A DNA stretch of 47,327 nucleotides from positions 1 through 47,327 of the forward strand of contig CAIYPD010000027.1 in NCBI GenBank assembly GCA_903928075.1. Reading direction: 5' to 3'. Source of the stretch: Candidatus Firestoneibacteriota bacterium. GTDB taxonomy: Bacteria; Oederibacteriota; D2-FULL-39-29. The notes beneath the pieces are model-generated. The model saw nothing but the letters and a program-made list of their open reading frames with translations, made no database searches and was not told where the DNA came from. Both the position numbers and the translations under genes were made by a program. Within the stretch, counting starts at the first letter, position 1, and every line of letters starts with the position of its first letter. Shown in pieces: positions 1-47,327 of the stretch.

Positions 1-177
1 ACTATTTTTGTTACCACCCACTATATGGATGAAGTTGAAAATTGCAACCGGCTTGCCCTGGTTTACGCCGGAGATATTATTGCTTATGGAAGCCCTTCTG
101 AATTGAAATCGGCTAAAAAGACCGATAGTTTGGAAGAATTATTTGTTAACTCCATCAGGAGCTATCAGAACAAATGA
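1..177 (+). CDS. ABC transporter ATP-binding protein, C-terminal end (partial)
   Basis: The reading frame is open from base 1 to a TGA at 175-177 and encodes the last 58 residues of an ABC ATPase. It starts inside the segment TIFVTTHYMDEVE, which is the H-loop (switch histidine followed by the usual Met-Asp-Glu), then continues with the typical tail ending in a GDIIAYGSPSEL-like stretch. The Walker motifs lie outside the window. Its stop overlaps the ATG of the next permease (ATGA at 174-177), so it is translationally coupled to two ABC-2 permeases and should power that exporter from the cytoplasmic side. Confidence 0.9.
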   Translation, partial: TIFVTTHYMDEVENCNRLALVYAGDIIAYGSPSELKSAKKTDSLEELFVNSIRSYQNK

Positions 178-1310
178 ATACAAAAATCAACGCCATAATG
201 AAGAAGGAAGTACTGCATATAATTAGAGATCCCCGGTCGCTTGTAATGGCTATCGGCATGCCTATGATATTTATTTTTCTTTTCGGCTATGCAATAACTC
301 TTGATATAGATAATGTAAAGATAACGGTCTGCGATCATGATAAAACGAAAGAGAGCAGGGAATATATCGCTGCCTTTACCTCAAGCGGATATTTCAATAT
401 ACTTAAAATTACAGACAGCGAAAAAGAACTTCTACGCACTCTGGATGACGGATCTGCCAAAGCAGGCGTTGTTATACCTTCAAAATTTGGAGATACTTTA
501 AGCAGGAATGGACAGGTCGAGGTACAGGCAATAACCGACGGTTCCGAGGCCAACAGTACAAATGTGGTGATGGGCTATATTCGCGGTATTTCTTATATGT
601 ATTCCGGAAATCTTACTATGATAGCAATGAACAAAGCCGGGGTGGCAAAGATTAAAAATGTTCCCGGGCTTAATCCTAATATTAAAATATTTTATAATCA
701 GGAAATGAAGAGCCGTAATTTCATTATTCCAGGATTGATTGCGGTTATTATGAGCGTTATAATGGCCATACTTACTTCATTGACTATCGTGAGAGAAAAA
801 GAAAAAGGTACTTTCGAACAGCTTATCGTTACACCCGTGAAACCTTACGAGGTGATGATTGGAAAGATAATACCCTACTGGGTTTTGGGCATGTTTGATA
901 TGATGCTTGTCGTTCTTGTTGGTACCCTTGTATTTAATGTTCCTCTTAAAGGAAATATCGTCTTATTGTTCTTTATGACAGGAATATTCGCTTTTTCCGG
1001 ACTGGGAATAGGGCTTCTGGTTTCGACTCTGGCAAACACCCAGCAGGTAGCCAATCAAGTAGCAATGCTTGTTTCTTTTCTGCCGACTTTCATTCTTTCC
1101 GGTTTTATGTTCCCGATAAAGAGCATGCCTTTATTGATTCAGCTCGTGACGGTAATTGTACCCGCAAAGTATTTTCTTGTAGTTCTACGCGGAGTATTCC
1201 TAAAAGGAAGCGGTTTGATGATCCTGCTTTCTGAGTTTTTTGTGCTTACGCTTTTTGGAATACTGCTGATTCTTTTGTCGTCCAGGAATTTTAAAAAGAA
1301 AATAAAGTGA
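174..1310 (+). CDS. ABC-2 type transporter permease (YhhJ/YbhR-like), first of a pair
   Basis: Membrane permease of 378 residues in the ABC-2 family. One transmembrane segment lies near residues 22-42, a soluble extracytoplasmic domain spans about 45-180, and roughly five membrane helices follow from about residue 183 to the end. The cytoplasmic signature EKGTFEQLIVTPVKPYEVMIG precedes the second helix group and matches the ABC-2 consensus. Start ATG overlaps the ATPase stop. The next gene encodes a homologous permease of the same length, so the two probably form a heterodimer. Family members export drugs or envelope components; the substrate cannot be read from sequence. Confidence 0.9.
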   Translation: MNTKINAIMKKEVLHIIRDPRSLVMAIGMPMIFIFLFGYAITLDIDNVKITVCDHDKTKESREYIAAFTSSGYFNILKITDSEKELLRTLDDGSAKAGVVIPSKFGDTLSRNGQVEVQAITDGSEANSTNVVMGYIRGISYMYSGNLTMIAMNKAGVAKIKNVPGLNPNIKIFYNQEMKSRNFIIPGLIAVIMSVIMAILTSLTIVREKEKGTFEQLIVTPVKPYEVMIGKIIPYWVLGMFDMMLVVLVGTLVFNVPLKGNIVLLFFMTGIFAFSGLGIGLLVSTLANTQQVANQVAMLVSFLPTFILSGFMFPIKSMPLLIQLVTVIVPAKYFLVVLRGVFLKGSGLMILLSEFFVLTLFGILLILLSSRNFKKKIK

Positions 1311-1317
1311 GGAAGCT

Positions 1318-2454
1318 TTGAAAAAAATACTTCAGCTGGCAAAAAAGGAGTTTATCCAGACTTTCCGTGATAAGAAAATGCTGCCTATTATATTTGTCGC
1401 TCCGGTTCTTCAATTGATAATGCTTGGCTATGCGGTGACAACGGATGTAAAACATATTTATCTTTCGGTGATGGATCTTGACAATTCCGTAGAAAGCCGT
1501 GAACTTGCGGGTGCGGCGTTTCACAGCGGCTATTTTGATTTTAAGGGAAAGATTGAAAATGAGAAGGATATCACAACCGCGCTTAATAGCGGAAAAACCG
1601 ATTTCGTTTTGTTTTTTCCGGTTGATTATAGCAAGAATATAAGAATGAATAAAAAGGCATCTTTTCAGATAATAGCTGACGGCTCTGACTCCAATTTGAC
1701 TTCAATAGGTATTAACTATTTGAATGACATTATTCAAAAGGAAAATGCCGAATTCAGGAACAAAGTAATGAAAGAGAGGGCGGGTTTAAACGGCAAAGCC
1801 ATATCTTTCCCTCAAGTTGACCCGGAGTTTAAAATTCTGTATAATCCTGAACTAAAGAGCGCGAATTATATGGTTCCAGGTGTTATGGCCTTAATTTTGA
1901 CGTTAATGACAATGCTTTTGACTTCAATGGCTCTGACAAAAGAAAAAGAAACCGGAACGATGGAGCAATTAGTAGTTTCTCCTCTAAAACCGCATCAAAT
2001 AGTATTCGGAAAAACCCTTCCTTTTGTTGTAATAGGTATGCTTGATGTAGTGCTGGTTGTTGCGGGGGGTATATTGGTTTTCAATATACCTGTTGTCGGA
2101 AACCTCTGGCTTCTTGGCGTTTGTTCTCTTGTCTTTATTTCAAGCACTCTTGGAATAGGTTTATTTATTTCTACGATTTCTAGAACACAACAACAAGCCA
2201 TGTTGACCACCTTTATCTTTATATTTCCTTCCATGATAATTTCAGGATTTGTATTTCCTGTTTCCAATATGCCTCATATAGTCCAATATCTTACTTATTT
2301 TATCCCAATGCGGTATTATTTAACCATTATAAGAGGGATTGTTCTTAAAGGTAACGGTATAGAAATTCTTTGGCCGGATATCTTGGCGCTGATAATATTC
2401 GGTGCAGTTATATTTTATCTGAGTTCTATGCGCTTTAGAAGGAAACTGGGGTAG
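1318..2454 (+). CDS. ABC-2 type transporter permease, second of a pair
   Basis: Permease of 378 residues with the same layout as its upstream neighbour: one N-terminal helix (about 20-42), a large extracytoplasmic domain, then a five-helix block. The ABC-2 signature EKETGTMEQLVVSPLKPHQ is present. The best start is TTG at 1318, seven bases after the previous stop, with GAGGAAG just upstream as ribosome-binding site. Same operon as the ATPase and first permease. A duplication of one ancestral permease is the simplest origin of the pair. No outer-membrane partner or adaptor is visible downstream. Confidence 0.88.
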   Translation: MKKILQLAKKEFIQTFRDKKMLPIIFVAPVLQLIMLGYAVTTDVKHIYLSVMDLDNSVESRELAGAAFHSGYFDFKGKIENEKDITTALNSGKTDFVLFFPVDYSKNIRMNKKASFQIIADGSDSNLTSIGINYLNDIIQKENAEFRNKVMKERAGLNGKAISFPQVDPEFKILYNPELKSANYMVPGVMALILTLMTMLLTSMALTKEKETGTMEQLVVSPLKPHQIVFGKTLPFVVIGMLDVVLVVAGGILVFNIPVVGNLWLLGVCSLVFISSTLGIGLFISTISRTQQQAMLTTFIFIFPSMIISGFVFPVSNMPHIVQYLTYFIPMRYYLTIIRGIVLKGNGIEILWPDILALIIFGAVIFYLSSMRFRRKLG

Positions 2455-2751
2455 GCTTGCGAATGCATAAGGTACGGATGGATGCTTAGGGGGTTAGGGG
2501 TTTGGTAAAAGATACGGAAGACCGAGGTCAGAAGTCTGAAGACGGACGAACGGAATGGCAAGTAGATGGTAAGAGATTAGAATACAAGCCGACAAGACAA
2601 TAAAATTGGAGCAGAAGACAAGATAACAAGACGAAAGCTTGAATATTTGTTATCAAAATTAACACTACCATAATGTAGGTCGTGTTATCCTGTTGTCTTC
2701 CTGTCTTAATAGAAGTTGACTTTTATACTTGACCTGAAGTAAGATAACCTT
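2455..2751. other. Intergenic gap with degenerate dispersed repeat text
   Basis: No gene is supported here. Bases 2484-2510 (GCTTAGGGGGTTAGGGGTTT and following TGGTAAAAG) resemble 10009-10036 upstream of the DUF1844 gene, so this is a dispersed intergenic sequence. A stretch near 2615-2635 (ACAAGATAACAAGACG) is loosely complementary to 2681-2708 (GTGTTATCCTGTTGTCTT). No convincing terminator or promoter was found. Confidence 0.45.
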
Positions 2752-3441
2752 ATGATACTCAAGGGGAGATCATTAATACTGTTTTCGTTTGTTTTTTTTG
2801 GCATTTTTCTTGCTGTTTTTAATCCTTTTTTTGCAATACTTGCCGGGATAATTTCTTATATCTTACCCGCTTATCTGAAACACCGCAAAGAAAAAGCCTT
2901 TAAAGAAACCTTCAGAGAGCAGTTAATAGACGCCGTGGAATTAATTGCCGGTGCTTTAAAATCAGGTATGACTTTTCAGCAGGCACTTGTTTATGTTATT
3001 GCGGAAACTAAAGAACCTATCTCGTCTGAGCTTAAGAGTGTTATGGAAAAAGTAATGCTAGGGGTTGGTGCTGATAAAGCTCTGTTTGAACTTGCCGAAA
3101 AAAGGCGGCTTGAGGAATTATTTTTGCTTTCTTCGGCTCTAGCAATTACAAAAGATGCCGGAGGCAATTTAGCTGAAGTGTTGAAAAATATTTGTTCGGG
3201 GCTGAGGGATAGATTACTTCTTGAAAAGCAGATTGAGGTCCTTACGGCCCAGGGGAAACTTTCTGGTCTAATTGTGGGTGGCCTGCCGTTTGCTATTTTA
3301 ATTTTAATGTATTTGGTTGATAAGGAACTAATTCTGCCTATGTTTAATTCGTTTGCCGGGTGGATTTTACTCGGCGGTGCCCTGCTTCTCGAATTAACAG
3401 GTGCGTTGTTTATCAGAAAGATTGTTCAAATAGACTATTAA
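2752..3441 (+). CDS. TadB-like type II secretion system F-domain protein
   Basis: Inner-membrane protein of 229 residues with a T2SF domain, as in the TadB platform component of Flp/Tad pilus assembly. Two hydrophobic segments near residues 7-42 are followed by a cytoplasmic helical domain (about 48-160, with LKSGMTFQQAL typical of the family) and two C-terminal helices (about 165-222). It is shorter than usual TadB proteins of about 300 residues, lacking the usual N-terminal part. A TadC-like gene follows nine bases later. No tadA ATPase, tadZ or pilin gene is adjacent, so the pair is separated from a normal tad cluster. The ribosome-binding site is weak. Confidence 0.8.
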   Translation: MILKGRSLILFSFVFFGIFLAVFNPFFAILAGIISYILPAYLKHRKEKAFKETFREQLIDAVELIAGALKSGMTFQQALVYVIAETKEPISSELKSVMEKVMLGVGADKALFELAEKRRLEELFLLSSALAITKDAGGNLAEVLKNICSGLRDRLLLEKQIEVLTAQGKLSGLIVGGLPFAILILMYLVDKELILPMFNSFAGWILLGGALLLELTGALFIRKIVQIDY

Positions 3442-3450
3442 GGAAAGCTA

Positions 3451-4314
3451 ATGGTGATTTTTGTAACTGTACTTTTTGGAACAGCGGTTTTTATTTTGAT
3501 AAGACTGGGACAGGCCAAATATAGTAGCCCGCTCATTACAAGAAACATATTAATAAAAACAAACAACAAAGGAACAAAACTTCAATATTATAATAAAGTG
3601 CTAATAAATTTCATTGCCGTGTATACCGCAAAATTGCCTTTAGGAAGGTACAGGCTTTTGATAGGCCGAAGACTTATATTTTTACGGTCAGAAAAGATGT
3701 ATTCTCCGGATGAATTTCTCTCCTACAAAATATTGATGTCCGTAACAGGTAGTCTGGTCTACCTGGGGCTATTTAACACTTTTGATATTTCCGGTTTGGC
3801 TGCGGTCATTCTTCTATTTAGATTTCCTGAATATGAGCTGAGAAAGAAAAAAGAAAAATATGAAAGAGACATTCTAAAAGAGCTTCCGTTCGCACTGGAC
3901 CTGGTAATAGTGTGTGTGGAGGCAGGGCTTACATTTGACGCAGCAGTGGCAAAATATATCTATGGCGGGAAGAAAACATCTTTGAGAAATGAGTTTGAGC
4001 AGTATTTGAAAAGCATGGGTATGGGCGAAAACAGGGAGAAAGGATTGAAAGCTCTTTCTGAAAGAGTGAATCTAAGGGATTTTACCTCCTTGATTTACAC
4101 CGTATTACAATCAGAAAAACTCGGAACAGGGATCGCCGGTTCTCTGCGGCTTAAAAACAGCGACTTACGGGTAAGCAGAAAGCAAAGAGCAGAAAAAATG
4201 GCCATTCAAACACCCGTAAAACTCATGCTGCCGTTAGTTGTTTTTATTTTACCTGTAATTTTTATAGTTATTCTTGGCCCGGTTGTACTTAGAATAATCA
4301 CGGATCTTAAGTAG
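3451..4314 (+). CDS. TadC-like type II secretion system F-domain protein
   Basis: Membrane protein of 287 residues with the TadC pattern: an N-terminal helix (about 1-20), two helices near 93-125, the motif ELPFALDLVIVCVEAGLTFD that characterises TadC T2SF domains, and a final helix near 255-282. Preceded by AGGAAAGCTA as ribosome-binding site and co-transcribed with the TadB-like gene. TadB and TadC together form the inner-membrane platform for pilus extension. The required ATPase and pilins must be encoded elsewhere if the machine is functional. Confidence 0.82.
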   Translation: MVIFVTVLFGTAVFILIRLGQAKYSSPLITRNILIKTNNKGTKLQYYNKVLINFIAVYTAKLPLGRYRLLIGRRLIFLRSEKMYSPDEFLSYKILMSVTGSLVYLGLFNTFDISGLAAVILLFRFPEYELRKKKEKYERDILKELPFALDLVIVCVEAGLTFDAAVAKYIYGGKKTSLRNEFEQYLKSMGMGENREKGLKALSERVNLRDFTSLIYTVLQSEKLGTGIAGSLRLKNSDLRVSRKQRAEKMAIQTPVKLMLPLVVFILPVIFIVILGPVVLRIITDLK

Positions 4315-4395
4315 AAAAGCGATAAAAACAGTGTTTATTGCAAAAAAAGAGCCTAACTCTCGCATAATCAAGATATTTAACCCTTATGGAGTCTT

Positions 4396-4424
4396 TTGCC
4401 GGTAGCCGGATAATATACCGGCAA
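4396..4424. other. Perfect 9-bp inverted repeat between tadC and pilT
   Basis: TTGCCGGTA at 4396-4404 and TACCGGCAA at 4416-4424 are exact reverse complements with an 11-base loop. No T-run follows on either strand, so an ordinary intrinsic terminator is unlikely. It may be an operator, an RNA hairpin at the 3' end of the tad transcript, or part of an intergenic repeat. Confidence 0.55.
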
Positions 4425-4622
4425 CCGTAAAAGCAAAACTCCCCTAAAACACAGTATTATTGAACTTTCTTTCGAAAATGCAAAAAAAACTTTTGGTAGA
4501 ATAAAATAAAATATCTGCTTAATAATGATTGGTACTATTGCAATTAATATAATTATTTGATAAAATACGAACTAATATATATTTAATCTGAGTTAATAAT
4601 AAAGCCTTAAATTAAAAGGACT

Positions 4623-4651
4623 TTGACAATGCTTTAATTATCTGTTATGTG
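4623..4651 (+). promoter_or_regulatory. Candidate sigma-70 promoter for pilT
   Basis: TTGACA at 4623-4628, a 17-base spacer, and TATGTG at 4646-4651. The -35 is perfect and the -10 is weak. It lies about 100 bases upstream of the pilT ATG inside an AT-rich gap, in the right orientation for pilT and the TPR gene. Confidence 0.5.
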
Positions 4652-4757
4652 GAAAGTGCTGCAGTGTTTTTGGCAAAAATAATATTACGAAATATTTTAG
4701 ACAATCTGATTTTTCTTATAAGTCAAAAGGTTCTCAGTTTGTTTGGGGAGTTTAGTA

Positions 4758-5849
4758 ATGAATATTAACCTTCTGCTTCAGGAGATGCTTGATCAACAGG
4801 CATCGGATATACATTTGAAAGCAGGAAGCACCCCTATGTGGCGGATTGACGGAGAGCTTGTTGGTTTTGGCGACGAAAAACTTAAACCGGAAGCAACCGG
4901 CGGTATTGCGGCAAGTCTCATGGATGAAAGACAAAGGCAAAAGTTTGAAAGGACAAATGAAGTTGATCTGGCTAAAGAGGTCGGTGAGTACAGGGTCAGG
5001 GCAAATATTTCAAGGCAGAGAGGTTCGATTGCGATTGCTTTGAGAGTTATTCCAAAAAAAATTCCAAGTTTCGAAGAATTACATCTTCCTGAAGCTCTTA
5101 AAGAGATTGCTATGGAAAGAAGAGGGCTGGTGCTGGTCACAGGAACAGCAGGAAGTGGAAAGTCCACCACCATGGCAACGATGCTTAATAACATTAACGA
5201 GAATGTTGCCTGTCACATTGTTACGGTAGAGGATCCGATAGAGTTTATTTATGAGGATAAGAAGAGCTGTATATGCCAGCGTGAAGTAGGCGTAGATACT
5301 GCAAGTTATTCAACAGCTCTAAAAGCAGTATTAAGACAGGATCCGGATGTTATTATAGTTGGAGAAATGCGGGATTATGAGACTATGTCTGCGGCACTTT
5401 CAGCAGCCGAGACGGGGCATATGGTAATAAGTTCTTTACATACAATAGATGCCGGCCAGACTGTTGATAGAATAGTCGATTCTTTTCCTGCCGGGCAACA
5501 GCCTCAGATCAGGGCCCAGCTGGCTTCGACTCTTACGGCGGTAATTTCTTTAAGATTGCTGCGCAGAACGGGATGCAAAGGCCGGGTGCCCGCGGTGGAG
5601 ATACTTAGAGCTACGCCGACAGTGAAGACGCTAATAAGAGAGCAAAAAACTTCTCAACTCCGGCAGTTAATTCAAGCCGGAAATGTGCAGCATAAAATGC
5701 AGACTTTTGATCAGAGTCTTTTGAATCTTTACAGGGAAGGGCTTGTCAGCATGGAAGATGCTCTGGTAGAGGCTACCAGTTCTACAGATTTAAAATTAGG
5801 TTTGGACGATTTAATTAGCAGCGGAGCTTCCATTAAATTAAAAAAATAG
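4758..5849 (+). CDS. pilT: Type IV pilus retraction ATPase PilT/PilU
   Basis: Cytoplasmic hexameric ATPase of the PilT family, 363 residues, which drives pilus retraction and twitching motility. Visible motifs are Walker A GTAGSGKST (residues 129-137), the Asp box and Walker B region ending DPDVIIVGEMRD, and the His box GHMVISSLHT. The N-terminal segment QASDIHLKAGSTPMWRIDGE is the PAS-like domain of PilT. The ATG at 4758 is preferred over an in-frame TTG at 4743 because GGGGAG lies seven bases ahead of it. The C-terminal phrase HKMQTFDQSL resembles PilU as much as PilT, so the subtype is open. A TPR gene follows 53 bases later. Confidence 0.92.
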   Translation: MNINLLLQEMLDQQASDIHLKAGSTPMWRIDGELVGFGDEKLKPEATGGIAASLMDERQRQKFERTNEVDLAKEVGEYRVRANISRQRGSIAIALRVIPKKIPSFEELHLPEALKEIAMERRGLVLVTGTAGSGKSTTMATMLNNINENVACHIVTVEDPIEFIYEDKKSCICQREVGVDTASYSTALKAVLRQDPDVIIVGEMRDYETMSAALSAAETGHMVISSLHTIDAGQTVDRIVDSFPAGQQPQIRAQLASTLTAVISLRLLRRTGCKGRVPAVEILRATPTVKTLIREQKTSQLRQLIQAGNVQHKMQTFDQSLLNLYREGLVSMEDALVEATSSTDLKLGLDDLISSGASIKLKK

Positions 5850-5902
5850 TTTTTAAGATTGTTCGGAAAGTTACGGTAATATAAATATATTGGAGAGAGT
5901 GA

Positions 5903-7357
5903 ATGAACGAAGAGGAATTACAAAAATTACTAACCAAGGCAAATGAAGTTCTTCAGCAGGGAGATAAAGATAAAGCTATTTCCCTGTATGAGGAAATTGT
6001 AACCAAAGATCCTAATAATGCCGAAGCGCATATGAGATTAGCCAACCTTTATTCAGAAAAGGGGATGAAAGACAAGGCCTCTCATGAACTTCTACTGCTG
6101 GGTAATGCCTATTATGAAAGCCGGCTTTTTAAAAACGCGCTAAAGTATTTTCAGAGAGTCCTTGAATTTGACTCTACACACATAGAGGCGAGAATAAAAG
6201 CGGCAGAAATATATTTCAGCGAAGAAATGGAAAGAGAAGCTAAGCTGGAATATTTGGCCATAGCAGAATATTATTTAGCAGCTGATGATCTTAATAAAGC
6301 CGACGAATTTGCGCAGAAAGCAATAGAGCTTAAAAGTATAGAAGCACATTATATAATGGGCCTGGTTAATTTTAAACGGGGAATGTTTAAAGAGGCTGCC
6401 TATTCGCTTGAAACCCTTACGAAAATTAAAGTTAATCATGTTGATGCTTTATTACACCTTGGTTACGCCTATTCCAATCTCGGCAAATACCAGGAAGCTG
6501 CTGCGGCCTTCGCAAGAGCACTAAAAGCCGATCCTTTAAGTATTGAAGCTTTGAAAGGCCTTACTGACTCTTATGCGAAAAAGGGTTCACCCTCCGAAGC
6601 TAACGGTTGGTATCTTAAAGCTATGGACGCCATGATCAAAATACGCGACTATGAGAATGCCGTAAAGTTTGCTCTGGAATTCATTAAAGATTCTCCGCTT
6701 AATCCTGAGGCCTATGTAAAGCTGTCACAGGTGTGCGAGTATAAAAATTTAAAAGACGAAGCCGTTAAAAATTTAAGAATAGCCGGAGACCTGTACGTCA
6801 AACAAAAAGCCGAGACAAAAGCAAAAGAGTGTTATGATAAAGCGGCTCTTTTGATCCAGCCAGGAGCAGTACCTGCAGAGCCTAAGACAACTTCCGTACC
6901 GGCCGGTGTTTCAATTCATCAGGAAGACCTGATAGAAAGGACTGTTGCGGTCTCGTCAGGTAGACCGAAAATTAGCACAGCATCAAAAAAAGATCAGGTA
7001 GAAGAGTCAGAACAGGGCAAACAGGCGGCAGCAAACAAAGAGGAGGCAATTTCGAAATTTGAACTTGCGCCCGCTGTTTCCGGGCAAAGCACTCAGTTTG
7101 TTGAAGCAAAAGGAGAGATAGCAGATTTATTTGAAGAAGCCCGGAAATACATGAAAGACCATTATTATGAAAAAGCAATAGAGATCTACCGTTTGATCCT
7201 GAAGAAAGAATCGAGAAACATTACTGTAAGACAAAAATTGCATCAAGCCTATCTTTTACTGGCACAGCAGGAAGAAGAGAAAGGGCATGAACCCGTTTCA
7301 GTTGTGCCCGGAAAAGTTGCGCCTAAAGAAAAGAAGAACAAAATATCCTACCTTTAG
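5903..7357 (+). CDS. Tetratricopeptide repeat protein
   Basis: Protein of 484 residues built mostly from TPR units: about eight repeats from residue 5 to 320, then a low-complexity linker (about 320-405) and one further TPR near 410-460. No signal peptide or membrane helix is visible, so it is probably cytoplasmic. TPR arrays act as scaffolds for protein complexes. Its position directly after pilT suggests a role with the pilus ATPase, but this is inferred only from context. Ribosome-binding site GGAGAG precedes the ATG at good spacing. The gene ends at a bidirectional terminator. Confidence 0.85.
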   Translation: MNEEELQKLLTKANEVLQQGDKDKAISLYEEIVTKDPNNAEAHMRLANLYSEKGMKDKASHELLLLGNAYYESRLFKNALKYFQRVLEFDSTHIEARIKAAEIYFSEEMEREAKLEYLAIAEYYLAADDLNKADEFAQKAIELKSIEAHYIMGLVNFKRGMFKEAAYSLETLTKIKVNHVDALLHLGYAYSNLGKYQEAAAAFARALKADPLSIEALKGLTDSYAKKGSPSEANGWYLKAMDAMIKIRDYENAVKFALEFIKDSPLNPEAYVKLSQVCEYKNLKDEAVKNLRIAGDLYVKQKAETKAKECYDKAALLIQPGAVPAEPKTTSVPAGVSIHQEDLIERTVAVSSGRPKISTASKKDQVEESEQGKQAAANKEEAISKFELAPAVSGQSTQFVEAKGEIADLFEEARKYMKDHYYEKAIEIYRLILKKESRNITVRQKLHQAYLLLAQQEEEKGHEPVSVVPGKVAPKEKKNKISYL

Positions 7358-7398
7358 TACAAATTCGAAGCACTAAATTCTAAATTCGAAACAATGAA

Positions 7399-7432
7399 AA
7401 AAAGGCCACTTGGTATCCCAAGAGGCCTTTTT
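7399..7432. terminator. Bidirectional intrinsic terminator between convergent genes
   Basis: AAAAAGGCC at 7399-7407 pairs with GGCCTTTTT at 7424-7432, with an inner CTTGG/CCAAG stem and a TATC loop. T-runs follow on both strands. It separates the + strand TPR gene from the - strand PLP enzyme gene and should end both transcripts. Confidence 0.9.
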
Positions 7433-7450
7433 CATTTAAAAACAAAATTG

Positions 7451-8827
7451 TTAAATCACGCCGAGTTCTTTACCGACCAGTTTAAATTTGTCAAGAACAA
7501 ATTCCATTTCCTCAATCGTGTGTGTTGCGGTATAACTGGTTCTTATAAGTGCCTGTCCCTGCTGCACGGCGGGGGAGACGACCGGGTTGACGAAAACGCC
7601 TTCTTCTTCGAGCCGTTTACCCATCTTGTAGCATTTGAAATCATCACCTATGAAAATGGGAATGATTGCTGATTCGGTGTCACCGGTCTTGAAACCTAAC
7701 GATTTAAAATTTTTCAACATCATTCTGGTGATTTTCCAGAGATTTTCACGCCTTTCTGGTTCATTCTGTATTATCTCAAGGGCCGCAAGTACTGATCCCA
7801 CATTTGCCGGAGGAATCGAAGCCTGGAACATCTGGGCTCTGGAAGTGTGTTTAATATAATTTATAGTTCTTTCTTCGGAGGAAATATAGCCGCCTATGGA
7901 AGCAAAGGATTTTGAGAATGTGCCCATAATCAAATCAACGTTATCTTCAACTCCAAAATGCTCTGAAACGCCGCGCCCGTGCTTGCCAAAAACTCCCACA
8001 GAATGGGCGTCATCCACCATCACTCTTGCACCGAATTTCTTGGCTATGGCGCAAATCTCGGGAAGTTTTGCCAGGTCGCCCTCCATTGAGAAAACCCCGT
8101 CGACGACTATAAGTTTACCGGCTTTTGGTTCTGCTCGGGCTATCAATCTTTCCAGGTCCTGCATATCATTGTGTTTGAATTTAATTGTTCTTGCAAAGGA
8201 TAACCGTGTTCCGTCGATAATAGAAGCGTGATTAGTCCGATCGCAGAAGATCAGGTCATCTTTACCTGCAATTGAGGAAACTACCCCCACATTGGTTGTA
8301 AAACCAGTGGAATACAGTAAGGCGGCCTCTTTTCCGAGAAACTTTGCCAGAGCCTCTTCGCATTTCACATGCAGGTCAAGTGTCCCGTTTAAAAATCTGG
8401 AGCCGGAACAGCCGGTCCCGTATTTTTTTATAGCTTCGATAGCGGCTTCTTTGACTTTTGGATGGCTGGTTAAACCCAGGTAGTTATTGGAACCTATCAT
8501 TATCAGTCTCTTGCCATGATACATAACTTCAGTGTCCTGCCCGGACTCCAGCACTCTGAAAAACGGATACAAGCCGGCTTCTTTCACCTGGTCGGCAGCG
8601 GTAAAATTAAGGCATTTCTCGAAGAGATCGCCTTTTTTAGTGCCGGTGGGTATAATGTATTCATCGCTCAAATTAGCCATTCTGGCTGCTTTCAATTTAA
8701 CATTTAGGCTTTGTTTTTTGTAGATGTCTTTTACCTTCTGTCCGAATCTTTTTATTCCGACAGCTTCACCTTTTAGTTTTCTCATCTTTCGAAGCCTGCG
8801 AAACGCCTTCATTTTGTTCATTACCAT
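7451..8827 (-). CDS. Serine palmitoyltransferase-like alpha-oxoamine synthase
   Basis: PLP enzyme of the alpha-oxoamine synthase family (BioF, Kbl, SPT), 458 residues. It condenses an amino acid with an acyl thioester. The Schiff-base lysine is K306 in GTFSKSFASIGGY; the ring-stacking H200 is in TNHAS, and D272 with H275 lie in VDDAHS. The segment GLYPFFRVLESGQDTEV near residues 85-101 is the typical start of bacterial serine palmitoyltransferases rather than BioF, which points to 3-ketosphinganine synthesis. An extra basic N-terminal stretch of about 80 residues precedes it. The start has AAGGAG at good spacing. It diverges from an epimerase-like reductase. BioF or Kbl activity is the main alternative. 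Confidence 0.8.
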   Translation of the reverse strand: MVMNKMKAFRRLRKMRKLKGEAVGIKRFGQKVKDIYKKQSLNVKLKAARMANLSDEYIIPTGTKKGDLFEKCLNFTAADQVKEAGLYPFFRVLESGQDTEVMYHGKRLIMIGSNNYLGLTSHPKVKEAAIEAIKKYGTGCSGSRFLNGTLDLHVKCEEALAKFLGKEAALLYSTGFTTNVGVVSSIAGKDDLIFCDRTNHASIIDGTRLSFARTIKFKHNDMQDLERLIARAEPKAGKLIVVDGVFSMEGDLAKLPEICAIAKKFGARVMVDDAHSVGVFGKHGRGVSEHFGVEDNVDLIMGTFSKSFASIGGYISSEERTINYIKHTSRAQMFQASIPPANVGSVLAALEIIQNEPERRENLWKITRMMLKNFKSLGFKTGDTESAIIPIFIGDDFKCYKMGKRLEEEGVFVNPVVSPAVQQGQALIRTSYTATHTIEEMEFVLDKFKLVGKELGVI

Positions 8828-8888
8828 AATTTCTCCTTTTGCTGCCGGGAACGGTCTACTGTCAAATATTTGCGCTTCTGAATAATTC

Positions 8889-8918
8889 TTTATAAAACTT
8901 GCTTCTTTATGTTATAAT
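8889..8918 (+). promoter_or_regulatory. Candidate promoter for the epimerase-like gene
   Basis: A perfect TATAAT at 8913-8918 has TTTATA at 8889-8894 as a fair -35 with an 18-base spacer. A second TATAAT at 8933-8938 lacks a clear -35. Either would read toward the gene at 9002. The oppositely directed promoter at 8941-8969 lies close by, so the two could share regulation. Confidence 0.4.
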
Positions 8919-8940
8919 CCAGATTAATAAACTATAATGT

Positions 8941-8969
8941 ATTATAAATCCCTATGCAATAAAAGTCAA
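8941..8969 (-). promoter_or_regulatory. Strong candidate promoter for the PLP synthase gene
   Basis: On the - strand TTGACT (8964-8969) is followed after 17 bases by a perfect TATAAT (8941-8946). It would give a leader of about 105 bases before the ATG at 8827. It is back to back with the promoter candidate for the divergent gene at 9002. Confidence 0.65.
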
Positions 8970-9001
8970 ACACAATTTAGGGCTAAAGACGGAGACGAAC
9001 T

Positions 9002-9994
9002 ATGCTTTTAACGGGGAAGACAGTTTTTGTAACCGGAGCCAATGGGTTTGTCGGGTCTTTTCTTGTGGAACGGCTTTTGCAAGAGGGCGCTGCCGTTAAA
9101 TGCCTCGTAAGAAACACCGGAAATCTAAGATGGCTTAAAACTTTAAAAGTAGAATACATTTTCGGAGATATTACCGATATAAAAAGTCTGGAGGGCGGGC
9201 TTAAGGATGTTGACTATATATTCCATATTGCGGCCTTAAAACACAGTTCAAAGGAAGAGGAATACCGTAAAGTAAATATTTGTGGAACCGAAAACCTGCT
9301 CAAGACCGTTAAGAAAGAAGCGCTTAATCTGAAAAAATTTATTTTTTTGAGCAGCATGGCTGCTATGGGCTACTCTTCGAGAGAAAAGACGCTTTGCGAG
9401 CAGGATGAGTGCAGACCGCTAACTTATTACGGTAAAAGCAAGTTGATGGCCGAGAAAACTGTTTTAGAGTTCAAAAATGATTTTCCGGTCACTATTTTGC
9501 GACCTCCGGCGGTGTATGGGCCTAAAGATGAGGATATTTACGCGATGTTTCGGACCGTTAAGATGGGGATCAGACCGGTATTTGGACTGGGGAAGAAACA
9601 TATAAGTATGATATATGTATTTGACCTTGTAGAGGCAATGCTTCTTGCAGCGCTTTCTTTGGCGGCGGAGGGAAAGGTTTATATTATTGCGGAAGACAGG
9701 TCTTATTCCTGGAAAGAAATCCAGGATGTACTGGCGGCAACACTCAAGGTTAAAGCATTCACCGTTAAAATACCCGAAACAGTACTCTTTACCGCCGGTT
9801 TTTTAGCGGAATTATTTTCAAAAGCCACGGGCTCCGGCCTGTTACTTACAAGACAGAAAGTTAAAGAGATGACGGGGGACTGGGTTTGTGATATCTCTCT
9901 GGCTAAAAAAGATCTTTTTTTTAAACCGGCATATTCTATGGAAAAAGGTATGTTAGAAACGGTAAAATGGTATAAAGAGAATAAATGGCTTTAA
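9002..9994 (+). CDS. NAD-dependent epimerase/dehydratase family reductase
   Basis: Extended short-chain dehydrogenase of 330 residues. The nucleotide-binding Rossmann motif G12xxG15xxG18 lies in VTGANGFVGSF, and the catalytic pair Y143 and K147 lies in TYYGKSK, with SSMAAMG supplying the upstream serine. The family includes sugar epimerases, dihydroflavonol reductase and the bacterial ceramide-pathway reductase CerR. Ribosome-binding site GGAGA precedes the ATG. Divergent placement next to a serine-palmitoyltransferase-like gene makes reduction of 3-ketosphinganine an attractive guess, but that is inference; a nucleotide-sugar or sterol-like substrate is possible. Confidence 0.8.
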   Translation: MLLTGKTVFVTGANGFVGSFLVERLLQEGAAVKCLVRNTGNLRWLKTLKVEYIFGDITDIKSLEGGLKDVDYIFHIAALKHSSKEEEYRKVNICGTENLLKTVKKEALNLKKFIFLSSMAAMGYSSREKTLCEQDECRPLTYYGKSKLMAEKTVLEFKNDFPVTILRPPAVYGPKDEDIYAMFRTVKMGIRPVFGLGKKHISMIYVFDLVEAMLLAALSLAAEGKVYIIAEDRSYSWKEIQDVLAATLKVKAFTVKIPETVLFTAGFLAELFSKATGSGLLLTRQKVKEMTGDWVCDISLAKKDLFFKPAYSMEKGMLETVKWYKENKWL

Positions 9995-10101
9995 AGCCGG
10001 AGGCTTAGAGGTTTGGAGGCTTGGCAAAAGCGAAAATATATAAGTTAAGCATCCAAGCATCTGAATGGCCGAACCTATTAGCATTAAAAAAAGGGGGGGT
10101 T

Positions 10102-10425
10102 ATGGAGAAAAAAATGAGTGACCAGGAAGTTTTCAAGATAATGTTTATGCAGCTTGTATATACTTTTCAAAACGCTGCGGTTATGCAGCTCGGAAAGATG
10201 ATGAACCCGGCGACGAATAAAATTGAGAAAAATCTGCCCCAGGCCCAGGCTACCATAGAAATGTTAAGAATGCTAAAAGCCAAGACCGTTAATAATCTTG
10301 AAAAACAGGAACAGGATATGCTTGATCAGGTAGTCTATACTCTCGAGCTTAATTATGCTGATGAAGTAGAGAGAGAAAAGAAAGCCCCTGAACCCAAACC
10401 TGAAACAGGTAAACCTAATGAATAA
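10102..10425 (+). CDS. DUF1844 domain protein
   Basis: Small protein of 107 residues matching the DUF1844 family: QEVFKIMFMQLVYTF, a middle segment LGKMMNPATNKIEKNLPQAQ, and the helix MLRMLKAKTVNNLEKQEQDM. The function of the family is unknown; members are small helical proteins often encoded among housekeeping genes. The start is uncertain. ATG 10102 follows a G-run only two bases away; ATG 10114 has GGAG six bases ahead and may be the true start. An upstream in-frame TTG at 10021 lies in repeat-like sequence and is less likely. Its stop overlaps the next gene by eight bases. Confidence 0.8.
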   Translation: MEKKMSDQEVFKIMFMQLVYTFQNAAVMQLGKMMNPATNKIEKNLPQAQATIEMLRMLKAKTVNNLEKQEQDMLDQVVYTLELNYADEVEREKKAPEPKPETGKPNE

Positions 10426-11785
10426 TAATTTACAGGGTCTGCTTGAAGGTGTTTTTGGTAAAGACCGGGTTAAAACCTCGAAAGAGGAGCTTATTGCTTA
10501 TTCTTACGATGGCTTTATTAAGGAATGCCTGCCTGAAGCCGTAGTTTTTCCTTTGAATACCGAAGAAGTGGCAGCACTGGTCAAACTTGCAAATACGCAT
10601 AAATTCTTTCTGACATCCAGAGGTTCCGGCTCTAATCTTTGCGGTTCATCCGTGCCGAAAAAAGGCGGAGTGGTGGTTTGTTTTACAAAAATGGAGAAAA
10701 TTCTTGAGATAAACAAAGAAGACCGCTATGCCGTGGTCCAGGCCGGAAAGATTTTGGAGGATTTGCAGAGGGACCTGGAAGGAACGGGACTTTTCTATCC
10801 TATCGATCTAGGCTCCAGCCGTATTGCCACCCTGGGCGGTTCGGTCGCCCTGAATTCCGGCGGGATGAGAGCTCTTAAATATGGGGTGACCCGTGATTAT
10901 CTCCTGGGCCTAAAGGTTGTTCTTCCCAACGGCGAAATAATAAAAACCGGGGTGCTTACCAGAAAAAATGTTGTCGGCTACGATTTAAACTCGCTTTTTT
11001 GCGGGTCGGAAGGGACTCTCGGCATCATAACCGAGGTGACGGTCCGGCTTATGGTAAAACCAAAATTCACTAAAGTTCTGCTTAATCATTATCAGGAAAT
11101 TAAAGATGCCTGCGGCGCCGTAAATGAAATAATGGCGAGCGGTATAATCCCGACTGCGCTTGAACTGGTGGACAATCTGGTTATCAACGCCGTCGAAGAC
11201 TTTGTAAAAGTGGGCTTAAAAAAGGATGCCGCCGCGTTTCTCCTGGTAGAACTTACGGGGGACCCGGAGCAGGTGGAGCGGGATTCAAAAGAAATTGAAG
11301 CAATCTGCAAGAAATATAATCCGTCCCGGTCTGAAGTTTCAAAGAGCGCGGAAGAAAGCGAGAAATTATGGCTGGCAAGAAAGAGCGGCTTCGGCAGTAT
11401 GGCAAGATTTAAACCGATATGCATAGCCGAGGATTTGACCGTACCGGTCTCCAGACTTGCGGAAACTATTGCCTTAATCCACGATCTGGCAAAGAAACAC
11501 GGAGTCCTGCAGGGGCTGCTGGCGCATGCCGGCGACGGCAATCTCCACCCGCATTTTCTTTTAGACAATAAAGACGAAGAGCACAAAGCAGACGCTATAA
11601 TGGATGAACTGATGCCTTTTATAACCGGTATCGGCGGAACCATTTCCGGCGAGCACGGAGTCGGCGTAGGAAAAAAGAAATTTTTACACTACCAACTCTT
11701 TGGGGCCCAGTTAGAATTAATGAAAAGAATTAAAAAGATCTTTGATCCCGAAAGTATCATAAATCCGGGTAGTTATCTGGATTGA
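10418..11785 (+). CDS. FAD-linked oxidase, GlcD/D-lactate dehydrogenase type
   Basis: Flavoprotein of 455 residues that oxidises a 2-hydroxy acid such as glycolate or D-lactate. The FAD_binding_4 domain (about 35-175) shows the PP-loop region SRGSGSNLCGSSVP and GGSVALNSGGMRALKYG; the C-terminal FAD-oxidase domain (about 210-455) ends with the family motif SGEHGVGVGKK. A GlcF-type Fe-S protein is encoded at 13584, so the two probably act together and pass electrons to a quinone or ferredoxin. A UroD-family gene lies between them. The symbol glcD is not given because the substrate is unknown. Confidence 0.88.
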   Translation: MNNNLQGLLEGVFGKDRVKTSKEELIAYSYDGFIKECLPEAVVFPLNTEEVAALVKLANTHKFFLTSRGSGSNLCGSSVPKKGGVVVCFTKMEKILEINKEDRYAVVQAGKILEDLQRDLEGTGLFYPIDLGSSRIATLGGSVALNSGGMRALKYGVTRDYLLGLKVVLPNGEIIKTGVLTRKNVVGYDLNSLFCGSEGTLGIITEVTVRLMVKPKFTKVLLNHYQEIKDACGAVNEIMASGIIPTALELVDNLVINAVEDFVKVGLKKDAAAFLLVELTGDPEQVERDSKEIEAICKKYNPSRSEVSKSAEESEKLWLARKSGFGSMARFKPICIAEDLTVPVSRLAETIALIHDLAKKHGVLQGLLAHAGDGNLHPHFLLDNKDEEHKADAIMDELMPFITGIGGTISGEHGVGVGKKKFLHYQLFGAQLELMKRIKKIFDPESIINPGSYLD

Positions 11786-11824
11786 TGAATATAAACCCAA
11801 AAGAAGTTCATAAGGGTCCATATG

Positions 11825-11892
11825 GGTCTGTAAAGGTCTGTAAAGGTCCGTAAAGGTCCGTAAAGGTCTGTAAAGGTCTGTAAAGTCTATAA
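11825..11892. repeat. 10-bp tandem repeat, consensus GGTCTGTAAA
   Basis: About seven head-to-tail units of GGTCTGTAAA, some with GGTCCGTAAA, running straight into the GGTCTAAAATCGTTG box at 11893. The same unit occurs about four times at 42916-42954. The unit length equals about one helical turn. Copy number differs between loci, as expected of a slippage-prone array. Confidence 0.9.
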
Positions 11893-12029
11893 GGTCTAAA
11901 ATCGTTGCAGGATATTTATTATTTTGATTGTGCATCTGTGTCCGCCTTCAGCGAGACCTCGCCAAAGTTTTTGGCGGGCCATCTGTTTTTTATCCATGCC
12001 CGCCGGTCTTTTTGGAGGGTGTGTCGTCA

Positions 12030-12047
12030 GCCGCGACTTTTAGCGGC
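12030..12047 (+). repeat. Small hairpin of the dispersed module (copy at 12.0 kb)
   Basis: GCCGC at 12030-12034 pairs with GCGGC at 12043-12047, followed at once by the GGTCTAAAATCGTTG box. The same hairpin and box occur at 33166-33202 (same stem, changed loop) and at 43025-43059, where the stem is GCTGC/GCAGC, a paired C-G to T-A change. Confidence 0.7.
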
Positions 12048-12150
12048 GTAAGGTCTAAAATCGTTGAAGGATATTAATAAAATGCTGCGAGCCGTTCTTT
12101 GGCGAGACAGTCCGCCAAGCTTAAGGGCGGAAGTGGAATTGTTCCAGGAA

Positions 12151-12207
12151 GTGTCAAACAGGACATGAAAAAATGAAGAAAATTTTGCAAGGAAATGTTT
12201 TCTGCTT
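12151..12207. repeat. Dispersed repeat block starting GTGTCAAACAG (copy 1)
   Basis: The block runs GTGTCAAACAG, ATGAAAAAATGAAGAAA, TTTGCAAGGAA and TTCTGCT. A near copy with few changes is at 33272-33328. Both copies end 100 to 105 bases upstream of a + strand gene and share a downstream AGCAATCAGTAATT phrase. The ATG-rich centre does not open a real reading frame. Confidence 0.8.
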
Positions 12208-12238
12208 TTATTATTTAATCAGCAATCGGAAATTTTGA

Positions 12239-12274
12239 GCGAAGTAGCGAAATCCGCCAACGCTTTGTGGCGGA
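12239..12274. repeat. Short inserted repeat GCGAAGTAGCGAAATCCGCC with hairpin
   Basis: The 20-base sequence at 12239-12258 recurs with one change at 33931-33950. Here TCCGCCA (12253-12259) pairs with TGGCGGA (12268-12274). It splits the phrase AGCAAT-GTAATT that is continuous at the 33.4-kb locus, which suggests a small insertion. Confidence 0.6.
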
Positions 12275-12313
12275 AGTAATTAGCAATCAGTAATTGGATG
12301 GTGAAGAGGAATA

Positions 12314-13498
12314 ATGACAAGAAGAGAAAGAGTAATTGCGGCAATAAATCATAAAGAGCCTGACAGGATACCGCGGGACCTCGGGGGTATGGATTCAACG
12401 GGCATACACGGTGTAGCCTATAATAACTTAAAAAAATATCTTTCAATCAAGGGCGGGAAAACACAGGTTTATGATCCCTATCAGCAGGTTGTTAAAGTAG
12501 AACTTCCCGTGCAGGAAGTAATAAAAGGGGATGTGCTCCCCGTTATTATAGAACCGAAAAAATGGCGGCCGGGTTTGCTGCCGGACGGTAGCGCCTGCGA
12601 GCTGCCACTTAAATGGCAGGAGAAACTGTTTGCTGACGGTAAAAGAATAGCCGTCAATGAACAGGGCGAAGAGATAGCGCTTATGCCTGCGGGTTCGTAT
12701 TACTATGACTCCATAAACCCTCCCTTATATAACGCAAAAACTCCGTGGGATCTGGATAAAGCGGCCGGAGCTTTTACCGGGATGGACTGGCCATTTTTTG
12801 CGGACGAAAAATACGCAGACCTGGAAGATAGAGCCCGGACTCTCTATTATAATACGGATTATGCTCTGATGGGCAATTTTTGCGCGCATATTTTTGCGGG
12901 TGGACAGGGCCTCCGTGGTTATGAAAAATTTATGGAAGACCTTTATGCCAATTCGGCACTGGCGGAAGGCATAATGGACCGGCTGGCCGAGACTTACATA
13001 AAAAGATTTGACCGGTACAAGGACGCGGTCGGTAAGTATGTTCAGATAATCAATGTGAATGATGATATGGGGACACAGGCCGCCCTGCAGATATCTCCAA
13101 AAATGTACCGTGAAAAAGTAAAGCCTTATCAGAAAAAACTTTACCGGCACATAAAGAAGACCTGGGACGGAAAACTCTTTCTGCACAGTTGCGGCAGTGT
13201 CGCCGATATTATACCCGATCTTATCGAAATAGGCGTGGACATTTTAAATCCGGTGCAATATACGGCCGGCGGCATGGATGCTAAGAAGTTAAAAAAGAAT
13301 TATGGCAAGGAACTGGTTTTTTGGGGGGGCGGCTGCGAGACTCAAAATATGCTGCCTTTCGGCACCCCTGCAGGGATAAAGGAAGAAGTTACGAAACAGG
13401 CCGAAATACTGGGGGCCGGCGGCGGTTATGTTTTTTGTCAGGTGCACAATATACAGTATGATATAAAACCGGAAAATATAATGGCTCTATATACCTGA
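12314..13498 (+). CDS. Uroporphyrinogen decarboxylase-family (MtaA-like) methyltransferase
   Basis: TIM-barrel protein of 394 residues in the UroD superfamily. It lacks the arginine-rich N-terminal substrate motif of haem-pathway HemE, and instead has the zinc-ligand pattern of methylcobamide methyltransferases: H291 and C293 in FLHSCG, and C341 in GGGCET. This suggests a corrinoid-linked methyl transfer to or from a thiol or similar acceptor. No corrinoid protein gene is in the window. The gene lies between GlcD-type and GlcF-type genes, so it may supply or process the hydroxy acid substrate, but that is inference. ATG is preceded by GAAGAGGAATA as ribosome-binding site. Confidence 0.82.
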   Translation: MTRRERVIAAINHKEPDRIPRDLGGMDSTGIHGVAYNNLKKYLSIKGGKTQVYDPYQQVVKVELPVQEVIKGDVLPVIIEPKKWRPGLLPDGSACELPLKWQEKLFADGKRIAVNEQGEEIALMPAGSYYYDSINPPLYNAKTPWDLDKAAGAFTGMDWPFFADEKYADLEDRARTLYYNTDYALMGNFCAHIFAGGQGLRGYEKFMEDLYANSALAEGIMDRLAETYIKRFDRYKDAVGKYVQIINVNDDMGTQAALQISPKMYREKVKPYQKKLYRHIKKTWDGKLFLHSCGSVADIIPDLIEIGVDILNPVQYTAGGMDAKKLKKNYGKELVFWGGGCETQNMLPFGTPAGIKEEVTKQAEILGAGGGYVFCQVHNIQYDIKPENIMALYT

Positions 13499-13583
13499 AG
13501 CTACAGGGAACCGGAAAAAATTCCAAGGATAATTTTATAAAGACGGGCAAAAACTGCGCGATCTTTAGAGAGGAAAAAATAAA

Positions 13584-14804
13584 ATGAAAGAGGCAAAAGA
13601 TATTCCGGCAAGTTGTTTGAAATGCGGTTTTTGTCTTAATGTCTGTCCTGTTTATAAGGAACTAAAAGAGGAGATTACTTCTCCGAGAGGAAAATTAAGA
13701 CAGATAAAAGCTTTAAAAGAAGGCGAACTCACCTCAGAAAAGATGTTAAGGAAAGTTCTCAAAAACTGCCTGATGTGCGGGGCCTGTTTTAAGAATTGCC
13801 CCAGTTCGCTTTCCACGCCGTTTGCCATCCAGAAATTAAGAGAAGAACTTTTCCAAAAATACGGGCACGATTTTGTGAAGCGCGGTATGAAATTTGTTAT
13901 GAATAACAACAAGGCGCGGTCTCTTTCCGCCCTCTGGGCCAGGATAGTCTTTAATAATTTTAGGGACTCTCTGCCGTTTGATCTGCCGGCCGGCGCTTTG
14001 ACCGTTAAAAATATGCCGCTCCTTGCTGCGCCTTTAAAAGCCGTGGACTTTAAAAATAACGGAGGCAAAAAAGTATTCTATTACGCGGGCTGTGTGGATA
14101 AATATCTCTTCGGAGATACCGGCAGAAGCGCCGTCCGGGTGCTTAATAAACTCGGGTATGATGTTATGATTTCTAAGGATGAGAAATGCTGCGGCATCCC
14201 GATGATCATCAGCGGGGATATAAAGGCCGTCAAAGAAAACGCGAAAGAGAATATTGAGCTCTTGACCCGGCAGTATTATGATTATGTCGTTTTTACCTGT
14301 CCGACCTGCTTAACGGCTTTTAAAGAAAAATATTTTGACATATTTAAAGACGATCCCGTTTATAAAAGAAAACTAACGGAACTTGAGCCAAAACTTATAG
14401 AAATCACACAGTTGCTTGCCCGGGAAAAAAATCTGGGGCAAATGCTTAAGGAAACGGGTCTTAAAGTAACCTATCATGACCCCTGTCACATGGTTAATTC
14501 TTTAAATGCCGTTAAAGAACCAAGAGCGGTTATCAATGCCATTCCCGGGATTAACTATGTGGAGATGAATCCGGAGCGCGCGGCTGCCTGCTGCGGGTCC
14601 GGCGGATTTTATCATGTTTACTTTCCCGGGATTTCATCCAAACTGGGCTCAAAGAAGGTCGATAACATAAAAAAGACGGGAGCGGAAATTGTACTTACGG
14701 CCTGTCCCGCCTGCAAACTGCAACTCGGCGGCAGCCTGAAAAAAAACGGAAGCGAAATTAAAGCAATGCATATAATTGAATTACTGGATAAGTACTTAAA
14801 ATAA
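13584..14804 (+). CDS. GlcF-type Fe-S oxidoreductase (CCG domains)
   Basis: Electron-transfer protein of 406 residues. Two [4Fe-4S] ferredoxin motifs are visible, C11/C14/C17/C21 in CLKCGFCLNVCP and C62/C65/C68/C72 in CLMCGACFKNCP. Two cysteine-rich CCG domains follow, with KCCGIPM near residue 210 and AACCGSGGF near 345, as in heterodisulfide reductase HdrD and GlcF. It is likely the partner of the FAD oxidase at 10418. The ribosome-binding site AGAGGA lies at normal spacing. Electron acceptor unknown; the HdrD-like pattern would also permit a disulfide-linked role. Confidence 0.87.
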   Translation: MKEAKDIPASCLKCGFCLNVCPVYKELKEEITSPRGKLRQIKALKEGELTSEKMLRKVLKNCLMCGACFKNCPSSLSTPFAIQKLREELFQKYGHDFVKRGMKFVMNNNKARSLSALWARIVFNNFRDSLPFDLPAGALTVKNMPLLAAPLKAVDFKNNGGKKVFYYAGCVDKYLFGDTGRSAVRVLNKLGYDVMISKDEKCCGIPMIISGDIKAVKENAKENIELLTRQYYDYVVFTCPTCLTAFKEKYFDIFKDDPVYKRKLTELEPKLIEITQLLAREKNLGQMLKETGLKVTYHDPCHMVNSLNAVKEPRAVINAIPGINYVEMNPERAAACCGSGGFYHVYFPGISSKLGSKKVDNIKKTGAEIVLTACPACKLQLGGSLKKNGSEIKAMHIIELLDKYLK

Positions 14805-14928
14805 ATAGGGAGCGCAGACAATAGCCTGAAAATAAAGTTAGCTAAGACCGCAGAAATATTAGGGAGTAAGCATAAATGAAAGACATAAGTTATTTATTTT
14901 GTAAACGGTTTAGGGTTTAGGTTTATTT

Positions 14929-16809
14929 ATGTGCGGAATATTCGGAGTGGTCTGTTTTAACGGCGGTACAATTGACGAAGGTCTGTTAACAAAAATGGGG
15001 AGGCTCTTAACCCACCGCGGCCCGGACGCGCAAAAAATCAAAGTGTACAAAAAAGAAGACCTTACCTGTTACCTCGGCGCCAACCGTCTTAAGATTCTGG
15101 ATCTGTCCGATAACGCCAATATGCCTATGGCCAATGAGGACGGGAGTATTGCTGCGGTTTTTAACGGCGAAATCTACAATTATCAGACACTAAAACAGGA
15201 ACAAAAAAACAGAGGGCATTTATTTAAGACCCGCACGGATTCAGAGGTAATACCCCACGCTTATGAGGATTCGGGTGAAGCATGTTTTTCTCTTTTTGAG
15301 GGAATGTTTGCCGCCGCAATCTGGGACGGGCTAAACGGCCGCCTGGTACTGGGCCGGGACCGGACAGGAAAAAAACCGTTGTTTTATTATTATGACGGTA
15401 AGCATTTCGCCTTTGCCTCGGAAATTAAAGCCCTGCTCATACTGCCTTTTGTACGAAAAAAAATTAATGAAAACAAACTGGCGGAATATTTCTCTCTCGG
15501 GTACACAAACGGCCCCGGGACTTTTTATGAGGGGATTTTTGAATTAATGCCGGCTTCCTTCCTGGCTATTGATGCCGAGGAGGTAAATCCCGCGGAAAAA
15601 TATTGGGAGCTTGAATACAGCCGGGAAGATTTTAAGCCCTCTTATACATTTGAAGACGCCGGGCTCAAGACAAAAGAAATAATTGAACGCGCTGTGGCAA
15701 AACGGTTAGCCAGCGATGTTCCTCTAGGGGTGCTTCTTAGCGGGGGTATTGACTCGGCTATCGTCACGGGCGTGGCAGCTTCGCTTAACAGAGGAAAACT
15801 TAACACTTTCACCATCGGTTTTGAAAAAGAAAAAAGTTTTGATGAAAGAGCTGGCGCCAGACAGATAGCAAGGCATTTTGGCACTAATCATACGGAACTT
15901 TCTGCCGAAGTGAAAGATATTTCTCTGCTGGAAGAGCTGGTGAAATACTACGATACCCCCTGCGGCGACCCTTCGGCCCTGCCCACCTACCTGGTCTGCA
16001 AACTTGCAAAACAGAATGTGACGGTAGCACTTAACGGGGACGGGGGCGATGAAACTTTTGCCGGCTATGACCGTTTTAAAGCCGCGCTCCTGGCCGCAAA
16101 ACTGCCGGGTTATGCCTTTAAGGCGGGTCGGCTGGCTACAAAATTCATTCCCCGAAGCGGTAGTTATAACAGCCTTAAAAGAAAGATGGAAAGGTTTTTT
16201 GTTGCCGGCCCGTCCGGGGCTTTGGAAAGACACCAAAAATGGATAACAATATTTGACGGGGATTCTTTGGCCCGGATTTTGAAAAATAGAATTTCCAAGG
16301 AAGAAACGGATCCGGGGGCGGTGTATCTTAAAAAAAGTGAAAAACTTTCCCTTTTACATAAATTGCAGTACCAAAACTTCCTGACCTATTTGCCGGGAAA
16401 TCTGAATGTTAAGATGGATCGGATGTCTATGGCCAATTCTTTAGAGACCAGGTCCCCTTTTTTGGATACAGAAGTGCTGGAATTTGCTGCGCAGCTGCCG
16501 GCAGAATTCAAAATCAAGGGGATGGTTTCAAAGTATATTTTGCGGGAGGCCTATAAGGATATGCTGCCTAAAAATATACTTAGCGGGCGCAAACACGGTT
16601 TTGGCATACCGCTTTACGCCTGGTTTAACGGCGAATTAGGGGCGTATTTTAAGAATAATTTACTTGATACAGTGCCGGCCTGCGCCAAGTACCTGGACTT
16701 AGAGTACATAAAAGAGTTGTTCTTAGAGCAAAGCACAGGGAAATATGACCGTTCCAGGGAATTATGGCTGATTTTACAGTTTGAACTCTGGTTAAAGAAA
16801 TATTTTTAA
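14929..16809 (+). CDS. asnB: Asparagine synthase (glutamine-hydrolysing)
   Basis: Two-domain enzyme of 626 residues. The N-terminal class II glutamine amidotransferase begins MCGIFGVV, with C2 as nucleophile, and contains THRGPDA and FNGEIYNY. The synthetase domain has the pyrophosphate loop LLSGGIDSA near residue 267 and continues through RSPFLDTEVLEF. The product is asparagine from aspartate, glutamine and ATP, or an amide on another substrate: AsnB paralogues also modify cell-wall or capsule precursors. The upstream 124 bases hold G-rich repeat-like text and no clear ribosome-binding site. It is probably a single-gene unit. Confidence 0.9.
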   Translation: MCGIFGVVCFNGGTIDEGLLTKMGRLLTHRGPDAQKIKVYKKEDLTCYLGANRLKILDLSDNANMPMANEDGSIAAVFNGEIYNYQTLKQEQKNRGHLFKTRTDSEVIPHAYEDSGEACFSLFEGMFAAAIWDGLNGRLVLGRDRTGKKPLFYYYDGKHFAFASEIKALLILPFVRKKINENKLAEYFSLGYTNGPGTFYEGIFELMPASFLAIDAEEVNPAEKYWELEYSREDFKPSYTFEDAGLKTKEIIERAVAKRLASDVPLGVLLSGGIDSAIVTGVAASLNRGKLNTFTIGFEKEKSFDERAGARQIARHFGTNHTELSAEVKDISLLEELVKYYDTPCGDPSALPTYLVCKLAKQNVTVALNGDGGDETFAGYDRFKAALLAAKLPGYAFKAGRLATKFIPRSGSYNSLKRKMERFFVAGPSGALERHQKWITIFDGDSLARILKNRISKEETDPGAVYLKKSEKLSLLHKLQYQNFLTYLPGNLNVKMDRMSMANSLETRSPFLDTEVLEFAAQLPAEFKIKGMVSKYILREAYKDMLPKNILSGRKHGFGIPLYAWFNGELGAYFKNNLLDTVPACAKYLDLEYIKELFLEQSTGKYDRSRELWLILQFELWLKKYF

Positions 16810-16850
16810 AAGCAGCCGCTCCGGAGGCCATCTCAGAATTTCGGATATTA

Positions 16851-16880
16851 TTGAAAACCCGCCCCTATTTATGGTAATAT
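16851..16880 (+). promoter_or_regulatory. Candidate promoter for purC
   Basis: TTGAAA at 16851-16856, an 18-base spacer and TAATAT at 16875-16880, about 37 bases ahead of the purC start. Both hexamers are close to consensus and no purine riboswitch core was seen in the short leader. Confidence 0.5.
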
Positions 16881-16916
16881 ACGCCCTGTGTTAAATGCCT
16901 CTTAAGGAGATTGCAA

Positions 16917-17795
16917 ATGTCAAAAGTAATATTAAAAACCGTCTATCCCGGGCTAAAATTTGTTAAGAAAGGCAAAGTTCGTGATATTTACGAAATCGAC
17001 GGCAATCTTTTAATCGTTGCCACAGACCGGCTTTCTGCTTTTGATGTGGTTTTCGACCAGGGTATTCCGGAAAAAGGTAAAGTCCTTACAAAGATATCGG
17101 AGTACTGGTTTAAACAAGTCGCGGATATTATTCCAAATCACATAATTTCGACAGAGGTAAACAATTTCCCGGTATTAAAAAAATACGCTGATGAGCTTAA
17201 AGACAGGATAATGATAGTAAAGAATGTCAAACCGGTTATGGTCGAATGCATTGTCAGAGGGTACCTGTCGGGTTCAGGCTGGTCGGAATATCAGGAAAAA
17301 GGTTCTATCTGCGGTATTGGTTTGCCGAAAGGTCTGGTCGAATCTGACAAATTACCGGAACCCATTTTTACGCCTACGAGCAAAGCGGAAGTCGGGGTAC
17401 ATGATGAAAATATTACCTTTGAGGATGTTATTACCATGATAGGCGCTGCCCGGGCCGCGGAGTTAAAAACAAAAGCTATTGAGATTTACAAAAAAGCCTC
17501 ACTTATAGCCGAGAAAAAAGGCCTGATAATTGCCGACACAAAACTGGAGTTCGGTCTGGACGGGGAGAAACTTATACTCATTGATGAAGCCCTGACCCCG
17601 GATTCTTCAAGATTCTGGCCGAGAAATCTTTATAAACCCGGCGGAGCGCAACCGAGTTTTGACAAACAGTTTGTGAGAGATTACCTGATAAAAATAAAAT
17701 GGAATAAGAAACCGCCGGCGCCGCCTTTACCCGAGGAAATAATAAAGCGGACTTCCGAGAAATATCTGGAAGCTTTGAATAAAATAACTTCATGA
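16917..17795 (+). CDS. purC: SAICAR synthase
   Basis: Phosphoribosylaminoimidazole-succinocarboxamide synthase, 292 residues, ATP-dependent step of purine synthesis joining CAIR and aspartate. Signature segments are [20 protein letters not shown] and the later [14 protein letters not shown]. The length fits the longer (yeast-like and many bacterial) type. ATG 16917 is chosen over TTG 16911 because AAGGAG at 16904-16909 is then seven bases away. Its stop overlaps the start of the peptidase gene (ATGA). Other purine genes purN and purH are at 22557 and 23252 in the same direction. Confidence 0.95.
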
Positions 17796-18652
17796 GGCGT
17801 AATTTACTATATTTTTGTTTTGTCTTAGCCGGCTTGTTTATGCCGGTTGAGACAGCTGCCGAATTAAAAGTTGAAAATGTGTCCGGTTCGCCTGTCCTGG
17901 AAGTTTCCTCCGGTAACCTTACCCACGGTGGAATATTTGTTGTAAGCACCTCTGCCAAAGAAGCCGGAAGTGTCAGGATTAAAGCTTCTGTTTTTCCGCT
18001 TTATTCAGGGAAAGATAAAAAGAACTCGGGAGTTATTATCGCGGTGCCGATATGGTGGAAAAGCGGAGTTGCTTACGAGGTATTTCTGGGCGGGGAGCCC
18101 ACGGGCGTAAGCCTTGCGGTCTTTGACCGGATTTCAAAAAAAGAGATACTGACGGTTGAAAAATCTAAACTTGTCAAGAATGAAGAAACGGAAAAGCAGT
18201 TTGATATTCTCTTTGGGGCTATTACCGGGCTTATTGATAAAAAGTATTGGTCAGGAATATTTCTCAAACCGGTTAACGGTAGAATTACCACCGAGTACGG
18301 GACCGGGCGCACGCTTAACGGGGTCTCCGGTCGGATTCACAAAGGTGTAGACATAGCCGCGCCTTTAGGGACCGAAGTAAAAGCTTCCAATGACGGACTG
18401 GTTACACTTTCAAGAAATTATTTTTCAACCGGAAATACCGTTGTAATAAACCACGGAACCGGAATAGTAAGTGTTTATTATCATATGGATGAACTCCTGG
18501 TCAAAGAGAACTCGCGTGTGCTTAAAGGCCAGGTTATAGGAAAGGTCGGCAGTACGGGGGTTTCAACGGGCGCACATTTGCACTTTGGAATCTGGATTTT
18601 TGGCGTCGACGCAGATCCTCTGGAACTTATTGACCGCGACCTTGAATACTGA
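17792..18652 (+). CDS. M23 family metallopeptidase, secreted
   Basis: Protein of 286 residues with an N-terminal signal peptide (about 1-24, ending near ETAAEL) and a C-terminal LytM/peptidase M23 domain (about 165-280). The zinc-site motifs are [11 protein letters not shown] (HxxxD) and the closing HLHFGIW (HxH). M23 domains cut peptidoglycan cross-bridges or activate amidases. The middle region (about 30-150) is a beta-rich domain with no family I can name. The start overlaps purC by four bases, but a functional link is unlikely. Confidence 0.87.
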
Positions 18653-18708
18653 AAAAAATTAATAAAAACCAGCCATCCGGAAACGGAGGCAAAAAAGGAG
18701 GAAGAATA

Positions 18709-18879
18709 ATGGCTTATACTATCACTGATGAATGCGTGGCTTGCGGGGCATGTAAACCCGAATGTCCGGCGGAAGCGATTGCCGAGGGGGATCCTAAATA
18801 TACAATAGACCCGGCAAAATGCACGGATTGCGGCGCTTGTGCCAATGTGTGCCCGTCTGACGCATGCAAACCGCAGTAG
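18709..18879 (+). CDS. 2[4Fe-4S] ferredoxin, 56 residues
   Basis: Small clostridial-type ferredoxin. Two complete cluster motifs are visible: C9/C12/C15/C19 in CVACGACKPECP and C38/C41/C44/C48 in CTDCGACANVCP. It carries low-potential electrons in the cytoplasm. AAGGAGGAA precedes the ATG and is an excellent ribosome-binding site. The last 16 bases overlap the start of the dus gene in another frame, so the two are translationally coupled. Possible partners in the window include the hydroxy-acid oxidase system and the flavin/rubredoxin proteins. Confidence 0.93.
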   Translation: MAYTITDECVACGACKPECPAEAIAEGDPKYTIDPAKCTDCGACANVCPSDACKPQ

Positions 18880-19856
18880 TAAAAATTGGCAAGGTAACTA
18901 CCTGTAATAATATTTTTCTGGCGCCCATGGCCGGCATAACCGATATTCCGTTTCGCGGTATTGTTAAGGCGATGGGCTCCGGTCTTTTATTTTCCGAAAT
19001 GATCAGCGCCGAAGGCCTGGTGCGGGACGGAAGAAAAACGCAGAAAATTTCCGACATTGACGAAAAAGAAAGACCGGTCGCGCTCCAATTGTTCGGGGGC
19101 AAACCCGAGTCGATGGGGAAAGCGGCGGAAATACTTTCGGCCACCGCCGATATCTTAGATATAAATTGCGGTTGTTCGGTAAAAAAAGTGCTGAAAAGTA
19201 ACTCCGGCGCGGCGCTGCTAAAGGATCTTAAACTTTTCGAGGCAATTATCTCCGCGGTTGTAAAAAATTCGAAAGTCCCGGTGACCGTGAAGCTTAGAAG
19301 CGGCTGGGATAAGAGCAGTATTAACGCCGTAGAAACGGCAAAGGCCGCGGAAGCGTGCGGCGCAGCAGCGGTAACACTTCACCCGAGGACCCGGTGCCAG
19401 GCTTTTGGCGGCACAGCGGACTGGAACCAGATAGCGCTGGTAAAAAAGGCCGTGAAAATTCCGGTTATCGGCAGCGGTGATTTAAAAAATGAAGCAGATG
19501 TAAAAAAAATGTTTGAGGAAACCGCCTGTGACGCAGTCATGATAGGCCGGGCGTGTCTGGGCAATCCCTGGATTTTCAGGGAAGTTATTTACTTTCAGAA
19601 AACCGGAAAGCTCAGAGAAAAACCGCTCTTGAAAGAAAAAATTGAAATAATAAAACTGCACGGGGAAGGCATGGCCTTTTATAAGGGCGAGAAAGCAGGT
19701 ATGCTGGAATTTAGAAAACACCTGCTCTGGTATTTCAAAGGTATGAAGGGACTGAGGCATTTAAAGCCCCTGGTGAATTCTCTAGAGACCGTCACAGGAT
19801 TAAATAAAATATTAGAAATAGCAGGAAAGGGTGACCTATGCGGACAGATGATGTAA
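18864..19856 (+). CDS. dus: tRNA-dihydrouridine synthase
   Basis: FMN-dependent enzyme of 330 residues that reduces uridine to dihydrouridine in tRNA. The N-terminal TIM barrel shows LAPMAGITDIPFR near residue 20 and the catalytic cysteine segment DINCGCSVKKV, where most family members have GCP rather than GCS. VKLRSGWD and IGRACLGNPWIF are further family motifs; the last 80 residues form the helical RNA-binding domain. The start lies inside the ferredoxin gene, and the 3' end overlaps larB by 19 bases. DusB is the likely subtype but not certain. Confidence 0.92.
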   Translation: MQTAVVKIGKVTTCNNIFLAPMAGITDIPFRGIVKAMGSGLLFSEMISAEGLVRDGRKTQKISDIDEKERPVALQLFGGKPESMGKAAEILSATADILDINCGCSVKKVLKSNSGAALLKDLKLFEAIISAVVKNSKVPVTVKLRSGWDKSSINAVETAKAAEACGAAAVTLHPRTRCQAFGGTADWNQIALVKKAVKIPVIGSGDLKNEADVKKMFEETACDAVMIGRACLGNPWIFREVIYFQKTGKLREKPLLKEKIEIIKLHGEGMAFYKGEKAGMLEFRKHLLWYFKGMKGLRHLKPLVNSLETVTGLNKILEIAGKGDLCGQMM

Positions 19857-20590
19857 AAGAACTGCTACTTGGAGTCAAAACCGGTAATATCTCTATTGAA
19901 AAAGCTGTTGAAAAATTAAAACACCTGCCGATGAAGGATATGGACTTCGCGCATGTGGATACACACCGGGCTTTAAGGGCCGGTTTTCCTGAAGTAGTAT
20001 TTTGCCAGGGAAAGACCAAAGAACAGGTTGTTAAAATCATGAAGGAAATTGTTTTGCATTCCGGATATTGCCTGGGGACCCGGGCACAAAAAGAGGTTTT
20101 TGCCGCAGTAAAAAAGGTTTTTGGAAAAAATGCGGAGTATAACACCCCGGGCCGGACCATCTTTGTTAACTGTTCAAAAAAAGAGATCAGTAAAATAGGA
20201 AAAGTGGCGGTACTTACGGCAGGTACTTCCGATATTCCCGTAGCGGAAGAAGCGGCGGTAACGGCCGAGGTGACCGGCAGCAAGGTTCTGAGAATCTATG
20301 ATGTCGGAGTCTCAGGAATACACCGTTTATTCCGTCATTATGATGAGATAAGAGAAGCTAGAGTGATAATTGCCGTTGCAGGAATGGAAGGGGCCCTCCC
20401 GAGCGTAGTCGGAGGCCTGGTAGATAAGCCGGTAATTGCCGTGCCGACAAGCGTGGGATATGGCGCAAATTTTGGCGGAGTTTCAGCCCTACTTACTATG
20501 CTGAATTCCTGTTCCTCTAATGTCCTGACGGTTAATATTGATAACGGCTTTGGCGCAGGCTATGCCGCCAGTATAATTAATAAATTGTAA
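19838..20590 (+). CDS. larB: LarB, nickel-pincer cofactor biosynthesis carboxylase
   Basis: Protein of 250 residues matching LarB, which carboxylates nicotinic acid adenine dinucleotide to make the pyridinium-biscarboxylate precursor of the nickel-pincer nucleotide used by lactate racemase. The C-terminal half (about 115-250) has the PurE-like fold, with TAGTSDIPVAEEAA, AGMEGALPSVVGGL and PTSVGYGANFGG. The gene overlaps dus by 19 bases. larC, larE and larA are not in the window. The product may serve another nickel-pincer enzyme. A plain PurE is ruled out by the LarB-specific N-terminal domain. Confidence 0.9.
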   Translation: MRTDDVKELLLGVKTGNISIEKAVEKLKHLPMKDMDFAHVDTHRALRAGFPEVVFCQGKTKEQVVKIMKEIVLHSGYCLGTRAQKEVFAAVKKVFGKNAEYNTPGRTIFVNCSKKEISKIGKVAVLTAGTSDIPVAEEAAVTAEVTGSKVLRIYDVGVSGIHRLFRHYDEIREARVIIAVAGMEGALPSVVGGLVDKPVIAVPTSVGYGANFGGVSALLTMLNSCSSNVLTVNIDNGFGAGYAASIINKL

Positions 20591-20679
20591 AAGAGACCGG
20601 TTTTGGGAAACTATTTATTTTTCAAAATCATAAAACCATTAGAATACCTTATAAAATCGCTTAAAACTCCCCTTTAACC

Positions 20680-20708
20680 TTTACAAAAGATATTTATTTT
20701 GGTAAAAT
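20680..20708 (+). promoter_or_regulatory. Strong candidate promoter for the YjbH-like gene
   Basis: TTTACA at 20680-20685, exactly 17 bases, then TAAAAT at 20703-20708, in an AT-rich gap 70 bases upstream of the ATG at 20779. Each hexamer has five matches to consensus. Confidence 0.6.
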
Positions 20709-20778
20709 AATGATAATTATTAAATGACAAAGTGGTTTACTATCAAAGCCTTTAAAATTTAGCTTCAGGGGGTAAATT

Positions 20779-21495
20779 ATGAAAAAGTTTGTTTTTGCTA
20801 TGGTATTCTTGCTTGCTGCTTTGCCTTTTTTTGGTGAAACTTCGGTACAGAACACGCCAAATACGGATATAATTGACACTCCGACAAGTAAAACGCTTTT
20901 AAGGGGAATGTATAATTTTCATATGCGCTTTTATGAGGGTGGGGGGGTGCTGACGAGGGCCTGGGTTGGCTTTGCGAACAGTTTTATGATCGGCGCGACC
21001 TTCAATCTCGACAATGTAATAGGCATGGGTGCAATAAAAGGCAGGGAGCCTAAAGTGCTCGCAAAAGTCAGAATTATTGAAGATTCTGTGGCTTTTCCTG
21101 CTCTTGCTTTAGGCTATGAACCGCAGTCTTTCGGCGTTTTTACTCCCGGGCCGGATACTTATTCGGTGAAACCTATCGGGGCATATGCGGTGGTTACAAA
21201 ACAAATAGGGATATTAAGTGTAAATGCGGGAATATGTAATCATAATGTTTGGAATAATTTTTCTCTGAACAATGACCTGGGCATCTTTGCCGGGGCGATT
21301 GCAATGATAAATCCGGATTTTGCCGTCCTGGGGGAATACAATGATATTACCTCCCTCTCAACCAATAGTTTGAATCTTGGTTTCAGATACGCTTTTGCGC
21401 CGGAGCTAAGGATTGAAATTGATATTAAAGGTTTGACCGGGGATCCGACTATGTATATCCGGAATTTAAGAATTGATTACACAAATTATTTTTAA
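20779..21495 (+). CDS. YjbH-like outer-membrane beta-barrel protein
   Basis: Secreted protein of 238 residues. It has a clear signal peptide (about 1-20, LLAALPFFGETS) and then alternating amphipathic strands rich in glycine and aromatic residues, ending in an aromatic residue (NYF), as expected of an outer-membrane barrel. The stretch GVLTRAWVGFANSFMIGATFNLDNVIG resembles YjbH-type proteins linked to exopolysaccharide export. Function in this organism is unknown. It has its own promoter and is not part of the neighbouring purine or accA operons. Confidence 0.65.
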   Translation: MKKFVFAMVFLLAALPFFGETSVQNTPNTDIIDTPTSKTLLRGMYNFHMRFYEGGGVLTRAWVGFANSFMIGATFNLDNVIGMGAIKGREPKVLAKVRIIEDSVAFPALALGYEPQSFGVFTPGPDTYSVKPIGAYAVVTKQIGILSVNAGICNHNVWNNFSLNNDLGIFAGAIAMINPDFAVLGEYNDITSLSTNSLNLGFRYAFAPELRIEIDIKGLTGDPTMYIRNLRIDYTNYF

Positions 21496-21557
21496 GCAAG
21501 CGCCTACCGGAAACCGGTGCTGCGTTTAAAATATATTTTTTTCCCCAGGAGTAGAGT

Positions 21558-22523
21558 GTGAGTGATTTCAAACTGGATTTTGAAAAAAGCATAATAGAAC
21601 TCGAAAAAAAGATAGAAGAGCTTAAAAAGTTCACTGAGAGCCGGGAAATAGATTTCTCGGAAGAAATTAAAAAGCTCGAGATAAAATCCGAGTCTATGAA
21701 GAGAGAGATTTATTCTAAACTTTCGCCCTGGCAGCGGATTCAGGTTGCGAAAAATCTTCTAAGGCCCAGGACGCTGGATTACATACAGAAAGTTTTTGAA
21801 GACTTTATACCTCTTCACGGTGACCGGCTTTTTAAAGACGATACGGCTGTGATTGGTGGCCTGGCTTTTTTTGAAGGCGCGCCTGTGGTTGTTCTCGGTC
21901 ATCAAAAAGGCAAGGACACCAAGGACCATATCTTCCGTAACTTTGGTATGGCTAATCCTGAAGGTTACAGAAAGGCTTTAAGGCTCATACAGATGGCGGA
22001 AAGGTTTAACAGGCCGGTAATAAGCTTTGTGGATACTCCCGGCGCTTATCCCGGTATCGGGGCCGAAGAAAGAGGCGTGGCTGAAGCCATTGCAAAAAAC
22101 CTTAAAGAATTAAGCGGAGTAAAGACGCCGATTATAGTTATTGTGCACGGGGAAGGCGGTAGTGGAGGTGCTTTGGGTATTGCAATAGGAGACAGGATCC
22201 TTATGCTGGAGAATGCAGTCTACTCCGTTATTTCTCCCGAAGGGTGTTCGGCTATTATCTGGAAGAATGCAAGCCGGGCCGCAGATGCTTCCGTGGTCTT
22301 AAAGATGACCGCGCAGGACCTGCTTGAGTTGGGTGTTATAGATGAAATAATAAAAGAACCCGCGGGCGGGGCTCACAGAAATCATGCGGAAATAATACAA
22401 ACTATGAAAAACGTTATCAGAAAGTCCTTAAAGGAATTAGTAGGGCTTGATAAAAACGAACTGGTAGCGCGGCGCTATGAAAAATTCAGAGCTATGGGAA
22501 AATTTCTTGAAATTGAGGGGTAG
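21558..22523 (+). CDS. accA: Acetyl-CoA carboxylase carboxyltransferase, alpha subunit
   Basis: Subunit of 321 residues that with AccD transfers the carboxyl group from biotin to acetyl-CoA, the first step of fatty acid synthesis. Typical segments are the N-terminal coiled coil (FEKSIIELEKKIEELKKF), HGDRLFKDD, PGAYPGIGAEERG and GEGGSGGALGIAIGD. The length is standard. The start is GTG 21558 with AGGAG six bases upstream. accD is not in the window. purN follows 33 bases later. Confidence 0.95.
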   Translation: MSDFKLDFEKSIIELEKKIEELKKFTESREIDFSEEIKKLEIKSESMKREIYSKLSPWQRIQVAKNLLRPRTLDYIQKVFEDFIPLHGDRLFKDDTAVIGGLAFFEGAPVVVLGHQKGKDTKDHIFRNFGMANPEGYRKALRLIQMAERFNRPVISFVDTPGAYPGIGAEERGVAEAIAKNLKELSGVKTPIIVIVHGEGGSGGALGIAIGDRILMLENAVYSVISPEGCSAIIWKNASRAADASVVLKMTAQDLLELGVIDEIIKEPAGGAHRNHAEIIQTMKNVIRKSLKELVGLDKNELVARRYEKFRAMGKFLEIEG

Positions 22524-22556
22524 ACCCAGAGCACAAAGAACAGTTAGGACTTTATT

Positions 22557-23168
22557 ATGGCTAAAATAAAAATAGGAGTTCTGGCCTCGGGCCGCGGCAG
22601 TAATCTTCAAGCCATTATTGATGCGTGTGGAAAGAAGAACAGTGCGGCAGAAGTGGCTGTCGTGATAAGTGACAGAGCGGACTCTTATGCGCTTATAAGG
22701 GCAAAAACCCGGGGGATTAAGGCTGTTTTTATTGATCCGGCGTCTTATGCCTCCAGGAAGCTGCACGAAAAAGCGATAGTGAAACTCCTGCAGCAAAATA
22801 AGGCGGACCTTGTCTGCCTGGCCGGATACATGCGGCTGCTTACCGGATTTATAATAGGAAAATTCAAAAACAGAATTCTTAATATTCATCCGGCTTTATT
22901 GCCGGCTTTTCCGGGCGCGCACGGTCAAAAGGATGCGCTTAATTATGGCGTCAAAGTTTCAGGGTGTACGGTTCATTTTGTCGTAGAAAAAATGGATTTT
23001 GGCCCGATAATTGCGCAAGTGCCGGTTCTTGTGGCGGAAAATGATAGCGTAGAAACTCTTGCAGGAAGAATTCTTAAACAGGAACACAAATTATATCCAA
23101 AAGTTATAGAGCTATTTGCAAAAGGTAAACTGCAGGTAAAAGGAAGAAGAGTCAATATAAAAAATTAA
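22557..23168 (+). CDS. purN: Phosphoribosylglycinamide formyltransferase
   Basis: Formyl-THF-dependent GAR transformylase of 203 residues, third step of purine synthesis. The catalytic triad is visible as N109 and H111 in NIHPALLPAF and D147 in VEKMDFGP. The phosphate-binding N-terminus reads VLASGRGSNLQAI. The length is typical. folD at 35343 in this window can supply the formyl donor pathway. An inverted repeat lies between this gene and purH. Confidence 0.94.
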   Translation: MAKIKIGVLASGRGSNLQAIIDACGKKNSAAEVAVVISDRADSYALIRAKTRGIKAVFIDPASYASRKLHEKAIVKLLQQNKADLVCLAGYMRLLTGFIIGKFKNRILNIHPALLPAFPGAHGQKDALNYGVKVSGCTVHFVVEKMDFGPIIAQVPVLVAENDSVETLAGRILKQEHKLYPKVIELFAKGKLQVKGRRVNIKN

Positions 23169-23172
23169 AAGC

Positions 23173-23232
23173 TTACGGTTTATAATTTACTCTAAGTGCT
23201 TAAAAGCGCTAAAGGTAAACGGTAAACTGTAA
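23173..23232 (+). promoter_or_regulatory. Long imperfect hairpin in the purH leader
   Basis: Bases 23173-23190 (TTACGGTTTATAATTTAC) are complementary to 23215-23232 at 14 of 18 positions. Inside is a second stem AGTGCT/AGCGCT with a TAAA loop. The structure ends about 10 bases before the purH ribosome-binding site. It could be a leader element or just intergenic repeat text. Confidence 0.45.
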
Positions 23233-23251
23233 ACTTATTTTGGAGGCTATT

Positions 23252-24808
23252 ATGATCAAAGTAAAACGGGCTCTAATCAGTGTTTCGGATAAAACCGGAA
23301 TTATAGATTTTGCGAAAGTATTAAAAAAATTCGGGGTGACTATTATATCCACCGGGGGCACTTCCAAGGCGCTTAAAGAAGCGGGAATAGCCTGTATGGA
23401 TATTTCCGAGGTTACCGGTTTTCCCGAGATGCTGGACGGCCGGGTAAAAACCCTGCATCCCAAGATTCACGGCGGGCTCCTGGCGCTGCGCGAAAAGAAA
23501 GAACATATGGACAAAATAAAAGAGCATGCGATTGAGATGATAGATATGGTTGTGGTAAATCTTTATCCTTTTGAAAAAACTGTCGCAAGGCCCGGCGTTA
23601 CACTCGAAGAGGCGATAGAAAATATTGACATCGGCGGGCCCTCGATGATCCGTTCGGCTTCTAAAAATTACGAAAGCGTTTGCGTGGTGGTTAATCCCTC
23701 TTTCTACGGTGAAATAAGCGCAGATCTTGAAAAAAACAAAGGGGCGGTTTCAGGGGAACTAAAAAAAAGGATGATGATAGAGGCCTTTAAGCACACTTAT
23801 CAATATGATATGAATATTTACAATTTCTTCAGCAAGAGTTTCTTTGGCAGTGCGCTGCCGGAAACCTTTAATATGGCGCTGGCTAAGGTGCAAGACTTAA
23901 GGTACGGCGAAAACCCGCATCAGAAGGCGGCTTTCTATGTGGATCATAAGGCGAAAGAACCTTCAATCTCGAATGCTGTCCAGCTGCATGGGAAAGAACT
24001 GTCGTACAATAATATAATGGATGCGGATGCGGCCGTGGAAATAATCAAAGAATTCAGTGAACCCGCGGCGACAATAATAAAACACACTAATCCCTGCGGT
24101 ACAGCGGTGGCCGGCGATATAGATACTGCCTTTGTTTTGGCCTATGAGGCCGATTCTGTTTCGGCTTTTGGCGGAATCGCAGCTCTTAACCGGAAGGTTA
24201 CTTTAAAGATCGCCGAATATCTTACCGGTAAATATTTTGAAATTATTGCGGCCCCGGAATTTGAACCCGCGGCACTCGAAGTGCTTAAGAAAAAACAGGA
24301 CCTCCGGATACTTGAGATAAAGAATCTGGGCTCCAATACCGCACGGGACCAGGAATTTGCCGTAAGAAAAGTCGTCGGCGGAGTCCTGCTGCAGGAAAGG
24401 GATCTTAAAACTATAACGGAAGCGGATTTACGGGTAGTCACGAAAAAAGCCCCGACTAAAGAAGAGATAAAAGATATGCTCTTCGGCTGGAGGGTTGTAA
24501 AACATGTGAAATCAAACGCCATCCTTATAGTGAAAAATGGCGTTACTTTAGGCGTGGGCGCCGGCCAGATGAACCGGGTCGGTTCCGTTAAAATTGCCGC
24601 AGAACAGGCAAAAGAGAAAGCAAAAGGCGCCGTACTTTGCTCCGACGCTTTTTTCCCGAAACCTGACGGGGTTGAAGAGGCCCAACTCGCCGGCATTTCC
24701 GCGATAATCCAGACGGGTGGATCCAAGAAAGACCAGGAAGTGATTGACGCGGCGGACAGGCTGGGCCTGGCTATGGTAATGACCGATGTCCGGCATTTTA
24801 AACATTAA
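23252..24808 (+). CDS. purH: Bifunctional AICAR transformylase/IMP cyclohydrolase
   Basis: Enzyme of 518 residues for the last two steps of IMP synthesis. The N-terminal MGS-like cyclohydrolase domain starts ALISVSDKTGI and contains STGGTSKAL and DGRVKTLHPKIHGG. The transformylase domain has the IKHTNPCG catalytic segment near residue 277 and ends with MVMTDVRHFKH. ATG 23252 is preferred over TTG 23240, since GGAGG lies between them at ribosome-binding distance. The 3' end overlaps rlmN by 23 bases. Confidence 0.95.
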   Translation: MIKVKRALISVSDKTGIIDFAKVLKKFGVTIISTGGTSKALKEAGIACMDISEVTGFPEMLDGRVKTLHPKIHGGLLALREKKEHMDKIKEHAIEMIDMVVVNLYPFEKTVARPGVTLEEAIENIDIGGPSMIRSASKNYESVCVVVNPSFYGEISADLEKNKGAVSGELKKRMMIEAFKHTYQYDMNIYNFFSKSFFGSALPETFNMALAKVQDLRYGENPHQKAAFYVDHKAKEPSISNAVQLHGKELSYNNIMDADAAVEIIKEFSEPAATIIKHTNPCGTAVAGDIDTAFVLAYEADSVSAFGGIAALNRKVTLKIAEYLTGKYFEIIAAPEFEPAALEVLKKKQDLRILEIKNLGSNTARDQEFAVRKVVGGVLLQERDLKTITEADLRVVTKKAPTKEEIKDMLFGWRVVKHVKSNAILIVKNGVTLGVGAGQMNRVGSVKIAAEQAKEKAKGAVLCSDAFFPKPDGVEEAQLAGISAIIQTGGSKKDQEVIDAADRLGLAMVMTDVRHFKH

Positions 24809-25829
24809 ATTGGAAAACATTTTAGATCTTACAAAAGAGGAACTGGGCGGGCTGCTTTTAAAAGAGGGCGGCAAGAAATTTAACGCCAATCAGATCTTCA
24901 ACTGGCTCTACAAAAAAAAGGCGGTTTCTTTTACGGAGATGAGTAATCTCTCCGCGGGGATGCGCGCCGCAACCGAAAAGCTCTTTGAAATAAAATATTT
25001 AACCAGCGGAAAAATACTTACCTCGGCTAAAGGGGATGCGGTAAAATTCCTTTTTAAACTGGGCGACGGTCATAAAATAGAATCGGTGCTGATGCTCCAG
25101 CCCTATGGTAATACTTTTTGCGCTTCCACTCAGGTGGGCTGTGCTTATGGGTGCCATATGTGCGCTACAGGCAAGATGGGGCTCAAGAGGAATCTCTCCC
25201 CCGGAGAAATAACCGGCCAACTGCTGGCAGCGGAGAAGGAACAGGGGGAAAAAGTAAACAACATTGTATTTATGGGGATGGGCGAACCTCTGGCGAATTA
25301 TGATAATTTCAAAAAAGCCGTTTTGATATTCTCGGATCCGGACGGTATAAATATTAATCAGAGAAGGCAGACCGTTTCCACCTGCGGGGTGGTGCCGGGA
25401 ATTGACCGCCTCATATCCGACGGGCTGAGAGTAAATCTGTCGGTTTCGCTCCATTCGACTTTCGATTCCCTGCGGGATAAATTGGTGCCGGTGAATAAGA
25501 AATATAAAGTTGCGGTTTTACTCAAAAAACTTCAGGAATACTGCAAAGTCACCCGTTCGCATGTTTCTATTGAATATGTGCTGATAGCCGGGGTAAACGA
25601 CGGCATAGGTGAAGCGGATAATCTGATTAAAATGATAAATAAGTTCTGTCTCAATACAAAAGTGAATTTAATCCCTGTTAATCCCGTGGATGCGCTTTCT
25701 CCCAGCGGGGAAGAGACAATTAAAATGTGGCAGAAAAAGCTTGAAAATGCTAAAATAATAAGCACTTCAAGGAGAGAAAGAGGCGCTGATATTTTAGCTG
25801 CTTGCGGCCAACTAGCCGGGGAAGAATAG
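24786..25829 (+). CDS. rlmN: 23S rRNA/tRNA adenine-C2 methyltransferase RlmN
   Basis: Radical SAM enzyme of 347 residues that methylates C2 of adenosine in 23S rRNA and some tRNAs. The cluster-binding CxxxCxxC motif is CAYGCHMC near residues 118-125. The C-terminal resolving cysteine is in ADILAACGQLAG, and GMGEPLANYDN is a family signature. The start lies within the end of purH. The next gene begins one base after the stop. The order rlmN, PASTA protein, rpe is notable because Firmicutes carry a PASTA kinase there. Confidence 0.95.
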   Translation: MSGILNIKLENILDLTKEELGGLLLKEGGKKFNANQIFNWLYKKKAVSFTEMSNLSAGMRAATEKLFEIKYLTSGKILTSAKGDAVKFLFKLGDGHKIESVLMLQPYGNTFCASTQVGCAYGCHMCATGKMGLKRNLSPGEITGQLLAAEKEQGEKVNNIVFMGMGEPLANYDNFKKAVLIFSDPDGININQRRQTVSTCGVVPGIDRLISDGLRVNLSVSLHSTFDSLRDKLVPVNKKYKVAVLLKKLQEYCKVTRSHVSIEYVLIAGVNDGIGEADNLIKMINKFCLNTKVNLIPVNPVDALSPSGEETIKMWQKKLENAKIISTSRRERGADILAACGQLAGEE

Positions 25830-25830
25830 T

Positions 25831-26766
25831 TTGAATAAGGAAAAACTGGTAACAACCGGTGTTTTTACTCTGATCTTCTTTGTAACTGTTTACATTACTA
25901 TGGCATATGTTATACGGGGTAAGTCAGTTATTGTTCCTAATATAAAAGGGTATCCGGTCCAGGACGCAAGGAAAAAGCTTGTTGAGAAAAACCTTAACCT
26001 TAAAGAGGGTACCGAGAGTTTCAGTGAAACCATCCCGGGCGGTTGTGTTATGGCTCAGGATCCGATAGAAGGCGCGTATGTTAAGGAAGGCCGAACCGTC
26101 TATGTTACGGTAAGCCTGGGTATTAAGATGGTCACGGTCCCGGATCTACGGGAGCAAAATACCCGGCAGGCCAGGATAATTTTATCCCAGAGCGGCTTGA
26201 ATCTCGGCGCGACTGCGAAAATAGCGACTAAAGATATTCCGGAGGGCTATATCCTGGCTCAGAATCCTTCGGCTAACAGCATGCTTAAGAGAAATGCGTC
26301 GGTTGATGTGCTTATGAGTACGGGAGAAAAAGAAGTATATTATATAATGCCGAATATCACCGGCAAAAAATATGATATGATCAGAAAGTCGCTGCATAAT
26401 TTTAAATTAAACATTGGCAAGGTATCTTACGGCAATATAACGGATTTTGCAAAAGGGGCGGTAATTGACCAGTCTCCCCTGCCGGGCTCAAAAATTAAAA
26501 AGGGAGGGACTGTCGACCTTACGGTAAACCTGAGCGACAGCGACAAACGCTTCCGGCTTGTGAATATTCTTTACACCGTCCAGAAGGGTGGTCTGGGTAT
26601 GAAACGCGTACGGCTGGTACTTCTGGATAACGACGGCAGCCGGGAAATATATAATGATATGTCCAGGGCAGGCGGCACGATAGAAGAAGCCGTAAGAGTC
26701 AGCGGGGAAGCGGTGTTGCAAATCTATATAAATAATGTACTGCTGGAAGAAAAAAAATATGAATAA
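25831..26766 (+). CDS. PASTA-domain membrane protein without a kinase domain
   Basis: Protein of 311 residues anchored by one N-terminal helix (about 10-28) with only some nine cytoplasmic residues before it. Three PASTA domains follow (about 33-96, 97-167 and 168-235; repeated VPNIKGYPVQDARKKL, VPDLREQNTRQARIIL and MPNITGKKYDMIRKSL). About 75 residues of unclassified C-terminus end the protein. PASTA domains bind muropeptides or beta-lactams in PrkC-type kinases and penicillin-binding proteins. There is no kinase, transpeptidase or other catalytic region. The start is TTG 25831 directly after the rlmN stop. The start of rpe overlaps its end. Confidence 0.9.
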   Translation: MNKEKLVTTGVFTLIFFVTVYITMAYVIRGKSVIVPNIKGYPVQDARKKLVEKNLNLKEGTESFSETIPGGCVMAQDPIEGAYVKEGRTVYVTVSLGIKMVTVPDLREQNTRQARIILSQSGLNLGATAKIATKDIPEGYILAQNPSANSMLKRNASVDVLMSTGEKEVYYIMPNITGKKYDMIRKSLHNFKLNIGKVSYGNITDFAKGAVIDQSPLPGSKIKKGGTVDLTVNLSDSDKRFRLVNILYTVQKGGLGMKRVRLVLLDNDGSREIYNDMSRAGGTIEEAVRVSGEAVLQIYINNVLLEEKKYE

Positions 26767-27424
26767 GATACTTATCGCGCCTTCGATACTCGCGGCCGAC
26801 TATTTGAACTTTGGGCGTGATATTAAAAAAGTCGAACAGGCCGGCGCGGATTTGCTCCATGTGGATGTTATGGACGGCTGTTTTGTTCCCAATATTACCT
26901 TCGGTATGGGACTGGTTAAGAGTATCAGGAAAATTACCGCTATGCCGCTGGATGTTCACCTGATGATAGTGAAGCCGGAAAGATATATAGAGCGCTTTGC
27001 GGAGGCGGGGGCGGATTATATTACCATACACTACGAGGCTTCCGGAAATCTCAGGAAGGACCTGGAGACGATAAGAAAGAAGAAAGCGAAGCCGGGGATT
27101 TCCATAAATCCGGATACGCCGGTAAAGAAGATCAAAGAAGCTCTGGAACTGGTTGATCTGGTTCTAGTAATGTCGGTCTTTCCCGGTTTTGGCGGGCAGG
27201 AATTTATTAAGAACTCTCTTGGCAGGATACAGGAACTTAGGAAGATGCTGGAAAGCCGGGGAGCGAAAGCAAAGATTGAGGTGGACGGCGGGATAAACGA
27301 AAAAACAGCGCCTTTAGTTATTGCTGCGGGAGCGGAAATATTGGTTGCGGGAGCGGCCGTTTTTAATTCAGGAAATTATAAAAAAGTTATAAAAAATCTT
27401 AGAGACAAGGAAGGGGGAAAATAA
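26759..27424 (+). CDS. rpe: Ribulose-phosphate 3-epimerase
   Basis: Pentose-phosphate enzyme of 221 residues interconverting ribulose 5-phosphate and xylulose 5-phosphate. Metal and catalytic motifs are LHVDVMDGCFVPNITFG, LDVHLMI and EVDGGINEKTA. The length is standard. The ATG at 26759 lies within the end of the PASTA gene, with GGAAG upstream; an upstream in-frame ATG at 26735 would add eight unlikely residues. yajC starts two bases after its stop. Confidence 0.94.
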   Translation: MNKILIAPSILAADYLNFGRDIKKVEQAGADLLHVDVMDGCFVPNITFGMGLVKSIRKITAMPLDVHLMIVKPERYIERFAEAGADYITIHYEASGNLRKDLETIRKKKAKPGISINPDTPVKKIKEALELVDLVLVMSVFPGFGGQEFIKNSLGRIQELRKMLESRGAKAKIEVDGGINEKTAPLVIAAGAEILVAGAAVFNSGNYKKVIKNLRDKEGGK

Positions 27425-27425
27425 C

Positions 27426-27797
27426 ATGAATAAATATTTTGATCTGGTAATTTCTATGGGAGGGTCGGCTCAGGGTGCGGCACCTTCGCAGGATGCAGGC
27501 GGCGGTATGATGATGACGATACTTATGCTGGGCGCTATGTTTGCAATAATGTATTTTGTGGTGCTTAGGCCGCAGATGAAGGAGCAAAAAAAACACCAGA
27601 CTATGTTAAAGGCGCTTAAGAAAGGCGACAAGGTCCTTACTACCGGCGGCATCTATGGCGTAGTTGTGGGTATCTCTGACGCAGAAAATAAAGTCGTTAT
27701 CCGGATTGATGAAAATGTGAAGGTTGAAGTGGCGAAAGCCTATGTTATAGGCGTGAAAAGCGATGCACCGGTTGAAGCTGTAGTTGAAAAAAAGTAA
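27426..27797 (+). CDS. yajC: Sec translocon accessory protein YajC
   Basis: Single-pass inner-membrane protein of 123 residues. One transmembrane helix spans about residues 34-54 (MMMTILMLGAMFAIMYFVVL), followed by the conserved LRPQMKEQKKHQTMLKALKKGDKVLTTGGIYG. YajC associates with SecDF and the SecYEG channel. Tight spacing between rpe and secD gives the usual yajC-secD-secF order. Confidence 0.93.
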   Translation: MNKYFDLVISMGGSAQGAAPSQDAGGGMMMTILMLGAMFAIMYFVVLRPQMKEQKKHQTMLKALKKGDKVLTTGGIYGVVVGISDAENKVVIRIDENVKVEVAKAYVIGVKSDAPVEAVVEKK

Positions 27798-27810
27798 GGG
27801 GGAGTAAATA

Positions 27811-29145
27811 ATGCATAAGAATAAATGGATAATAGGGCTAATATTAGTAGTGTTTCTTGGCTCCCTATATTCGATTTTCTTTGATCACGGTGAATTTATT
27901 AAGCCGTTTGACAGGGAAAACCCGAAGAAAAGGATAAAACTTGGTCTGGATTTGCAGGGGGGAATTCACCTGCTCTTGGAGGTGGATCAGGTCAAGCTGC
28001 CTAAAGGTATGGCCATCGCAGATGCAGTTGATAGAGCCGTCGAGATTATCCGCAACAGGGTGGATCAGCTCGGGGTTTCCGAGCCTTTTATTCAAAAAGA
28101 AGGCGAAAAATGGATTGTTGTTCAGCTCCCGGGCATTAAAGATCCCGAAGAAGCCAAAAAACTTATAGGTCAGACCGCACTTCTTGAGTTTAAACTCCTG
28201 GATGAGGGCGGTGATATCGAAAAAGCAATTGAAGGAAAAATCCCTGCCGGCGATATTCTGCTCTATGACAAGGAAAATAAACCCTATCTGGTAAAAAACG
28301 AACAGCTTATGACCGGTGAGTCTTTAGCCAATGCGCAGATGAAAATCGGGGGCGGGTTTGGCAACGAACCTTATGTCTCCATTGATTTTACACCGGAGGG
28401 CGGCAAGAAATTTGCACAATTTACCGGGGCCAATATCGGTAAACGCCTCGCAATTATTCTTGATAACAAAATCTATTCGGCGCCGGTAATAAAAAGTAAA
28501 ATAAGCGGCGGTCATGGAATCATTGAAGGCAGTTTCGAGTTGAAAGAAGCTCAAAAGCTGGCCATTGTCCTTCGTTCTGGTTCCCTGCCTGCGCCTATTA
28601 ATATCATCAGTGAAAATGTTGTGGGACCCACGCTGGGAGCGGACTCAATAAGAAAAGGCCTTTACTCCGGTTTAATCGGCCTGGCCGCAGTTATGCTGGT
28701 AATGGGTTTTTATTATAAATATTCAGGTGTTATCGCGAATATCGGATTGTTATGCAATATTTTGTATCTGATGGGCGGTATGACTTTGATAGGGTCTACG
28801 CTAACCATGCCCGGAATTGCCGGCATTATTTTAACCATAGGCATGTCCGTGGATTCGAATGTTTTGATACTTGAGAGAATAAGAGAAGAAATGCGTTCAG
28901 GTAAAACAGTCAGGGCTTCTGTGGAAGCCGGATATAAGCGCGCCTTCTGGACTGTATGGGATTCCCATATCACCACTCTGATAACGGCAGTGATCCTGTT
29001 CATTTTCGGTACGGGTCCTATCAAAGGTTTTGCGGTGACTCTCAGTATGGGCTGCGCCATAAGTTTATTTACGGCAGTTGTGGTCACAAAAGTTATTTTT
29101 GACTGGAGATTGTCGCACGGCAATGTAGATTATTTAAGTATCTGA
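27811..29145 (+). CDS. secD: Protein translocase subunit SecD
   Basis: RND-family membrane protein of 444 residues that uses the proton-motive force to finish protein export. It has one N-terminal helix, a large periplasmic domain (about 30-265) with LGLDLQGGIHLLLEV as the D1 signature, then five membrane helices including MTLIGSTLTMPGIAGIILTI and SVDSNVLILERIREE with the conserved Asp and Arg of the proton path. The length is compact but complete. The start has GGGGGAG seven bases ahead. Confidence 0.95.
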   Translation: MHKNKWIIGLILVVFLGSLYSIFFDHGEFIKPFDRENPKKRIKLGLDLQGGIHLLLEVDQVKLPKGMAIADAVDRAVEIIRNRVDQLGVSEPFIQKEGEKWIVVQLPGIKDPEEAKKLIGQTALLEFKLLDEGGDIEKAIEGKIPAGDILLYDKENKPYLVKNEQLMTGESLANAQMKIGGGFGNEPYVSIDFTPEGGKKFAQFTGANIGKRLAIILDNKIYSAPVIKSKISGGHGIIEGSFELKEAQKLAIVLRSGSLPAPINIISENVVGPTLGADSIRKGLYSGLIGLAAVMLVMGFYYKYSGVIANIGLLCNILYLMGGMTLIGSTLTMPGIAGIILTIGMSVDSNVLILERIREEMRSGKTVRASVEAGYKRAFWTVWDSHITTLITAVILFIFGTGPIKGFAVTLSMGCAISLFTAVVVTKVIFDWRLSHGNVDYLSI

Positions 29146-29157
29146 CCCGGAGGAAAG

Positions 29158-30093
29158 ATGATTCAAATATTTAATAACCCAAATGTTAATTTTGTTAAGT
29201 TAAGATTTATTGCTTATTTTATTTCGGCTATTTTGGTCGGTTCCGGACTTTACGCCGTCCTGCAGCTATCCATGGGGAAGGGTAATGTCGGTATTGATTT
29301 TGCCGGTGGCAGCGTTGTTTCAATAAAATTCAAGAAGGAGCTGGATCCTGCAAAGATCAGAGAGGCTCTTGATAAAAACGGCTTTACGGAAACGGGAGTG
29401 CAGCAGATAGCGGATGCCCCGGGCGAACCTAAAGAAAAAGTGCTTCTTAGGATCAAAGCCTCAAATGTAAAAATTGGCGGGCTGAAAGAAGCGATTACAA
29501 AAGTATTTATCGAGGGATTTCCCGGAGAAGTATTTGAAATAGACAGAGTCGAGGATATGGGGCCAGTAGTCAGTAAAAAACTTAAAAGTCAGGCCTTTCT
29601 GGCAATTTTTTGGGCTATTCTGGCTCTAATGATTTATATATGGTTCCGGTTTGAGTTCCGGTTCGGGCTGGCGGCTGCCGTGGCCACGATCCATGATGTA
29701 CTGGCGGTAATAGGTATATTTTATTTTATGAACAAGGAATTTACCCTGCTTTTCGTAACCGCACTGCTGACACTTGCGGGCTATTCTCTGACTGATACGG
29801 TCGTTGTTTTTGACCGCATCAGAGAAAACTTAAAGTTACGCGTTAAAGACAATCTTGATACTATTATCAATGCAAGCGTAAACGAGGTTTTAAGCCGGAC
29901 TTTTATTGTATCGCTGACTGTTATGCTTGTAATAGTAGCGCTCTTTGTTTACGGCGGTGAAGTTATTCACGACTTCTCTTTTGCTCTTATATTAGGTGTA
30001 TTAGTCGGCACCTATTCATCCTGGTTTGTTGCCAGCCCTATCCTTATTGAGTGGCAGCATGCAATTTCAAGAAAGGCAGTTGTAAAGAAATAG
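29158..30093 (+). CDS. secF: Protein translocase subunit SecF
   Basis: Partner of SecD, 311 residues, with six predicted helices. The segment GIDFAGGSVVSIKF is the SecF counterpart of the SecD signature, and SLTDTVVVFDRIREN is the conserved helix-4 motif. It begins 12 bases after secD with a GGAGGAA ribosome-binding site and ends before a strong terminator, which closes the operon. Confidence 0.95.
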   Translation: MIQIFNNPNVNFVKLRFIAYFISAILVGSGLYAVLQLSMGKGNVGIDFAGGSVVSIKFKKELDPAKIREALDKNGFTETGVQQIADAPGEPKEKVLLRIKASNVKIGGLKEAITKVFIEGFPGEVFEIDRVEDMGPVVSKKLKSQAFLAIFWAILALMIYIWFRFEFRFGLAAAVATIHDVLAVIGIFYFMNKEFTLLFVTALLTLAGYSLTDTVVVFDRIRENLKLRVKDNLDTIINASVNEVLSRTFIVSLTVMLVIVALFVYGGEVIHDFSFALILGVLVGTYSSWFVASPILIEWQHAISRKAVVKK

Positions 30094-30116
30094 GCCTGTG
30101 GCGGCTTGTAATTATT

Positions 30117-30146
30117 CAGCCCGCTGATAAAAAGCGGGCTGTTTTT
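30117..30146 (+). terminator. Intrinsic terminator after secF
   Basis: CAGCCCGCT (30117-30125) and AGCGGGCTG (30133-30141) form a perfect 9-bp stem with a 7-base loop, followed by TTTTT. It lies 24 bases beyond the secF stop and only 16 bases before the RSH start, so some readthrough or a promoter inside this gap is needed for the next gene. Confidence 0.93.
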
Positions 30147-30162
30147 ACGCATCCCGGAAAAA

Positions 30163-31626
30163 ATGACCTACGAAGAATTAAAAACGCGAATATTAAAAGA
30201 CAAGCCCAAAGCTGATATTTTGCTTCTTGATAAATGTTATTTGCTGGCAGAGGAAATTCATTTCTCACAAAAGCGCTTATCCGGCGAACCCTATGTTGTA
30301 CACGCATTGGAAGTTGCTAATATTTTAGCCGGTCTCAAGATGGACTCTGCCACAATCTCAGCGGGTTTTCTGCACGATGCGCTGGAAGACTCCGCGCTTA
30401 CATTTGAAGAGCTTAAAGAAAAAGTAGGCGAAGAGGTAGCGACCCTTGTTGAAGGCGTAACCAAACTCACCTTTAAAGCCAACCCCGAAAAAGAAAGCAG
30501 GCAGGCCGACAATTTCCGTAAAATACTTTTAGCCATGTCGAAGGATATCCGTGTAATTGTTATTAAACTGGCCGACCGCCTGCATAATATGCGGACTCTG
30601 CAGTATCTGGCCGAAGATAAACGGAAAGAAAATGCCGAAGAGACTCTGCATATTTATGCCCCGCTGGCGCACCGCCTCGGGGTCGGGCGCATTAAGTGGG
30701 AACTGGAAGATCTTTCTATGAAATATCTTTATCCCCGCGAATACGAAGAAATCGGAGACAAGATAGCCGTAAAAAGAGCGCAAAGAGAAAAACTTGTGGA
30801 AGAGGCCAAAGCGCTTCTGGATTCAAAATTAAAAGAACAAAATATTAACGCTGCTATAGTCGGCCGCGCAAAGCATTTTTACAGTATTTTTCAGAAGATG
30901 AAACGCCTGAATAAGGATTTTGAAGAAATCTATGACATTTCGGCTCTCAGGATTGTAGTTTCGACGCTGGAAGAATGCTATACCATTCTCGGAATCATTC
31001 ACGCGATCTTTAAACCTATTCCCGGGCAGTTTGACGATTACATCGCCATGCCCAAAACAAACCGTTACCAGTCCCTGCATACCAATGTCTTTGGCCCTAA
31101 CGGTTTACCGCTGGAGATCCAGATCCGGACAAAAGAAATGAACGAAACCGCGGAGTTCGGGGTAGCTGCGCACTGGTATTACAAAGAGGGCGGGCAAAGA
31201 GATGTAAAATCCGAACATAAAATAGAATGGCTTCGGCATCTCATCGAGTGGATGACTGAAGTTAAAGATTCCAAAGAATTTATGGACCTGCTCAGAATGG
31301 ATTTATTCGGCGACGAGGTATTTGTTTTTACGCCCAAAGGCGATGTTTTTTCCCTGCCTCTGGGTGCCTCACCCGTGGATTTTGCCTATGCCGTCCATTC
31401 TTCACTCGGAGACAAGATAATGGGGGCTAAGATTAATAACAAAATGTCGCCTATCAGAGCAGAGCTTAAAACCGGGGACATAGTCGAAATTCTAACCTCT
31501 TCCGCCGCCAAACCTAATCCGGACTGGCTCAAATTTGTCCGCACCAATAAAGCCAAACAGAAAATCAGGCATTTTCTTAAATTGAAAGAGGAAGAGGAAG
31601 AAAAAAAAGGCCGCCGGGGCCCTTAA
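30163..31626 (+). CDS. Short RelA/SpoT homologue (HD, synthetase and TGS domains only)
   Basis: RSH enzyme of 487 residues that makes and degrades ppGpp. The hydrolase HD domain is intact (H47, H71-D72 and E75-D76 in FLHDALEDS). The synthetase domain spans about 230-345 with YDISALRIVV, YQSLHT and EIQIRT. In the synthetase loop the residues are Q289-F-D291-D292, close to the ExDD form of monofunctional RelA rather than the RxKD of bifunctional enzymes. A TGS domain covers about 383-447. The protein then stops after an acidic-basic tail, so the usual helical, zinc-finger and ACT regions (about 230 residues) are missing. The next gene begins about 60 bases later, so no hidden remainder exists. 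Confidence 0.88.
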   Translation: MTYEELKTRILKDKPKADILLLDKCYLLAEEIHFSQKRLSGEPYVVHALEVANILAGLKMDSATISAGFLHDALEDSALTFEELKEKVGEEVATLVEGVTKLTFKANPEKESRQADNFRKILLAMSKDIRVIVIKLADRLHNMRTLQYLAEDKRKENAEETLHIYAPLAHRLGVGRIKWELEDLSMKYLYPREYEEIGDKIAVKRAQREKLVEEAKALLDSKLKEQNINAAIVGRAKHFYSIFQKMKRLNKDFEEIYDISALRIVVSTLEECYTILGIIHAIFKPIPGQFDDYIAMPKTNRYQSLHTNVFGPNGLPLEIQIRTKEMNETAEFGVAAHWYYKEGGQRDVKSEHKIEWLRHLIEWMTEVKDSKEFMDLLRMDLFGDEVFVFTPKGDVFSLPLGASPVDFAYAVHSSLGDKIMGAKINNKMSPIRAELKTGDIVEILTSSAAKPNPDWLKFVRTNKAKQKIRHFLKLKEEEEEKKGRRGP

Positions 31627-31689
31627 ACTGTTTGTGATATTGCTCATAGTTGAAAACCGCAAATAGCGGTAAATTACAAAGAGGTGAAA

Positions 31690-32376
31690 ATGGCTGGAAA
31701 TGTGCTAAGCAGTATAAATTACGGTATCTATGTGGTCAGTTCCGTGAAAGACGGTAAATATAACGGGCAGATAGTTAATACTGTATTTCAGGTGTCCGCG
31801 GAGCCCCCCTGTGTGGCCGTTTGCCTTAATAAAAAAAATCTTACCCATGAGTACATAAGAGCCGCAAAAGTATTTTCCGTTTCGATACTGGAGAAGGAAG
31901 CCCCCATGCTCTATATAGGCAAGTTTGGTTTTAAGAGCGGCCGGGATATTGATAAATTTAAGGATACAAAAAACAAGACCGGGAAGACCGGGGCTCCTGT
32001 TGCGCTTGATTATGCACTGGGCTATTTTGAATGTGAAGTTATCTCGGAGACCGAGGCGCTGACGCATACCATATTCTTGGGTAAGGTGGTAGCGGAGGAA
32101 AAACTGGCGGAAGGTAAGGAAGCGCTGACTTATGAATATTACAGGCAGGTAAAGAAAGGTAAATCCCCCGCCACCGCTCCTACTTATGTTAAAGAAGAAC
32201 GGGTTTCTAATACTGTCGGGGAGATAAAAACAAAAGGGAATTATAAATGCACGGTCTGCGACTATATCTATGAACAGGGTAAGGACGGTAATTCTCTGCC
32301 CTTTTTAGAACTCGCTAAGGACTGGGTCTGCCCGGTCTGCAAGGCAGGTAAAGATAAATTTGTGAAGGAAAGCTGA
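31690..32376 (+). CDS. hrb: Flavin reductase-rubredoxin fusion (high molecular weight rubredoxin type)
   Basis: Fusion protein of 228 residues. The flavin-reductase-like FMN domain spans about 1-155 (INYGIYVVSS, SAEPPCVAVCLNK). A C-terminal rubredoxin domain (about 180-228) has the iron ligands in YKCTVCDY and WVCPVCKAG. In Moorella and relatives, Hrb passes electrons from NADH or rubredoxin reductase to A-type flavoproteins that remove oxygen or NO. ATG 31690 follows AGAGG; GTG 31684 is a possible start. The stop overlaps the next gene (TGATG). It opens the oxygen-defence block. Confidence 0.9.
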   Translation: MAGNVLSSINYGIYVVSSVKDGKYNGQIVNTVFQVSAEPPCVAVCLNKKNLTHEYIRAAKVFSVSILEKEAPMLYIGKFGFKSGRDIDKFKDTKNKTGKTGAPVALDYALGYFECEVISETEALTHTIFLGKVVAEEKLAEGKEALTYEYYRQVKKGKSPATAPTYVKEERVSNTVGEIKTKGNYKCTVCDYIYEQGKDGNSLPFLELAKDWVCPVCKAGKDKFVKES

Positions 32377-32963
32377 TGCTTGTGCTCGGTATTAACGGCA
32401 GCCCGCGTAAAGGCGGCAATACGGAAATCCTGCTTGATTGCGCGCTTGCTGGAGCAAAGAGAGCGGGCGCGGAGACCTTAAAGATTAATTTGGGCGAGTT
32501 GAATTTTTCCCCCTGCAAGTCCTGCGCCAAAGCAAAGAAGAACGGGGAGTGTATAGTAATAGATGATATGCAAAAAATATATTCCGCAGTTAAGAATGCG
32601 GACGGACTTATATTAGCCTCGCCGGTCTACTTCGGCAGTATTTCGGCGCAGACCAAGATGCTGATAGACCGGTTTCAATGTCACTGGGCCGCAGTATATC
32701 AGCATAAGACTTTGAAACAACAGGCGGAAAGACCCGGCTTTTTCCTTTGCGCAGAGGCCGGCAGTCAAAATAGCTTTTTTGAGAATTCGCGGTTTATAGT
32801 GAGAAACTTTTTTACAACTTTAAATATAAAGTATTTTGGCGGCCTGCTCTGTACGGGGCTGGAAGCCGCGGCGGAAGTTCTAAAAAGAAAAGAATGTCTT
32901 GAGAAAGCGGAACAGGAAGGATTTGATTTGGTTAGAGGATATAACGAAGTTCATAAAGTCTAA
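32376..32963 (+). CDS. Flavodoxin-fold NAD(P)H-dependent FMN oxidoreductase (Isf-like)
   Basis: Protein of 195 residues in the NADPH-dependent FMN reductase family. The N-terminal FMN loop is NGSPRKGGNTEIL, and ASPVYFGSISAQTKMLIDR is the second flavin-binding segment. Three cysteines near residues 47-59 (CKSCAKAKKNGEC) resemble the cluster region of iron-sulfur flavoproteins but lack a full four-cysteine set. It is coupled to hrb by a TGATG overlap and probably shares its redox chain. The last 30 codons run into repeat-rich DNA. Confidence 0.85.
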   Translation: MLVLGINGSPRKGGNTEILLDCALAGAKRAGAETLKINLGELNFSPCKSCAKAKKNGECIVIDDMQKIYSAVKNADGLILASPVYFGSISAQTKMLIDRFQCHWAAVYQHKTLKQQAERPGFFLCAEAGSQNSFFENSRFIVRNFFTTLNIKYFGGLLCTGLEAAAEVLKRKECLEKAEQEGFDLVRGYNEVHKV

Positions 32964-33014
32964 AAGGGCTGGAAGGTCAGGAAGGGCAGTAGGGTTTATA
33001 TGGTTTGTAAGCAA

Positions 33015-33072
33015 AGCTTTTCTCGAGAGGAAGGATATATAGATGTCAACTACCGTTGACATAGCGAGATAA
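33015..33072 (+). repeat. 58-bp palindrome-centred element, copy 1
   Basis: This sequence is identical at 34403-34460 and 42858-42915. Nested symmetry: TGTCAAC (33044-33050) pairs with GTTGACA, and an outer TCTCG pairs with CGAGA. It also holds a purine-rich AGAGGAAGG eight bases before ATG, giving a nine-codon frame MSTTVDIAR ending in TAA. Flanking GTTTGTAAGCAA is shared with copy 3. Confidence 0.93.
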
Positions 33073-33165
33073 AGTTTTTAAAGTTCATAAGGTCTAAAAG
33101 CTTTGTAGGATATTTAATTTTTTCGATTGTGAATCTGTGCCATCTGTTTTTTATCTGTGTCATCA

Positions 33166-33202
33166 GCCGCGATTTTAAGCGGCGTAAGGTCTAAAATCGT
33201 TA
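33166..33202 (+). repeat. Hairpin and GGTCTAAAATCGTT box (33.2-kb copy)
   Basis: GCCGC/GCGGC stem at 33166-33183 with a changed loop relative to 12030-12047, then the box at 33188-33202 and GGATATT. It is the 3' end of the dispersed module. Confidence 0.75.
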
Positions 33203-33271
33203 AAGGATATTGATTTAAGGGCAAAGCTTTAAACTTGTTCTCTTGTCGTCTTGTGCCTTATACCAAATGTA

Positions 33272-33328
33272 GTGTCAAACAGTAAATGAAAAAATGAAGA
33301 AATATTTGCAAGGAATTATGTTCTGCTC
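33272..33328. repeat. Dispersed repeat block starting GTGTCAAACAG (copy 2)
   Basis: Near copy of 12151-12207: same GTGTCAAACAG start, ATGAAAAAATGAAGAAA, TTTGCAAGGAA and TTCTGCT landmarks with scattered substitutions. It ends about 100 bases before the ferritin-like gene. Confidence 0.8.
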
Positions 33329-33430
33329 TAACTTTTTTAGTTTGTAAGTATTTTTATTTTATTACTCTATTTTAATTATTTAATCAGCAATTAGTAATTA
33401 GCAATCAGTAATTAAGGTTAAGGAGGATTA

Positions 33431-33913
33431 ATGGGTGTAAAATTTACCGGCAGAGATATAATTGAAATGGGTCTGCAGATAGAGAAGAACGGCAAGGCCT
33501 ATTATGAAGAGGTGCTCAAATGCGCAAAATCCCAAAAAGCAAAAGACATTTTCAGGCATCTGGGGGATGAAGAGAACGGGCATATTCATTTTTTTCAGAA
33601 ACTGTTGGGTAAAGCTGAGCAGGAAGAGATTGCGGAATCTTATCCCGGGGAATATCATGATTATATGGAACAGCTTTCGGCCCTGCATGTATTTACAAAA
33701 GAGGGGAAGGGAAAAGAAGTTGCCTGCAAGATTAAGACCGAGCAGGAAGCTTTGCAGACGGCCGTACTTTTTGAAAAAGACTCTATATTGTTTTACTACG
33801 AAATGAAGAATTTTTCCGGAGAAAAAGATAAAAAATTAATTGACGAGATAATAAAAGAAGAGCAGTCGCATCTTACGAAACTTACGGTCTTAGCCAAAAC
33901 TCTTGAAAAATAG
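33431..33913 (+). CDS. Ferritin-like diiron (rubrerythrin-family) protein
   Basis: Protein of 160 residues forming a four-helix ferritin-like domain without a rubredoxin tail. Metal-ligand carboxylates and histidines are visible in LQIEKNGKAYYEE, LGDEENGHIHFF, ALQTAVLFEKDSILFYYE and IIKEEQSHLTKL, the two ExxH-type pairs of COG1633. Such proteins reduce peroxide or store iron in anaerobes. AAGGAGGA lies at ideal distance from the ATG. It sits between repeats and the desulfoferrodoxin gene and belongs to the oxygen-defence block. Confidence 0.87.
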   Translation: MGVKFTGRDIIEMGLQIEKNGKAYYEEVLKCAKSQKAKDIFRHLGDEENGHIHFFQKLLGKAEQEEIAESYPGEYHDYMEQLSALHVFTKEGKGKEVACKIKTEQEALQTAVLFEKDSILFYYEMKNFSGEKDKKLIDEIIKEEQSHLTKLTVLAKTLEK

Positions 33914-33930
33914 CAGGTAAAGAATAATAA

Positions 33931-33950
33931 GCGGAGTAGCGAAATCCGCC
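33931..33950. repeat. Second copy of the 20-bp GCGAAGTAGCGAAATCCGCC repeat
   Basis: GCGGAGTAGCGAAATCCGCC differs at one base from 12239-12258, and the following ACGCTT is also shared. It lies in the 81-base gap before the desulfoferrodoxin gene. Confidence 0.65.
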
Positions 33951-33994
33951 TACGCTTGGTTATAGAAGGGATTTCATTTCCAAAGGAGGGCGTT

Positions 33995-34372
33995 ATGGGA
34001 GCAAAGAATAAAGAAGTGTATAAATGCGGGCTTTGCGGGAATGTCGTAGAGGTGCTTTTTGCCGGCGGCGGGGAACTGGTCTGCTGCGGTAAGCCGATGC
34101 TTTTACAGGTTGAAAACAGTGTCGAAGCTTCAAAGGAGAAACATGTGCCGGTCATTGAAAAAACGGCAGAGGGCTATAAGGTAAAAGTGGGTTCTGTCCC
34201 TCATCCTATGGAGGAAAAACATTTTATTGCGATGATTGAACTTACCGTGGACGGTAGGACTTTTCAGCGCTTGCTAAAACCCGGGGAGCTGCCTGAAGCG
34301 GTATTTTGCGTGAAAGGAACCGTCGCGACGGCGAAGGAATACTGTACGCTACACGGGCTATGGAAGACCTAA
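33995..34372 (+). CDS. dfx: Desulfoferrodoxin (superoxide reductase)
   Basis: Superoxide reductase of 125 residues with both iron centres. Centre I is the N-terminal desulforedoxin domain with C-x2-C in YKCGLCG and the CC pair in LVCCGKPM. Centre II ligands are visible as histidines in [17 protein letters not shown] and TLHGLW, plus the cysteine in KEYCT. It reduces superoxide to peroxide, which rubrerythrins can then remove. ATG 33995 follows AAGGAGGG; an upstream in-frame GTG at 33956 is rejected because it would translate the spacer repeat. It is likely co-transcribed with the genes on both sides. Confidence 0.95.
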
Positions 34373-34614
34373 ATTAAAAGTGTTTGTAAAGTTTTTAAGC
34401 AGAGCTTTTCTCGAGAGGAAGGATATATAGATGTCAACTACCGTTGACATAGCGAGATAAAGTTTCTAAGGTTTGTAATGTCTAAAATCGTTGTAAGATT
34501 TTTTTAATTAAAGCTGTCTTTCAAAATTTGAGCATCCGCCTGGGCTGAAGTGTCCACCTGCGGTGAGATCTTGCCAGGGGCGGAAAATCTTTTAAATAAG
34601 GGAGGAAACACAAA
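34373..34614. other. Repeat-bearing gap upstream of rubrerythrin
   Basis: This gap of 242 bases carries copy 2 of the 58-bp element, one box variant TGTCTAAAATCGTTG (34479-34493) and, near 34532-34588, a patch of short GC-rich phrases (ATCCGCC, GGGGCGGAA). The middle of the module seen at the other loci is missing here. No gene or clear promoter is visible. Confidence 0.7.
34403..34460 (+). repeat. 58-bp palindrome-centred element, copy 2
   Basis: Identical to 33015-33072 over all 58 bases, including the MSTTVDIAR frame (ATG 34431-34433, TAA 34458-34460). The 5' flank differs slightly (GTTTTTAAGCAG). It lies 155 bases upstream of the rubrerythrin start. Confidence 0.93.
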
Positions 34615-35190
34615 ATGGGAAAACTAAAAGGTTCAAAGACGGAAAAAAATTTGCTGGCTTCATTTGCCGGCGAATCTCAGGCGAGAAACAGGTATACCTA
34701 TTTCTCTTCGGCGGCCAAGCAGGAAGGCTATGAACAGATAGCGTTCTATTTTGCCGATACTGCGGATAATGAAAAAGAACACGCTAAGAGGTTTTTTAAG
34801 TTTCTGGAAGGCGGCGATCTGGAAATAACCGCAACTTACCCGGCAGGTAAGATAGGCACCACGCTGGAAAATCTAAAAGGTTCAGCAGCAGGAGAAAAGC
34901 ATGAATTTACGGTGCTTTATCCGGAAGCGGCAAAAATAGCCGAGGAAGAAGGCTTTAAGGATGTTGCGGCTGCTTTCAGAGCCATTGCAAAAGCTGAGAT
35001 GGTGCATGAAGCCCGGTACAGAAAACTTTTGGATAATCTGGAAAAAGGAAATGTATTTAAGAAGAGCGGTAGTGTTAAGTGGAAATGCAGGAACTGTGGT
35101 TATTCCCATGAAGGTGCCGCGGCTCCGGATCTTTGCCCGGCCTGTCTCCATCCTAAAGCGCATTTTGAGCTATTCTGCGAAAACTATTAG
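34615..35190 (+). CDS. rbr: Rubrerythrin
   Basis: Classical rubrerythrin of 191 residues, a non-haem diiron peroxidase of anaerobes. The N-terminal ferritin-like domain (about 1-145) has the ligand segments FAGESQARNRYTY, DNEKEHAKRFF and AKAEMVHEARYRKLL. The rubredoxin tail (about 155-191) has CRNCGY and CPACLHPKAHFEL. GGGAGGAAA precedes the ATG. Electrons may come from the Hrb and flavoprotein encoded upstream. A terminator follows. Confidence 0.96.
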   Translation: MGKLKGSKTEKNLLASFAGESQARNRYTYFSSAAKQEGYEQIAFYFADTADNEKEHAKRFFKFLEGGDLEITATYPAGKIGTTLENLKGSAAGEKHEFTVLYPEAAKIAEEEGFKDVAAAFRAIAKAEMVHEARYRKLLDNLEKGNVFKKSGSVKWKCRNCGYSHEGAAAPDLCPACLHPKAHFELFCENY

Positions 35191-35212
35191 TTAACACAGT
35201 AAAATAAAACTT

Positions 35213-35248
35213 AAAACCCCGTGCCGTAAAAGACACGGGGTTTTTTTT
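35213..35248 (+). terminator. Intrinsic terminator after rubrerythrin
   Basis: AAAACCCCGTG (35213-35223) pairs with CACGGGGTTTT (35234-35244), an 11-bp stem, and the T-run extends to 35248. It closes the oxygen-defence block. Confidence 0.95.
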
Positions 35249-35286
35249 GTTTAAAAAATATTGTAAACTATTGAATTATGCTACAT

Positions 35287-35292
35287 TATAAT
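35287..35292 (+). promoter_or_regulatory. Candidate -10 element for folD
   Basis: A perfect TATAAT about 50 bases before the folD ATG, directly after the rubrerythrin terminator. The -35 region is poor, so support is partial. Confidence 0.4.
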
Positions 35293-35342
35293 GATAGAAT
35301 TAATCGAAAGTTGCGTAAAATCTATTCTTTTCAGGGGGAATT

Positions 35343-36251
35343 ATGGCGGCACAGTTACTGGACGGCGAAACACTGGCAAAGAAGCTAAAAGAAGGGCTAA
35401 AAAAAGAGATAGAAGGTTTTAAAGCAAAAGGTACGGAGCTTAAACTGGTGGCAGTGCAGGTCGGGGAGAATCCCGCCTCACGGGTCTATGTCAACCAGCA
35501 AAAGAAGGCATGTGAAGAGATGAGCTTGAAATATGAGCTCAAAGAACTTCCGGCGGCTACGACCGAAAAAGAACTTCTTGCTTTCGTCGAGAGTCTTAAC
35601 AATGACAAAAGTGTAACGGGTATTATTTTGCAGATGCCCCTGCCTAAAGAGATAGATCCTAAAAATGTCCAGGTAAAAATATCACCCAAGAAAGATGTAG
35701 AAGGACTTAATCCTTACAATATGGGATTACTCGTCTACGGTAAACAGGTTGTAGCTCCCTGCACAGCGCTGGGTGCTGTCGAATTATTAAAGAGTTCCGG
35801 CGTGGAATTGAAAGGAAAAGAAGTGGTTATCGTCGGGCACAGCGAGATAGTAGGCAAGCCAATATTACTCTTGATGCTCCAATCGCTTACCGAATCCCCG
35901 ACCCCGACGGTTTGCCATATTGCTACAAAGGATACTGCTTCTCATACAAAGAAGGCCGATATTGTATTTGTTGCTGTGGGGAAAGCCGGTCTGGTTAAAG
36001 CCGAAATGCTTAAGCCCGGCGCGATAGTCATAGATATAGGTATTAACCGGGTGCCTGCGCTTGATGCGAGCGGCGTTCAGTTAATTGACGAAAAATCCGG
36101 AAAACCAAAAATGAAGACCGTGGGCGATGTAGAAACTGAAAAAGCAAAAGAGATTTGCAGTATGATCTCTCCCGTCCCCGGTGGTGTAGGCCCGTTAACT
36201 GTGACGATGCTCATTAAAAATACGGTAGAATGTGCTAAGTGGCAGGCTTGA
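35343..36251 (+). CDS. folD: Methylene-THF dehydrogenase/cyclohydrolase FolD
   Basis: Bifunctional one-carbon enzyme of 302 residues that converts methylene-THF to formyl-THF. The catalytic lysine region is SRVYVNQQKKACEE, QMPLPKEID is the substrate loop, and VIVGHSEIVGKPILLLML is the NADP loop, with His where most FolD proteins have Arg. The C-terminal PVPGGVGPLTVTML is a family signature. AGGGGGAA precedes the ATG. It supports formyl supply for PurN and PurH. Confidence 0.95.
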   Translation: MAAQLLDGETLAKKLKEGLKKEIEGFKAKGTELKLVAVQVGENPASRVYVNQQKKACEEMSLKYELKELPAATTEKELLAFVESLNNDKSVTGIILQMPLPKEIDPKNVQVKISPKKDVEGLNPYNMGLLVYGKQVVAPCTALGAVELLKSSGVELKGKEVVIVGHSEIVGKPILLLMLQSLTESPTPTVCHIATKDTASHTKKADIVFVAVGKAGLVKAEMLKPGAIVIDIGINRVPALDASGVQLIDEKSGKPKMKTVGDVETEKAKEICSMISPVPGGVGPLTVTMLIKNTVECAKWQA

Positions 36252-36295
36252 TTAAAATATAGTTTGAACTGTGCAGGTAGCAAGGAGGCAAAGTA

Positions 36296-36913
36296 ATGAG
36301 CCGGTTTAACAATTTCAGTAAAATTGTAATGACTCTGCTCATTTTGAGCGCGGCGGCTTACTCTGAGGAAGAACGGCTGGATAAGGATAAAGAGGTAAAA
36401 GTAAACCTGACAAAATTTACCACCGCCGGAGGTTGGTACACTACCGGACAAGAAATGGTCCCGGTTTCTGAAAGTGACCCTGCGTTTGTTGAGGTTATTT
36501 TCCCCGCCGAGTGGAATATAGTAAAGATGATTATTTACTCAGGGAAGACCAAATATAGTAACGGAATTGACGGGACAAAAGATGTGGCCACCATGTATAA
36601 TTTCGAGATACAAACGAAAAACAAGCACGACGAGTTTCGGCTATTCCGTTCTTATTCCCAAAATACGGTAACAAAAATTGAGATAAAAGAGAAAGTAGCC
36701 GCCAAAGGCGTGAGAATAAAAATAATGCCTGTAAGGTTCGGTAGTGATAAAACTTTTGGAAGCGTGGCTTTTGAGATCTGGGGTTTTAAAGGGCCGATAC
36801 CCAAACAGGAAAAGATAAAGATAAAAACCAAAGAAGACGCAAAAAAAGCCTTGAAATTAAATGAAATAACGCCTGCAGAGTATATGCAGTTATTAAAAGC
36901 ACTTCCTGAATAA
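36296..36913 (+). CDS. Secreted protein with a discoidin-like (F5/8 type C) fold, function unknown
   Basis: Protein of 205 residues that I cannot assign to a named enzyme. A signal peptide covers about residues 1-23 (IVMTLLILSAAAYSEE). Residues about 30-170 form a beta-rich domain with the feel of a discoidin/galactose-binding module: FVEVIFPAEWNIVKMIIYS near its start and GVRIKIMPVRFG and FEIWGF near its end. A short charged tail (KTKEDAKKALKLNEITPAEY) resembles oligomerisation tails seen on small surface proteins. AAGGAGG precedes the ATG. The neighbour is a secreted subtilase, so surface display is plausible. Confidence 0.6.
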   Translation: MSRFNNFSKIVMTLLILSAAAYSEEERLDKDKEVKVNLTKFTTAGGWYTTGQEMVPVSESDPAFVEVIFPAEWNIVKMIIYSGKTKYSNGIDGTKDVATMYNFEIQTKNKHDEFRLFRSYSQNTVTKIEIKEKVAAKGVRIKIMPVRFGSDKTFGSVAFEIWGFKGPIPKQEKIKIKTKEDAKKALKLNEITPAEYMQLLKALPE

Positions 36914-37010
36914 GTCCGGTAAGTTTTAGTCGAATGAGTTATAGCCGAGAAAGTCCTCTTAGTCCGCAATTCCTCTTCGAGGGTTTAAGTGTGTCAAGGT
37001 ATAAGGTGAT

Positions 37011-39146
37011 ATGATAAAACAGAAAATACTCATCCATATTTTTGGGCTGGTTGTTTCTTGTGGGGCAGCCTGGGGTGGGAATATAGACCCTCTTATAAAT
37101 ATGATGTTCGACTCCAAAGGGCTTCCGGCACGCGCAATGTCGTTTAACTCCACGGCAAATGTCACCCTGGCAGGGACCGAACCCGTACTGAATGTTTTAA
37201 TAAAGACGAACAACGGCGTAGATAAAATAGCGGGTATCAAAGGGATAAAAATAAATTCAGTAGTTCAAAATATTGTCACTGCCTCTATGCCTTTAAGTTC
37301 GATCAAAGAATTAGCCGCCCTGAAAGGAATTGAATATATTGAAGCCTCCCGCAAGGTAAAACCCAACCTGGACTTGAGTCTGGTCAGCGCCAATATAGTA
37401 CCAATAAAAAACACATATAACTATAAAGGTTCCGGTATATTGGTGGGTGTCTTTGATTCCGGGATAGACTATTTATGCAAAGATTTCCGCAATGTTGACG
37501 GGACCACGAGGATAAAATACATCTGGGACCAGACCGGCACTGCCTCCGGTTCTTTTGTGAGTCCGGCAGGGTTTGCCTACGGCGTGGAGTATTCCCAATC
37601 CGCGATAAATACTTCTATATCAGGTGGTACGCATGTGCCGGAGACGGATGCGGAAGGGCACGGGACCCATGTTTCGGGTATTGCCGCCGGGAACGGCCTT
37701 GCTACCGGTAACTCCAAACCAGCCGGGGTCTACGCGGGTGTTGCCTCCGAGGCAGAAATTGTTTTTGTAAAGGCGAATCTGCAGAATTCCAATGTAGTCG
37801 ATGGGGTCAGCTATATCATGCAAAAAGCGGCAGCTCTTGGCAAACCGGTGGTGGTTAATTTGAGCCTGGGAACCCAGGACGGGCCTCATGACGGTACCTC
37901 GCTTTTTGAAACAGCGATAGACGGCCTGACAGCGCCGGGTAAGATAGTTGTAGCCTCAGCAGGCAATGAAGGTTCTGCTGCCGGCGGGAAGATACATTAC
38001 AGCGGAACGGCGACCCTGGCGACCAGCTCGATAACCGTAAGTTTAGTAAATAATATCCAAGCGTATTTTACCATGTGGTATAAGGGGGGATCTAACATCA
38101 GTGTGCAGGTAAAGACTCTGGGCGGAACAGTGTATCCCGCTTCTCCGGTTCAGGCCGGAAGTACTTATTCCACGAATACCTTGGAAGGTTTTATCACAAT
38201 TGACGCCTCCTCGAATCCCAACCCGTTAAACGGCGATAATAATGTTATTATCGCGGTTGATGACTCGGCAGGTCCTAAGGTCGCAACCGGACAATGGGTA
38301 ATAATAGTCAAAGGCGTGAGCCTGGCAGGCGGGGGAGCTTATGATATTTGGGCACCCTCCTCGGATTACTGCAGTTTTTTAGGTTATGACAACGATAAAA
38401 CATTGGCGGCTCCGGGAACCTGCAAAAAAGTAATTACCGTAGGTTCCTATACTACCAGAACGAGCTGGCAGGCTTTCGACAACAGTACCTATAGTATTAG
38501 TGGGGAGGTTGTGGGAACCGTCTCCTCCTTCAGCAGTTCCGGCCCCACCAGGGATAACAGGCACAAGCCCGAGATACTTGCGCCTGGGGCTATGATTGCA
38601 AGTTCCATCTCCCGTGATTACTCGTATGATACCCGGACCATAGTTACCGATGACTCGCATGCAGTTATGGGCGGGACCAGCATGGCGGCCCCGCATGTTA
38701 CGGGTCTTGTCGCCTTGCTTCTTCAAAAAAAGAAGAACCTAAGCGTAGATGAGGTCAGAACGGCTCTCACCTCCACGGCTTTCAGGTCAAGCTGGGATAA
38801 AAAAGAAGGCTTCGGGTTGATAAATGGGGTAAGCGCATTCCTGTCAATTACCGGCGCAATTTCCTCAGATGTGATAGCAGTAACGAACCCTTATCCGTAC
38901 CCGAACCCCGCAAGGGGCAGTTATGTAAACCTGGCTTACACGATGAATGCTGACTGTGACACGGTAATCAATTTTTACAACCTGGCCGGGGTGAAGGTAT
39001 CCATGGCGGCAAATCACAGTACGAACGGCTTTAACAAGTACACTTATGATGTCAGTAAAATGGCGCCCGGGGTTTACTTCTGCCAGATAACTGCGTCGGG
39101 CGGTGCCGTAAAGTCAAAAACAATAAAGGTTGCTATAATAAAATGA
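37011..39146 (+). CDS. Secreted S8 (subtilisin-like) peptidase with C-terminal sorting-type domain
   Basis: Protease of 711 residues. A signal peptide covers about 1-22, followed by a propeptide-like region (about 55-120). The catalytic triad is D149 in GVFDSGID, H217 in EGHGTHVSG and S557 in GGTSMAAPHV, with oxyanion N319 in ASAGNEGS. A beta-rich insertion lies at about 325-470. The last 86 residues begin NPYPYPNPARG and end in a KVAIIK-like strand, matching the Por-secretion-tail pattern of type 9 secretion cargo. The gene overlaps the following PorV-like gene (ATGA), so export and sorting are probably coupled. AAGGTG is the ribosome-binding site. Confidence 0.9.
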   Translation: MIKQKILIHIFGLVVSCGAAWGGNIDPLINMMFDSKGLPARAMSFNSTANVTLAGTEPVLNVLIKTNNGVDKIAGIKGIKINSVVQNIVTASMPLSSIKELAALKGIEYIEASRKVKPNLDLSLVSANIVPIKNTYNYKGSGILVGVFDSGIDYLCKDFRNVDGTTRIKYIWDQTGTASGSFVSPAGFAYGVEYSQSAINTSISGGTHVPETDAEGHGTHVSGIAAGNGLATGNSKPAGVYAGVASEAEIVFVKANLQNSNVVDGVSYIMQKAAALGKPVVVNLSLGTQDGPHDGTSLFETAIDGLTAPGKIVVASAGNEGSAAGGKIHYSGTATLATSSITVSLVNNIQAYFTMWYKGGSNISVQVKTLGGTVYPASPVQAGSTYSTNTLEGFITIDASSNPNPLNGDNNVIIAVDDSAGPKVATGQWVIIVKGVSLAGGGAYDIWAPSSDYCSFLGYDNDKTLAAPGTCKKVITVGSYTTRTSWQAFDNSTYSISGEVVGTVSSFSSSGPTRDNRHKPEILAPGAMIASSISRDYSYDTRTIVTDDSHAVMGGTSMAAPHVTGLVALLLQKKKNLSVDEVRTALTSTAFRSSWDKKEGFGLINGVSAFLSITGAISSDVIAVTNPYPYPNPARGSYVNLAYTMNADCDTVINFYNLAGVKVSMAANHSTNGFNKYTYDVSKMAPGVYFCQITASGGAVKSKTIKVAIIK

Positions 39147-40099
39147 AAAGAATACTTATGGTTATAATGCTTTTTGTCCTCACAGGCACCGCAAGAGCTG
39201 CTGACCTTGCCAATATCGGGGTTTCCACTGCTGTACTGCGGCTGGGCGGCGGAGTCAGAAGCGGGGGTATGGCCGATGTTTGTGCCGGTGTTTACGGCGG
39301 CCTGGATTCCCTGTACGGCAACCCCGCCGGGCTGCGTGTTGACGGTCCGGAATTCGGTGTAAGATATAATACTCTGTTCGGCGAGGTCAATGTGGGTTCT
39401 TTTTCCTTTGCCAACTCCTATAAATTCGGGAACCTGGGGGCCAGCCTGTTGTATCTGAATTACGGGGCTATCGATAAGATAGATGAATCAGGGATAATTA
39501 CCGGAAGTTTTGCCCCCTTTGATATACTTGCTACGGTCTCCTACTCAAGGAAGTTAGGCGCAGACTTAAGCCTGGGTCTCAGTGTCAAAGGTTTTACAGA
39601 ATTTATAGATAGTTATAATTTTGGAAGCGTAGTGCTTGATGCCGGAGCCTTGTATGAGGTCATAAGCGAACAGTTATGCGTTGGCCTGCTCATACAAAAT
39701 ATCGGTTTTAACATCAATGGGTTTCAGCTTCCGCTTAACATAAAGGCAGGGGCGGCGTACAGCGTTAACGGGTTACTGGCGGAGAATAAATCCAAAATTA
39801 AGGTTTTTAAAAGAGGTCAGGGCAATATTTCGGCTGAGAAGACAGACGATCATTTGACCATAGCCCTGGATGTTGAACTTCCATCGGGAGAAGATCCGGG
39901 CGTTAATGCGGGCCTGGAATACTGGTATCAGGATTTTGCGGTACGGATTGGTTATAAATTCCGGACAGGGGTATATAGTTCCGGCGGCTTCACCGCGGGC
40001 TTTGGCTTTAAATTTGCCGGCTACGAACTTAATTATGCCCTGGTACCGTACGGCGAACTGGGCATAAGCCATAATTTTTCCTTTGTTTTTAATTTATAA
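39143..40099 (+). CDS. PorV/PorQ-family outer-membrane protein
   Basis: Outer-membrane beta-barrel of 318 residues with a signal peptide (about 1-19). The segment GVRSGGMADVCAGVYGGLDSLYGNPAGL is the hallmark of the PorV/PorQ (UPF0164) family, and the protein ends in a strand closing with phenylalanine and a hydrophobic residue. PorV carries type 9 cargo proteins to their attachment machinery, and the coupled upstream gene encodes a cargo-like subtilase. No other type 9 component is in the window. A general FadL-like role is the alternative. Confidence 0.85.
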   Translation: MKRILMVIMLFVLTGTARAADLANIGVSTAVLRLGGGVRSGGMADVCAGVYGGLDSLYGNPAGLRVDGPEFGVRYNTLFGEVNVGSFSFANSYKFGNLGASLLYLNYGAIDKIDESGIITGSFAPFDILATVSYSRKLGADLSLGLSVKGFTEFIDSYNFGSVVLDAGALYEVISEQLCVGLLIQNIGFNINGFQLPLNIKAGAAYSVNGLLAENKSKIKVFKRGQGNISAEKTDDHLTIALDVELPSGEDPGVNAGLEYWYQDFAVRIGYKFRTGVYSSGGFTAGFGFKFAGYELNYALVPYGELGISHNFSFVFNL

Positions 40100-40141
40100 A
40101 GTTTACCCTCTCTTCTAATATACTCCGTTCCCGCTTTGGCT

Positions 40142-40170
40142 TTGTAAATCCTGCCGTGATGTGTTAAAAT
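40142..40170 (+). promoter_or_regulatory. Candidate promoter for the MFS gene
   Basis: TTGTAA at 40142-40147, 17 bases, then TAAAAT at 40165-40170. If used, transcription would begin near 40177, which rules out the upstream GTG at 40161 as the start codon. Confidence 0.45.
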
Positions 40171-40175
40171 GCTTT

Positions 40176-41435
40176 ATGCAAAACGCAATTACAAATAGTT
40201 ATTCTTGGATGGCCGAAAAAATCAGCAAAATAACGGCGGTCCTGGGCAAGAATGCGAAAGTATTTATTGCTACGCAACTGTTTTTTTCTCTCCCCGCTGT
40301 CTGGTTCAATACTTACTGGGCGCTTTATCTTATCGACCTGGGGGCGACCAAGGAATACATCGGCTATCTGGCCTCAGGTCTAATAACCGTGCAGGTACTG
40401 GTCTCATTTTTAAGTGTTTTTCTTTCCGAACGCCTCGGGCACAAACGCACCTATATTACCGTTAGTTTTATCTGCTGGCCCGCTGCCATGCTGGTCTATG
40501 CCCTTTCCGGAAATGTCTTCATATCTTCGGCCGCGATAATTGTCAGCAATATGTTCATGCTCGCCGATCCGTCTTTTGTCATTCTGTACATTAAAGATGT
40601 GAAAAAAAATAAGATGCATTCAGCTTTTGCGATTTTAAATATTCTCTTTACCGGCGCAAGTTTCTTTTCGCCGGTAGCCGGCATCTTCATTAAAAAATTC
40701 GGCATTCATGACGGTGGGCGTCTGGTTTTCATTCTCGGCGCTTTTATGATGAGCCTCTCCGTAGGATTTCGGGCTTTTTTTCTGAAAGAACCCGCCGGGC
40801 TTAGGCCGGTAAAAAGCAGTCTTCTTGTTTCTCTTAAAAAATACCGGCATACTTTTCTGGAATTTCTTAAAAATTCCTATCTTGTAAAAGTATTGCTCCT
40901 GGATACTTTAATGATGTTTAATGTGACTGTAATAAACACTTATTCTTCTATTTATCTTACGGATAAATCAACCGTAGCCCTGGATAGTTCCGTAATTTCC
41001 TATTTCCCCTCGATAAACGCCGCTTTCAATATAGTGCTGTCCTTGTTTCTAGTACCGATAATAAAGGCGGAGGAGGTAAGAAAATACTTGAAGCTTGCCA
41101 TGCTCTCGGGTATTTTGGCCTGGGGTCTGCTGCTATTTGCGCCGAAGGGCAACTTCTGGTTTGTGGCTGCTTCCTACGCCCTGCATGGCCTCTGGTTTGC
41201 TTTATATTTCCCTTTAATCATGCTGCTCCTGCTCCGGTATTTAAAGAACAAAAATAAAGCGGTATTTTTTTCAATATTTAATGTCTTTGCGCTCAGCGCC
41301 TCAATCCCCGCCGGCGTCATAGCGGGCAAATTATATATACGAAATCCAAAACTTCCGTTTATTATGGTAACCTTTATTTTTATTTTTACCCTGCTGATCC
41401 TGGGTAAGGTTGTACCTGTTTCAAAACAAAAGTAA
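40176..41435 (+). CDS. Major facilitator superfamily transporter
   Basis: Integral membrane protein of about 419 residues with about 12 helices and a central cytoplasmic loop near residues 190-230. The first helix begins around AKVFIATQLFFSLPAVWF, and SERLGHKRTYI is the loop 2-3 MFS motif in weak form. The substrate is unknown. Start choice is poor: GTG 40161, ATG 40176 and ATG 40209 are in frame, none with a clear ribosome-binding site. A promoter candidate just upstream argues against the first. Confidence 0.82.
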   Translation: MQNAITNSYSWMAEKISKITAVLGKNAKVFIATQLFFSLPAVWFNTYWALYLIDLGATKEYIGYLASGLITVQVLVSFLSVFLSERLGHKRTYITVSFICWPAAMLVYALSGNVFISSAAIIVSNMFMLADPSFVILYIKDVKKNKMHSAFAILNILFTGASFFSPVAGIFIKKFGIHDGGRLVFILGAFMMSLSVGFRAFFLKEPAGLRPVKSSLLVSLKKYRHTFLEFLKNSYLVKVLLLDTLMMFNVTVINTYSSIYLTDKSTVALDSSVISYFPSINAAFNIVLSLFLVPIIKAEEVRKYLKLAMLSGILAWGLLLFAPKGNFWFVAASYALHGLWFALYFPLIMLLLLRYLKNKNKAVFFSIFNVFALSASIPAGVIAGKLYIRNPKLPFIMVTFIFIFTLLILGKVVPVSKQK

Positions 41436-41457
41436 TCCGCCAGAGATATTTCCTATA

Positions 41458-41485
41458 TTCAAACCTAAAATAAATATGATATAAT
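41458..41485 (+). promoter_or_regulatory. Candidate promoter for the TolC-family gene
   Basis: TTCAAA at 41458-41463, a 16-base spacer and a perfect TATAAT at 41480-41485, some 20 bases ahead of the ATG at 41506. The leader would be short but holds the GGAGG ribosome-binding site. Confidence 0.5.
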
Positions 41486-41505
41486 AAGCCCGATTTGGAG
41501 GATGG

Positions 41506-42810
41506 ATGAGTAAAATTACGGTTTTTGTGCTACTTGCAGCGCTATCTTTTTCCGGGGAGAATACTCTTACATTAAAGCAATGCGTGGAAACAGGTTTTGC
41601 AAATTCCTTAGAATTAAAAACTGCCGAAGAAACAATGCGCCAGGCTGAATTTACCGCGAAAAGGTATTTTGCCCCTTTTCTTCCGGCGGTTGATTTTTCC
41701 TTTGCCAATACTTTTCTGGGCTTTGATGACGCCGGAAGAGACATTGTTTTGGGTACGGTAAACCCTCATACTTATAACTCCTCGCTTTCGGTCTCCTATA
41801 ATTTCTATAATATGTTCAAAGACAAGGACCGCTACAGTTATTATCAGAAGAAATACTTCGAGGCAGAGGCAGCTTTTGCGTCAAAGAAACAGGAAGCGGC
41901 CTACGGCATAACAAGTTCCTATTATGAGGTTCTAAATTCCGAAAAAACGGTGCAGGTAAGAGAAAAAGCTTTGAGTCAGAGAAAAGAATATCTGAAACTT
42001 AGCGAAAGTCTTTTTCGCAGCGGCATTAAGTCAAAATCAGATTACTTAAACGCCCAGATCCAGATTAAAAAAAGTGAAGTGGCTCTTTGGGATGCAGAAA
42101 ATGATCTTAAAACTTCAAGAGCCGGACTTAATACGCGTCTGGGTATTCCCCCTGAAAAAGAAACTCTTTTACAAGACGATATTGAATATCTTGCGCCGCA
42201 GTATACTCTTGAAAAACTTATTCAGGCCGTCTTTGACGGTAATTTTGACTGGAAGAAAGCCTTACTGGCCCGCGACGCCGTGCTTATTTCTACCGCATTG
42301 GAAGAAAGGAATCTCTGGCCGGTAGTGCGGCTGGACGGGGCCTATGCGCTTTCCTTGAGCAGCTATTTGCTGGGAAATGCGGAATGGACTCATGCCGGAA
42401 GACTCGATCAAAATTCCGACTGGGGACTGAAACTGTCTGTCACCTATCCTCTCTTTGACGGAGAAGTAGCCTCTTTAAAATATGAACTGGCCAAATCCGC
42501 TCTGGCGGTTGAAAATTACAGCCTTGAGACCTTAAGAAGGGATCTTTTGGAAAAAGCAGTTGTCTATCTTAGTAATAATATAAAAGTCTTCTCGGAATTA
42601 AATTCATACCGGGAACAGGTGGAACTCGCAAAAGAAAGCATGGAGCTTATTAAAAACCGTTACCAGACCGGCATTGCTTCCTTTCTGGATCTAACTGACG
42701 CGGAATTGAACTACATCTCGGCGGAAATTGGTTACTACCAGATGATCTATACATTCAAAACCCAAAAATATAATCTGGACCGTTTAGCCGGAGTAAAATT
42801 ATTCTGGTAA
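41506..42810 (+). CDS. TolC-family outer-membrane efflux protein
   Basis: Protein of 434 residues with a short signal peptide (about 1-17) and two repeats of the outer-membrane efflux domain (about 25-220 and 235-430). Features are LTLKQCVETGFANSLELK at the start, long coiled helices with SLFRSGIKSKSDYLNAQIQ in the first half, and NRYQTGIASFLDLTDAELNY in the second. It should form a trimeric channel-tunnel. GGAGG precedes the ATG; a second ATG four bases upstream would stop after three codons. The adaptor and permease genes follow after a repeat-rich gap, so the three probably form one export system. Confidence 0.9.
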   Translation: MSKITVFVLLAALSFSGENTLTLKQCVETGFANSLELKTAEETMRQAEFTAKRYFAPFLPAVDFSFANTFLGFDDAGRDIVLGTVNPHTYNSSLSVSYNFYNMFKDKDRYSYYQKKYFEAEAAFASKKQEAAYGITSSYYEVLNSEKTVQVREKALSQRKEYLKLSESLFRSGIKSKSDYLNAQIQIKKSEVALWDAENDLKTSRAGLNTRLGIPPEKETLLQDDIEYLAPQYTLEKLIQAVFDGNFDWKKALLARDAVLISTALEERNLWPVVRLDGAYALSLSSYLLGNAEWTHAGRLDQNSDWGLKLSVTYPLFDGEVASLKYELAKSALAVENYSLETLRRDLLEKAVVYLSNNIKVFSELNSYREQVELAKESMELIKNRYQTGIASFLDLTDAELNYISAEIGYYQMIYTFKTQKYNLDRLAGVKLFW

Positions 42811-42811
42811 G

Positions 42812-42834
42812 TTTTGACATAAAAAATGTCAAAA
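42812..42834 (+). terminator. AT-rich hairpin directly after the TolC-family gene (weak terminator candidate)
   Basis: TTTTGACAT (42812-42820) and ATGTCAAAA (42826-42834) form a perfect 9-bp stem with a five-A loop, one base after the stop codon. Only TAGTTT follows, so termination would be inefficient. Confidence 0.4.
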
Positions 42835-42857
42835 TAGTTTATAAGGTTTGTAAGCAA

Positions 42858-42915
42858 AGCTTTTCTCGAGAGGAAGGATATATAGATGTCAACTACCGTT
42901 GACATAGCGAGATAA
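42858..42915 (+). repeat. 58-bp palindrome-centred element, copy 3
   Basis: Identical to the copies at 33015 and 34403 although it lies nearly 10 kb away. The MSTTVDIAR frame runs from ATG 42886 to TAA 42915. It is followed directly by GGTCCATAAA and the 10-bp tandem units. Confidence 0.93.
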
Positions 42916-42954
42916 GGTCCATAAAGGTCTGTAAGGTCTGTAAAGGTCTGTAAA
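42916..42954. repeat. 10-bp tandem repeat GGTCTGTAAA, short array
   Basis: Four units (one of nine bases) between the 58-bp element and box 1. It matches the longer array at 11825-11892. Confidence 0.85.
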
Positions 42955-43023
42955 GGTCTAAAATCGTTGAAAGATATTTAATTTTTTCGTGTATCTGTGT
43001 CATCTGGTTTTATCTGTGTCATC

Positions 43024-43059
43024 AGCTGCGCTTTCAGCAGCTAAGGTCTAAAATCTTTG
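43024..43059 (+). repeat. Hairpin with compensatory change and box (43.0-kb copy)
   Basis: AGCTGC pairs with GCAGCT, where the other two copies have GCCGC and GCGGC. The paired change keeps the stem. The GGTCTAAAATCTTTG box follows at 43045-43059. Confidence 0.75.
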
Positions 43060-43179
43060 CAGGGTATTTATGTAATTGCAAAACTCTTATCATGCTAAGC
43101 AGCCCGCCTCAGGAGGGTTGTTGTCTTGCACCTTGTACCTAGCACGAGAGCAAACGCACACTAAGAAAAAAGGAGAGAA

Positions 43180-44157
43180 ATGAAGCGTAAAATAATAATT
43201 GGAGTCATAGCCGCGGTACTTCTGGGTTTTGGCGTTTATTACGGCGTAAAAAATGTGGATTGGAAAAAACCTGGAAATTCGATTCCACAGGAGTTTAAGT
43301 TCAAAGAAGTAAAGAAAGGAAGCATAATTGACAAAATCGCCGAGGTCGGTAAACTTGAACCGGTGAGCCTGGTTAAAGTTAAATCAAATGTGACAGGGAC
43401 GGTTAAAAAAATATTTGTGGAAGAAGGGATGTATGTTAAGGAAGGGCAGAAGGTGGCGCTCATAAAACCGGGACGGGAGGCGGAGCAGTATCAAGAATCA
43501 GAAGTTTTGGCTCCTATTGCGGGGCTTGTGATAGAGAAGACCGTCGAGGAAGGGGATATGGTCACTTCCGGTCTCTCTGAACTTTCCGGCGGGACGGCCA
43601 TAATCTCGGTGGCCAACCTTGACAAAATGATAGTGAAAATTGATATTAACGAGGTGGATATTGGTTCAGTAAAGGAAGGACTGGCGTGCAAAGTTAAAGT
43701 TGAAGCTTTTGCGGCTAAAGCATATATCGGACGGGTTTTAAAAATCTCGCCCCGTGCTATTCCGAGCACCGACGGTAAAATAAATATTTTTAAAACAGAA
43801 ATTGAGATTACCACCCGTGCCCCCGAACTGCACACGGGTATGAAAGCAGTTGTGGAAATTGTTTTAAGAGAAAAAAACAATGTGCTTATCGCACCTGTTG
43901 AATGTATTTTTGAAGAAGACGGGGAACAATGCGCTTATCTGCGAAATGGGGAAATCTGGGAAAGGCGCATGGTGAAAACCGGCCTCTATGACGATGATAA
44001 TATCGAGATTGTGCAGGGCTTGCAGGAAAAAGAAAGACTGGCAACCACCCGGCCAGATGACTTTGAAAAGCTCTTCAAGGAAAAAGAGGAAAAAAAGGGC
44101 GAGGCCAAGCGGGGCGGGCGGCTTTACGGCACTCCACCGGCCGGTTTGATAAGATGA
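43180..44157 (+). CDS. HlyD/MacA-family periplasmic adaptor lacking the long coiled-coil hairpin
   Basis: Membrane-fusion-type protein of 325 residues with an N-terminal anchor (about 4-22). The first lipoyl half (VTGTVKKIFVEEGMYVKEGQ, about 70-95) and the second (VLAPIAGLVIEKTVEEGDMV) are separated by only some 15 residues, so the long helical hairpin that docks onto TolC in typical MacA proteins is missing. A beta-barrel domain (about 150-225) and a membrane-proximal domain (about 230-285) follow. AAAGGAGAG precedes the ATG. The stop overlaps the MacB-type permease gene. Confidence 0.88.
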   Translation: MKRKIIIGVIAAVLLGFGVYYGVKNVDWKKPGNSIPQEFKFKEVKKGSIIDKIAEVGKLEPVSLVKVKSNVTGTVKKIFVEEGMYVKEGQKVALIKPGREAEQYQESEVLAPIAGLVIEKTVEEGDMVTSGLSELSGGTAIISVANLDKMIVKIDINEVDIGSVKEGLACKVKVEAFAAKAYIGRVLKISPRAIPSTDGKINIFKTEIEITTRAPELHTGMKAVVEIVLREKNNVLIAPVECIFEEDGEQCAYLRNGEIWERRMVKTGLYDDDNIEIVQGLQEKERLATTRPDDFEKLFKEKEEKKGEAKRGGRLYGTPPAGLIR

Positions 44158-45371
44158 TGTTCTTTTCCATACTGAAAATGGGTTTTGATGAAATAAGATC
44201 CCATAAAATGCGTTCTATGCTTACCATGCTGGGCGTTATTTTGGGTGTGGCTTCCTTAATCACTTTGTTTTCTGTGGTGGAAGGGAGTAAAAAGAAATCT
44301 CTGGAATGGATGAAAGAAGTCGGCGGTTTTGAAAAAATGAGCGTTAGTGATCTGGAACTGAAAAATGCGGATAAATTGCGAATTAACAGATCCAAGGGCC
44401 GGACCTATCAGGATTCGGTCGCGCTCCTTGCCAAATGCGATTCCGTCAAATATGTCTCACCGGAAGTAAGCAAATGGTTTACGACCTCGTATAAGGGCAA
44501 AAATTACAGAGTGGGTGTTTACGGAGTTACCGATAATTTTCTCAAGATTAACAGCTACGAAGTGGCGTATGGCAGGTATATAACCGATTGGGATTTAGAA
44601 CGAAGATCCCGGGTCTGCGTCATTGGCACGCAGGTGGCGAAAGAACTCTTTAAAAATGAGTTCCCTTTAGGTAAAGATATGTTCATAAACGGCCAAAATT
44701 TTACCGTGGTAGGCATCATAAAAGAATATATAATGATGGCCGGTAAGCGTAACTCCCTGGGTTGGAAGAATAACTGGATATCTATCCCCATTACCACTAT
44801 GCAGGACCGTTTTACCGGTAATGATAGTTTAACTTATTTGAGCGTGCAGGTAAAAGACTCGACCCGGCTGGCGGAGACGGTTCAGCAGCTTAAAAATGTC
44901 CTTTTAAAAAGACATTACTACCTCGAGGATTTTTCCGTAGATACCAGAGAAGAGGCGGCGGAGAGAATGAAGCAGCAGAATATCATGTATACGGTCCTTT
45001 TGGGCTGTATCGGCGGCATCTCCCTGCTCGTGGGCGGCATTGGCATAATGAATATCATGCTCGCTTCAGTCACCGCGAGGACGAGAGAGATAGGTATAAG
45101 ACGCGCGCTCGGAGCCACAAAACTTAATGTACTCTCCCAGTTTCTGGTGGAAGCGCTGATAATAAGCGTGGTCGGCGGAATTTTCGGTGTTTTACTCGGC
45201 CTGGTCTTGGTTGAACTCTTCAGCCGGCTTCCTGAGATAGTACCTGCCCTGGATGCGGGGAATATTTTACTTGCGTTCTCCTTTTCTGTCTGTGTCGGCT
45301 TATTTTTTGGCGTCTATCCCGCGCGAAAAGCCGCCAACCTTAATCCGATAGACGCGCTAAGATACGAGTAA
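44154..45371 (+). CDS. MacB-type ABC transporter permease (MacB_PCD and FtsX domains)
   Basis: Membrane protein of 405 residues. An N-terminal helix (about 20-42, with SMLTMLGVILGVASLITLFSV) is followed by a periplasmic domain (about 45-275) and three C-terminal helices (about 280-400). GGIGIMNIMLASVTARTREIGIRRALGA is the FtsX-family signature before helix 3, and the end PARKAANLNPIDALRYE is typical of this family. It needs a separate ATPase of the LolD/MacB type, and none is encoded next to it. With the adaptor and TolC-family protein it likely forms an export or mechanotransmission complex. Confidence 0.9.
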   Translation: MMFFSILKMGFDEIRSHKMRSMLTMLGVILGVASLITLFSVVEGSKKKSLEWMKEVGGFEKMSVSDLELKNADKLRINRSKGRTYQDSVALLAKCDSVKYVSPEVSKWFTTSYKGKNYRVGVYGVTDNFLKINSYEVAYGRYITDWDLERRSRVCVIGTQVAKELFKNEFPLGKDMFINGQNFTVVGIIKEYIMMAGKRNSLGWKNNWISIPITTMQDRFTGNDSLTYLSVQVKDSTRLAETVQQLKNVLLKRHYYLEDFSVDTREEAAERMKQQNIMYTVLLGCIGGISLLVGGIGIMNIMLASVTARTREIGIRRALGATKLNVLSQFLVEALIISVVGGIFGVLLGLVLVELFSRLPEIVPALDAGNILLAFSFSVCVGLFFGVYPARKAANLNPIDALRYE

Positions 45372-45414
45372 AAAACCGCGCGACCCCGGATTTTCCTGCC
45401 GGTTAAATATTTCA

Positions 45415-45443
45415 TTGACTACACATACTATCTATGTTAGTAT
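45415..45443 (+). promoter_or_regulatory. Strong candidate promoter for lysA-dapF
   Basis: TTGACT at 45415-45420, exactly 17 bases, then TAGTAT at 45438-45443, about 50 bases before the lysA ATG. No lysine riboswitch fits in so short a leader. Confidence 0.6.
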
Positions 45444-45493
45444 TTTAACACTATAAGTATTTTTATTATTTTTTTTCAAGAAAAGGAAGATAA

Positions 45494-46735
45494 ATGCATT
45501 ATTTTGGTTTTAAAAAAGGCGAACTTTACTGTGAAAATATCAGAGTAAGAGACATCGCGAAAAAAACCGGAACTCCCGTCTATATTTACAGCAAAAGGAC
45601 GGTAATTGAACATTTTCAAAAAATTGATGCGGCTTTTTTTGAGGTAGACCACCTCATCTGTTATTCTCTTAAAGCCAATGCCAGTATGGGTATAATCAAA
45701 ACGCTGCAGCAGGAAGGCTGCGGAGCAGATATCGTTTCCGGCGGAGAACTTTACAAAGCTTTAGAAGCCGGAATTGCTCCCGGTAAAATAGTCTATGCCG
45801 GGGTAGGCAAAACAAAAGAAGAAATGGCCGCGGCTCTGAAAAATAACATTTTTATGTTTAATCTTGAGTCCCTGCCCGAGGCTGTCCGCTTAAATGCGGT
45901 CGCCGGTAAACTTAAAAAAATTGCGGAAGTGGCTATCAGGGTAAATCCGGATGTGGATGCGGACACGCACCGCTATATAACCACCGGAAAAAAAGAAAAT
46001 AAATTCGGCGTAAATATCAGTAAAGCGGGGGAAGTCTTCAGGACCGTTGCCGGCTTGAAAAATCTCAAAGTTTCAGGGATTCATACGCATATAGGTTCCC
46101 AGATAACCAATATTGAGCCATATGTTCTGACACTGAAGAAAATAATTGCTTTAAGACAGGAACTGCTTCCGGCCGGGATCAATATAAGCCGTTTAAATAT
46201 AGGCGGCGGGCTGGGGATTATTTATAAAAATGAAACACCGGCGACGCCGGCAGAATTTGCAAAAAGAGTACTGCCGCTTTTAAAACCCCTTGGAGTAAAA
46301 GTTATTTTGGAGCCGGGGCGTTTTATTGTAGGGAATGCCGGGATACTGGTTTCTGAAGTTCAATATATAAAAAAGGGCGAGGTAAAAAACTATATAATTC
46401 TCGATGCCGGAATGAATGATCTCATCAGACCGTCGCTGTACGAGGCGTTCCATGAGATTGTGGCGGTTAAGAAGACCGCCGGCAGGTTTAAAGCCGATGT
46501 TGTCGGCCCGATCTGCGAATCCGGGGACTTTTTTGGCAAAGGCCGGATACTGCCAAAAGTTAAAGAAGGGGATCTTATAGCGGTTATGAGTGCCGGGGCT
46601 TATGGTTTTTCGATGGCTTCCAACTATAATTGCAGGAGAAAGCCCGCGGAAGTGCTTGTGGCAGGAAGTAAATTTAAAGTTGTGCGTAGAAGAGAATCCT
46701 TCGAGGATCTTCTTAAAGGTGAGGTATATAAATGA
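45494..46735 (+). CDS. lysA: Diaminopimelate decarboxylase
   Basis: PLP fold-III enzyme of 413 residues, last step of lysine synthesis. The PLP lysine lies in ICYSLKANAS near residue 60. HIGSQI, NIGGGLGI, EPGRFIVGNAG and the catalytic CESGDFF follow in normal order. The length is standard. AAAGGAAG precedes the ATG. Its stop overlaps dapF (ATGA), the preceding enzyme of the same pathway. Confidence 0.96.
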   Translation: MHYFGFKKGELYCENIRVRDIAKKTGTPVYIYSKRTVIEHFQKIDAAFFEVDHLICYSLKANASMGIIKTLQQEGCGADIVSGGELYKALEAGIAPGKIVYAGVGKTKEEMAAALKNNIFMFNLESLPEAVRLNAVAGKLKKIAEVAIRVNPDVDADTHRYITTGKKENKFGVNISKAGEVFRTVAGLKNLKVSGIHTHIGSQITNIEPYVLTLKKIIALRQELLPAGINISRLNIGGGLGIIYKNETPATPAEFAKRVLPLLKPLGVKVILEPGRFIVGNAGILVSEVQYIKKGEVKNYIILDAGMNDLIRPSLYEAFHEIVAVKKTAGRFKADVVGPICESGDFFGKGRILPKVKEGDLIAVMSAGAYGFSMASNYNCRRKPAEVLVAGSKFKVVRRRESFEDLLKGEVYK

Positions 46736-47327
46736 TCAAAATAGCATTTTCTAAACTTAGCGGTGCAGGTAATGATTTTATTGTTATTGATAACCGCAAG
46801 AAGACCGTCAAGAATCCAAGAAAACTTGCGCTTGAAGTATGCGACAGAAAAAGATCTGTCGGGGCGGACGGGCTTTTACTAGTAGAACGCTCTACTAAAG
46901 CTTCTTATAAAATGAGAATCATAAATGCGGACGGTTCCGAAGCCGAGATGTGCGGAAACGGCATCCGCTGCGTCGGTTTATTCGCTTTTTTTAAAGGGAT
47001 TGCCGGCAAAGAACAAGCCGTGGAGACCCTTGCCGGTGTAAAATATGTTAAGATTCTTGACGCCAAAAAGGGACTGGTGGATGTAAATATGGGCCAGCCG
47101 CAAGGCGAAAGAGCCGGTCTTAGTATTAAAACCGGCGGTAAAAGCTTTGCGGGCTACTTTGTCAATACGGGGGTTCCGCACACGGTTATTCTAAATGATA
47201 AAGTTGAGGTTTGCGGGTTCGGCCGCCAAATCAGGTTCCATAAACTCTTTAAACCGGCGGGGACTAATGTAAATTTTGTCAAAGTTGCCGGCAAAAATAA
47301 AATAATGGTCAGGACCTACGAGCGGGG
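46732..47327 (+). CDS. dapF: Diaminopimelate epimerase (partial, runs off the window)
   Basis: The first 198 residues of DapF, which converts LL- to meso-diaminopimelate for lysine and peptidoglycan. The N-terminus SKLSGAGNDFIVIDN and the first catalytic cysteine in EMCGNGIRCVG are present, as is the substrate segment VNTGVPHTV. The second catalytic cysteine (in the usual ACGTG segment) lies beyond the window edge, and the reading frame is open to the last base. It is coupled to lysA by a four-base overlap. Confidence 0.95.
   Translation, partial: MIKIAFSKLSGAGNDFIVIDNRKKTVKNPRKLALEVCDRKRSVGADGLLLVERSTKASYKMRIINADGSEAEMCGNGIRCVGLFAFFKGIAGKEQAVETLAGVKYVKILDAKKGLVDVNMGQPQGERAGLSIKTGGKSFAGYFVNTGVPHTVILNDKVEVCGFGRQIRFHKLFKPAGTNVNFVKVAGKNKIMVRTYER

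Follow-up and report, generated by a model that had tools for sequence, protein, structure and literature searches.

The window, the whole stretch of 47,327 nt that was analysed, is contig C27 of a Candidatus Firestoneibacteriota draft genome of 2.72 Mb (98% complete). It contains a gene for a putative secreted subtilase followed by a gene for a PorV/PorQ-family protein (Table 1). All three catalytic residues of the protease (Asp, His and Ser) are present in the motifs DSGID, GHGTH and GTSMAAPH, which start at residues 149, 216 and 555, and a putative signal peptide was read by eye. The nearest solved structure is CspB (4i0w, E 7.9e-40). Judged from its sequence, the type-9-like cargo-carrier pair is well supported as a real feature of the locus. 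Directly 5' of the pair, the window encodes a small exported-looking protein of 205 aa (36296-36913) with no Pfam match at E <=1. Further on, TolC-like, HlyD-like and MacB-like genes stand in a row (41506-45371) and form an ordinary tripartite export set.

Table 1. Features of the subtilase locus, with positions in the window.
Feature	Position	Strand	Evidence
Cargo: secreted CspB-like subtilase, 711 aa	37011..39146	+	Peptidase_S8 157.6 bits; catalytic motifs; CspB best solved match
Type A T9SS sorting tail of the subtilase	38898..39125	+	PF18962, TIGR04183; ends 6 residues before the stop
ATGA overlap, cargo stop/carrier start	39143..39146	+	Sequence, ORF coordinates
Outer-membrane barrel of the PorV/PorQ family, 318 aa; candidate carrier dedicated to the subtilase	39143..40099	+	NF033709; predicted fold near PorV chains 8gl6_F, 6h3i_F

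The sorting tail and the PorV-family barrel

Residues 630-705 of the subtilase matched the T9SS sorting domain PF18962 with 40.3 bits (cut-off 27, E 3.9e-10), and the tail also matched TIGR04183 with 34.6 bits (cut-off 23). Since it lies above both curated T9SS cut-offs, chance is no reasonable account of the match, and the view of the initial annotation that the tail is a type 9 secretion signal is borne out. The tail starts with PNPARG as that annotation stated; its length is about 81 residues from PNPARG to the end of the protein, not 86. FlgD_ig was not among the models listed for the tail in the Pfam and NCBIfam profile searches, and neither the type B tail model TIGR04131 nor the PorP/SprF family was listed for either protein of the pair at E <=1 in the same two collections. 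A fold predicted from the single subtilase sequence had a pLDDT of 32.8 and was of no use for the tail.

The downstream protein matched NF033709, the PorV/PorQ family model, with 125.4 bits (cut-off 90), and together with the ORF coordinates this confirms that a gene of that family directly follows the protease gene with a four-base overlap. As read from the sequence, such an overlap is likely to give translational coupling of cargo and carrier. The barrel scored below both equivalog models, with 50.8 of 250 bits for PorV and the higher 95.2 of 220 bits for PorQ. It had no Pfam match at E <=1, and thus none to a Pfam transporter model, and phmmer found nothing at E <=1 among the PDB sequences. 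Its fold, predicted from an alignment of five sequences (pLDDT 75.8, pTM 0.73), was nearest in Foldseek to the PorV subunit in the translocon structure (8gl6_F, E 4.5e-12), with TodX second (2e-7); in VIA-align the two were tied, with Z of 30.3 for PorV and 29.8 for TodX. Like the FadL/TodX transporters, the window protein thus belongs to this barrel superfamily by its predicted fold, but unlike them it is recognised by the PorV/PorQ family model and by none of the Pfam transporter models.

Recurrence of the pair in the genome and its relatives

The tail is not confined to the subtilase. A PF18962 search of the genome gave 4 tail matches, 3 of them over cut-off; a tail on contig C45, scored as a whole protein, reached 24.2 of 27 bits, just below it. 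A tail profile retrieved 14 tail proteins at E <=0.1, a count that includes self-matching, since 7 of the 14 tails from which the profile was built came from this genome; Pfam alone gives 4. Among the control genomes, 3 of 14 had sub-cut-off matches to the Pfam sorting-tail profile. The genome has 13 PorV-family matches, 9 of them over cut-off. A single gene split at contig ends seems to underlie the matches on C112 and C23, whereas C102 and C26 gave weak ones.

Seven of the 14 tail proteins have a PorV-family match within two genes. It lies directly downstream of the tail gene on C27, on C68, at C96:124691 and after the second tail gene of C45, and one gene further downstream for the first tail gene of C45. 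On C131 and C23 the PorV match precedes the cargo, and that on C23 is a fragment. The cargo beside these genes is diverse (a subtilase, a PQQ propeller, an NHL propeller), and the tail is common to all. The other seven tails, at C38, C96:143205, C64, C119, C125, C134 and C109, adjoin no PorV-family match, which, like the reversed order on C131 and C23 and the fragment on C23, counts against the route proposed below, although the tails on C134 and C109 reach the contig edge, where a missing PorV neighbour cannot be counted as real. By analogy, these orphan tails may share one carrier, as in Flavobacterium. By eye, the same seven form a second tail subtype, ending like WDGK..GIY.Y..D..GNKKTGK.

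We then compared 21 genomes of the phylum, nine of the same order and twelve others. In the nine genomes of the order, 23 tails passed the Pfam cut-off, and every one had a same-strand PorV match within two genes: directly downstream in 17, beyond the second of two tandem cargo genes in 4 (the tail being on the first), and directly upstream in 2. Given some 146 PorV matches in roughly 21 Mb, we estimate the odds of such a neighbour by chance at about 2% per tail, so that fewer than 1 of 23 would be expected. Outside the order, we sampled the first 70 listed tails that passed the cut-off, taking every third one, which gave 24 tails that represent seven genomes; 9 of the 24 had a same-strand PorV match within two genes, where one tail without a listed ORF was counted as a miss and some tails lie at contig ends. 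A wider set of 83 tail ORFs came from regions chosen for their tails, PorV or SprA and is therefore no random sample; it had PorV directly downstream in 34 (with a gap of <=20 bases in 28 of these), two genes downstream in 9, upstream in 10 and not at all in 30. The unpaired tails of these two sets count against the route proposed below. Counted from the PorV side in two distant genomes (G009 and G015), a tail gene was directly upstream of 22 of 41 PorV ORFs and within two genes of 30 of 41; this count covers 34 loci, not all of the 56 and 46 matches in these genomes, and one stop-broken PorV is counted twice. Because the pairing recurs in the genome and throughout its order, it is a habit here and no oddity, and the claim that coupling of a cargo with its shuttle is unusual is not supported for this organism.

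Each genome of the phylum has 7 to 66 PorV-family matches at E <=0.001. Some barrels of related genomes carry a C-terminal OmpA extension (L208:179-2155, 60.4 bits; L193:3869-5779, 65.2 bits) or a C-terminal TPR extension (L198:4876-6792; L220:4547-6373). Such extensions on some PorV proteins of G009 and G015 would fit a fixed anchor, as if tied to peptidoglycan or to other proteins.

The distance between tails tracked the distance between partner PorV proteins, with r 0.455 in G015 (n = 14; reached by 3 of 5000 shuffles) and r 0.687 in G009 (n = 9; 1 of 5000), and 37 non-redundant pairs shuffled within lineages gave r 0.465 (0 of 5000). When pairs with homologous cargo bodies were left out, r dropped to 0.199 in G015 (491 of 5000), 0.418 in G009 (3 of 5000) and 0.209 for both (14 of 5000). 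For 12 of 32 pairs, the pair closest in tail was also the one closest in PorV; once similar pairs were removed, this was so for 3 of 19. Co-evolution of tail and carrier is weakened as an explanation by both of these results. Since the co-variation was mostly lost without the homologous bodies and the nearest neighbours agreed in only 3 of 19, we conclude that pairs mostly duplicate as units and that a weaker link remains, which does not prove pair specificity.

SprA, motor, ring and sortase searches

The SprA/Sov channel, on which the idea of an export route depended, is encoded on contig C53 (11226-16655, 1809 aa). As a whole protein it scored 209.7 bits with TIGR04189, just above the cut-off of 200; in the genome search it appeared as fragments, all below that cut-off. 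TIGR04189 matches were found in 20 of the 21 phylum genomes, over cut-off in 3 of the 21 by genome-search scoring, and the lone genome without a match (G017) is 76% complete. Whole SprA proteins of three relatives scored 193.6, 263.9 and 243.6 bits, and the genus-mate G001 also bears SprA. A profile built from 15 SprA proteins of the phylum retrieved the PDB SprA 6h3i with E 3.5e-49. Pfam SprA_N had no match in the genome, and a conclusion of 'no SprA' from that model alone is false, as TIGR04189 recovers the protein. The placing of the pair outside the Bacteroidetes is likewise supported: the genome lies outside Bacteroidota, and the export channel is present. Neither of the objections foreseen by the initial annotation, a lack of SprA/Sov and a tail limited to this one protein, thus applies.

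The gene directly after SprA bears a tail in 9 of 33 SprA loci (L110, L112, L114, L115, L116, L117, L118, L121 and L124), and these tail-bearing proteins are mostly large. At least four of the other 24 loci (L104, L111, L120, L123) stop at the locus edge after SprA and so count neither for nor against such a neighbour. In the genome studied and its order, SprA is followed by a different gene, which has no tail, a point against the route proposed below.

The presence of SprA in 20 of 21 genomes, where it precedes a tail gene in some lineages, speaks against the reading of the tail as a generic FlgD-like C-terminal Ig-like domain with no export role, the barrel being a FadL-type small-molecule channel and the pair an ordinary operon, such as one for a protease and the uptake of its products. 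We consider this improbable. In hmmscan the C23 tail does pass FlgD_ig (29.3 of 27) and fail the sorting-tail model (21.7 of 27), and the fold of the barrel is common to TodX and FadL; but the window tail itself is over both T9SS cut-offs with FlgD_ig not listed, and cargo proteins as unlike as a subtilase and two kinds of propeller carry the same tail beside PorV genes. It is more improbable still that the PorV barrels are permanent anchors only and that the cargo leaves by another route, such as the TolC-HlyD-MacB set of the window or a type 2 system. That export set is nearby, and the OmpA or TPR extensions of relatives' barrels would suit anchors, but the adjacency of SprA and tail genes argues against it, and tails of this type are not known to be routed by TolC-HlyD-MacB or type 2 systems.

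GldK, GldL, GldM and GldN gave no match over cut-off in the 21 genomes, in searches whose controls included no genome known to have a T9SS motor. GldM had no match in any of the 21 genomes; its profile was silent in every control genome as well, so that this result does not demonstrate the absence of GldM. GldL and GldN each had one weak match in G002 (E 0.02 and 0.048), below cut-off, and among the controls GldN matched no genome and GldL gave sub-cut-off matches in 5 unrelated ones. GldK-like sub-cut-off matches occurred in 7 of 21 genomes (55.1 of 350 bits for the best in the genome studied) and likewise in 4 of 14 control genomes. The sortase PorU, a C25 peptidase, had no match in the 98% complete draft. 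C25 peptidases were found in 2 of the 21 genomes and reached 62.8 bits (in a copy cut by the locus edge) and 40.2 bits against a PorU cut-off of 420, scores that rule them out as PorU. The two genomes with a C25 protein, G009 and G018, are also rich in PorV, with 56 and 40 matches, which argues against a simple link with a sortase.

A complete but very diverged Bacteroidota-type T9SS might account for these results, if motor, ring and sortase lie beyond the reach of the profiles, the PorV paralogs are interchangeable and the gene neighbourhood reflects co-regulation. SprA itself was missed by Pfam SprA_N and lies only just over the TIGR04189 cut-off, so that motor proteins could be further off; the GldM and GldN profiles matched no control genome; and the GldK-like matches are there, although the controls have them too. 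Set against this are the lack of any GldK, GldL, GldM or GldN match over cut-off in 21 genomes and the many PorV-family genes beside cargo, when all type A cargo of Flavobacterium uses one carrier in the account excerpted from PMC12618676. On balance we regard a diverged T9SS as rather unlikely. We did not file the system as a canonical T9SS, because PorU was searched for and not found and a true positive control was lacking for the motor searches; the export route may be 'reduced', as the initial annotation suggested.

Comparison with known systems and a proposed route

Like the T9SS of Bacteroidota, the system described here combines SprA, matched at equivalog level, with a type A sorting tail and a PorV-family barrel whose predicted fold is PorV-like. 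It differs in belonging to another phylum, in having many PorV-family genes, many of them paired with cargo, in place of one shared PorV, and in having no PorU, GldK, GldL, GldM or GldN over cut-off. According to excerpts of PMC12618676, the common PorV of type A cargo is thought to be recycled, whereas type B cargo usually has its cognate carrier encoded directly downstream, thought to be stoichiometric and not recycled, and three orphan type B cargoes use one orphan carrier. An excerpt of PMC9143113 adds that the carrier may serve to anchor type B cargo. Like type B CTD and PorP/SprF pairs (SprB-SprF of Flavobacterium johnsoniae), the carrier here lies directly downstream, and several pairs per genome occur together with orphan cargo; unlike in those pairs, the tail is type A-like (TIGR04183) and the carrier is of the PorV/PorQ family. 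The window pair is thus arranged like a type B pair and built from type A parts.

PorZ of Porphyromonas gingivalis offers another parallel, as it keeps its tail, bound to its own PorV-like barrel PorQ (PMC10202324, in excerpt). As in PorZ-PorQ, an uncut tail would here be bound to its own PorV/PorQ-family barrel, the uncut state being our inference; PorZ-PorQ, in contrast, is a single pair serving the sortase complex, whereas here there are several pairs, with cargo that includes enzymes, and the searches revealed no sortase.

We put the probability at roughly 0.6 that the pair is one of several cargo-carrier pairs in a type-9-like route that depends on SprA and provides many of its cargoes with a PorV of their own. 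The subtilase, its tail, the PorV-family partner, SprA and the recurring pair are read directly from the DNA, and function is deduced throughout from sequence and gene order. In this route, Sec would take the subtilase to the periplasm, and loops of the dedicated PorV-family barrel would then catch its type A-like tail inside the SprA channel; passage through SprA and pair specificity are both suppositions. Cargo and carrier would then exit SprA sideways into the outer membrane, leaving the protease outside and presumably held by the carrier, and the overlapping genes would supply the two in matched amounts.

As PorU was not found, the tail is probably uncut and the carrier probably not recycled, so that each such cargo would need its own carrier, much as type B cargo does with SprF in Flavobacterium; if the carrier is indeed not recycled, the pairing of cargo and carrier follows. 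In a cell without a sortase, the carrier may remain attached to its cargo and serve as a surface anchor. A carrier that keeps its cargo is the simplest account in the absence of PorU, and the equal amounts it calls for would explain the overlapping genes. In Flavobacterium the cargo binds PorV loops within the SprA pore, and pulling the pair out needs energy, according to an excerpt of PMC10994853. We tentatively propose, as a possibility that we hold with less conviction than the route itself, a type-9-like system outside Bacteroidota with neither sortase nor GldLM, in which each cargo's own PorV paralog, made in matched amount, extracts the cargo from SprA and then anchors it, in some relatives to peptidoglycan through the OmpA extensions. 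No motor or ring protein was found over cut-off in the 21 genomes to account for the energy, which counts against the route, as does a barrel that falls below the PorV equivalog cut-off, scores higher as PorQ-like and has a fold common with FadL/TodX.

Several pairs of this kind suggest a form of a known export route that has gone unrecognised. If the route is real, type A cargo with a dedicated PorV separates tail type from carrier recycling, two properties joined in Flavobacterium, and raises the testable question of whether SprA can release cargo without GldLM. A SprA equivalog, tails and the numerous PorV-family genes in the phylum of Firestonebacteria, Goldbacteria and FCPU426 also widen the range reported for T9SS. 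Excerpts of earlier reports place T9SS in Bacteroidetes alone, on the basis of surveyed complete genomes (PMC4793230), call it exclusive to Bacteroidota (PMC12618676), allow that it may occur in other FCB phyla but nowhere else (PMC11285876), or confine it to the FCB phyla at most (PMC11205867). A paper on Goldbacteria (PMC7031533) names T9SS once, in its reference list, and among open-licence papers we found none on T9SS or SprA in this phylum, or on type A cargo with dedicated PorV genes. SprA-like proteins were also seen in records titled Elusimicrobia, Sumerlaeota, Coatesbacteria, Spirochaetia and Leptospiraceae (L107-L109, L113, L116, L119, L126-L128), which lie outside the FCB phyla named in those papers.
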